From: Mycobacterium sherrisii
Lineage (GTDB): Bacteria > Actinomycetota > Actinomycetes > Mycobacteriales > Mycobacteriaceae
Assembly: GCF_002102355.1 (NCBI RefSeq)
Contig: NZ_LQPT01000090.1
Location: 1-39,988, forward strand
Direction: 5' to 3'
DNA: 39,988 nucleotides
Below are positions 1 through 39,988 of the stretch, one piece after another. The translations under genes were made by a program, and so were the position numbers. The notes under the pieces were generated by a model. That model worked only from the letters and a program-made list of their open reading frames with translations. It did not search any database and was not told the DNA's origin. How positions within the stretch are numbered: the first letter of the stretch is position 1; each line of letters starts with the position of its first letter.

Positions 1-367
1 GCCACGTGAGCGATCGGACGATCAGCGCAACGGGCCATGAGTCGACGACGGCCTTCAACGGACAACGGGGCATTACCGTGGGTCACGGACGGGTTCCTTC
101 GGTAGTCAGGACGAGGGGTTTGGCGATTTCTCATCCTGCCGCCGAAGAACCCGTCCCCCGAACACCTCAACCCGTGTCGGCGTCTACAACCTCATGACCC
201 GCAACAGCTAGCCGACCCGGGGTTTGCCGCAACGGCAAAGCCGTCATTTTGGTGTAGTGCTGCCCTACTATTCGGCTTTAGTCTTATACACGGTGTCCGG
301 TCGCTGGAGTGACTGTCGGGGTGCAGTGCTGAGGCCGTAGCAACGGCTGGGCGTGTCGAGGTAGCGG
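1..367. other. no convincing gene; upstream region of the PPE gene
   Basis: I see no recognisable gene here. A 63-codon open frame (6-197) has no family resemblance and no clear ribosome binding site. The last part is presumably the promoter/leader of the PPE gene. The only firm signal is the GAGG at 358-361, six bases before the PPE ATG. The tail of a gene entering from the left cannot be excluded. Confidence 0.5.
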
Positions 368-1540
368 ATGGTTCTGGATTTTGCGTTTTTCCCGCCGGAG
401 ATCAATTCGGCCCTGATGTACGGCGGCGCCGGCTCGGGGCCGCTGTTGGCTGCGGCCGCGGCGTGGGACGGCTTGGCTGCCGACATGTGGGCGTCGGCGT
501 CCTCGTTCGACTCGGTGATCTCGGGTGTGACGAATGGGCAGTGGATGGGCCCGTCGTCGGAGTCGATGGCGCAGGCGGCCGAGCCGTATCTGCAGTGGCT
601 GCACACGGCGGCCGCGCACGCCTCGATCTCGGCCGTGCAGGCGCGGGTGGCGGCGATGTCCTACGAGTCGGCGTTCGCGGCGACGGTCCCGCCCGCGGCG
701 GTGGCTGCCAATCGCGTGCAGTTGATGACTTTGATCGCGACGAATTTCCTGGGCCAGAACACGGCGGCCATTGCCGCCACCGAGTTCGAATACATCGAAA
801 TGTGGCTGCAGGACGTGCTGGCGATGTTCGGCTACCACGCCGGGGCGCAATCGGTCGTGTCGGCGTTGCCGTCGATCAGCGCGGCGCCGTCGAGTCTGGC
901 GGGCCTGCTGACGACGCCGCTGACTACGTTGGCGTCGCAATTCGCCGGGGCGGTGTCGTCGGTGGGCGGACAGATCTTCGGTCCCGGATTCTCGTCGGCG
1001 GTCGGCGCGATCCAGTCCGCGATAACGCAGGTGGGTTCGATCGTTTCGTCGGCGCCGGTGTCGTCGTTGATGTCGGTGGCGCAGATCGGGATGTACCCGG
1101 CGACCGCCCTGATGCCGGTGATGACGCTGGCGCAAGGCACGGGGCCCGTTGCGACGCTGGCCGGCGCGACCGACGCGGCCACCGTTGGTTCGGCGTCCCA
1201 ATACGTCAGCCAGACGGCCCCGGCCATGCGGATGATGACCGGCGATGGGGGATTGAGTTCGTCGATCTCGGCGAGCCTGGGCCGGGCTCGGCTGGTCGGG
1301 GCGATATCGGTGCCGCCGATGTGGCAGGGATCGGCACCGGCGCCGATCATCGGTGCGACGCTGGCGGCACCGACGGCGCCGGGATCGGTGCCGACGACCT
1401 CGTCCAGCAGTGGGGTGCCGATGCCCGCGCGAACGGCCGCCGGGGACGACAAGCCGACCGGGATGGTGGGCCGCGCCGGGGCCAGTCCGCCCCATGTGGT
1501 GCAGTCCCGGCCCAAGGTGGTGCCGCGCAAGGGGGCGTGA
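368..1540 (+). CDS. PPE family protein, PPE-SVP subfamily
   Basis: This is a 390-aa PPE protein. The N-terminal domain (about residues 1-170) has the Pro-Pro-Glu signature at residues 9-11 (FAFFPPE) and the W59-x-G61 turn typical of PPE helical hairpins. The C-terminal half carries the SVPxxW motif (GAISVPPMW), which places it in the PPE-SVP subfamily. PPE proteins usually pair with a PE protein and are exported by an ESX type VII system, most often ESX-5, to the envelope or outside. No PE gene lies directly upstream in the window, so its partner is encoded elsewhere or just to the left. The ATG at 368 follows GAGG at 358-361. The specific function is unknown. Confidence 0.93.
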   Translation: MVLDFAFFPPEINSALMYGGAGSGPLLAAAAAWDGLAADMWASASSFDSVISGVTNGQWMGPSSESMAQAAEPYLQWLHTAAAHASISAVQARVAAMSYESAFAATVPPAAVAANRVQLMTLIATNFLGQNTAAIAATEFEYIEMWLQDVLAMFGYHAGAQSVVSALPSISAAPSSLAGLLTTPLTTLASQFAGAVSSVGGQIFGPGFSSAVGAIQSAITQVGSIVSSAPVSSLMSVAQIGMYPATALMPVMTLAQGTGPVATLAGATDAATVGSASQYVSQTAPAMRMMTGDGGLSSSISASLGRARLVGAISVPPMWQGSAPAPIIGATLAAPTAPGSVPTTSSSSGVPMPARTAAGDDKPTGMVGRAGASPPHVVQSRPKVVPRKGA

Positions 1541-2114
1541 ACGCGTCGCGCAAATTGCGGGCGGCGACCGGAATGCACAAATGGGGGCCTCCGTTTTCTC
1601 GCCATGCTGTCGACGCATGGTTATCGGTTAAACGCTTAATCAAACTTTTTAGTACGGTTTTTCACAAAATTTATTACTCACAAACGCAATACCCGGGGCA
1701 CACCTGCCGACCGCCGGGTGACCGGGTGACGAGTGCGGGTCGAGATATCGGGTGCAAGCGCGTCGCCCCGCGGTCGCGGGTGTGCGCGGCCCGCCGGGCC
1801 GCGTTAACCCACGTCCGCTCCGCCCTATGGCTAATGTTGTTGCCGGACAACGCCTTTCGCGTGCGCGCTGCGCCGCGCCGGTGGTCTCTTTCGACGGGCC
1901 GTGTCGCCGGGTGTCCGGGCGAACGGCGCGCGACGGACGGCGCTGCGATCAGAGCCGGGCGGCGCATCCCGGAATTTCCGGAGATTAACAGCGACGAAAA
2001 CCGAAGATTTCCAACAATTTCCTTAGATTTGGCTTACTATGAAAAACACTCGGCGGCGATACGCGCGCCGTTGGGGTCTGTGTGAACAGAGTTTCGGGTG
2101 TGGAAGGGGGCATC
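1541..2114. other. 574-bp gene-free stretch with AT-rich patches
   Basis: No credible gene is seen between the PPE stop and the Rv2348c-like start. Two patches, about 1620-1690 and 1985-2050, are markedly AT-rich against a GC-rich background, as often seen at nucleoid-protein-bound or horizontally acquired regulatory DNA in mycobacteria. A -10-like TACTAT lies at 2035-2040, about 75 bp before the next start. The functional reading is inference. Confidence 0.5.
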
Positions 2115-2441
2115 ATGCTTTTGCCTCTTGGTTCACCCCTGCCCGACGATTCGGTGTCGGCGGTTCGGGGTGAGTCAGGCATGCTCGGTCGCTTAACGGT
2201 CCCGCTCAGTTGGGGCGTGGCCGTTCCGCCGGATGACTACGACCATTGGGCGCCCGATCGCGATGAGCGTTCGGCCGCCGAGGGCACGGGGACCGACGGG
2301 CCGAATTCGGAGGCGGCGGCCGACGGCGTGAGCGAAAAGAAGGACTGGGGGCGCTGGGGGGAGTGGGCCGGCGAAGCCGAACCCCGCTTCGAAGTGGCGC
2401 GGCCCACCGGCGTGGTACCGCATTCTCCGGCGGCCGGTTAG
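2115..2441 (+). CDS. Rv2348c-like small acidic antigen
   Basis: This 108-aa protein has the length and landmark segments of M. tuberculosis Rv2348c as I recall it: an MLLPLG start, a central PLSWGVAVPPDDYDHWAP block, an acidic variable middle, and an IPHSPAAG-like end (VPHSPAAG here). Rv2348c is a T-cell antigen of unknown function, encoded beside the esxP-esxO pair in H37Rv. The ATG at 2115 is chosen over an upstream in-frame GTG (2082) because GGAAGGGGG (2102-2110) sits just ahead of it and the length then matches. No signal peptide or membrane segment is visible. The gene is followed directly by a strong hairpin and then the convergent TPM-domain gene, with no esx genes between. Confidence 0.82.
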   Translation: MLLPLGSPLPDDSVSAVRGESGMLGRLTVPLSWGVAVPPDDYDHWAPDRDERSAAEGTGTDGPNSEAAADGVSEKKDWGRWGEWAGEAEPRFEVARPTGVVPHSPAAG

Positions 2442-2470
2442 CGCAAGGTAAGACAGCGCAGTTCGAGCGC

Positions 2471-2500
2471 AGGGGCGCACCGAAGCATCGGTGCGCCCCT
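2471..2500. terminator. hairpin terminator between convergent genes
   Basis: This is a perfect 13-bp inverted repeat (AGGGGCGCACCGA and its complement) around a 4-base AGCA loop. It lies between two convergent stops (2441 and 2532). There is no T tract, as is common for mycobacterial terminators. It probably serves both strands. Confidence 0.8.
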
Positions 2501-2531
2501 CCTGCTGCCGTCTCTTGAACGCGTCCGTCCC

Positions 2532-4505
2532 TTAAAAGCGTCCGCCGCCGCCCATCAAGCCGCCGCCGGACGAGTTCGAGGAGCCGCCGAACGACGTCGG
2601 GCTCCAGCCGCCGAACCCGCCGCGCAGTCCGCCGCCGAGCAGGTCGCCGATGATAATCCCGCCGATCAGTGCGCTGGCGTCGCCGTTGCCGCGGCGGGTG
2701 TAGGCCTGTTCCGCCGCGACCACATCGGCGTTGGCCCGCGATTGCGCGTCGGCCGCCAGCGTGGACGCCGCGGTCGCGTGCGCGATCGCCTCGGCCGGGT
2801 CGGTCGATTGTGTGGCCCGCGCCGCCTCCAGGTGGCGCTGCGCCTCGGCGAGCCGCGTGCGGGCCTCGGGTCCGACGCTGCCGCGCCGGGTGTCGACGTA
2901 GTCCGAAACGCTGCGCACCCGCGACTCGGCGGTGAACAACGCCTGGTCCAGCGACCGTCGCAGCCGGTCGGCGTCGGCCCGCTCCTGGGCCAGGGTGGCC
3001 AGCAGCCGGTCGAGGTCGGCCGCGGCTTTGGCCAGCCGAGCGAAGGTGCCCAGCGGATCGCTGGAGCCCTCGGTGGCGGCGTCGGTGGCGGCGGTGCCGG
3101 CGGCGTCGCGGGCGGCGACGAGTTGGTCACGGTGGGCGGCGTGGGCGTCCAGTGTTTGCAACTGCTCGGCGGCGTGCGCAATGGCGGAGTTGACGTCGGC
3201 GATCAGCGACGGCAGCGCCGCGACGGCATGCCGGATGTCGTTGGCCGCGTTGTCCACCGAATCCAGCAGTGCGCGTGCCTGCCCGAGCGCCGACTCGGTG
3301 GCACGCACCACGTCCACCAAACCACCCTGCTGCCCGCTGACCGGGGTGCTTGCCAGGGTGCGCGCTGAGCCGATGGTGCGGTCGGCGAAGGCCAGCCGCT
3401 CCTTGGCGGTGTTGATGTTGTTCGACACCGAAGTCAGTGCAGCAGCACCGAATTCGGTGTTCAGCTGGGCGAGTCGCTGCGCGGCCGGCTCGATCCGGGC
3501 GGTGAGCTCGACGAGTTGCTGGGTCAGGGCGTCGACCCGGGTTTCGGCGTTGACCACCAGATCCCGCAGCCCTTCGAACGCCGCGGTCTGGGCATCCAAT
3601 TCACGGTCGGCGCTGGCCGCCGACACGATCACCTGGGTCAGCAGCTGGCGGCGCTGCGCCGGCACCTCGGGAATGGCGTCATCGAGCTGTTGACGCACGG
3701 TAAATGCTTGGGACAGTGCGATTTTCGCGTTGTCGACGGCCCGGGTGAACGGCTGGGTCCGCTCTGCGCCGAACTCGTCGACCGCCAGCGCCAACTCGTT
3801 GGCGCTGGTGCGAACCGCGTTGTCGACGTCGACCACCATGGCGCGGGACAGCTCGTCTAGGATGTCCAGCGGCACCGCGGCCAGCGCGGTCGGGTCGGTG
3901 GGGTCCACGCGCCGCGCGGCCGCCAGTTGGGCGGCCCGGCGTCGCCGGCTGCGGTAGCGCATCACCAAGAGCAGCGCCACCAGGGCGACGACGATCACGG
4001 CGAGGGCGACCAGTAGCCACACTGGGCTCGACGACTTCGGTGTCGCGTTGAGCCCGTCCGCCGCGGCGACCGCGGCGCCGCTGAAGTTCCCGTCGCGCAG
4101 CGCGGGTTCGATCCGGTTCTGGCGCAGGTCGTCAACCTGGTTGCTGGTAACGCTTTTGACCCCGGAGGGCACCAGAAAGGCATACGCGCGCCCGGTGGTG
4201 GCGACCGCCAGCAGCGCGTCATAGGTGCCCAAATCGCTTTCGTGGATGGTGCGCTGCGCCCAGCTGACCGCGTTCTGGCCGGAGAAGTCCTCGACGTAGA
4301 CCACCCACAGGCGGATGTGGCGGTCGTTGTAGAGCCGGTCGATCGCGGAGTTCACCGCGGCACGTCCGGAGACCGACAGCGCGCCGGCGTCGTCGGTGAC
4401 ATACCCGGGCAGCCGGAACGGCGGCTGCGCGCCGGCCGAGGGCGCCAGCAGCCCCCCGGTGAGGAGCACGGTCAGGGCCACGCCGAAAAGTCGGGCAGTA
4501 CGCAT
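2532..4505 (-). CDS. TPM-domain membrane protein (Rv2345-like)
   Basis: This 657-aa protein has a signal peptide (residues 1-26, ending AGA). A TPM domain (about 30-150) follows, then one transmembrane helix (about 162-183) followed by a basic RSRRRR stop-transfer stretch. A long Ala/Arg/Glu/Gln-rich, probably coiled-coil cytoplasmic region (about 200-600) and a Gly-rich tail ending GGGGRF complete it. TPM domains occur in envelope proteins and in thylakoid acid phosphatase-like proteins; the substrate in mycobacteria is unknown. Length and neighbours match Rv2345 of M. tuberculosis. It diverges from dgt. A TAGATT -10-like box (4516-4511) ends five bases before the ATG, suggesting a nearly leaderless transcript. 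Confidence 0.9.
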   Translation of the reverse strand: MRTARLFGVALTVLLTGGLLAPSAGAQPPFRLPGYVTDDAGALSVSGRAAVNSAIDRLYNDRHIRLWVVYVEDFSGQNAVSWAQRTIHESDLGTYDALLAVATTGRAYAFLVPSGVKSVTSNQVDDLRQNRIEPALRDGNFSGAAVAAADGLNATPKSSSPVWLLVALAVIVVALVALLLVMRYRSRRRRAAQLAAARRVDPTDPTALAAVPLDILDELSRAMVVDVDNAVRTSANELALAVDEFGAERTQPFTRAVDNAKIALSQAFTVRQQLDDAIPEVPAQRRQLLTQVIVSAASADRELDAQTAAFEGLRDLVVNAETRVDALTQQLVELTARIEPAAQRLAQLNTEFGAAALTSVSNNINTAKERLAFADRTIGSARTLASTPVSGQQGGLVDVVRATESALGQARALLDSVDNAANDIRHAVAALPSLIADVNSAIAHAAEQLQTLDAHAAHRDQLVAARDAAGTAATDAATEGSSDPLGTFARLAKAAADLDRLLATLAQERADADRLRRSLDQALFTAESRVRSVSDYVDTRRGSVGPEARTRLAEAQRHLEAARATQSTDPAEAIAHATAASTLAADAQSRANADVVAAEQAYTRRGNGDASALIGGIIIGDLLGGGLRGGFGGWSPTSFGGSSNSSGGGLMGGGGRF

Positions 4506-4615
4506 AGGTCAATCTAGCTCCGCGGCAAAGCGGGGTGGCGGCGCGCGCGCCCCGGTGCGCCGGTCCCGCGGCAGCGACGGCCGGATCCGCACATTCCCTG
4601 GCAGACTGTGCTGCG

Positions 4616-5908
4616 GTGACGAACACGGTGAGCACGAACCCGCACGACCCATACGACGACTTCGACCGTCAGCGACGGGTAGCCGAAGCGCCGAAGACCG
4701 CGGGTCTACCGGGCACGGAAGGACAGCAGCACCGCACCGATTTCGCCCGCGATCGGGCCCGCGTCCTGCACAGCGCCGCGCTGCGCCGGTTGGCGGACAA
4801 GACCCAGGTCGTCGGGCCGCGCGAGGGCGACACGCCGCGCACCCGGCTCACCCACTCGCTGGAAGTCGCGCAAATCGGGCGCGGCATGGCGATCGGACTG
4901 GGCTGCGATCTCGATCTGGTCGAGCTGGCCGGGCTGGCCCATGACATCGGTCATCCGCCCTACGGCCACAACGGCGAGCGTGCACTCAACGAGGTCTCCG
5001 ACCGCTACGGGGGCTTCGAGGGAAATGCCCAGAACTTCCGCATCCTCACCAGCCTGGAACCCAAAGTTCTTGACGAGCAAGGCAATAGCGCGGGCCTGAA
5101 TTTGACCCGCGCCTCGCTGGACGCGGTCACCAAGTACCCGTGGACGCGCGGCGACGAGCGCGGCCAGAGACGACGAAAGTTCGGGTTCTACGCGGAGGAC
5201 CGTGCGGCGGCCGACTGGATGCGCGCCGGGGCGCCCGGGCAACGAATGTGCTTGGAAGCGCAGGTGATGGACTGGGCGGACGACATCGCCTACTCGGTGC
5301 ACGACGTCGAGGACGGCGTGGTGTCGGGCCGCATCGATCTGCGGGTGCTTGCCGACGACGACGAGGCGGCCGCGCTGGCCAAGCTGGGCGAAACCGAGTT
5401 CTCCCGGGTGAGTGCGGACGATTTCATGGCTGCCGCCCGGCGGCTGTCCGGGCTGCCGGTGGTCGCCGCCGTCGGGAAGTACGACGCCACGCTGGCCGCG
5501 GCGGTCGCGCTGAAACGATTGACCAGCGAGCTGGTGGGCAGGTTCGCCTCGGCGGCGATCGCGACCACGCGCGCGACGGCCGGCCCCGGGCCGCTGGTGC
5601 GTTTCCAGGCCGATCTGCAGGTGCCCGACCTGGTGCGCGCCGAGGTGGCGCTGCTGAAGATCCTGGCGCTGCAGTTCATCATGTCCGACCCGCGGCATCT
5701 GGAAACCCAGGCCCGGCAGCGCGACCGCATTCATCGGGTGGCGCGGTGGCTGTATGCCGGTGCGCCGGGAACGTTGGACCCCGTCTTCGCCGCGGCATTC
5801 ACCGTTGCCGCCGACGACCGCGCGCGGCTGCGGGTCGTCGTCGACCAGATCGCTTCATTCACCGAAGGTCGGCTGGAGCGCATCGACGCCCAATCGGGTG
5901 GGCCGTGA
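4616..5908 (+). CDS. dgt: deoxyguanosinetriphosphate triphosphohydrolase
   Basis: This 430-aa HD-superfamily enzyme hydrolyses dGTP (or other dNTPs) to the deoxynucleoside and tripolyphosphate, controlling dNTP pools. It shows the HD metal site: H80 in RTRLTHS, H109-D110 in [14 protein letters not shown], and the later Asp in [11 protein letters not shown]. The sequence closely follows M. tuberculosis Rv2344c. The start is uncertain. GTG 4616 lies eight bases after a -10-like CAGACT and would be leaderless, whereas GTG 4628 aligns better with the H37Rv start (HDPYDDF soon after). It lies upstream of a SodC-like lipoprotein gene and dnaG on the same strand, with gaps of 41 and 55 bases. Confidence 0.93.
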
Positions 5909-5936
5909 GGCCGATTTCGGACCGGACGGCGCACGC

Positions 5937-5942
5937 TAGGCT
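5937..5942 (+). promoter_or_regulatory. -10 element of the SodC-like gene
   Basis: TAGGCT fits the mycobacterial TAnnnT -10 consensus. It ends seven bases before the ATG at 5950, so transcription would start at or next to the start codon (leaderless). Confidence 0.5.
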
Positions 5943-5949
5943 GCGGGGC

Positions 5950-6558
5950 ATGAGCAGAAACACCGCGGTTGCCGCCCTGTTCTTGTCGGTTCCGATCGTC
6001 GCCGTGAGCGCCTGCAGTTCACCGCAGCATGCCAGCACCCAGCCCGGCACCACCCCTGCCGTGGTGAGCGGCTCGCCGGCGTCGTCGCCGTCGGCCAGCC
6101 CGGCCCCCGGCGGTCAAGCCCTTTCCGCCGCGATCAAGGCACCCGACGGTCGGCAGGTGGCCACCGCCACTTTCGACTTCGCCAACGGTTACGCCACCGT
6201 CACGGTGAAGACGGACGCTCCCGGCATCCTGGCGCCCGGCATCCATGGCCTGCACGTGCACGGCATCGGCAAGTGCGAGCCGAATTCGGTTGCGCCCAGC
6301 GGCGGTCCGCCCGGGAACTTCCTCTCGGCCGGTGACCACTACCAGGCGCCCGGGCATACCGGAAAGCCCGAAAGCGGCGATCTTTCCACCCTGCAGGTGC
6401 GCCAGGACGGCTCGGCGTACCTGGTGACCACCACCGACGCGTTTACCAGGGACGACCTGCTGGGCGGCAGCAAGACGGCGATCATGATCCACGGCGCCGA
6501 GGACACCGACATGGCGATGGAGCGCGTCGCCTGCGGCGTGATCGGACCGGCCAGCTGA
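5950..6558 (+). CDS. SodC-like Cu superoxide dismutase lipoprotein, shortened
   Basis: This 202-aa protein has a lipoprotein signal (lipobox VSAC, Cys22), so it should be anchored at the outer face of the membrane. A Ser/Pro/Ala-rich linker precedes a Cu/Zn-SOD fold. The copper ligands by alignment to Mtb SodC are kept: H102 and H104 (HGLHVH), H130 (GDHY) and H181 (MIH). The disulfide pair C109/C195 and active-site R192 are also present. Compared with Mtb SodC (Rv0432, from memory) about 30 residues are missing between the last histidine and the RVACGVIG end, which is the electrostatic-loop region that steers superoxide. It may be a second, diverged SodC with altered activity. It lies between dgt and dnaG, where H37Rv has no such gene as I recall. 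Confidence 0.85.
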
Positions 6559-6601
6559 GCCGGCGATCACCGGTTTGGTGAAAGCGCACCCGCGGGCGTC
6601 C

Positions 6602-6607
6602 TAGACT
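6602..6607 (+). promoter_or_regulatory. -10 element of dnaG, leaderless type
   Basis: TAGACT matches TAnnnT. Six bases separate it from the ATG at 6614, so the +1 would coincide with the start codon. This supports ATG 6614 over the in-frame GTG at 6608. Confidence 0.55.
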
Positions 6608-6613
6608 GTGCCG

Positions 6614-8551
6614 ATGGCTGGCCGGATCTCCGATCGCGACATCGCCGCCATCCGTGAACGCGCTCGCATCGAAGACGTGGTGGGCGATTACGTCCAGCTG
6701 CGCCGGGCGGGCGCGGACTCGCTGAAGGGCTTGTGCCCCTTCCACAACGAGAAGTCGCCGTCGTTTCACGTCCGCCCCAACCACGGGCACTTCCACTGCT
6801 TCGGCTGCGGTGAAGGCGGCGACGTGTACGCGTTCATCCAGAAGATCGAACACGTCAGCTTCGTGGAAGCGGTGGAACTGCTCGCCGACCGGATCGGGCA
6901 CACGATCACCTACACCGGGGCCGCGGCCACCAACGTGCAGCGCGACCGTGGCAGCCGCAGCCGGCTGATCGCCGCCAACGCGGCCGCCGCGGAGTTCTAC
7001 GCGGCGGCGCTGGAATCCGACGAGGCGGCACCGGCCCGACAGTATCTGGTGGAGCGAAACTTCGACGCGGACGCCGCACGCCAGTTCGGCTGCGGATTCG
7101 CACCGTCGGGCTGGGAGACGCTGACAAAACACCTGCTGCGCAAAGGCTTTGAGTTCAAAGAGCTGGAAGCCGCCGGCCTATCCCGGGAGGGGCGGCGCGG
7201 ACCGATGGACCGCTTTCACCGCCGGCTGCTCTGGCCCATCCGTTCCTCGGCCGGCGAGGTGATCGGATTCGGGGCGCGTCGGCTGTTCGACGACGACCCG
7301 ATGGAAGCCAAGTACGTCAACACACCGGAGACGCTGCTCTACAAGAAGTCGTCGGTGATGTTCGGCATCGACCTGGCCAAGCGCGACATTGCCCGGGGAC
7401 ACCAGGCGGTCGTGGTCGAGGGCTACACCGACGTGATGGCCATGCACCTGGCCGGGGTCACGACGGCGGTCGCGTCGTGCGGCACCGCGTTCGGCGACGA
7501 GCACCTGGCGATGCTGCGGCGGCTGATGATGGACGACAGCTTCTTCCGCGGTGAACTGATCTACGTTTTCGACGGCGACGCCGCGGGCCGCGCGGCCGCG
7601 CTGAAGGCCTTCGGCGGCGAGCAGAATCTGGCTGGGCAATCGTTCGTCGCGGTCGCCCCGGATGGGATGGATCCCTGCGAGCTGCGGCTGAAGGCCGGCG
7701 ACGGCGCCCTGCGCGATCTGGTGGCGCGGCGAACCCCGTTGTTCGAGTTCGCCATTCGCACCGCACTTGCCGAGGTCGATCTGGACAGCGCCGAGGGCCG
7801 GGTGACCGCGCTGCGCCGCTGCGTGCCGATGGTCTCCCAGATCAAGGACCCCACCCTGCGCGACGAGTACGCGCGGCAGCTCGCCGGTTGGGTCGGCTGG
7901 GACGACGTCGCGCAGGTCATCGACCGGGTGCGGAGCGAGGCCCGGAAATCCAAGGAGCCGGCGGCAAGAGGCACTGCCGCGTCGGCCCAGCGGCGGCGCG
8001 GCGCCCCGGCGCCCGGTGACAGCGCGCAGGCGGAACGGGCCGGCCGTCCCGATCCGCGCGACCCGACGCTGTGGCCGCAGCGGGAGGCGCTCAAGTCGGC
8101 CCTGCAGTACCCGGCGTTGGCCGGCCCGGTCTTCGACACGCTGACCGTCGAAAGCTTCACCCACCCGGGGTACGCGGCGGTGCGCGCCGCCATCGAGGCG
8201 GCCGGCGGCACCGGGACCGGTGCCAAGACCGGCAGCACCGGCGCGCAGTGGATCGACGCGGTGCGGCGGCACACCGCCTCGGAGCTGACCGCCGGGCTGA
8301 TCAACGAGCTCGGGGTGGAGGCCGTGGCCGTCGAGGACGACAAACTGCCCCGCTACATCGGCGGGGTGCTGGCCCGGCTGCAAGAGGTCTGGATGGGTCG
8401 ACAGATCGCGGAGGTCAAGTCCAAGCTGCAGCGCATGTCACCCATCGAGCAGGGCGACGAATATCACGCGCTGTTCGGCGACCTGGTCGCCATGGAGGCC
8501 TACCGGCGCAGCCTGCTCGAGCAGGCTAGCGGCGACGATCTGACGGCGTAA
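6614..8551 (+). CDS. dnaG: DNA primase
   Basis: This 645-aa protein is the bacterial primase, which makes RNA primers for chromosome replication and works with the DnaB helicase. The N-terminal CHC2 zinc finger is complete (C41, H44, C62, C65). The TOPRIM catalytic core shows the acidic residues E269 (VVVEGYTD) and D320/D322 (FDGDAAG). A Pro/Ala-rich linker near residues 440-480 leads to the helicase-interaction domain, which ends LLEQASGDDLTA. It is near-identical in layout to Mtb Rv2343c. No ribosome binding site is evident; a TAGACT -10 six bases upstream predicts a leaderless mRNA. Its 3' end overlaps the convergent Rv2342-like gene by 26 bp. Confidence 0.98.
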   Translation: MAGRISDRDIAAIRERARIEDVVGDYVQLRRAGADSLKGLCPFHNEKSPSFHVRPNHGHFHCFGCGEGGDVYAFIQKIEHVSFVEAVELLADRIGHTITYTGAAATNVQRDRGSRSRLIAANAAAAEFYAAALESDEAAPARQYLVERNFDADAARQFGCGFAPSGWETLTKHLLRKGFEFKELEAAGLSREGRRGPMDRFHRRLLWPIRSSAGEVIGFGARRLFDDDPMEAKYVNTPETLLYKKSSVMFGIDLAKRDIARGHQAVVVEGYTDVMAMHLAGVTTAVASCGTAFGDEHLAMLRRLMMDDSFFRGELIYVFDGDAAGRAAALKAFGGEQNLAGQSFVAVAPDGMDPCELRLKAGDGALRDLVARRTPLFEFAIRTALAEVDLDSAEGRVTALRRCVPMVSQIKDPTLRDEYARQLAGWVGWDDVAQVIDRVRSEARKSKEPAARGTAASAQRRRGAPAPGDSAQAERAGRPDPRDPTLWPQREALKSALQYPALAGPVFDTLTVESFTHPGYAAVRAAIEAAGGTGTGAKTGSTGAQWIDAVRRHTASELTAGLINELGVEAVAVEDDKLPRYIGGVLARLQEVWMGRQIAEVKSKLQRMSPIEQGDEYHALFGDLVAMEAYRRSLLEQASGDDLTA

Positions 8552-8804
8552 GCGCTTCGTCGGGCGCCCGCTCGACCTCGCGACGCATCACCGCGGTCTC
8601 GTCGTCGATCTCGGTCAGCGTGACGAACCCGGCGTCCGGGGAGATCCTATTCGCGATCTTGCGCCGCCCACCTTCGATCAACGCCTGGGCCACGGGGCTG
8701 CTGGTCAGCGCCCGATACGCGGCAGCGAGCTGCTCGTAGCGGCGGCGTCCAGCTTTCGAGCCCAGTACGTATCCCAGCCCGAGCACGACGACATATCGGA
8801 TCAA
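8526..8804 (-). CDS. small membrane-anchored protein (Rv2342-like)
   Basis: This 92-aa protein starts with a short hydrophobic segment (IRYVVVLGLGYVLGSKAG) and continues with a basic and then acidic soluble part. The Gly-Ser-Lys-Ala-Gly-Arg-Arg-Arg segment after the hydrophobic stretch resembles the YtxH-like small envelope proteins. Position next to dnaG and length match Rv2342 of M. tuberculosis, a conserved protein of unknown function. The start is TTG at 8804, favoured by the GGGAGGGA just upstream and by the hydrophobic segment beginning there. It is convergent with dnaG and overlaps its last 26 bases. Confidence 0.78.
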   Translation of the reverse strand: MIRYVVVLGLGYVLGSKAGRRRYEQLAAAYRALTSSPVAQALIEGGRRKIANRISPDAGFVTLTEIDDETAVMRREVERAPDEALTPSDRRR

Positions 8805-8887
8805 AGTGTCCCTCCCCACGACGGCGCGGATGGGTCCATCCTGCCTCACGCGGTCGGTTGTGCGCCCCCGACGGGTCCGGCCCGGCC

Positions 8888-8918
8888 CTGAAGTTGGGTG
8901 CGGGTATGCCAGTACGCT
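8888..8918 (+). promoter_or_regulatory. probable promoter of tRNA-Asn
   Basis: A TACGCT -10-like hexamer (8913-8918) lies 45 bases before the tRNA. A weak -35-like CTGAAG (8888-8893) is 19 bases upstream of it. Confidence 0.35.
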
Positions 8919-8963
8919 AGAGTCGTCCAGCGATCCACGCCAGAGTTCGCGTGGACGGGTTGG

Positions 8964-9036
<73 letters not shown>

Positions 9037-9062
9037 CAGGCATCGGCGCAGCACGGTCGCCA

Positions 9063-9283
9063 GTGACGGCAACGGACGTGCTCGCCGATCACGGCGGCTT
9101 GGTGAACACCTTCGACGCCGCCATCCGCGCCGGATACCCGCGGGAAGTGCCCCGCGCCGACTACCTGCCGCTGCCGGCGCTCTTGCGACGCCGCTTGACC
9201 CACCACTTTCGGCCTCGGTCGAGCTGGAGCGCGTGCCGCACCGGCTCGCCGCGATCAGCGAATTCGGCCGCCAGCCCGAGTGA
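9063..9283 (+). pseudogene. DUF3349 protein, frameshifted and internally deleted
   Basis: From GTG 9063 the translation gives a typical DUF3349 N-terminus: a short helix, then AGYPREVPRADYLPLPALLRRRLT. Right after RRLT the resemblance stops in that frame. A C-terminal-like piece (VELERVPHRLAAISEFG) continues in another frame to a TGA at 9281-9283. The usual middle part beginning DDEV is missing, so a deletion plus frameshift is the simplest reading. DUF3349 proteins are small actinobacterial proteins of unknown function. It starts 26 bases after the tRNA. Confidence 0.6.
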
Positions 9284-9295
9284 TTGGCGTGTCCG

Positions 9296-9730
9296 TCAGT
9301 CGTCGATGACGGCGAGTCCCCGCCGTTGCAGGTCGGCCAGGCGCGCGCGCATGGCGTCGACCTGTTCGACCGGATGCCCGACCCAGTCGGTGATTTCGCC
9401 GACGACGCGCACCGGCTCCCGGGTGCGGTAGGACCGCGTGGGATTGCCGGGGAATTTCTTGTCGGTGACGTTCGGGTCGTCCTCCAGCGCGCCCTCGGGT
9501 ACCACGATGTAGATGCGGCCCCGGCCCGATCCGCTGGCCAGCTCGGCGCCCCACACCGCCGCGTCCAACGTCCGCGTCACGTACACGTGGTTCGCGATCC
9601 GGCCCGCGGCGTAATTGGATCGGCGCCCGGGCACCAGCAGAGCACCGATCGCCAAATCGGCTTTGGTGCCGTGCAACAGCGCACCCGACTCATGGATTTC
9701 GAAGGGTTTCGGCGCGCCGGTCACGACCAC
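9296..9730 (-). CDS. arr: rifamycin NAD+ ADP-ribosyltransferase (Arr)
   Basis: This 144-aa cytoplasmic enzyme transfers ADP-ribose from NAD+ to the C23 hydroxyl of rifamycins and so inactivates them. It closely matches Arr of M. smegmatis over its whole length. The residues equivalent to the catalytic set are present: H20 (LHGTKA), Y50 (NHVYVT) and D85 (EDDPNVTDKK). The NPTRSYRTREPV block is also intact. The start is GTG 9730 or GTG 9724. It lies 65 bases downstream of cysE on the same strand and next to tRNA-Asn and a decayed gene, a spot that differs between species. H37Rv lacks arr. Confidence 0.93.
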   Translation of the reverse strand: MVVTGAPKPFEIHESGALLHGTKADLAIGALLVPGRRSNYAAGRIANHVYVTRTLDAAVWGAELASGSGRGRIYIVVPEGALEDDPNVTDKKFPGNPTRSYRTREPVRVVGEITDWVGHPVEQVDAMRARLADLQRRGLAVIDD

Positions 9731-9795
9731 TCGCCCAAGACGTCAAACACCTTGATTGCCAAAGCTTTTCCCTAGGCGCAGCGACGTAGCCAACG

Positions 9796-10476
9796 TCAGA
9801 TGGAGAAGTCCTCGCCGTGCCACACTCCGGCCTTGGGCAGTCGGATCACCCTACCGTTTTGCGGGCTGTCGCTTTGTGCCTCCAGTCGCGCCACCCGGGT
9901 GAGTAGGGACTGCAGGCTGACGCCCACCAAGTCGGGCAGTGAATCGTCCTCGCCGGCCGGTCCGGTGCGGCTGACGATCTGACCGGGCACCCCCACAACC
10001 ACGCTGCTCGACGGAACTTCTTTGACCACAACGGCATTGGCGCCGACACGGCTGTCGTCACCGATCTTGATCGGCCCGAGCACCTTGGCCCCGGCCCCGA
10101 TGATGACGCGATCGCCGATGGTGGGATGCCGTTTGCCCGGATCCGTGCTGATGCCACCGAGCGTCACACCGTGGTAAATCGTGACGTCGTCCCCGATTTC
10201 GGCGGTCTCGCCGATCACCACGCCGGTGGCGTGATCGATGAACAGGCCGTTGCCCAGCACCGCACCGGGGTGTATCTCCACCCCGGTGCTGATGCGGTTG
10301 AATTCGGCGACCACCCGGGCCAGGACGCGAAAGCCGCGGTGCCACAGCCAACGACTGATTCGGTGGCCCCAGATGGCATGCACACCCGGGTAGGCGAAGA
10401 TGACCTGCAGCGCCGATGGCCGGGCCGGATCGCGATCCATTGCCGCCCGAATGTCCCGCCGGATCGCTGCCAGCAT
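9796..10476 (-). CDS. cysE: serine O-acetyltransferase
   Basis: This 226-aa enzyme makes O-acetylserine from serine and acetyl-CoA, the first step of cysteine synthesis. The N-terminal helical part ([18 protein letters not shown]) is followed by the left-handed beta-helix of hexapeptide repeats (about residues 65-160). That helix carries the family signature [16 protein letters not shown] and the active-site YHGVTLGG. The Gly/Pro turn [10 protein letters not shown] and a longer C-terminal tail follow. ATG 10476 comes two bases after the cysK stop, so translation is probably coupled. It corresponds to Rv2335. With cysK it matches the srpG-srpH genes that accompany the cyanobacterial Family 2A encapsulin srpI. 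Confidence 0.96.
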
Positions 10477-10478
10477 CG

Positions 10479-11420
10479 TTACTCCGTCACGTTGCCGAAA
10501 AGTGGTGTGCTCAAATACCGTTCGCCGAAGTCGGGCAGCACCACCACGATGAGCTTGCCGGCGTTCTCCGGTCGGCGTGCCACCTGCAGGGCGGCCACCA
10601 CGGCCGCCCCCGAGGAGATGCCGACCAGCAGGCCTTCTTCGCGGGCCAACCGGCGCGCCAAGGTGATCGAGTCCTCGTTGCCGACGGCGATGACCTCGTC
10701 GACCAGATCCAGATCGAGCACCGGCGGAATGAAACCGGCCCCGAGTCCCTGAATCGGGTGCGGACCCTTCTGACCGCCCGACAACACCGGCGACGCGGCC
10801 GGCTCGACTGCCACGAATTGGACCGAGGGCTTGCGTTCCTTGATGACCTGGGCGACGCCGGTGATGGTTCCGCCGGTGCCGACGCCCGAAACGAAGATGT
10901 CGATCTTCCCGTCGGTGTCGCGCCACACCTCTTCGGCCGTGGTCTTACGGTGGATCGCCGGGTTGGCCGGGTTTTCGAATTGCTGAGGAATGAAATAGCG
11001 CTGATCCGACTTGGCCAGTTCCTCGGCCTTGGCGATGGCGCCGGGCATGCCCTCGGGTCCGGGGGTCAGCACCAGCTCGGCGCCCAGCGCCCGCAGCAGC
11101 TTGCGCCGCTCGATGCTCATCGTCTCCGGCATGGTCAGCACGATCCGATAACCCCGGGCGGCCGCGACCATCGCCAGCGCGATCCCGGTGTTACCGCTGG
11201 TCGGCTCGAGGATTACGGTGTCCGGCCTGATCAGGCCCGCCTCCTCTGCCGCGTCGATCAACGCCACGCCGAGCCGGTCTTTCACGCTCGCGGCGGGGTT
11301 GAAGGACTCCAGCTTGGCGACGACGTCGGCTCCGGCTCCGTCGGTGACCCGGTTCAACCGGACCAGCGGGGTGTTTCCGATCAGTTGCGTGATGTTCTCA
11401 GCGATGGTCACAGTCGCCAT
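10479..11420 (-). CDS. cysK: O-acetylserine sulfhydrylase (cysteine synthase)
   Basis: This 313-aa PLP enzyme makes cysteine from O-acetylserine and sulfide. PLP lysine K47 sits in NPAASVKDR. The substrate loop PTSGNTG and the phosphate-binding [11 protein letters not shown] loop are both present. The sequence follows Mtb CysK1 (Rv2334) throughout. The start ATG 11420 ([15 protein letters not shown]) is preferred over a GTG-like upstream frame start because it matches family starts. It overlaps the last 23 bases of the upstream thioester-domain gene and is followed two bases later by cysE, so the three probably form one operon. Confidence 0.97.
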
Positions 11421-12678
11421 TCCAGCGAATGTCGAACTGGATTGCAACGTCAGCGGGCACCGCTAGCGCGACCGGAGTGAACTGTTCCGGCGCGTCGGGC
11501 GCCACGCCGGCCAGCACCCGACCGGCCAGGCGGCGCGACGTCGTCGCGGTCACCGTCGCTGCCGCGGAGCCCGGCGCCGGGCGGAGGTAGAAGTCGGTGC
11601 CTGGGCCGATGGTCCCGTCGAGGTGGAAACCGTCGGCGTCGACCAGGGCATGACCGTCGGCTACGTTGAGCGACAACGGGGTTCGCACCTGAAACGGACC
11701 GATCAGCTCGGGGGTGACGACGGCCTGGGTGTCGACGAGCGTGACATCGTCGGTTTTCGGATCGGTGTCCGGGCCGCACCGCAGTGCCCCGGAGAGCAAG
11801 TAGTTGTACAGGTGCACGATGCGGTCGGCGTTGCGGTAGTGGCGCGTACCGGTCAGCCAGAAGTCCACATGGCCGATCTGTGGCGTCACGCCGGCTTCCG
11901 TTTCGGCGACGAGGCGGTAATACCGGTAGCCGCGGCCGCGGTGGCCGTGGCTGCTGCTCGACAACGTACTGCCGATTCCCAGCGCGCGTTGGTAGCGTCC
12001 CATGGTCGGGCCGGTCGTCAGTCGCGATCCGGAAACATCTTGCCAGTCAACACCATTCGCGGATTTTTGTAGCCACATGGTGACGGCGCTGTCGGCCTCG
12101 GTCCATACCGAGTAGCCGCCCAGCTGTGGCCGGCCGTCGAATTCGAAGGTGATAACCGGACCTCGTGCCCGCTGCACGGCGACCGGCACGTGCAACGGCT
12201 GGGTATCCAGGGCCAGGCCGTTGGTCAAATACCAAATCGCCGCCTGGGTGGCCGCAATGGCTTCGTGTTCCTCGATATTGCCGGTTCCTAACGGGTAGCC
12301 GGCCCGACGCAGTCGCCGACTCAATTCGGCGGTGCTGTTCAGCGGATACGAATGGCGCAGAATCCAATCCACTTCGGCTTCATAGTCGCGATTGCGCAGA
12401 TGCTCGAGCGCGGACCAGCTGCCCAGCCGATACCGCGACGGCAAATGCGGTGCGATGCCGCTGAAATTCAGCGAGTAGGCGCACAGCGTGGGATGCAGCC
12501 GAATCAGGTCGGTGCGCGCGGTGCTGCCGTCGGTGAACGCGATCTCCTCGACGGTGTGCGAGTAGGTGCCGCCGCGGTAGCGCGTCATTTGAGGCAGCTC
12601 GTTGGTGGGCAGCGCGACGAGACGCGGGCGGGTGGTCACCGGTGCGAGGGCACTCGGCGATAGCGACACAACAGTCAT
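11398..12678 (-). CDS. thioester-domain (TQXA-type) protein
   Basis: This 426-aa protein has the hallmarks of a TQXA/thioester domain: C66 in PTLCAYSLN and Q145 in [12 protein letters not shown]. In known thioester domains this Cys and Gln form an internal thioester that binds host proteins covalently. A beta-rich C-terminal half (about 170-426), with a [13 protein letters not shown] segment and [11 protein letters not shown], resembles the accompanying domains of actinobacterial TQXA proteins. Neither this start nor an upstream in-frame GTG (12726) gives a signal peptide, sortase motif or membrane helix, which is unusual for what are normally surface adhesins. ATG 12678 follows AGGAAG. It overlaps cysK by 23 bp and diverges from the encapsulin gene. 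Its position may correspond to Rv2336, but I am not sure of homology. Confidence 0.68.
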
Positions 12679-13044
12679 GAAAGGGTTGTTCTTCCTGCGA
12701 GATTTCGGCTGGGCGCGCCTCGACACGCGCGGGCGTGGCCCGCTGGCGAGAAAAAAGCGCGACGATTAGAACGTCAGAATTTGGCCGTCAGGAATCAACA
12801 ACAGCGACAACAGTCCACGGCAAGGCAGCGCGAAGGGATCAGGCGCAGCTGTGCGGCGTGGTGCATGCGACCACTATAGGGCAAGATTCTCGGTGGACTT
12901 CTTCGACTGACAACGTTAGCCACCAACAGATAAAATCTCGCTGAGTTTTACGCTTGCTACTGAGGCGGCGCAGCCCTCCAGGAGCAAGCTCTTACTATTT
13001 CGGCTCTCCATCCAGCCCAGCTATTCGACGACGGAAGGATCACG
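12679..13044. promoter_or_regulatory. divergent control region: thioester-domain/cys operon and encapsulin
   Basis: This is a 366-bp gene-free region between the divergent thioester-domain and encapsulin genes. It holds a convincing plus-strand promoter (12907-12936). A TATAGT -10-like box for the minus strand lies at 12878-12873. GGAAGG at 13033-13038 is the encapsulin ribosome binding site. No cysteine-rich upstream ORF was seen. Confidence 0.6.
12907..12936 (+). promoter_or_regulatory. sigma-A-like promoter of the encapsulin operon
   Basis: A -35 CTGACA (12907-12912), an 18-base spacer and a -10 TAAAAT (12931-12936) are near consensus. The predicted start at about 12943 leaves a leader of roughly 100 bases before the encapsulin ATG. 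Confidence 0.6.
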
Positions 13045-13980
13045 ATGACGGCAGCCAGCTCGGGGGCTCAAAACGAGTCTCAGGCACTCGGGGATCTCGG
13101 TGCCCGCCAGCTTGCGAACGCCACCAAGACGGTTCCGCAGCTCTCGACGATCACCCCCCGATGGTTGCTGCATCTGCTGAGCTGGGTGCCGGTCGAGGCC
13201 GGTATCTACCGGGTAAACCGCGTCGTCAACCCCGAACAGGTCGCCGTGACGGCCCAGGAGGGCGCCGCCCTGGACGCTCCGCTAGCGGAGACCTTCGTCG
13301 ACTACGAGACCAGCCCGCGCGAGTACACGCTGCGCACCATCTCGACGCTGCTCGACGTCAGTACCCGCGTCTCCGACCTGTACTCCAGCCCGCACGACCA
13401 GATCGCCCAGCAGCTGCGGCTGACCATCGAGACCATCAAGGAACGCCAGGAGTTCGAGCTGATCAACAGCCCCGAGTACGGGTTGCTGGCGCAGGCCCTT
13501 CCCGAGCAGACGATCCAGACGCTCGGTGGTGCACCCACCCCGGACGACCTGGACGCCTTGATCACCCGGGTGTGGAAGACGCCGAGCTTCTTTTTGACCC
13601 ACCCACAGGGCGTCGCCGCCTTCGGCCGCGAGTGCACCTACCGTGGGGTGCCGCCGGTCGTGGTCAGCCTGTTCGGCGCGCAATTCATCACCTGGCGCGG
13701 CATTCCGATCATTCCGTCGGACAAGGTGCCCGTCGAGGACGGCAAGACCAAGTTCATCCTGGTGCGCACCGGCGAGGAGCGCCAGGGCGTCGTCGGCCTG
13801 TTCCAGCCGGGGCTGGTCGGCGAGCAGGCGCCGGGCCTGTCGGTGCGATTCACCGGCATCAACCAGTCGGCGGTCGCCCGCTATTTGGTCACCTTGTACA
13901 CGTCCCTGGCTGTCCTCACGGACGATGCGCTCGCGGTCCTCGACGACGTGGCTGTGGACCAGTTCCATGAGTACAAGTGA
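13045..13980 (+). CDS. Family 2A encapsulin shell protein (35-kDa major membrane protein)
   Basis: This 311-aa protein is recognisable as the M. avium/M. leprae major membrane protein I (35-kDa antigen), now classed as a Family 2A encapsulin. It is an HK97-fold protein that self-assembles into a hollow icosahedral compartment in the cytoplasm. It has no signal peptide or membrane helix, consistent with a particle rather than a true membrane protein. It starts at ATG 13045 behind GGAAGG. The next gene, a cysteine desulfurase with a long disordered N-terminus, overlaps its stop by 14 bp and is the expected cargo. It lacks the cyclic-nucleotide-binding insertion of Family 2B shells. The shell is thought to store or control sulfur mobilised by its cargo. 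Confidence 0.93.
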   Translation: MTAASSGAQNESQALGDLGARQLANATKTVPQLSTITPRWLLHLLSWVPVEAGIYRVNRVVNPEQVAVTAQEGAALDAPLAETFVDYETSPREYTLRTISTLLDVSTRVSDLYSSPHDQIAQQLRLTIETIKERQEFELINSPEYGLLAQALPEQTIQTLGGAPTPDDLDALITRVWKTPSFFLTHPQGVAAFGRECTYRGVPPVVVSLFGAQFITWRGIPIIPSDKVPVEDGKTKFILVRTGEERQGVVGLFQPGLVGEQAPGLSVRFTGINQSAVARYLVTLYTSLAVLTDDALAVLDDVAVDQFHEYK

Positions 13981-15928
13981 GTACCGGTCGGTAGACGCCG
14001 AAAGCGACCTGCCCGTCAGCGCCGCCGAACTCGCTGCGTTGGCAACCCAGCTGTACGCGGCGAGCATCCGGCCCGGTCCGGACAGCCCGCCGCAGACCGC
14101 GCCGGTTGCCCCGCGCGGCAGCGTGCCGGACACCACGGCGGCGGCCTCGGCGGGACGGACGGCGGCCGGGGCGGCCGACCCCTTCCCGGCGACGGTGCCG
14201 CCCCTCGGCTTCGCCGACATCTACGTCCCGGCACCGGCATCCCCCGCGCCCGATGTGCCGCCGCAGACGGTGCCGGTCGCCCCGCGCGGCAGCGTGCCGG
14301 ACACGACGCCCGCGCCCTCGGCCGCCTGGACTACCGCCGGCGCGGCGGATCCCTACCTGCCGCCGGGTGTTGCCGACCTCAGCACGTTCGCGGTGCCGAG
14401 CGAAGGCATCGTCTCCACGCAGCCGGGCGTGCTGGCCGGGCCGACGACCCTGGCCGCGCCTGGCGGTTCGGGCGCGCCGCGCGGGTCGTCGCCCTACTCC
14501 GGGACCGACTGGCCGGCCGACGCCCCGCCGGTCGGTGATTTGGGTTGGTCGGACGCGGTGCCCGCCGCACCGGCCGCACTGGCCGCGCCCGCTGCCTTGG
14601 ACGAATACGACTACCACTTCCTGCCGCCGGCTTCGACGGCGGCCTCGGCAAGCGAGTGGCCGAATGCGGGCCCGGTGCCGCGGTCGGGCGGCGAGCACGA
14701 GGTCTTCGACGTCAACGCGGTGCGGGCGGACTTTCCGATCCTGACGGAGACCATCAACGGCAAGCCGCTGATTTGGTTCGACAACGCCGCGACCACGCAG
14801 AAGCCGCAGGTGGTCATCGACCGGTTGTCCTACTTTTACGCCCACGAGAACTCCAACATCCACCGGGCGGCACACGAATTGGCGGCGCGGTCGACCGATG
14901 CCTACGAAGAGGCGCGCGAGACCGTGCGGCGGTTCATTGGTGCACCGAAGGCCGAGCAGAACATTTTCGTGCGCGGAACCACCGAAGCGATCAATCTGGT
15001 GGCCTATGCGTGGGGCGGTAAGCATCTGGGGCCGGGTGACGAGATCGTCATCACCCATCTCGAACACCACGCCAATATCGTTCCGTGGCAACTTCTTTCG
15101 CAAAAGACAGGGGCAATCCTGAAGGTCGCGCCGGTCGACGAGGCCGGGAACCTGCTGCTCTCGGAGTTCGAGGATCTGTTGGGTCCGAAGACGAAGCTGG
15201 TGGCAGCGACTCAGGTGTCGAATGCGCTGGGCACCGTGACGCCGGTGGACAAGATCGTCGAACTCGGCCACCGCTACGGTGCCCGGGTGTTGATCGACGG
15301 CGCGCAATCGATTCCGCATCTGCCCATCGACGTGGGCGAACTTGGTGTCGACTTCTTCGTGTTCTCCGGACACAAGATCTACGGCCCCACCGGGATTGGC
15401 GTGCTGTACGGGCGGGAGGACGCGCTCGCCGAGACACCGCCGTGGCAGGGCGGTGGCAACATGATCGCCGACGTCACCCTGGAACGCTCGCTGTATCAGG
15501 GGCTGCCCAACAAGTTCGAGGCCGGCACCGGCAACATCGCCGACGCCGTCGGGCTGGGCGAGGCGCTGCGCTACGTCGAGCGGGTGGGTATCGAGCGCAT
15601 CGCGGCCTACGAGCACGCGCTGCTGGAGTACGCGACGCCGCGGCTGGCCGACATCCCCGGCGTCCGCCTGGTCGGCACCGCGGCGCAGAAGGCCAGCGTG
15701 CTGTCGTTCGTGCTGGCCGGCCACGAGCCGCTCGAGGTGGGCAAGGCGCTCAACTCCGAAGGCATCGCGGTTCGGGCCGGACATCATTGCGCCCAACCGA
15801 TTTTGCGCCGCTACGGCCTGGAGGCCACCGTCCGTCCGTCGTTCGCCTTCTACAACACGTTCGAGGAGATCGACGTGTTCCTTCGGGCGGTGCGCCGGAT
15901 CGCCGAGGGCGGGACCAACGTCGGCTGA
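13967..15928 (+). CDS. encapsulin cargo cysteine desulfurase (SufS/class II type)
   Basis: This 653-aa protein has two parts. Residues 1 to about 245 are low-complexity, Pro/Ala/Gly-rich and probably disordered; this is the cargo-loading region known to direct Family 2A desulfurases into the shell. It opens with a helix-like AAELAALATQLYAAS. The catalytic part (about 246-653) is a PLP class V aminotransferase fold: EHHANIV, DGAQSIPHLP, PLP lysine K470 (FSGHKIYGPTG), and catalytic C608 in AGHHCAQP, as in SufS. It removes sulfur from cysteine as an enzyme persulfide and releases alanine. ATG 13967 overlaps the encapsulin stop by 14 bp, indicating coupling. The loading region holds an imperfect 57-codon repeat (14087 and 14258). 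Confidence 0.94.
   Translation: MSTSEYRSVDAESDLPVSAAELAALATQLYAASIRPGPDSPPQTAPVAPRGSVPDTTAAASAGRTAAGAADPFPATVPPLGFADIYVPAPASPAPDVPPQTVPVAPRGSVPDTTPAPSAAWTTAGAADPYLPPGVADLSTFAVPSEGIVSTQPGVLAGPTTLAAPGGSGAPRGSSPYSGTDWPADAPPVGDLGWSDAVPAAPAALAAPAALDEYDYHFLPPASTAASASEWPNAGPVPRSGGEHEVFDVNAVRADFPILTETINGKPLIWFDNAATTQKPQVVIDRLSYFYAHENSNIHRAAHELAARSTDAYEEARETVRRFIGAPKAEQNIFVRGTTEAINLVAYAWGGKHLGPGDEIVITHLEHHANIVPWQLLSQKTGAILKVAPVDEAGNLLLSEFEDLLGPKTKLVAATQVSNALGTVTPVDKIVELGHRYGARVLIDGAQSIPHLPIDVGELGVDFFVFSGHKIYGPTGIGVLYGREDALAETPPWQGGGNMIADVTLERSLYQGLPNKFEAGTGNIADAVGLGEALRYVERVGIERIAAYEHALLEYATPRLADIPGVRLVGTAAQKASVLSFVLAGHEPLEVGKALNSEGIAVRAGHHCAQPILRRYGLEATVRPSFAFYNTFEEIDVFLRAVRRIAEGGTNVG
14087..14428 (+). 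repeat. two imperfect 57-codon repeats in the cargo-loading region
   Basis: Two copies start at 14087 and 14258 (171-bp period). Both begin PPQT(A/V)PVAPRGSVPDTT and pass through TAGAADP(F/Y). The first 34 or so residues match best, and the ends have diverged (ADIYVPAPAS against ADLSTFAVPSE). The nucleotide similarity implies a duplication within the gene. Confidence 0.8.
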
Positions 15929-16603
15929 CGTTCGAAACAGGCACGGGCCGAACGGCTTCGGGTCACCTTGAGCGCAACGCTTGTTCCGGCCCCGTCTGCT
16001 GCGAACTGTGAGGTTCGACGGCAATCGTCGCCGAATGGCCGGACGGGACGGTGACGTGGGCGCTGGGGTCACGGGACAGAGAAATTCGCCGCCAGGCGGA
16101 TTTCGTAGTCGCGGCGCACTTGGCGGACGCCGGATGCGCTTTATCGAATTGCGGAATCGCCGTCGAAACGACGACCTTTGGGCTGCGACGATTGTGCCCA
16201 ATGCGACGCCCGGGACGTTAGCTCGCAGCCGGCTCAGGCGGCTGCGTGCGCCACCTTCGAAAACCGTAAAGAGCCCCGCCGTGGTGTCCCCATAACGCAC
16301 CGCGCCGCGGCCGACGTTCACTCCCTCGCAGGTCGAAGACGTTCGGGAAGCCATGGTCGGCGCTGACGTCGACCGTGTCCGCGACCACCCCCCGGCGCGT
16401 TTCCATCTGATTGATTGCAACCCTGACGCCGGGCATCGGTTTGCCCGTAAATTGCGGCGATGTTCTATGCAGATCACCAGACGGTGCGGTCCACCTGTAA
16501 ACAACGCTGACCTTGTCAGGCCGGTTGAGTTAGCTACGCGTTAAAGATCCAAATTGGGGGACCGCATGCGCCTTATGGGCTGCCGCTTGTCCGGGCAGGT
16601 CCT
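15929..16603. other. 675-bp stretch with no recognised gene, upstream of the mce operon
   Basis: No open frame here resembles a known family. Two frames of 104 and 72 codons (15981-16295 plus; 16218-16436 minus) have skewed, shadow-like compositions. The last 100 bases are relatively AT-rich and likely hold the mce promoter, but I could not pick a well-spaced -35/-10 pair. The ribosome binding site is the AGG in GCAGGTCCT before ATG 16604. Confidence 0.5.
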
Positions 16604-17371
16604 ATGAACGGGTCCGCTGTCGCCCGGCCGATGAATGTGCTGGGGGAATTCTTCATGCTCAGCGCCGACGCATTGGTGACCACCCTGCGCCGGCCGTGGG
16701 CGTGGCGCGAAATCCTCGAGCAGATCTGGTTTGTCGCGCGGGTGTCGATCTTCCCGACGATCATGCTGTCGATCCCGTACACGGTGCTGATCGTCTTCGT
16801 GCTCAACATCTTGCTGGTCGAGATCGGCGCCGGGGACCTGTCCGGTGCCGGCGCCGGGCTGGCATCGGTGACCCAGGTCGGGCCGGTAGTCACCGCGATG
16901 GTCGTCTCGGGTGCCGGGTCGACCGCGATGTGCGCCGATCTGGGCGCGCGGACCATCCGCGAGGAAATCGACGCGATGAAGGTGATCGGCGTCAACCCCG
17001 TTCAGGCACTGGTGGTTCCACGCATCATTGCCGCCACCTTCGTCGCGGTGCTGTTGTACTCGGTGGTTGCGGTCACGGGGCTGACCGGAAGCTACGTCTT
17101 CGTGGTCTTCGTGCAGCACGTCACGCCCGGTGCCTTCATTGCCGGCATGACCCTGGTCACCGGCCTCCCGCAGGTTGTGATCTCGCTGATTAAGGCGACA
17201 CTGTTCGGCCTCTCCGCCGGCTTAATCGCTTGTTACAAGGGTTTGTCGGTGGGCGGCGGCCCCACCGGCGTCGGCAACGCGGTGAACGAGACCGTCGTGT
17301 TCTCATTCATGGCTCTATTCTTCATCAACATCGTGACCACCGCGCTCGGAGTGAAAGTGACTGCCAAATGA
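16604..17371 (+). CDS. yrbEA: YrbEA, MlaE-type permease subunit of an Mce transporter
   Basis: This 255-aa integral membrane protein is one of the two permease subunits that start every mce operon. It has about five hydrophobic segments and the conserved family core SGAGSTAMCADLG followed by REEIDAMKVIGVNP, which contacts the Mce ATPase (MceG, encoded elsewhere). Mce complexes move lipids such as fatty acids or sterols across the mycobacterial envelope; the substrate here is unknown. ATG 16604 follows an AGG eight bases upstream. Its stop overlaps the yrbEB start (ATGA). Confidence 0.95.
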   Translation: MNGSAVARPMNVLGEFFMLSADALVTTLRRPWAWREILEQIWFVARVSIFPTIMLSIPYTVLIVFVLNILLVEIGAGDLSGAGAGLASVTQVGPVVTAMVVSGAGSTAMCADLGARTIREEIDAMKVIGVNPVQALVVPRIIAATFVAVLLYSVVAVTGLTGSYVFVVFVQHVTPGAFIAGMTLVTGLPQVVISLIKATLFGLSAGLIACYKGLSVGGGPTGVGNAVNETVVFSFMALFFINIVTTALGVKVTAK

Positions 17372-18216
17372 CCGATCTCGCACGCGGTCCATCATGGTTG
17401 GACACGGTGGGCCCGAGGCTGGTGGCGGCCACCCGCAAATTGGGTGAGCAGACCGAGTTCTACGGAAAGTCGTTGGCCGCCACCGTGGATGCGGTCCGGC
17501 GTTACCCGAACGAATTGTTGCGGTTGATCGCCGAAATGGGCATGGGCACCGGCGCGCTCGCGGTGATCGGCGGCACCGTCGGCATCATCGGATTTCTGAC
17601 GTTGACCACCGGGGCGCTCGTCGCGGTGCAGGGGTACGACACGCTGTCCAACATCGGGGTGGAGGCCCTGACCGGCTTCCTGTCGGCCTTTTTGAACGTC
17701 CGGATGATCGCTCCCTGCACCGCGGGGTTGGCGCTGGCGGCAACGATCGGTGCCGGGGCGACGGCGCAGCTGGGCGCGATGCGGATCAACGAGGAGATCG
17801 ACGCGCTGGAAGTGATGGGCATCCGGTCGATCACCTATCTGGCGTCCACCCGAATCATCGCCGGCATCCTGGTCGTCATCCCGCTCTACGCCGTCGCGGT
17901 TCTGATGTCGTTCATCGCGGCCAAGTTCCTCACCATTTACGCCTACGGGCAGTCCCGCGGCGTGTACGAGCACTACTTCTCAACGTTCCTGCGTCCCAAC
18001 GACTTACTGTGGTCGTTCTTGTCCGCACTGACGATGGCGACCGGGGTGATGGTGGTGCACACCTATTACGGTTTCACCGCGACGGGTGGGCCGGCCGGTG
18101 TGGGCGAGGCCGTCGGCCGTTCCGTCCGGTCGTCGATGATCGTCACCGCGTTTGTGTGCTTGATGATTTCGCTGTCCGTCTACGGCCAGTCCGGCAACTT
18201 CAACCTGTCCGGGTAA
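17368..18216 (+). CDS. yrbEB: YrbEB, MlaE-type permease subunit of an Mce transporter
   Basis: This 282-aa partner of YrbEA has an N-terminal cytoplasmic helix, hydrophobic spans and the conserved GATAQLGAMRINEEID / ALEVMGIRSITYL coupling segment. The ATG at 17368 overlaps the yrbEA stop by four bases. An in-frame upstream extension to 17230 lies inside yrbEA and is not used. Three bases separate its stop from mceA. Confidence 0.95.
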   Translation: MTDLARGPSWLDTVGPRLVAATRKLGEQTEFYGKSLAATVDAVRRYPNELLRLIAEMGMGTGALAVIGGTVGIIGFLTLTTGALVAVQGYDTLSNIGVEALTGFLSAFLNVRMIAPCTAGLALAATIGAGATAQLGAMRINEEIDALEVMGIRSITYLASTRIIAGILVVIPLYAVAVLMSFIAAKFLTIYAYGQSRGVYEHYFSTFLRPNDLLWSFLSALTMATGVMVVHTYYGFTATGGPAGVGEAVGRSVRSSMIVTAFVCLMISLSVYGQSGNFNLSG

Positions 18217-18219
18217 CCC

Positions 18220-19488
18220 ATGAGCACTCACCGGCAAGGCGGACCCGCACGGCCAAACAGAGTCCGCAGCAGCAAGATTGACCCCATTTGGTGGGCGCCG
18301 ACGCTGTTCATTCTGGTCGGGGCGTTGATCGTGCTGACCGCGGCGTCGTTCTCCGGCAAGTTCCGGGACTTCGTTCCGCTGACGTTGGTGTCGGACCGGG
18401 CCGGCTTGGTCATGGAACCCGGTGCCAAGGTGAAGTTGCGGGGGGTGCCGGTGGGCACCGTCGGCGCCATCGGTACCGACGTGAACGCCGCCAAGCTGCA
18501 ACTGAAAATGGACCCGGGCCCGTTCAAGTACCTGCCCAGCAACCTCGAAGCCGAGATCAAGTCGACCACCGCCTTCGGTTCCAAATACGTCGATCTGATC
18601 GTGCCCGACAAGGCCAGCCGCACACCCTTGCAGCCCGGCGCGGTGCTGCACTCGCGCAACGTCACCGTCGAGGTCAACACGGTGTTCGAGAACCTGCAAT
18701 CGGTGGTGCAGGCCCTGGACCCGGCCAAACTGAATTCCATCCTGTCGGCCTTCGCGCAGTCGGTGCGCGGCAAGGGCGATCGGCTCGGGCAGGCGATCAC
18801 CGACGCCAACAATCTGTTGCTCACCGTCAACCCGCGCATGGACACCATCCACCGGGACTGGCGGCTGTTCGGCAAGACCACACGGATCTATTCCGATGCC
18901 GCACAAGACATTCTGTCAGCTCTCGAATCGGCGACGACGACCAGCGCCACCCTCACCGAAAACCAGCGATCGCTGGACGCGCTGCTGCTGTCCGCGACCG
19001 GCTTCAGCCAGACCGGCATCAACGTCGTCGGCAGAAACGAACCCAACATCGTGCGCGCGATGAGCCTGCTAGATCCGACCATGACGTTGCTCAATACGTA
19101 TTCGCCGACCTACACGTGCCTGTTCCAGGGTGCGCAATGGTACGTCGACCATGGGGGGCGAGACGCCTTGGGCGGCAACGGGTATTCGGTGATCCTGGAC
19201 GCGGCCCTGTTGTTCGGCGACGACCCGTACCGATACCCGCGGCACCTGCCCAAGACCAATGCCACCGGCGGCCCCGGCGGCAAGCCGAGCTGCGGCTCAC
19301 TGCCCGACCCCAGCGCGAATTTCCCGGTGCGGGCGCTGGTCACCGACACCGGTTGGGGCGCGGCCCCGGATGAGATCCGGACCAGCCCGTGGGTCGGTAA
19401 TCCCTGGTGGGCCAACTGGTTCCCGACGACCAAGAACCCTCCCGAGCCGCCACGGTACTTCTGGCGCGGGGGGCAGCCGCCGCCATGA
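18220..19488 (+). CDS. mceA: MceA family protein
   Basis: This 422-aa first Mce subunit has a single N-terminal transmembrane helix (about residues 24-45). A MCE/MlaD domain (about 50-130) carries SDRAGLVMEPGAKVKLRGVPVGTV, and a long helical region forms the periplasmic tunnel in Mce hexamers. The C-terminus is proline-rich (GGQPPP). One copy each of MceA-F makes the lipid-conducting needle. Its stop overlaps the mceB start. The mce class (1 to 8) cannot be decided without a tree. Confidence 0.95.
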   Translation: MSTHRQGGPARPNRVRSSKIDPIWWAPTLFILVGALIVLTAASFSGKFRDFVPLTLVSDRAGLVMEPGAKVKLRGVPVGTVGAIGTDVNAAKLQLKMDPGPFKYLPSNLEAEIKSTTAFGSKYVDLIVPDKASRTPLQPGAVLHSRNVTVEVNTVFENLQSVVQALDPAKLNSILSAFAQSVRGKGDRLGQAITDANNLLLTVNPRMDTIHRDWRLFGKTTRIYSDAAQDILSALESATTTSATLTENQRSLDALLLSATGFSQTGINVVGRNEPNIVRAMSLLDPTMTLLNTYSPTYTCLFQGAQWYVDHGGRDALGGNGYSVILDAALLFGDDPYRYPRHLPKTNATGGPGGKPSCGSLPDPSANFPVRALVTDTGWGAAPDEIRTSPWVGNPWWANWFPTTKNPPEPPRYFWRGGQPPP

Positions 19489-20513
19489 GAAGGAAACTGT
19501 CCAGCATCATCGCGCGCGTGGCGCTGTTCACGGTGGTATGCCTCGTCTTCACCTTCACCTTGGTCGCCGTGTTCGGTCAGCTGCGCTTCGAGGACCGCAC
19601 CGGCTATCAAGCGGTCTTCACCAACATCTCGGGCCTGAAATCGGGCAACTTCGTGCGCATCGCCGGGGTGGAGGTCGGGAAGGTCGGTGACCTCACCCTG
19701 CATCACGACGGCACGGTCACCGTCGGCTTCGCCATCGACAAGGCCATCCGGCTCACCGAGGGCACCAAGGCCGTCGTCCGCTACGAAAACCTGATCGGCG
19801 ACCGCTATCTCGCCCTCGAAGAGGCTCCGGGTCCGCCGCGGCGGATGCCGCCCGGGGCGACGATCCCGCTGGCCCGCACGTCGCCCGCCCTCGACATCGA
19901 CGCGCTCATCGGGGGATTCCGGCCGCTGTTCCGGGCGCTGGATCCCGATCAGGTCAACGCCCTGTCGGGTCAGCTGCTGCGCATCTTCCAGGGCCAGGGC
20001 GGCACGCTGGCCTCCGTGCTGTCCCAGACGTCGCTGCTGACCTCGACGCTGGCCGGGCGCAGCGAATTGATCGGCGAGCTGATCACCAATCTGAACACCG
20101 TGCTGCACACCTTCGCCACGCGCGACCACGAATTCTCCGACGGCGTGGACAAACTCGCCCAACTGGTGGACGGCCTGGCGCAGCGCAAGGACGACATCTC
20201 CACCGGGCTCGCCTATATCAACGCGGCGGCAGGTTCGATCACCGATCTGCTGGTGCAGGCCCGACAACCGATCCAGGACGTGGTGCACGAGACCGACCGG
20301 ATGGCCGGGCAGGTGCTCGCCGACCGCGACTACGTGGACAAACTACTCAAGGACCTGCCCGACACCTACCAGGTGCTGGCCCGCCAGGGCCTCAACGGCG
20401 ACTACTTCGGCTTTTACTTCTGCGAAGTATTGCTCAAGCTCAACGGAAGAGGGGGCAACCCGATCTTCGTCAAACTCTTGGGCCAGTCCAGCGGACGGTG
20501 CGCACCCCGATGA
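19485..20513 (+). CDS. mceB: MceB family protein
   Basis: This 342-aa protein has an N-terminal membrane anchor (about 8-30) and a MCE domain containing FTNISGLKSGNFVRIAGVEV. A helical tunnel region and a short Cys-containing end (SSGRCAPR) complete it. It starts at ATG 19485 inside the mceA stop (ATGA). An in-frame upstream extension lies within mceA and is not used. Confidence 0.95.
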   Translation: MRRKLSSIIARVALFTVVCLVFTFTLVAVFGQLRFEDRTGYQAVFTNISGLKSGNFVRIAGVEVGKVGDLTLHHDGTVTVGFAIDKAIRLTEGTKAVVRYENLIGDRYLALEEAPGPPRRMPPGATIPLARTSPALDIDALIGGFRPLFRALDPDQVNALSGQLLRIFQGQGGTLASVLSQTSLLTSTLAGRSELIGELITNLNTVLHTFATRDHEFSDGVDKLAQLVDGLAQRKDDISTGLAYINAAAGSITDLLVQARQPIQDVVHETDRMAGQVLADRDYVDKLLKDLPDTYQVLARQGLNGDYFGFYFCEVLLKLNGRGGNPIFVKLLGQSSGRCAPR

Positions 20514-21703
20514 CCCCGATGACCCTGAAGCTGCCGAAGATCGGACCGCTCGGCCGGCGCAGCCCCTTCATGTTGGGCGTGATGGGCACGGTGATCTTGA
20601 CCTGCGTGACGATCGTCGCCTTCCAATACGACCGGTTGCCGTTCGTCAAGAACACCGACGACTACTCGGCGTATTTTTCCGAAGCCGGCGGCATCAAACC
20701 CGGTAACACGGTGCGGGTTTCGGGCATGGGGGTCGGCAGGGTCGCACGGATCCGGTTGGAGGGCAACAAGGTCCGGGTCGACTTCACCGTCCGTCAGGGC
20801 ATCGAGCTGGGCGACCGGACCGAGGCGGCGATCAAGACCGAGACCATCCTGGGCGCCAAGATGCTCGAGCTCACTCCGCGCGGGGAGGGCAAGCTGTCGG
20901 GCACGATCCCGCTGGCGCGTACCCATTCGCCCTATGATCTGCCCGACGCGCTGGGCGACCTGACGACCACGATCAGTGGCCTGGACACCGCCCAATTGTC
21001 GTCGGCCCTGTCCACGTTGGCCGAAACGTTCAAGGAGACACCGCCGAATCTGAGACCCGCCCTGCAGGGCGTGGCCCGCTTTTCCGACACGCTGAACAAC
21101 CGGGACGCGCAACTGCGGAGCCTGCTGGGCAACGCCAACACGGTTTCGACGGTGCTGGGCAAACGCAGCCAGCAGATCGCCGCCCTGGTGGCGAATTCCA
21201 ACGCGCTGCTGGCCGCGCTGCTCGACGAACGTGATTCGCTGGACGCGCTGATGAAAAACATTGCCGCGGTGTCGCATCAGATTTCCGGGCTGGTCGCCGA
21301 GAACAGAACCCAACTCAAGCCGGCCCTGGACAAGCTCAACGGCGTGCTCGAGATTCTGGACAACCGCAAGGAAGACATCCAGAAGACGTTGCCCAAGTTC
21401 AAGCGGTACGCGATGTCGTTCGGCGAATGCCTGGGCTCCGGCCCCTTTTTCAAGGCCTACGTGGCGAACCTGGTACCCGGCCAGATCGGTGGCCCGGTCC
21501 TCGACGCCGACATGTATGACCGGTTCCTGGATCCGGACCAGAAGCTGCCGTCGGAGGCGGTGGACCCACCGACCGGGACGCCACCCGTGCCGCCGGAGAA
21601 TGCGCCCGTCCCGCTGTGGTCCCAGCCGCCCTCACCGCCGCCGTCAACGCCGCCGGTGCGGACCATCCCCCCGCCGTCGCCGCACGAGTTCGATTCGCCA
21701 TGA
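20510..21703 (+). CDS. mceC: MceC family protein
   Basis: This 397-aa protein has an N-terminal anchor (about 18-38), a MCE domain with YFSEAGGIKPGNTVRVSGMG, and a helical region rich in Asn, Leu and Ala. The last 60 residues form a proline-rich tail typical of MceC/D. ATG 20510 overlaps the mceB stop. The GTG at 20498 is less likely, because coupling overlaps are the rule in this operon. Confidence 0.94.
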   Translation: MTPMTLKLPKIGPLGRRSPFMLGVMGTVILTCVTIVAFQYDRLPFVKNTDDYSAYFSEAGGIKPGNTVRVSGMGVGRVARIRLEGNKVRVDFTVRQGIELGDRTEAAIKTETILGAKMLELTPRGEGKLSGTIPLARTHSPYDLPDALGDLTTTISGLDTAQLSSALSTLAETFKETPPNLRPALQGVARFSDTLNNRDAQLRSLLGNANTVSTVLGKRSQQIAALVANSNALLAALLDERDSLDALMKNIAAVSHQISGLVAENRTQLKPALDKLNGVLEILDNRKEDIQKTLPKFKRYAMSFGECLGSGPFFKAYVANLVPGQIGGPVLDADMYDRFLDPDQKLPSEAVDPPTGTPPVPPENAPVPLWSQPPSPPPSTPPVRTIPPPSPHEFDSP

Positions 21704-23013
21704 ACCTCAGCCGAGACACCTTGCGCAAAGCAACCGCGATCAGCCTGGTGCTGACCCTGGCGGTGGCGTCGTTCCTGGTCGCCAGGAAACTCTGGAAAGA
21801 CGTTGAAAAGAACACCTACTCGGCATATTTCACCGAAACCAACGGTCTGTTCGTCGGGGACGAGATTCGGATCCTCGGGGTCGCCGTCGGCGTCGTGGAC
21901 AGGATCGAGCCCCAGCCCACCAGCTCCAAGGTGACGTTCTCGGTCGACAAGCAGTACCCGGTCCCCGCCGACGCCCGCGCCGCGATCCTCTCGCCGTCCC
22001 TGGTGACCTCGCGGGCGATCCAACTCGTACCGGCCTACTCCGGCGGCCCCAAGCTGAGTCCGGGCGCGTCGATTCCGCTGAGCCGCACCGCGGTGCCGGT
22101 CGAATGGGACGACTTCCGCCGCCAACTGGAAAAGCTGACCGACGCCTTGCAACCCACCAGCCCGGGCGCGGTGAACTCGGTCGGCGCATTCGTCAATTCC
22201 GCCGCGGAAAACCTACGCGGTCAGGGCGACACCGCGCGCGACACCGTCATCAAGCTCTCCCAAGCCATCTCGGCGCTCGGTGATCACGCCGACGACATTT
22301 TCAGCACGGTGCGCAATCTGCAGCTGCTGGTGTCGGCGCTGTACTCCAGTAGCGACCTGCTGGCCGCGTTCAACCAGAATCTGGCCAGCGTCACGACCGT
22401 GCTGACAAACAGTCCCAACGAAGTTGGCAACGCCGTGCACGCCCTCGACACCGCGCTGAACGACGTCCGAGACTTTCTGGCCGACAACCGCGAGTCGATC
22501 GGCGTCACCTTCGACCGGCTCGGATCGATCACCACCGCGCTCAACGACAGCCGCAACGACATCAAGCAGATCCTGCACGTCGCCCCCACGGTGTTCCAGA
22601 ACTTCCTGAACATCTACCAGCCCGCGCAGAGCGCGATGACCGGAATCCTGGCGCTGAACAATTTCGCGGACATCCCGCAATTCATCTGCAGCTCAATCGA
22701 AGCGGCCTCGCGGGCGCGGCTGGCGCGCGTTTCGAAGCTGTGCCTGCAATACATCAACCCGATCATCAAAAACCGCGTCTACAACTACATCCCGGCCGGC
22801 ATCAACCCCTTCGTCGGGACCCAGGCCCGGCCGAACGAGATCACCTACAGCCAGGACTATCTGCGGCCCGGCTACACGCCGCCCGACGCCACCGCGCCGC
22901 CGCAGGACGCGCCGGCTCCGCCCGAGGCGCCGGGACCACCGCCGCCCAGCGCCGGGCTGACCTCGATCCAGGTGCTGCAGAACCTGATGCTGCCGACGGG
23001 GCCACCGTCATGA
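21700..23013 (+). CDS. mceD: MceD family protein
   Basis: This 437-aa protein begins MNLSRDTLRKATA with an N-terminal hydrophobic anchor (about 12-30). The MCE domain includes YFTETNGLFVGDEIRILGVA. A long helical section is followed by a proline-rich C-terminus (about 385-437). ATG 21700 overlaps the mceC stop (ATGA). Confidence 0.95.
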   Translation: MNLSRDTLRKATAISLVLTLAVASFLVARKLWKDVEKNTYSAYFTETNGLFVGDEIRILGVAVGVVDRIEPQPTSSKVTFSVDKQYPVPADARAAILSPSLVTSRAIQLVPAYSGGPKLSPGASIPLSRTAVPVEWDDFRRQLEKLTDALQPTSPGAVNSVGAFVNSAAENLRGQGDTARDTVIKLSQAISALGDHADDIFSTVRNLQLLVSALYSSSDLLAAFNQNLASVTTVLTNSPNEVGNAVHALDTALNDVRDFLADNRESIGVTFDRLGSITTALNDSRNDIKQILHVAPTVFQNFLNIYQPAQSAMTGILALNNFADIPQFICSSIEAASRARLARVSKLCLQYINPIIKNRVYNYIPAGINPFVGTQARPNEITYSQDYLRPGYTPPDATAPPQDAPAPPEAPGPPPPSAGLTSIQVLQNLMLPTGPPS

Positions 23014-24131
23014 GACGCGCGCTCGCCGCCGTACTCGGAATCGTCTGTGTCGCTGCCCTTTCCGGGTGCGGGTGGCGCGGTTTGAACTCGTTCATGCTGC
23101 CCGGGACATCCGGCGGGGGACCGGGTTCGTACACGATCCAGGCGCAGCTGCCCGACGTCGTGACCATCCAGCAGAACACCCGGGTCCGGGTCGACGACGT
23201 CACCGTCGGCAATGTCACCAAGATCGAGCTGCAGGACTGGCACGCACTGGTGACCATGCGGATCAACGGCGATGTTCACCTGCCCGCCAACGCGACCGCC
23301 AAGCTGGGGCAGACCAGCCTGCTCGGTTCGATGCACATCGAGTTGAGCCCGCCCAAGGACGAGCCGCCGACCGGCCAGCTCAGGAACGGCTCGGTCATTC
23401 CGTTGAGCCGCGCGAGCCTCTACCCGAGCACCGAGCAGACGCTGGCATCGGTGTCGATCCTGCTCAACGGCGGGGGCATCGGACAGCTGCAGGAGATCAA
23501 CCAGGCCGTCGCCAAGGCGTTCGCCGGCCGGGAGAACGACATGCGCAGCCTGCTCAACCAGCTGGATGTGTTCATCGCGAAAACCAACGACCAGACCGAC
23601 GACATCATCGCGGCCGCCGAGAATCTCAACGCGCTGGTGGGACAGGTGGCCGGCAAGGACGCGGCGGTGGACAAGGCGTTGACGACGGTGCCCAAGGCGT
23701 TATCGGTGCTGGCGGCCGAGCGCACCAAGATCGCCGAAACCATCGACCAGGTCGGCAAGTTCAGCGCGATCGCGGCCGATACCGTCCACCAGAGCCGGGA
23801 GTCTTTGATCAACAATCTGCGCAATATCGCACCGGTGCTGCGGTCGCTGGCCGACGCCGGCCCGTCGCTCACCAAAGGTCTGGACGGCTTGGCGACCTAT
23901 CCGTGGCCGACGTCCACGGTGCGCAACTGGTTCCGCGGCGACTACGCCAACCTGACCCTGGTCGTCGATCTGACGCTGAGCCGTATCGACCAGGGAATCT
24001 TCACCGGTTCCCGGTGGGAGGGCAACCTCACCAAACTCGAAATGTATTGGGGACGCACCATCGGCATGCAGCCCAGCCCGGTCACCGGGGGTAACCCGCT
24101 GACCTACCCCTATCACTTCGGGGGGTACTGA
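23010..24131 (+). CDS. mceE: MceE family lipoprotein
   Basis: This 373-aa protein has a lipoprotein signal peptide (lipobox LSGC, Cys20), as is usual for the fifth Mce subunit (LprK type). Its MCE domain (about 40-120) contains NTRVRVDDVTVGNV, followed by the helical region. The lipid anchor suggests fixation at the outer leaflet. ATG 23010 overlaps the mceD stop, and its own TGA shares one base with the mceF ATG. Confidence 0.95.
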   Translation: MRRALAAVLGIVCVAALSGCGWRGLNSFMLPGTSGGGPGSYTIQAQLPDVVTIQQNTRVRVDDVTVGNVTKIELQDWHALVTMRINGDVHLPANATAKLGQTSLLGSMHIELSPPKDEPPTGQLRNGSVIPLSRASLYPSTEQTLASVSILLNGGGIGQLQEINQAVAKAFAGRENDMRSLLNQLDVFIAKTNDQTDDIIAAAENLNALVGQVAGKDAAVDKALTTVPKALSVLAAERTKIAETIDQVGKFSAIAADTVHQSRESLINNLRNIAPVLRSLADAGPSLTKGLDGLATYPWPTSTVRNWFRGDYANLTLVVDLTLSRIDQGIFTGSRWEGNLTKLEMYWGRTIGMQPSPVTGGNPLTYPYHFGGY

Positions 24132-25600
24132 TGCTGCGCCTGAACCGTCGGACCTGGATTCAGCTGGCCATTCTGTCTTTGGTCACCCTGGTGTCCTGCG
24201 GTGCAATGGCATTCAACTTCATGACGCTGCCCGCGACGCTGTTCGGGATCGGCGAGTACACCGTCATCGTCGATCTGCCGCAGTCCGGTGGGCTCTACCC
24301 GACCTCGGTGGTGACCTACCGTGGCACCGACGTGGGACAGGTCAAGTCGGTCGACGTCACCGCCGTCGGGGTGCGTGCGGTCCTCGCCATGCGGTCCGGT
24401 GTCAAGGTCCCGTCCAATGTCGCGGCGTCCGTGCACAGCCGTTCGGCGGTCGGAGAGCAATACATCGACCTGACCCCGCAGCAGGGCGACAAAGACGAAC
24501 AGTCCCGGCCGCTGCAGGCCGGCGACGTCATCCCGGCCGGCCGGGTGGACGTGCCCGTGGATATCGGACGGCTGCTCGACATGACCAACCGTGCGCTGCA
24601 AGCGATTCCGCGCGAAAACTTGCATACGGTGATCGACGAGACCAATCGGGCGGTGGGCGGGCTCGGTCCCGAGCTTTCCCGCATCGTCGACGCGTCGGCC
24701 GCGCTGGCCGTCGCCGGGGGTCAGACCATCGATCCGCTGGCGGCGCTCATCGACCAGTCCCCGGCGGTGCTGAATTCCCAGGTGCAGACGGCCGACGCGA
24801 TCGGCACCTGGGCGAATCGCACGTCGGCGTTGCTGGTGCAATTCAAGGCCCAGGACGCGGCGGTACGAGATCTGTTGCAGCAGGGCACTTCCGGCATCGA
24901 GGAAGGTCGCGCACTGCTGGACAGGGTGGCCCCGGCCCTGCCGGTGTTGTTCGCCAACCTGGTGAGTCTGGGCGATATCGCGGTGGTCTACCGGCACGAC
25001 ATCGAACAGCTGCTGGTGCTGCTTCCGCAGGGCATCGCGGCCATGGCGGCGATCATCGTGCCGAGCTCGAACACCAAGCAGGAGTATCGGGGCGCGCAGT
25101 TGGACTTCAACCTCAACCTCAACCTGCCGCCGCCGTGCACGACGGGGTACCTGCCGCCGCAGCAGCGTCGGTCACCGGCCAGCATCGATGCGCCGGACCG
25201 CCCGGCCGCGGATTTGTTCTGCCGGGTGCCGCAGGACTCGGAGTTCAATGTCCGTGGGGTGCGCAACATTCCGTGTGAGACCAAACCGTGGAAGCGGGCA
25301 CCCACCGTCGAACTGTGTGAAAGCGACGAGGAGTACGTGCCGCTCAACGAGGGCTACAACTGGAAGGGCGACCCCAACGCCACCACGTCCGGGCAGGGTG
25401 TCCCGATGTATCCGCCGGGACAGGATCCCCGGCTGCCGCCGCCGCGGGGCACCGCGCCGCCCACCCCGCCGCTCTCGGTGAGCACCTACGACCCCGCCAC
25501 CGGTGACTACATCGGTCCCGACGGGAAGCGCTACACCCAGTCCGATTTGGCGCATCCGCGTGCCAAAAATTGGCAGTCCCTGCTGGTGCCGCCAGCGTAG
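24131..25600 (+). CDS. mceF: MceF family protein
   Basis: This 489-aa last Mce subunit has an N-terminal hydrophobic segment (about 10-32) and a MCE domain with SGGLYPTSVVTYRGTDVGQV. A helical region precedes an extended C-terminal part. That C-terminal part contains several cysteines (residues about 336-400) and ends in a Pro-rich segment with a YDPATGDYIGPDGKRY motif common at MceF ends. ATG 24131 shares a base with the mceE stop. Confidence 0.95.
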   Translation: MLRLNRRTWIQLAILSLVTLVSCGAMAFNFMTLPATLFGIGEYTVIVDLPQSGGLYPTSVVTYRGTDVGQVKSVDVTAVGVRAVLAMRSGVKVPSNVAASVHSRSAVGEQYIDLTPQQGDKDEQSRPLQAGDVIPAGRVDVPVDIGRLLDMTNRALQAIPRENLHTVIDETNRAVGGLGPELSRIVDASAALAVAGGQTIDPLAALIDQSPAVLNSQVQTADAIGTWANRTSALLVQFKAQDAAVRDLLQQGTSGIEEGRALLDRVAPALPVLFANLVSLGDIAVVYRHDIEQLLVLLPQGIAAMAAIIVPSSNTKQEYRGAQLDFNLNLNLPPPCTTGYLPPQQRRSPASIDAPDRPAADLFCRVPQDSEFNVRGVRNIPCETKPWKRAPTVELCESDEEYVPLNEGYNWKGDPNATTSGQGVPMYPPGQDPRLPPPRGTAPPTPPLSVSTYDPATGDYIGPDGKRYTQSDLAHPRAKNWQSLLVPPA

Positions 25601-25615
25601 CAATGAAGGAGAGAC

Positions 25616-26248
25616 ATGGCCGACGACCCCGAACCCCCCGAGACCGACGAAAAGCTCGGTGAGTCAACGGCTCCAGCCGCCCAAGACGGGACCCAAGACG
25701 GGGCCCAAGACGGGGACACAGCGGCGGCCGGCCGGTTTACCAGGCTGCGGCGGATCACGTCCCGGCGGTTCACCCGCACCGGATCGGCACTGGTCGCCAG
25801 CGCCCTGATCGTGGCGGGGGTCACCGGACTGGCCGGCTGGCTGGGGTATTCGGCGTACCACACGCAGCGGGCCCAGGCCCAACGTGAACAGTTCGTGTCG
25901 GTTGCCCGGCAGGGCGCGGTGAACCTCACCACGATCAAGTACACCGAGGTCGACGCGGATGTGCAGCGGATCCTCGATCTGGCCACCGGGTCCTTCCGGG
26001 AAGACTTCGAGCAGCGAGCCAAGCCGTTCATCGAGGTGGTCAAGGCGGCGCAGTCGAAATCGGAGGGCACGGTCACCGATGCCGGCTTGGAGTCGCAGCA
26101 GGGCGACTCCGCGCAAATCCTGGTCGCGGTCGCGGTGAAGTCGCAGACCGCGGGTGGCGAAGAACCACAACGGGAATGGCGGATGCGCATCGAGGTCCGC
26201 GCGGTCGGTGACGACGCCAAGGTATCGAACGTGGTGTTCGTGCCATGA
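25616..26248 (+). CDS. Mce-associated membrane protein (Mam)
   Basis: This 210-aa protein has an acidic N-terminal cytoplasmic segment of about 40 residues, including a short DGTQDGAQDGD repeat. One transmembrane helix (about 60-82) and an extracytoplasmic SnoaL-like domain follow. Mam proteins follow the six mce genes in most mycobacterial operons and are thought to stabilise the complex. A strong AAGGAGAG precedes the ATG. Its stop overlaps the next start. Confidence 0.88.
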   Translation: MADDPEPPETDEKLGESTAPAAQDGTQDGAQDGDTAAAGRFTRLRRITSRRFTRTGSALVASALIVAGVTGLAGWLGYSAYHTQRAQAQREQFVSVARQGAVNLTTIKYTEVDADVQRILDLATGSFREDFEQRAKPFIEVVKAAQSKSEGTVTDAGLESQQGDSAQILVAVAVKSQTAGGEEPQREWRMRIEVRAVGDDAKVSNVVFVP

Positions 26249-26850
26249 CCACACTCGAGGACAACATCGACGCCGAGACTCCCGGCGAGAAGATTGCCGA
26301 GCAGCCAAGGGCTTCGGAGCAAACGACGCAATCCGCTGCTCCGCAACCCGCGTCAAAACCGCGCCGCATCTCCTGGTCGCGAGTGTTCGCCTACGCCGTG
26401 TTGCCGGCGTTGGCGTTGCTGGTGGCGTTGGCGGCCGGATATTTTCGCTGGGTGGTCGGCTCGGCCGACGAGCTGGCCGTGGCCCGCAGCGAATCGGTGC
26501 GCGCGGCCTCCGACGGCACCGTGGCACTGCTGTCGTACCATCCGGACTCGGCCGACCAGGAGCTCGGCGCGGCGCGGGATCGGCTGACGGGCGAGTTCAA
26601 GGACGCCTACAACGCGCTGATCCACGAGGTGGTGATCCCCGGTGCGAAAGAAAAGCACATCTCCTCGGTTGCCAAAGTCACTGCGGCGTCCTCGGTTTCG
26701 ACGAGCTCCGACCATGCGGTCGCACTGTTGTTCGTCAACCAGACGGTGACGATCGGCGACGGAGCACCCACCGATACCCAACCCGTCATCAAGGTGACGC
26801 TGGACAAGGTCAACGGCCGATGGCTGGTTTCCCGCTTCGACCCGGTGTGA
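26245..26850 (+). CDS. second Mce-associated membrane protein (Mam)
   Basis: This 201-aa protein has the same layout as the gene before it: an acidic/Ala-rich cytoplasmic N-terminus, one transmembrane helix (about 48-70) and an extracytoplasmic domain ending NGRWLVSRFDPV, a typical Mam/Rv0177-like end. ATG 26245 overlaps the previous stop, and its own TGA overlaps the GTG of the next gene. Confidence 0.88.
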   Translation: MTTLEDNIDAETPGEKIAEQPRASEQTTQSAAPQPASKPRRISWSRVFAYAVLPALALLVALAAGYFRWVVGSADELAVARSESVRAASDGTVALLSYHPDSADQELGAARDRLTGEFKDAYNALIHEVVIPGAKEKHISSVAKVTAASSVSTSSDHAVALLFVNQTVTIGDGAPTDTQPVIKVTLDKVNGRWLVSRFDPV

Positions 26851-27365
26851 TCCGGTCGCGCCGGATGACCCCACCCCGCGGCGCGCCGCTGCTGACGGTC
26901 ATCGCGCTGGTGTGCTCGGTCGCCGCGGTGACGGCCCCGGTCGCGCACGCCGACAACAAGCGGCTCAACAGTGCCGTCGTCTCCGCGGTGTACACGCTGC
27001 AGCACCAGGCCGGCTGCACGAACGACGTCATCCGCAACAATGCGTTGACGTTGGCCGCTGAATGGCACGCCGACGACATGATCAACAACCGAAACATCAA
27101 CGCCGACATCGGGTCCGACGGATCAACCCCGCAGAATCGCGCCAACGCCGCCGGCTTCCGCGGCAAGGCGGCCGAGACCGTGGCGATCAACCCGGCCATC
27201 GCGATCAGCAGCCTGGAGCTGGTCAACCAGTGGTACTACGACCCCGCCGCCATGGCCGTCATTCGCGACTGCGCCAACACCGAGATCGGGGTGTGGTCCA
27301 ACAACAGCCTGGACCGCACCGTGGTGGTGGCCGTCTACGGCCAGCCGGCCGTGCCGACCCGGTAG
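26847..27365 (+). CDS. secreted CAP/SCP-like small protein
   Basis: This 172-aa protein has a signal peptide ending VAHA. The mature part resembles a diverged CAP (SCP/PR-1) domain: LAAEWHADDMINN, then AAETVAINPA and WYYDPAAMAVI, and a C-terminal IGVWSNNSL strand region. Two cysteines in the mature part could pair. A similar small exported protein (Rv3491) sits next to mce4 in M. tuberculosis, as I recall. GTG 26847 overlaps the previous stop (GTGA) and is chosen for coupling; ATG 26865 is the alternative and leaves a shorter signal peptide. It is the last gene of the mce operon and ends four bases from the convergent mez gene. Confidence 0.72.
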   Translation: MIRSRRMTPPRGAPLLTVIALVCSVAAVTAPVAHADNKRLNSAVVSAVYTLQHQAGCTNDVIRNNALTLAAEWHADDMINNRNINADIGSDGSTPQNRANAAGFRGKAAETVAINPAIAISSLELVNQWYYDPAAMAVIRDCANTEIGVWSNNSLDRTVVVAVYGQPAVPTR

Positions 27366-27369
27366 CCGA

Positions 27370-29016
27370 TCAGTCGTAGACCGGCGCCCACATCGTGTCG
27401 GACACCGCCCGCGCGACGTCGTCGTGGCGCACCGTGGCCACCCCGTCCTCGACGGCCGCGCGGTAGACGGCCTCGGCGACCGCCGTGGAGACCGCCCGCA
27501 GGTTCTGCACGTCCGGCAACAACGAGTCCCCGGGGTTCTTCGGAGTTGCTTGCTGCACAATGGCTTTCGCGGCCGCCTGCAGCATCGTGGGGGTGACTCT
27601 GGTGGCGCCGGCGACGATGATGCCCAGCCCGATCCCGGGGAAGACCAGCACATTGTTGGCCTGGCCGATCGTGTAGGTGATCCCGTCGTACTCGACCGGC
27701 GGTACCGGGGTGCCGGTCGTGACCAGCGCCTTGCCCGCGGACCACTGCACCAGGTCGGCCGGCATCGCCTCCATGCGTGAGGTCGGGTTGGACAGCGGGA
27801 AAATCATCGGCTGTTCACACGAGGCGGTCATCGCCTCGACGACCTCGCGGGTGAACGCACCGGACACCGTCGAGGAGCCCAGCAATACGGTCGGCGACGC
27901 GAGATTGATCGCGTCGACGAGGTCCACCCGGTCTTCGTCGGCCACCCCGAGTTCCCGGCGGTTCTTCGCGTACGGCACCTGGAACGCGCGAAGGTCGTCC
28001 ATGTCGTCGAAGAGCAGACCCTGGCGGTCGATCGGCCAGATCTGCGACCTGGCCTGTTCGACGGTGGCGCCGTCGGCGACCATCGCATCCCGGATCTGGT
28101 CGGCGACCCCGATCCCGGCGGTGCCGGCGCCGAACACGACCACCGTTTGGTCGCGCAGCGGTAAGCCCGTGATATGGCAGCCGCCGTACACCGCGGCCAC
28201 CACCACCGCGCCGGTGCCCTGGATGTCGTCGTTGAAAATGCAGTAGTCGTCGCCGTAGGTCCGCAGGATGTTCCGCGCGTTGATCGGCCCGAAGTCCTCG
28301 AAATGCAGGATGGCCCGCGGAAACAGCCGGTGGGCGGTTTCGATGTAGTGCTTGATGAACGCGTCGTATTCCTCGCCGCGGCGCCGGGCGTGCCGGTTGC
28401 CCAGGTAGAAGGGGTCTTGCAGGAGCTGTTCGTTGTCGGTGCCGACGTCCAGTGACACGGCGATGCAGCGGCGGGGGTCGATGCCGGCGCCGGCGGTGTA
28501 GAGCGCCAGCTTGCCGACCGCGATCTGGATTCCGCCAACTCCCCAGTCGCCGATGCCCAGGATCGCTTCGGCGTCGGTGCACACGATGAGATCGACGTCG
28601 TCGGCGCCGAGGCCGAGCGTTTCGAAGGTTTCTTCGATGTCGTCCGGTTCGTCGATGCTCAAAAACAGCCCGCGCTGGCCGCGGTATTCGTCGGAGAAGC
28701 GTTGAATGGCCTCCCCGACGGTGGGGGTGTACACCACCGGCATCAGTTCGGGTAGATGGTCTTCCAGCACCTTGAAATACAGCAGCTCGTTGCGGTAATG
28801 CAGCTGTTCGAGAAGCAGGTTGCGGCCCAAATCGGTTGCCACGCTCTGCAGTTGATGCCAAACGCGGTCGGCCTGTTGCTCTTGGGTCAAGACCGCCGAC
28901 GGTAATCGGCCGGTCAGGCCCAGCCGCCGCCGCTCTTCGCGGGTGAAGCCGACCCCGCGATTGAGGCTCGGGGAGGACATGGCGAGTGGGATTCGGGGCG
29001 TGTGGCCGGGGCTCAT
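27370..29016 (-). CDS. mez: NAD-dependent malic enzyme
   Basis: This 548-aa cytoplasmic enzyme decarboxylates malate to pyruvate, linking the TCA cycle to gluconeogenesis and lipid synthesis. The catalytic tyrosine Y96 (VVYTPTVGEA) and the malate-binding FLSIDEPD region are present. The metal-site acidic residues lie in HFEDFG and FNDDIQGTG. The Rossmann motif VVFGAGTAGIG and the SNPTSRMEA signature are also present. Length and sequence match Rv2332 of M. tuberculosis. ATG 29016 overlaps the stop of a possible 10-codon leader ORF. Confidence 0.96.
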   Translation of the reverse strand: MSPGHTPRIPLAMSSPSLNRGVGFTREERRRLGLTGRLPSAVLTQEQQADRVWHQLQSVATDLGRNLLLEQLHYRNELLYFKVLEDHLPELMPVVYTPTVGEAIQRFSDEYRGQRGLFLSIDEPDDIEETFETLGLGADDVDLIVCTDAEAILGIGDWGVGGIQIAVGKLALYTAGAGIDPRRCIAVSLDVGTDNEQLLQDPFYLGNRHARRRGEEYDAFIKHYIETAHRLFPRAILHFEDFGPINARNILRTYGDDYCIFNDDIQGTGAVVVAAVYGGCHITGLPLRDQTVVVFGAGTAGIGVADQIRDAMVADGATVEQARSQIWPIDRQGLLFDDMDDLRAFQVPYAKNRRELGVADEDRVDLVDAINLASPTVLLGSSTVSGAFTREVVEAMTASCEQPMIFPLSNPTSRMEAMPADLVQWSAGKALVTTGTPVPPVEYDGITYTIGQANNVLVFPGIGLGIIVAGATRVTPTMLQAAAKAIVQQATPKNPGDSLLPDVQNLRAVSTAVAEAVYRAAVEDGVATVRHDDVARAVSDTMWAPVYD

Positions 29017-29045
29017 GACGACATCGGTCCGCTGACTGCGCGCAT
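29013..29045 (-). CDS. possible 10-codon leaderless upstream ORF before mez
   Basis: Reading leftwards from 29045 gives ATG and ten codons (MRAVSGPMSS), with a TGA at 29015-29013 that overlaps the mez ATG as ATGA. A TACGGT -10-like box (29057-29052) lies six bases upstream, the spacing expected for a leaderless start. Translation of mez could be coupled to it. No protein-level evidence exists here. Confidence 0.35.
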   Translation of the reverse strand: MRAVSGPMSS

Positions 29046-29194
29046 GAAATCACCGTAGCGCCCAATTCGTGGCGCGCATCTTCGGGAGCGGGTGACGGAC
29101 CAGACGTCCTGCTAGTCGCGGTGGTCCACACCGGGTCCGGCCAGGATCGTCCCGGTGTCCGGGGCCGCGGCGCGGTGGTGCGGCAGTCGGGCAA

Positions 29195-29455
29195 GCCGCA
29201 CGTCAGTCCGGCGTTGCACAGCAACGCCGGCGCCTTGGTCGAGCGTTGGCCCGAACGGCACACCACTACCACCTTGCCCGCCGACCGAGATGTCGACCCA
29301 CGGTGTGCTCGTGCTGATCGAGCACCCCGCGAGGAATTTTGAAAGACCCTGCGCTGTCGGGTGTTTCGAATTCGGCGGGCGCGCACGTCGACATCCCACG
29401 GGGCGTCGGAGACTTCAGCAGCGCGTGCAGCTCGGGCGCCGGAATGATGTCTGCG
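29195..29455 (-). pseudogene. rhodanese-domain pseudogene
   Basis: Pieces of a single rhodanese domain can be read in order but in alternating frames on the minus strand: ELHALLKSPTP, then WDVDVR, then PAEFETPDSAGSFKIPRGV and LDQHEHTVGRHLG, then GKVVVVCRSGQRSTKAPALL. The catalytic loop CRSGQR is intact, but at least three frame changes separate the parts. An intact ancestor would have been a thiosulfate or persulfide sulfurtransferase. It lies 85 bases downstream of the intact MBL-rhodanese gene on the same strand and may once have been its operon partner. Confidence 0.75.
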
Positions 29456-29539
29456 GCCGGTGCGCGCCTGTCGACTCGCAGGATACGAAGGCCAGTGACA
29501 GCCGATTACCGGGGCGGCCGGCAAACTCCAAACATTTGT

Positions 29540-30898
29540 TCAAGCTGAATTTTTCGGCGCGGTCAGCGCCAGCTTTTCGGCGTTGTCGTAGCTGTCGTCG
29601 ATGAGCACGACGCGGCGATCGTGCCGGTCGAGCAGCGCGGCGGCGATCGAGGCGCGATAACCGCTGGCGCAATGGATCCACAGCTCGGGTGCGGCGGGGA
29701 TTTCGTCGAGGCGGTCCGGCAGTTCGTGCAGGGCGACGTTGAGCGCGCCGGGGATGTGGCTGTCGTCGAATTCGTGGGGCTGGCGGACGTCGAGCACCAG
29801 CACGCCGTCGTCGAGCGCGTCGGCGAGTTCGCCGAAATCCGCGACGCGATATCGGCGCAGCGCCGACCCGCCGGACAGGTCGTCAATGTCGCCGCTGGCG
29901 CTGCCGATGAGGTTGTCGATGCCGATGCGGGACAGTTGACGCTGGGCGTCGGCGATCTGCTTGTCGTCGTCGCCGATCAGGGTCAGTGGCGCGCCCCACG
30001 CATACAGCCAGCCGAGGTAGTTGACGAACGGCCCCGACAGCTCGAATCCGTATGTGCCGGCGACGTGTCCGGCTGCGAACGCGGTGCGGTGCCGCAGATC
30101 GACGACCCATTCGCCGGCGTCGATACGGTTGCGCAATTCATTGGGGTCGACCGGAGCGGGCCGCGACAGATCCGGCGCCGCCGGGCCCGTTCGGTTGATC
30201 ACCCCCATGTGGGCGTAATAGGCGGGGAAAGCGGCCAAGCCGTCCAACAGATCGTCGACGTAGTCCTGCTCGTCCTGGGTCAGCGCGGGATTACTGTCGC
30301 GTTGATCCCCGATCGTGGAACTGTCGTCGTCGCTGGGCGACGCCGAGCAGAAGCTGCCGAATCCGTGCGTGGGATAGACCGGTGTCGAGGCGGGCAACTG
30401 GTGGGCCAGGCGCCGAACCGAATGATATTGCAGCCGAGTCAATTCCTCGGCGCGTTCCGTGCCGAGCAGATCGGTCCTTCCGGTGCTACCGAACAGCATC
30501 GAACCTCCGGTGAGCACCCCGACGGTGTCGCCCGACTCCGTGCGAAGCACGTAGCTGAGGTGATGAGGCGTGTGCCCTGGTGTGGCAAGTGCCTCCAAAT
30601 GGATTGCGCCACTGTCGATGTGATCACCGCCGGTGACGGTGCGGCATGAAAATGTTACGTCTTCTCCTGCGGGAACCAGGTATTCGGCGCCGACCGCATC
30701 CGCCAGCGCCCATCCGCCGGTCACATAATCGTTGTGGATGTGGGTTTCCAGTACGTGCGTGATCCGCAGATCGCCGGCCAGCTCCAGCACCCGGTCGATG
30801 TCGCGTTGCGGATCGATCGCGACGGCCACCTCGCCGTCGCCGACCAGATAGCTGCGATCACCCAACCCGGAGGTTTCGATCACCCGTACATCCACCAT
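29540..30898 (-). CDS. metallo-beta-lactamase/double rhodanese protein (persulfide dioxygenase type)
   Basis: This 452-aa protein has three parts. A metallo-beta-lactamase domain of the ETHE1/persulfide dioxygenase type (about 1-240) carries metal-site THIHNDYVTGG (H53, H55, D57), TPGHTPHH and YPTHGFGS. A first rhodanese domain without catalytic Cys (about 260-345) follows. A second rhodanese (about 360-450) has C410 in HCASGYR. Such proteins oxidise glutathione or other low-molecular-weight persulfides to sulfite, or shuttle sulfane sulfur, for sulfide detoxification. ATG 30898 follows GAGG. A TAGAGT -10-like box (30935-30930) and four 10-bp repeats lie upstream. It fits the sulfur theme of the cys/encapsulin locus 15 kb away. 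Confidence 0.9.
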   Translation of the reverse strand: MVDVRVIETSGLGDRSYLVGDGEVAVAIDPQRDIDRVLELAGDLRITHVLETHIHNDYVTGGWALADAVGAEYLVPAGEDVTFSCRTVTGGDHIDSGAIHLEALATPGHTPHHLSYVLRTESGDTVGVLTGGSMLFGSTGRTDLLGTERAEELTRLQYHSVRRLAHQLPASTPVYPTHGFGSFCSASPSDDDSSTIGDQRDSNPALTQDEQDYVDDLLDGLAAFPAYYAHMGVINRTGPAAPDLSRPAPVDPNELRNRIDAGEWVVDLRHRTAFAAGHVAGTYGFELSGPFVNYLGWLYAWGAPLTLIGDDDKQIADAQRQLSRIGIDNLIGSASGDIDDLSGGSALRRYRVADFGELADALDDGVLVLDVRQPHEFDDSHIPGALNVALHELPDRLDEIPAAPELWIHCASGYRASIAAALLDRHDRRVVLIDDSYDNAEKLALTAPKNSA

Positions 30899-30929
30899 GG
30901 TTGCCTCATCCGCCGACGTTGTTGGCCCG

Positions 30930-30935
30930 ACTCTA
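30930..30935 (-). promoter_or_regulatory. -10 element of the MBL-rhodanese gene
   Basis: On the minus strand this reads TAGAGT (TAnnnT consensus). It lies 31 bases before the ATG, and the predicted start is near 30923. The tandem repeats lie about 55 to 95 bases upstream of that start. Confidence 0.45.
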
Positions 30936-30977
30936 CTTTGCTGGCGAAAAGCCGGCGGCGTGGCGGCGGTGTGCGCG

Positions 30978-31017
30978 TATTGACAAGTATTGACAAGTAT
31001 CGACAAGTATTGACAAG
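30978..31017. repeat. four 10-bp tandem repeats (iterons) upstream of the MBL-rhodanese gene
   Basis: TATTGACAAG occurs at 30978, 30988 and 31008, with TATCGACAAG at 30998. That is four head-to-tail copies with one base difference. The 10-bp period places them on one face of the helix. The position upstream of a promoter suggests a regulator-binding array. Confidence 0.9.
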
Positions 31018-31096
31018 TGCCGTCGGACGGTATCCACCGTTCGAACGCGATGATTCGGCGTGACGGCCGGGGGAGCGAGGTAGCTGCGAAGGGGTC

Positions 31097-31414
31097 TCAG
31101 CCGACGTGGCGCCGGTTGTCGCTGATCCATTCGACGCGGTGTTGGCCCGCCTCGGTGTCGAGCTGCGTGACGCCCGCCAGCTCGCAACCGCAGACTTGGC
31201 CGCCGTTCGTGGTAGTCCGGAACAGTTGGGAACCGCGCTTGCGCATCAGGTGTTGCGCATAGACCTTGTCTCGAACCGCCTGCGAGAACGTGAAGTCCAG
31301 GTTGACGGGCAGTCCGGCCCAGTCGACTTTGTCCGACTCCGTGTCGGCGGGCCGGCGCTCGTCGGTCGCTCCGCGTGGTAGCCGACACTGTGGGCAGACG
31401 CCGCCGTTAACCAC
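31097..31414 (-). pseudogene. decayed fragment of a NasN/CysJ-like flavoreductase NADPH domain
   Basis: The 105-codon frame contains LDFTFSQAVRDKVYAQHLM and RKRGSQLF, closely matching [19 protein letters not shown] and RKRGAQLW near the end of the adjacent NasN protein. VCG follows at the matching place (QVCGCELAG against YVCGTADPM). The N-terminal third and the end do not match, and the rest of the reductase is absent. The nucleotide match is also visible (31221-31310 against about 31710-31800). A GlnR-like box like that of nasN lies 58 bases upstream. A remnant of a duplicated or paralogous reductase is the simplest reading. Confidence 0.6.
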
Positions 31415-31471
31415 GGGAACACCCCTTCATCGAGTACGCACCAGTCGTTGTGCACATGGTGCGACAGGGAT

Positions 31472-31509
31472 GTTTCAGCCGCGAGCGTCCAATGTTTCGG
31501 AAATATTAC
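31472..31509 (-). promoter_or_regulatory. GlnR-like box upstream of the decayed reductase fragment
   Basis: On the minus strand it reads GTAAT, 6 bases, GAAAC, 6 bases, CGCTC, 6 bases, GAAAC. The two GAAAC halves are 22 bp apart, the spacing of the actinobacterial GlnR double site. The box before nasN has the same spacing, and flanking bases (GTCGCACCAT) are also shared. Confidence 0.6.
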
Positions 31510-31524
31510 GCGTCGGGCGGGTGG

Positions 31525-34500
31525 CTAGTAGACGTCGCGGTGATAGCGCTTGTCGGCGCTCAACGACTGCACGTACGCCCGGGCCGCGTCGGGGTCGAGC
31601 TTGCCGTGCTCGGCCGCGATCTCACACAGCGCGCGATCGACGTCTTTGGCCATCGGGTCGGCCGTACCACAGACGTAGAGGTGGGCCCCGTCCTGCAACC
31701 AGCTCCACAGCTGGGCCCCCCGTTTGCGCATCAGGTGCTGGACGTAGACCTTCTGTGCCTGGTCCCGGGAGAACGCCAAATCCATCTCGGTGAGCAGACC
31801 GTCGGCGTGCATCGCCTGGATTTCTTCGCGGTAGTAGAAGTCGGTCGCGGCGTGCTGCTCGCCGAAGAACAACCAGTTCGGACCGGTGTGGCCGAGCGCC
31901 CGTCGCTCCTGCAGGAAACCGCGGAACGGGGCGATGCCCGTACCGGGGCCGATCATGATCATCGGCGTCTGCGCATCGCTGGGGATCCGGAAGTTGCTGG
32001 ACGGCTGCAGATACACGGCGACGCGATCGCCGGGGGAGCGGTCGGCCAGGTAGGTCGAACACACGCCGCGGCGCGGGACGCCCTGGAAGTTGTAGCGCAC
32101 CGGCGAGACGGTCAGGTGCACTTCGCCCGGACACTCTTTGGGGCTCGACGAGATCGAATACAGCCGCGGCTGCAGCCGTTTGAGCACCCGCAGCCACTCG
32201 TGGGCCGACGCCGCGACCGGCAACCGCGCCAGCAGATCCACCGACTGGCGGCCCCACGTCCAATTGTTCAGTTCGGTCTTGTTCTCCGGCTGCAGCAACC
32301 TGGCCAACGTCCGGTCGCCGGTGCGTTCCTGGACGAAGCGCACCACATCCCGGCTGATATGGGCGATCTCGATACGCTCGGTGAGCGCCGTGCGCAGCGA
32401 CATCAGGCCATGCTCGCCGACCTCGACCGGGGTCTGCCCGTCCAGTCCAGTGACGGCCAGCCATTCGTCGACCAGCTGGTCGCTGTTGCGCGGCCATACG
32501 CCCAGCGCGTCACCCGCTTCGTAGCTGACCTCTTCCTCGGGGAGGTCGAACACGATCTGCCGCACGTCTTTTGCGGAGCTGGGTCCGCTGAGCGTGGTGT
32601 TGCGGATCATGTCGGTGACGAGCGGGCGCTTCTTGTTGAAGGCCGGAGCCGCGGCAGGGGCCGGCGGACGGGGCGCGGTCGTCGCGGGTGCCAGCGGCGC
32701 GGCGGTGCCCGGCCCGACTCGGCTGGGCGTGCGGGTCAGCGCTTTGATGACCTGATCGGTCCAGCCGGCGGCGGCCTCCTCGTAGTCGGGTTCGCAATCG
32801 ACGCGTTTGGCGATGCGGGTCGCGCCCAGCTCGGCCAGCCGTTCGTCAAGCTTGCGCCCGTATCCGCAGAAATCGTTGTAGTTCGAGTCACCCAGGGCGA
32901 GAAGGGCATAGCGGGTGTCGCCGAGCCGCGGGGCGCCCTCGCCACTGAGCGCCCGCCACAGGGTGGCACCGTTGTCGGGCGCCTCGCCGTCGCCGGTGGT
33001 GCTGGTGATCACCAAGAGTTCCCGGGTGGCGGGCAGGTCGGCGACGGGGAAATCGTCCATGCTGTGCAGTTTGACCGACAGGGCGGCATCGGCGAGCCGC
33101 GCGGCGATCGTCGCCGCCAGTTCTTCGGCGTTGCCGGTCTGCGAGGCCCACAACACCACAATCGGGCCGCGCTTCGAATCATCCTCGGCTGCGGGTGTTT
33201 TCGGAGGATCGGCCGGTGCTTCGGCCGTCGATACCGCCGATGTGATGGCCGGTACGGCAGCGGGCGCGTCGGTGCGCGCGAACATCCCCGCGAGCAGGCC
33301 GTCGACCCACAGCCTGGTGTTGATGTCCAGCGGCGCGTTCAGCGGCAGGGTGGGCACCCCGGCGGCACGACGCCCGGCCTCCGAACGCAACCCGGCCAGC
33401 ACACCGGCAAGGTAGCTGCGGCCAAGGGGCCCCAGTTGTGGGGCCGGTTCGTTGGCCACACCGAGGATTTCGGCGAGTGCGTCAACCTGTGACACGCTGA
33501 TCTCGGTAACCTCCGAAGTTGCGGGTGCGGCTGCGTCGACGGCCACCGACGGTTCGGGGTCGGCGGTGACCTCGGGTGTGGCGACGGCGACCTTGGTGAC
33601 GGTGACCGCGCACGCTTTGAATTCCGGTTGGTAGGACACCGGATCCACCGCGTCGTTGGTGACCGCGTTGATCGAGAGGTATTCGCCGAACGCGTCGTTC
33701 CAGTGGAACGGGGCGAAGCAGTTGCCCGGCCGTACCCGATCGGTGACGACGGCAGGAAGCACGGCCCGGCCGCGGCGGGAAGCGATTTCGACCTTGTCAC
33801 CGTCGGCGACGTCGAGCCGCGCGGCGTCGTCGGGATGGATCTCCACGAACGGGCCGGGGTTGAGTTTGTTGAGTTTGGCCACCTTGCCGGTCTTGGTCAT
33901 GGTGTGCCACTGATGCGGTAGCCGACCGGTGTTGAGCAGGAACGGGTAATCGTCGTCGGGCATCTCATCCGGCGACAGGTGCGGCCGGGCGAAGAACACG
34001 GCGCGCCCGCTGGCGGTCGGAAACACCAGCCGGGGCACGCTGCCGTCCGCGCGGACCAACTGAGCTTGGCTGACACCGTCGTTCAAGTAGCGGATGGGGT
34101 TGCGGTCGTCGGCGCACTCGGGTGGGCAGGGCCATTGCAGCGGCGTCCGCCGCAGCCGCTCATACGTGGCGCCGCGCAGGTCGTAGCCGGTTTTGGGGTT
34201 CCAGAACCGCTTGATCTCCTCGAACACTTCCTCGGCGGAGGAATAGGTGAACGACTCCGAATAGCCCATCTCGCAGGCGATTCGGGCAATGATCTGCCAG
34301 TCCGGCATCGCCTGGCCGGGCGGGCCCACGGCGGGCTGAAACAGCGTCATGTTGCGTTCGGAGTTGATCATCACGCCCTCGGCCTCGGTCCATAGGGCGG
34401 CGGGCAGCAACACGTCGGCGTATTCGTTTGTCTCCGTCTCGAAAAAGGCGTCCTGGGCGATCACCAACTCGGCACGGTCCAGGCCCGCCAACACGGTCTT

Positions 34501-35766
34501 CCGATTGGCAACGCTGGCAACGGGATTGGTGCAGATGATCCAGCACGCCTTGATCTCGCCCTTGGCCATGCGGGAGAACATGTCGACCGTGCCGGTACCG
34601 ACGTCGGTGCGCAGCGACCCACGGGGGATGCCCCACTGGTCTTCGACGAATTCCCGGTCGGCGGCCGAGGTCACCGCGCGTTGGCCCGGCAGTCCTGGCC
34701 CCATGTAGCCCATTTCGCGTCCGCCCATGGCGTTGGGCTGCCCGGTGAGTGAGAACGGACCGCTGCCCGGCTTGCAGATGGCACCGGTCGCCAGGTGCAG
34801 GTTGCAGATCGCGTTGGTGTTCCAGGTTCCGTGGGTGCTCTGGTTCAGGCCCATCGTCCAGCAGGTCATGAAGTTCTCGGCTTCGCCGATCCAGCGTGCC
34901 GCGGTACGAATGTCGGCCTCCGGAATGCCGGTGAGGTCGCTGACCCGCTCGGGTGTGAAGTGCTTGAGGAAGCCGGGCATCTCCTCCCAGCCCTCGGTGA
35001 ATTCGGCGATGAATTCGGGGTCGGTGTGGCCATTTTCGACGATCTGCTGCAGCAGCCCGTTGAGCAGGGCGAGATCGGTGCCGGAGGAGATCTGTAAGAA
35101 AAGGTCGGCTTTCTCCGCGGTGGCGGTGCGGCGCGGGTCGACGACGATGAGCTTGGCGCCAGCCTTGACGCGGTCCATCATGCGCAGGAAGAGGATCGGA
35201 TGGCAATCGGCCATGTTGGCGCCGATGACGAAGAACACGTCGGCCCGGTCGAAGTCCTGGTAGGAGCCCGGGGGTCCGTCCGCGCCCAGCGACAGCTTGT
35301 AGCCAGACCCCGCGCTGGCCATGCATAGTCGCGAGTTGGACTCGATCTGATTGGTACGGATGAACCCCTTGGTCAGTTTGTTCGCCAAGTACTGTGCTTC
35401 CAGCGACATCTGCCCCGATACGTAGAGGGCGAAGGCATCGGGACCATGCTCGTCGATGATGGCGCGCAATTGTTTCGCCGACTGCGTGAGTGCGGCGTCG
35501 AGGTCGATCTGTTCCAGGGACGCGCCGCGCTCGCTGCGCCAATAGGCGGAGTCCAACCGGCCCGGCGCGGCCAGCATGTCGGCGGTCGTGGTGCCTTTAG
35601 TGCACAGCCGGCCGAAGTTGGCCGGGTGGCTTTTGTTACCAACACATTTCGCGACACGACGACGGTCGCTTTCGGGGTCGGTTGTGATCTGCAACACCAT
35701 GCCACAACCGACGCCGCAGTAGGCGCACATGCTGTTCACGGTTTCCTGACCGCGCTGGGCAGCCAC
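31525..35766 (-). CDS. nasN: single-chain molybdopterin/diflavin assimilatory nitrate reductase
   Basis: This 1413-aa fusion has a 4Fe-4S domain (C14, C17, C21, C55) followed by a molybdopterin oxidoreductase with the probable Mo ligand C148 (SRLCMASAG). A molybdopterin dinucleotide-binding domain (about 590-715) and a linker come next. A flavodoxin-like FMN domain (about 865-1010, [10 protein letters not shown]) precedes a CysJ/P450-reductase-like FAD/NADPH module (about 1050-1413, [11 protein letters not shown], end RYHRDVY). This matches the NasN type described in M. smegmatis, which reduces nitrate to nitrite with NADPH in one chain. GTG 35766 has AAGGAGG nine bases upstream. A GlnR-like box precedes it and a NarK transporter gene is near, consistent with nitrogen-controlled nitrate assimilation. 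Confidence 0.93.
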
Positions 35767-35775
35767 GCCTACCTG

Positions 35776-35782
35776 CCTCCTT
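35776..35782 (-). promoter_or_regulatory. strong ribosome binding site of nasN
   Basis: AAGGAGG on the minus strand lies nine bases before GTG 35766. It decides this non-ATG start. Confidence 0.75.
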
Positions 35783-35825
35783 CCGAGCGCGCGAGGTCTC
35801 CTGCGCTAAATGGTGCGACAAAGAT

Positions 35826-35863
35826 GTTTCGGCATCGGGCGCCCGATGTTTCGGCCGTTTTAC
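35826..35863 (-). promoter_or_regulatory. GlnR-like box upstream of nasN
   Basis: On the minus strand it reads GTAAA, 6 bases, GAAAC, 6 bases, CGCCC, 6 bases, GAAAC. The GAAAC elements are exactly 22 bp apart, as in the GlnR consensus of two (gTnAC-n6-GaAAC) units. Three of the four half-elements fit well. It lies about 60-100 bases before the nasN start. Confidence 0.65.
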
Positions 35864-35927
35864 GGCTTCCTCTCACCGGATCCAGATGAAAATGTGAAGT
35901 GTCTGAAAAGTCTCGCTCCCCAACGAG

Positions 35928-35957
35928 TAACCGCAGGTCAGCGCTGATCTGCGGTTA
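35928..35957. repeat. 30-bp near-perfect palindrome between nasN and lppP
   Basis: The sequence begins TAACCGCAG, ends CTGCGGTTA, and has TCAGCGCTGA at the centre. It equals its own reverse complement at 28 of 30 positions. Because both flanking genes point away from it, a terminator role is unlikely and an operator is more plausible. Confidence 0.85.
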
Positions 35958-36053
35958 GGCTCAGATTACCGGTGCGTTCCTCGGAATTGACCCCCGGCAA
36001 CCAGGTTCGGACCAAACAAATGGCACTTTCACAGTTTTCGCTAAGCTCACAAT

Positions 36054-36536
36054 GTGCGCCGTCAGTTTGTGATTTTCCTGATTTTGCTGGTCACGGGTTG
36101 CGGGGGAAAACCGGCGGCGCCGCCGGCGTCACATGCCGACAATTGCAAGGAGTCCGACGGCCCCGCCGCCGACACCGTGCGACAAGCGATTTCGGCGGTT
36201 CCGATCGTCGTTCCCGGGTCGAGCTGGGTGGAGATCGGCCGCGGGCACACCAAGAAGTGCCGGTTGTCCTGGGTGCAGATCATCCCGACGATCGCCAGTG
36301 AGTCGACGCCCCAGCAGCTGCTGTTCTTCGACCACAATCGGTCGTTGGGCACGGCGACCCCAAACCCCAAGCCGTACATCACCGTGCTGCCCCCGGGTGA
36401 CGATACGGTCACGGTTGAGTACCGATGGCCGGTCGATCACGATGAACCCTGTTGTCCCAAGGGAATCGGCACGGTTAAGTTCCAGATCGGGCCGGACGGC
36501 AAGCTGCAGGCTCTCGGCAAGATTCCACATCAATAG
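36054..36536 (+). CDS. lppP: lipoprotein LppP
   Basis: This 160-aa lipoprotein of the LppP/LprE family has a short signal peptide with lipobox VTGC (Cys16). The mature domain contains CKESDGPAADTVRQAIS, WVQIIPTIASEST, QQLLFFDHN, NPKPYITVLP and CCPKGIGTVKF, matching Rv2330c as I recall it. Its role is unknown; lppP has been listed among genes needed for growth in macrophages or mice. GTG 36054 is six bases after TAAGCT (36042-36047), suggesting a leaderless transcript. The following narK gene starts 48 bases downstream, as in the H37Rv order. Confidence 0.88.
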   Translation: MRRQFVIFLILLVTGCGGKPAAPPASHADNCKESDGPAADTVRQAISAVPIVVPGSSWVEIGRGHTKKCRLSWVQIIPTIASESTPQQLLFFDHNRSLGTATPNPKPYITVLPPGDDTVTVEYRWPVDHDEPCCPKGIGTVKFQIGPDGKLQALGKIPHQ

Positions 36537-36584
36537 GGTTACCGCACATCATGTTCCGACTTTCGGCGGCCGTCGGTCCGGCCC

Positions 36585-37955
36585 ATGGGTAGGTCACGTC
36601 ACCTCTCGCATTGGGACGCAGAGGATCTGGTGGCGTGGGAAGCGGGCGGCAAGGTCATCGCCCGGCGCAACCTGATCTGGTCCGCGCTGATCGTGCATCT
36701 GGGCTACGCCATCTGGTCGCTGTGGCCGGTGATGGCGCTGTTCATGCCTAGGGAGGTCTACGGGTTCTCCGCGAGCGACAAACTTTTGCTCGGCACGACG
36801 GCCACTCTGGTCGGGGCCTGCCTGCGGCCGACCTACGCCGTCGCGACCGCCGTCTTCGGCGGGCGCAACCTGGCCGTGTTCTCGGCTTTCGTGCTGGTGG
36901 TCCCGGTGCTCGCGGCGATGCTGCTGCTGGCTCACCCCGGGCTTCCGCTGTGGCCGTATCTGGTGTGCGCCGCGTTGTCCGGTCTGGGCGGCGGTAACTT
37001 CGCGGCGTCGGCGAGCAACGCGAACTCCTTCTATCCGCACCGGCTCAAGGGCGCCGCACTGGGGATTGCCGGCGGCATCGGTAATCTCGGTGTCCCGATG
37101 ATGCAGATCGTCGGGCTGGTGGTCCTTGCGGCCGCGGGTGAGCGGGACCCGTATTGGGTGTGCGGTCTGTATCTGGCGCTGGTGACGGTCGCGGGCCTGG
37201 GTGCGGCGTTCTTCATGAACAACGTCGCGCAACACCGGGTGGAACCGGGTCGGCTGCGGTCGGTGCTGTCGGCGGTGATTTGCACGCGGGACACCTGGCT
37301 GCTTTCCCTGCTGTACCTGGGTAGCTTCGGTTCGTTCATCGGCTTTGCGTTCGCCTTCGCCCAGGTGCTGCAGACCGGTTTCGTGGCCGGCGGACAAACC
37401 ACGTCGCAGGCGTCGCTGCATGCCGCCGAGCTGGCCTTCATCGGACCACTGCTGGCGGCGTTGGCCCGGGTGTACGGAGGTCGCCTAGCCGACCGGGTCG
37501 GTGGTGGCCGGGTGACGTGCTCGGTGTTCGTCGCGATGATCGTCGCGGCCGCGGTGTTGGTCGGCGTCGGCAGTTTCGAGGACCCGCACGCGGGACCGGT
37601 CAGCGACGCGGCGATGACCGGATATGTGGGCTGCTTCATCGCGTTGTTCACGCTGGCCGGGCTGGGTAATGGATCGGTCTACAAGCTGGTGCCGACGGTC
37701 TTTGAAAAGCTCAGCGGCGCTGTGGGAATGGGCGAGAACGAGCAACGCCAGTGGTCGCGCCTGCTGTCCGGTGTCGTAATCGGCTTCGTCGCCGGGGTCG
37801 GGTCGCTGGGCGGTGTCGGGATCAATCTGGCGCTGCGGCAGTCCTACCTCAGCACCGGCACCATGACGTCGGCATTCTGGATCTTCCTGTCGTTCTACGT
37901 TTTTGCCGCCGTGTTGACCTGGGCCAGGTACGTGCGCGCCCCGTCGGGCAGCTAG
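36585..37955 (+). CDS. narK: NarK-family nitrate/nitrite transporter
   Basis: This 456-aa major facilitator protein has about 12 hydrophobic helices. Family signatures are the Gly-rich ALSGLGGGNFAASASNANSF followed by FYPHRLKGAALGIAGGIGN, and in the second half FTLAGLGNGSVYKLVP. It should import nitrate and/or export nitrite across the plasma membrane. It corresponds to narK1 (Rv2329c), which is also next to lppP. With NasN nearby it can supply nitrate for assimilation. ATG 36585 lacks a strong ribosome binding site, so a slightly different start is possible. Confidence 0.93.
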   Translation: MGRSRHLSHWDAEDLVAWEAGGKVIARRNLIWSALIVHLGYAIWSLWPVMALFMPREVYGFSASDKLLLGTTATLVGACLRPTYAVATAVFGGRNLAVFSAFVLVVPVLAAMLLLAHPGLPLWPYLVCAALSGLGGGNFAASASNANSFYPHRLKGAALGIAGGIGNLGVPMMQIVGLVVLAAAGERDPYWVCGLYLALVTVAGLGAAFFMNNVAQHRVEPGRLRSVLSAVICTRDTWLLSLLYLGSFGSFIGFAFAFAQVLQTGFVAGGQTTSQASLHAAELAFIGPLLAALARVYGGRLADRVGGGRVTCSVFVAMIVAAAVLVGVGSFEDPHAGPVSDAAMTGYVGCFIALFTLAGLGNGSVYKLVPTVFEKLSGAVGMGENEQRQWSRLLSGVVIGFVAGVGSLGGVGINLALRQSYLSTGTMTSAFWIFLSFYVFAAVLTWARYVRAPSGS

Positions 37956-37965
37956 TCGACCAGGC

Positions 37966-39909
37966 TCAGTCGGGCAGGTTCTCCGGATGCAGCATCTCGG
38001 CGTAGCGCAGCGGCTCCGGAATACCGAAGCCGTCGACCAACGTCTGGGCGTGCGGACGGAGGGCCCGGCACCGGTCGTTGATCCCGCGGGTGACGGCCTT
38101 GGCCCGCTGGGTGGACAGGTAGCCGTGCTCGATGTACCAGGCCTTGTCCTCTTCGATCACGGTCAATGCATACAGGTCGCAGACGATCCCCAAAAGCTTA
38201 CGCGCCTCCTCGTTTTCGCACGCGTCGATGCCGGCGACGAAGGCCTCCAGGACGATCCGGTCGATGTGAGCGCTGGCGGCGTGCAGCACGTGATCCTGCA
38301 CGGCATTGAACGCGTCGAACGCGGATACCTCTTTGGACTTGCTCTGTAGGCGTCGTGCGACCGAGGACAGCAGATACCGCTCGCGTTCTTCGAACATGTT
38401 CACCTGCGTGCCCCGGTTGAACAGGCTGCCCTCTTCTTCGCTGTCCTGGCGGGCGTCGACGATGCGCTGCATGATCGCTTCGGCCGCGGTGCGTTTCATC
38501 ACCCGCTCGCCGACCGTGCTGGCGGCGAACCGCACCCAGTCGACCGGGCTCATGCTCTTGATGTCGTCGGCGTAGGCGGTCAGCAGTTCCTTGGCCACCA
38601 ACTGGGTCAGCACGTGATTGTCGCCCTCGAAGGTGGTGAACACGTCGGTGTCCGCCCGCAACGCGATCAGCCGGTTCTCGGCCATGTAGCCGGCGCCGCC
38701 GCATGCCTCCCGGGCCTCCTGAATCGCCCTGGACGCGTGCCAGGTGTTGGCCGCTTTCAGCCCGGCCGCCCGCGATTCCAGCTCCCGCTGTTCCTCGGCG
38801 TCGGGGAAGTCCGACGTCTGCAGATCGTGACACTTGGCGACCAGCTCGTTCTGCGCGAACTGCAGGGCGTAGGACTTGGCGATCAACGGGAACAGGCGTC
38901 GCTGGTGCACCAGGTAATCCATGATCAGCACTTCCCGATCGTCGTCGTCGGGCGCGCTGAATTGCCTGCGCTGCAAGGCATATCGAGTAGCGATGTCCAG
39001 TGCGACGCGGGCGGCGCCACCCGCGCTGCCGCCGACGGTGACCCGGCCGCGGATCAGGGTGCCCAGCATGGTGAAGAACCGACGGTTGGGGTTGTCGATC
39101 GGCGAGCTGTACGTGCCGTCGGGGGCGACGTCGCCGTACTTGTTCAGCAGGTTTTCCCGCGGCACCCGGACGTGGTCGAACACGATGCGGCCGTTGTCGA
39201 CACCGGGCAGCCCGCCCTTGTACTCGCAGTCCGACGTGGTCACCCCGGGCAGGTCGTTGCCGTCGTCGTCGCGGATCGGCACCAGCAAGCAGTGCACGCC
39301 GTGGTTGACCGGTTTGCCGTCCTGGCTGGTGATCAATTGGGCGAAAACCGCTGCCATGGTTGCGGTTTCGGCGGCCCCGCCGATGTAGTCCTTGCGTGCC
39401 GTGGGGGTCGGCGAGTCGACGATGAACTCTTGGGTCTCGGGATCGTAGGTGGCGGTCGTCTCCAGCGACTGCACGTCGCTGCCGTGTCCGGTTTCGGTCA
39501 TCGCGAAACAGCCGCGCAACTCGAGACTGATGATCTTGGGCACGTAGGTCTCGTGGTGGCGCTCGGTGCCGAGGTTTTCCACGGCACCGCCGAACAGACC
39601 CCACTGCACTCCGGCCTTCACCATCAGCGACAGATCCGACATCGCCAGCATCTCGATCATCGTGACCGCCGCGCCGACGTCGCCGGTACCACCGTGCTCT
39701 TTGCGGAACGAGTCGGCCGCCGCGCCGAACGCGGCCATGATCCGCATTTGCTCGGCGACCTTGGTCCGCGCGATCACCGTGTTGGGCGTGTAGTGCGGGC
39801 GGAACAGATCCTCGCTCATCGCCGCCCGCATCCGGTTCCTCACGTCACGCCAGCGCCCGTCCAGGGCGTTACGCAGATGATCGGCAAGGTTCGTCGTGTC
39901 AGGCGCCAT
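37966..39909 (-). CDS. acyl-CoA dehydrogenase/oxidase family protein
   Basis: This 647-aa flavoprotein is longer than typical acyl-CoA dehydrogenases (about 380-400 aa) and resembles acyl-CoA oxidases. An N-terminal helical domain leads to the FAD/substrate core with CFAMTETGHGSDVQ and DYIGGAA. The RGRVTVGGSAGGAARVALDIA helix and EACGGAGYMAENRL near the flavin follow, then an extra C-terminal domain (about 450-647). It would introduce a trans-2 double bond into an acyl-CoA. The acceptor (ETF or oxygen) cannot be told from sequence. The ATG follows AGGAG. It converges with narK, ten bases apart. Confidence 0.9.
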   Translation of the reverse strand: MAPDTTNLADHLRNALDGRWRDVRNRMRAAMSEDLFRPHYTPNTVIARTKVAEQMRIMAAFGAAADSFRKEHGGTGDVGAAVTMIEMLAMSDLSLMVKAGVQWGLFGGAVENLGTERHHETYVPKIISLELRGCFAMTETGHGSDVQSLETTATYDPETQEFIVDSPTPTARKDYIGGAAETATMAAVFAQLITSQDGKPVNHGVHCLLVPIRDDDGNDLPGVTTSDCEYKGGLPGVDNGRIVFDHVRVPRENLLNKYGDVAPDGTYSSPIDNPNRRFFTMLGTLIRGRVTVGGSAGGAARVALDIATRYALQRRQFSAPDDDDREVLIMDYLVHQRRLFPLIAKSYALQFAQNELVAKCHDLQTSDFPDAEEQRELESRAAGLKAANTWHASRAIQEAREACGGAGYMAENRLIALRADTDVFTTFEGDNHVLTQLVAKELLTAYADDIKSMSPVDWVRFAASTVGERVMKRTAAEAIMQRIVDARQDSEEEGSLFNRGTQVNMFEERERYLLSSVARRLQSKSKEVSAFDAFNAVQDHVLHAASAHIDRIVLEAFVAGIDACENEEARKLLGIVCDLYALTVIEEDKAWYIEHGYLSTQRAKAVTRGINDRCRALRPHAQTLVDGFGIPEPLRYAEMLHPENLPD

Positions 39910-39988
39910 AAGTTTCTCCTATGTCAAGTCGCTGCCGTTTGGCAAGGCTGTGTTCGGGTGTGGTGGTCGGTGTGGAGGTGGCCGAAGA

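Follow-up and report, generated by a model that had tools for sequence, protein, structure and literature searches.

A Family 2A encapsulin locus of Mycobacterium sherrisii with an ML0840-like third gene and a putative cysteine-responsive leader

Shell, cargo and their described relatives

In cyanobacteria, the srpG-srpH-srpI genes place CysK and CysE beside an encapsulin shell. The SrpI/CyD system of Synechococcus elongatus, as described by Nichols 2021 (PMC8049743), shares with the locus reported here the shell family, a SufS-type cargo with an extended N-terminus, adjacency of the two genes and a sulfur context; relative to that system, the 39,988-nucleotide stretch of M. sherrisii DNA that we analyzed (the window) adds a conserved third protein, a cysteine-codon leader and a 14-bp overlap of the shell and cargo genes. 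The names srpG and srpH do not occur in the main text of that paper. Homologues of the shell and desulfurase from close relatives, as cited in PMC8049743, are the MAP2121c and MAP2120c products of M. avium subsp. paratuberculosis, which were found together in one complex, and the 35-kDa antigen of M. leprae; the account of the MAP2121c/MAP2120c complex given there does not mention the product of MAP2122/ML0840. PMC8049743 further ascribes the compartment to M. smegmatis. The genes of the locus are as follows.

9796..10476, minus strand: cysE, serine O-acetyltransferase (TIGR01172, 243.2 bits, cut-off 210.7)
10479..11420, minus strand: cysK, cysteine synthase A (TIGR01139, 477.4 bits, cut-off 351)
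11398..12678, minus strand: ML0840/MAP2122-family protein of 426 aa, thioester-domain-like
13045..13980, plus strand: Family 2A encapsulin shell of the SrpI/35-kDa antigen type, 311 aa (NF041162; PF19307, SrpI-like)
13967..15928, plus strand: cargo, SufS-type cysteine desulfurase (NF041166)

The shell scored 494.4 bits against the NCBIfam model NF041162 for family 2A encapsulin shells (cut-off 380) and 395.7 bits against the 2B model, which is below the cut-off of 400; its sole Pfam match was to SrpI-like (PF19307, 319.1 bits), with no cyclic-nucleotide domain. The cargo scored 847.2 bits against NF041166, the model for family 2A encapsulin cargo cysteine desulfurases (cut-off 800). The SufS model covers cargo residues 251-646, and the N-terminal region of about 245 residues is rich in Pro, Ala and Ser; an N-terminal extension was seen in all 61 aligned cargo sequences. 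By eye only, LAALATQLYAAS and YDYHFLPPAS in the cargo resemble LARLANEFFS and AASPYYFLDG, the two cargo N-terminal motifs quoted by Nichols 2021 (PMC8049743). A sequence-only reading of this DNA had called a Family 2A shell with desulfurase cargo, and with both models above cut-off we regard that assignment as virtually certain. A shell packing a cysteine desulfurase is a published kind of system, and the proposed role as a sulfur-storage or sulfur-mobilising compartment fits the published descriptions cited here. The 14-bp overlap proved exact; an ATG yielding the same overlap was found in 61/61 sequences, including the window, for which a cargo start could be assigned (the window and 64 loci, minus two without a cargo match and two without an assignable start), in a count for which the script favoured an ATG close to the 14-bp overlap. 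One genome within the order (G519) rose above the 2A cut-off only after neighbouring pieces were summed.

A third gene accompanying the shell

Both cysK and cysE lie on the strand opposite the shell and cargo, as the sequence-only reading had it, and exceed the cut-offs of TIGR01139 and TIGR01172. That reading also proposed a link to cysteine synthesis, which should show as neighbourhood enrichment of the two genes around Family 2A shells. The link was supported, in that 41 of the 64 mycobacterial loci have cysK and cysE matches adjoining the shell, either divergent as in the window (33 loci) or 3' of the cargo, on the cargo strand and with more distant enzymes (8 loci), but it is not universal, the other 23 loci having neither gene near the shell. 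Nor is cysE enrichment beside shells new, since Andreas and Giessen 2021 (PMC8346489) already report it, serine O-acetyltransferases and rhodaneses being the most enriched accessories of such operons.

The gene at 11398-12678, a member of the M. leprae ML0840 family, sits between cysK and the shell. At its 3' end it shares 23 bp with the beginning of cysK, and the order on the minus strand is therefore ML0840-like gene, cysK, cysE. The earlier reading had omitted this gene, the one most tightly tied to the shell, together with the cysteine-codon leader that precedes it. Among the 64 mycobacterial shell loci fetched, the ML0840-like gene was divergent next to the shell in 63: all 33 with cysK/cysE behind the third gene, all 8 with cysK/cysE behind the cargo, and 22 of the 23 with neither. 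Genus-wide, it was present in 65/65 genomes with a shell sequence and, among 133 genomes without a shell, only as three partial or broken copies, two of which adjoin full-length cysK and cysE matches and one of which (G070) lies on a 4.1-kb contig of an assembly that is 73% complete. A protein-first search, whose set overlaps the shell-first set, found 108 relatives of the ML0840-like protein, of which 80 were kept; a divergent shell accompanies 79 of these, the 80th stopping at a contig edge, and a polycysteine uORF precedes all 80. Shell, ML0840-like gene and uORF are all present, for instance, at locus L205 of M. neoaurum ATCC 25795. A shell locus without the gene (L052) is a second copy in its genome (G098), and no match to the ML0840-like gene, cysK or cysE was found near either of two Family 2A loci from beyond the genus; therefore, the compartment can exist without the third protein. 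In one genome (G076, locus L064) the ML0840-like gene is open and the shell and cargo look broken.

One could envisage that only the known locus is at work here, a Family 2A encapsulin with a cysteine-synthesis operon, and that the third gene is a passenger sharing the divergent promoter region. The link of shell, cargo and cysE is already published, the ML0840-like protein is without known function, and Family 2A loci lacking the gene occur in other genera and, in one instance, within Mycobacterium, all of which such a passenger would allow; however, the co-occurrence (65/65 against three remnants in 133), the retention of the gene where cysK/cysE are absent or elsewhere, dN/dS values of 0.06-0.23 in nine of ten close pairs, and an open gene in M. 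leprae and M. lepromatosis (3.27-Mb genomes), in the latter next to a split cysK, render this improbable. Judged from these comparisons, the ML0840-like gene is under purifying selection and accompanies the shell across the genus, and its product is very probably linked in function to the encapsulin.

Predicted fold and location of the third protein

The ML0840-like protein is predicted to have the fold of a thioester domain (TED), with a CBM32/F5-8C-like insert predicted at residues 163-277; a PDB sequence search with the family gave a best E of 0.34. The predicted fold and a TQxxW helix motif are shared with the TED adhesins SfbI and Cpa (PMC4450167), from which the protein differs in its CBM32-like insert, in the tie of its gene to an encapsulin, in the lack of a signal peptide or LPXTG anchor discernible by eye (23 aligned C-termini for the latter), and in the residue at the thioester Cys position. 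This position is Ser69 in the window protein and Ser in 64/64 sequences; in nine of nine distant homologues it is the Cys of [YF]C (four residue by residue, five by motif line). Because the thioester Cys is replaced by Ser, we describe the protein as TED-like and not as a thioester protein of the TED kind. Two other candidates for the Cys position were discarded: Ala67, since the alignment with the distant homologues points to Ser69, and Cys66 of the window protein, which is present in 1/64. Gln145 of the TQAAIW motif is invariant; its assignment as the thioester-forming Gln was ruled out according to PMC4450167.

Descent from thioester-domain proteins raises the possibility that the third protein is secreted or displayed at the surface, exported without a classical signal and induced by cysteine shortage by chance. 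ML0840, which is listed both as a leprosy antigen and as a hypothetical protein, evoked T-cell responses in patients when assayed among antigens of M. leprae (PMC3040138), and the predicted thioester-domain fold and CBM32-like insert are common among surface proteins. Surface location is nevertheless unlikely given that no hydrophobic export signal was seen by eye in 64 N-termini, that the Cys-to-Ser replacement is found throughout the 64 sequences, and that the shell to which the gene is tied is cytosolic in described systems.

The cysteine-codon leader and its pairing with the Shine-Dalgarno sequence

A mycobacterial short ORF ending in Cys codons, leaderless and regulatory, was reportedly described by Canestrari in 2020. 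Mycobacterial leader peptides or uORFs with Cys runs have been published by Seliverstov 2005 (PMC1262725), Shell 2015 (PMC4633059) and, for M. abscessus, in 2016 (PMC4974804). Seliverstov 2005 gave MAP2122 and ML0840 as extra cys-operon genes behind such a leader, found no hairpin to be conserved and did not commit to a mode of action. The M. abscessus ribosome profiling found a ribosome-protected uORF before the TQXA-domain gene MAB_0219, which we infer to be the same gene as the ML0840-like third gene; the word encapsulin does not occur in PMC4974804. The parts of these papers drawn on here mention neither encapsulin, nor Shine-Dalgarno pairing for these leaders, nor a leader kept without cysK, and the encapsulin tie, the Shine-Dalgarno pairing and the lost cysteine were not found in print in the open-licence literature. 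The window uORF resembles the published leaders, whose features include leaderless initiation and regulation, in being short and in carrying its Cys codons at the end. The elements of the window leader are listed below.

12873..12878, minus strand: TATAGT, -10-like, 6 bases before the uORF ATG (from the sequence)
12795..12866, minus strand: leaderless-looking polycysteine uORF, 23 codons, ending DCCRCC (from the translation)
12789..12803, minus strand: putative anti-Shine-Dalgarno stretch, spanning the final pair of Cys codons, the stop codon and UUCCUG (from MFE pairing and duplex statistics)
12685..12697, minus strand: Shine-Dalgarno stretch of the ML0840-like gene, CAGGAAGAACAAC

The uORF stands 116 nt upstream of the ML0840-like gene and, with its start directly behind the -10-like element, looks leaderless. 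A polycysteine uORF with a -10 element was present in 110/110 distinct leaders, in 0/110 on the opposite strand and in 2/1100 dinucleotide shuffles; when the -10 was not required, the corresponding counts were 110/110, 14/110 (shell-side strand) and 35/1100. TANNNT occurred at most 14 nt from the uORF start in all 110 leaders and ended 6-7 nt before it in 97, and the Cys codons of the 110 uORFs were UGU 472 times versus UGC 137 times in a GC-rich genus. Searching the organism's own genome for the polycysteine-end pattern gave 73 and 71 matches versus 70 and 55 in the control, mostly chance, and a uORF filter over 30 loci retained the window-type uORF, another on contig C73 (in two loci that overlap) and a single weaker candidate. 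No clear shared element was seen in a 32-sequence alignment of the shell side, and Rfam gave no match between 9000 and 17000 at E up to 1.

The 3' end of the uORF is complementary in sequence to the Shine-Dalgarno of the ML0840-like gene, and the two stretches (12789..12803 and 12685..12697) pair in the MFE fold of the window leader. The mean duplex energy was -17.5 kcal/mol, compared with -13.6 for other windows of the same leaders, -13.5 for the shuffled control (the true duplex being lower in 100 of 110) and -16.3 when partners were swapped between species; 0/5000 permutations were as low as the true pairing, although the true duplex beat the mean of the swapped ones in only 73/110 leaders. 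Swapping partners inside a clade did not weaken the pairing, and uORF tails of the TA clade pair equally well with Shine-Dalgarnos of the A clade. One base pair, followed through the 73 leaders matching the motif (another 37 were not countable), was C-G in 34, U-A in 36, C-A in 2 and U-G in 1, and its neighbour was a C-A mismatch in 7 of the 73. The C-G and U-A forms are confined to one clade each, and the covariation therefore rests on few events. Pairs were not counted on the MAFFT alignment of 32 leaders because it shifts the Shine-Dalgarno block between clades. Folding of the whole leader was no more stable than that of shuffles (z -0.14), so the argument is limited to the specific helix. 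A comparable arrangement is the LEU element of leuA (PMC1262725), where a codon run for the regulated amino acid pairs with a downstream Shine-Dalgarno; it concerns another gene and another amino acid, and LEU may also form a pseudoknot.

The leader could instead act by transcription termination, either intrinsic or Rho-dependent, the latter having been proposed for such leaders by Seliverstov 2005 (PMC1262725). The window leader carries a weak terminator-like hairpin and U-run at 12776-12760 (minus strand), yet by eye the U-run was common to only 4 of 32 aligned leaders (the window, L051, L055 and L060) and the Shine-Dalgarno pairing outdoes three controls, which leaves termination rather unlikely. 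We have good confidence that the leader would mediate cysteine-responsive attenuation of the ML0840-like gene by one of these two routes, and Shine-Dalgarno masking in particular is somewhat favoured.

Under masking, ribosomes would complete the uORF when Cys-tRNA is plentiful, and the tail would pair with the Shine-Dalgarno and switch the ML0840-like gene off. When cysteine is short, ribosomes would stall at the UGU codons and block that pairing, and the third protein would be made, in the window together with CysK and CysE from a tightly packed string of genes. The third protein may then serve as a cytosolic, non-covalent (thioester-less) binding partner of the encapsulin and might aid the return of compartment sulfur to cysteine, with CysE and CysK fixing the sulfur. 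Cys plus Met make up 0.5-1.6% of the five locus proteins versus 1.9-4.3% in eight of the nine other window ORFs counted; the ORF at 2532-4505 equals the locus proteins in its low sulfur content. As a whole, the model of a mycobacterial Family 2A encapsulin with a dedicated third protein under a cysteine-responsive leader seems reasonably probable. That the third protein helps to mobilise compartment sulfur is a tentative proposal. Similarly speculative is a three-part machine in which the shell and desulfurase are accompanied by a cytosolic protein of the ML0840 family derived from a covalent adhesin module, which would have lost its sulfur chemistry through the Cys-to-Ser change (possibly with an internal oxyester, possibly with none) and which, switched on by cysteine starvation, would act on the shell or cargo to pass sulfur back to cysteine.

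The question on which the locus bears is when and how the sulfur of Family 2A compartments is used. A partner gene with its own cysteine-codon leader offers a direct handle on it, the leader suggesting the cell state in which the third protein is wanted. The association also gives ML0840 a setting and, if true, would mean that the thioester-domain fold has been reused without its chemistry.

The encapsulin locus and its third gene

The locus belongs to the published Family 2A encapsulin/desulfurase system. A sequence-only reading had named a Family 2A shell and a desulfurase cargo; both exceed the cut-offs of the NCBIfam models, and the coordinates it gave and the 14-bp overlap of the two genes were correct. 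The same overlap is possible in all 61 sequences with an assignable start, including the window, which is one entire contig (39988 bases) from a 5.56-Mb assembly. Two papers (Nichols 2021, PMC8049743; Andreas and Giessen 2021, PMC8346489) describe a shell with a desulfurase cargo loaded via its disordered N-terminus, list serine O-acetyltransferase among the most enriched accessories of Family 2A operons, and show that sulfur starvation induces the Family 2A system in a cyanobacterium. The interpretation in the sequence-only reading was largely published knowledge already, and the third gene, located between cysK and the shell gene, was absent from it.

Genes of the locus
9796-10476, minus strand: cysE, beside cysK
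10479-11420, minus strand: cysK, beside cysE
11398-12678, minus strand: third gene, 426 codons, thioester-domain/TQXA match, between cysK and shell
12795-12866, minus strand: short upstream ORF (uORF), 23 codons, ends DCCRCC, 116 nt upstream of the third gene
13045-13980, plus strand: Family 2A encapsulin shell gene (494.4 bits, cut-off 380)
13967-15928, plus strand: Family 2A desulfurase cargo gene (847.2 bits, cut-off 800)

Genes that accompany the shell

Among 198 genomes of the genus, the window's own counted, shell sequence was found in 65 and exceeded the cut-off in 62. We fetched 64 loci from 63 shell-bearing genomes, omitting the window's own and G183, which has two scraps at contig ends that were inspected separately; the shell is broken in two of the 64 (L064 and L065). 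The third gene is present in 63 of these loci. The sole exception, L052, is a second Family 2A shell-cargo locus lacking the third gene, cysK and cysE, in a genome (G098) that carries the third gene at its other shell locus. When the same 198 genomes were searched with an alignment of 23 third-gene homologues, matches were obtained in 68, namely all 65 with shell sequence and three without (G070, G089 and G139), where the gene is fragmented or incomplete. The G070 assembly, at 73% completeness, is little informative; G089, which retains a 41-residue shell scrap, and G139 have full-length cysK and cysE matches beside the third-gene remnant. The third gene thus decays once the shell is lost, while cysteine synthesis can persist. 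The reverse case is seen in G076 (M. genavense, locus L064/L174), in which the shell and cargo genes look broken and the third gene is open, which counts against strict coupling. A rival explanation is that the third gene is a passenger; its dN/dS in close pairs is 0.06-0.23 for nine of ten, the M. leprae/M. lepromatosis pair giving 0.45.

In a reverse scan of named genomes, with the third protein as the starting point, 108 relatives were identified and 80 of them kept, at loci that overlap the shell-based set. A divergent shell is present in 79 of the 80, and the remaining locus ends at a contig edge. M. leprae and M. lepromatosis are included, and the M. leprae copy is taken to be ML0840 from the organism, operon position and 434-residue length. 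The named relatives almost all carry mycobacterial labels, the closest being from Mycobacterium sp. 1100029.7 (78%) and M. montefiorense (77%), and on this basis the window's genome is assigned to Mycobacterium in the broad sense. A search across the phylum (346 genomes) yielded nine weak matches and two of full length, the latter both inside the genus. In the order (348 genomes), Family 2A loci outside the genus were clear in two cases, and neither shows the third gene, cysK or cysE in its vicinity.

The sequence-only reading had linked cysteine synthesis to the shell and proposed a neighbourhood search for cysE and cysK. Both adjoin the shell in 41 of the 64 mycobacterial loci and neither does in 23, so that the link is supported, but as a weaker tie than that of the third gene. 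The arrangement is that of the window in 33 loci, with 79-92% (cysK) and 74-84% (cysE) identity to the window when L041 (split cysK, 45% cysE match) is left out; in the other eight the two genes follow the cargo gene on the same strand, and the enzymes share 61-63% (cysK) and 54-57% (cysE) identity with those of the window. In a tree of the third protein (L065 left out) the window-type arrangement forms one clade and the downstream arrangement falls in another; the simplest account is therefore that cysteine synthesis was recruited to the locus twice. At the M. lepromatosis locus (L041/L165) the adjacent cysK is matched only in two low-identity pieces, while matches to the shell, the cargo and the third gene are full-length.

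Other genes of the window were also noted. A rifampin ADP-ribosyltransferase gene, arr (9296-9730, minus strand; NF033144, 197.7 bits, cut-off 130; NF000318, 244.4, slightly below the cut-off of 250), lies immediately after a tRNA-Asn (GTT) gene (8964-9037, plus strand) and has a match inside the fetched stretch of five of the 64 relatives' loci (L045, L055 (partial), L058, L061 and L064). After the encapsulin operon, in an apparent yrbE/mce cluster, is an MlaE-type permease gene (16604-17371, plus strand; PF02405, 191 bits).

The polycysteine uORF and pairing of its tail

We examined 144 leaders (the window, the 63 loci with the third gene and the 80 named loci). A short ORF ending in a run of Cys codons precedes the third gene in 142, which comprise 110 distinct leaders; in L163 and L206 the script assigned no start, and uORFs were nevertheless visible on separate inspection. 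A TANNNT box lies at most 14 nt from the start of the uORF in all 110 distinct leaders and ends 6-7 nt ahead of it in 97, the pattern expected of leaderless transcripts; since the box served to pick among candidate starts, the fair comparison is with control runs, in which the detector scored 0/110 on the opposite strand and 2/1100 in shuffles with the box, and 14/110 and 35/1100 without it.

The uORF leaders are also present at loci without cysK and cysE. A separate probe of 20 genomes (12 shell-less and eight shell-bearing without adjacent cysK) found close cysK copies (81-86%) in four. Two of these, both shell-less, have a polycysteine uORF 136 and 197 nt ahead of the cysK match; no polycysteine uORF was found ahead of cysK in the other two, in one of which cysK is at the contig start. 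On another contig of the window's genome (C73, ~2796-2822, minus strand; L235/L236), a leaderless-looking polycysteine uORF with a GTG start and ending CCCRCCCSC precedes a membrane-protein-like ORF.

Seliverstov 2005 (PMC1262725) reported polycysteine leaders before MAP2122 and ML0840, detected no hairpin conserved among them and did not settle on a mode of action; Shell 2015 (PMC4633059) described cysteine-clustered uORFs in mycobacteria. A ribosome profiling study of M. abscessus (PMC4974804) includes a translated uORF ahead of the TQXA-domain gene MAB_0219, which would support translation of this uORF if MAB_0219, judged by its domain name, is the third gene.

The uORF tail (last Cys codons, stop codon and next bases, UGUUGUUGAUUCCUG) is complementary to the Shine-Dalgarno stretch CAGGAAGAACAAC, and the minimum-free-energy fold of the window leader pairs the two; folding of this leader as a whole showed stability no greater than that of shuffles. 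Over the 110 leaders the duplex averaged -17.5 kcal/mol; windows taken elsewhere in these leaders gave -13.6 and shuffled targets -13.5. With targets swapped between species the mean was -16.3 kcal/mol, and the true mean was reached in none of 5000 permutations. At one duplex position in the 73 countable leaders (the other 37 did not fit the motif), the pair is C-G in 34, U-A in 36 and otherwise in three, and the neighbouring pair is a C-A mismatch in seven of the 73. Because the C-G and U-A forms are confined to one clade each in the third-protein tree, and swapping partners within clades made no difference, this alternation of pairs is supportive of the putative pairing, not conclusive. The use of UGU (472) over UGC (137) for the Cys codons of the uORFs fits a pairing role.

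A possible sulfur-release function

In the model we envisage, sulfur would be withdrawn from cysteine and stored by the shell and its cargo, and in cysteine shortage ribosomes would stall on the uORF, allowing the third protein to be made, along with CysK and CysE in the window's genome. That the third protein then works with the shell to release the sulfur is a tentative proposal, which we consider less likely than not; alternatively, the third protein may be exported, under the same cysteine-linked control. The notable addition to the published system is a dedicated third gene carrying its own cysteine-codon leader.
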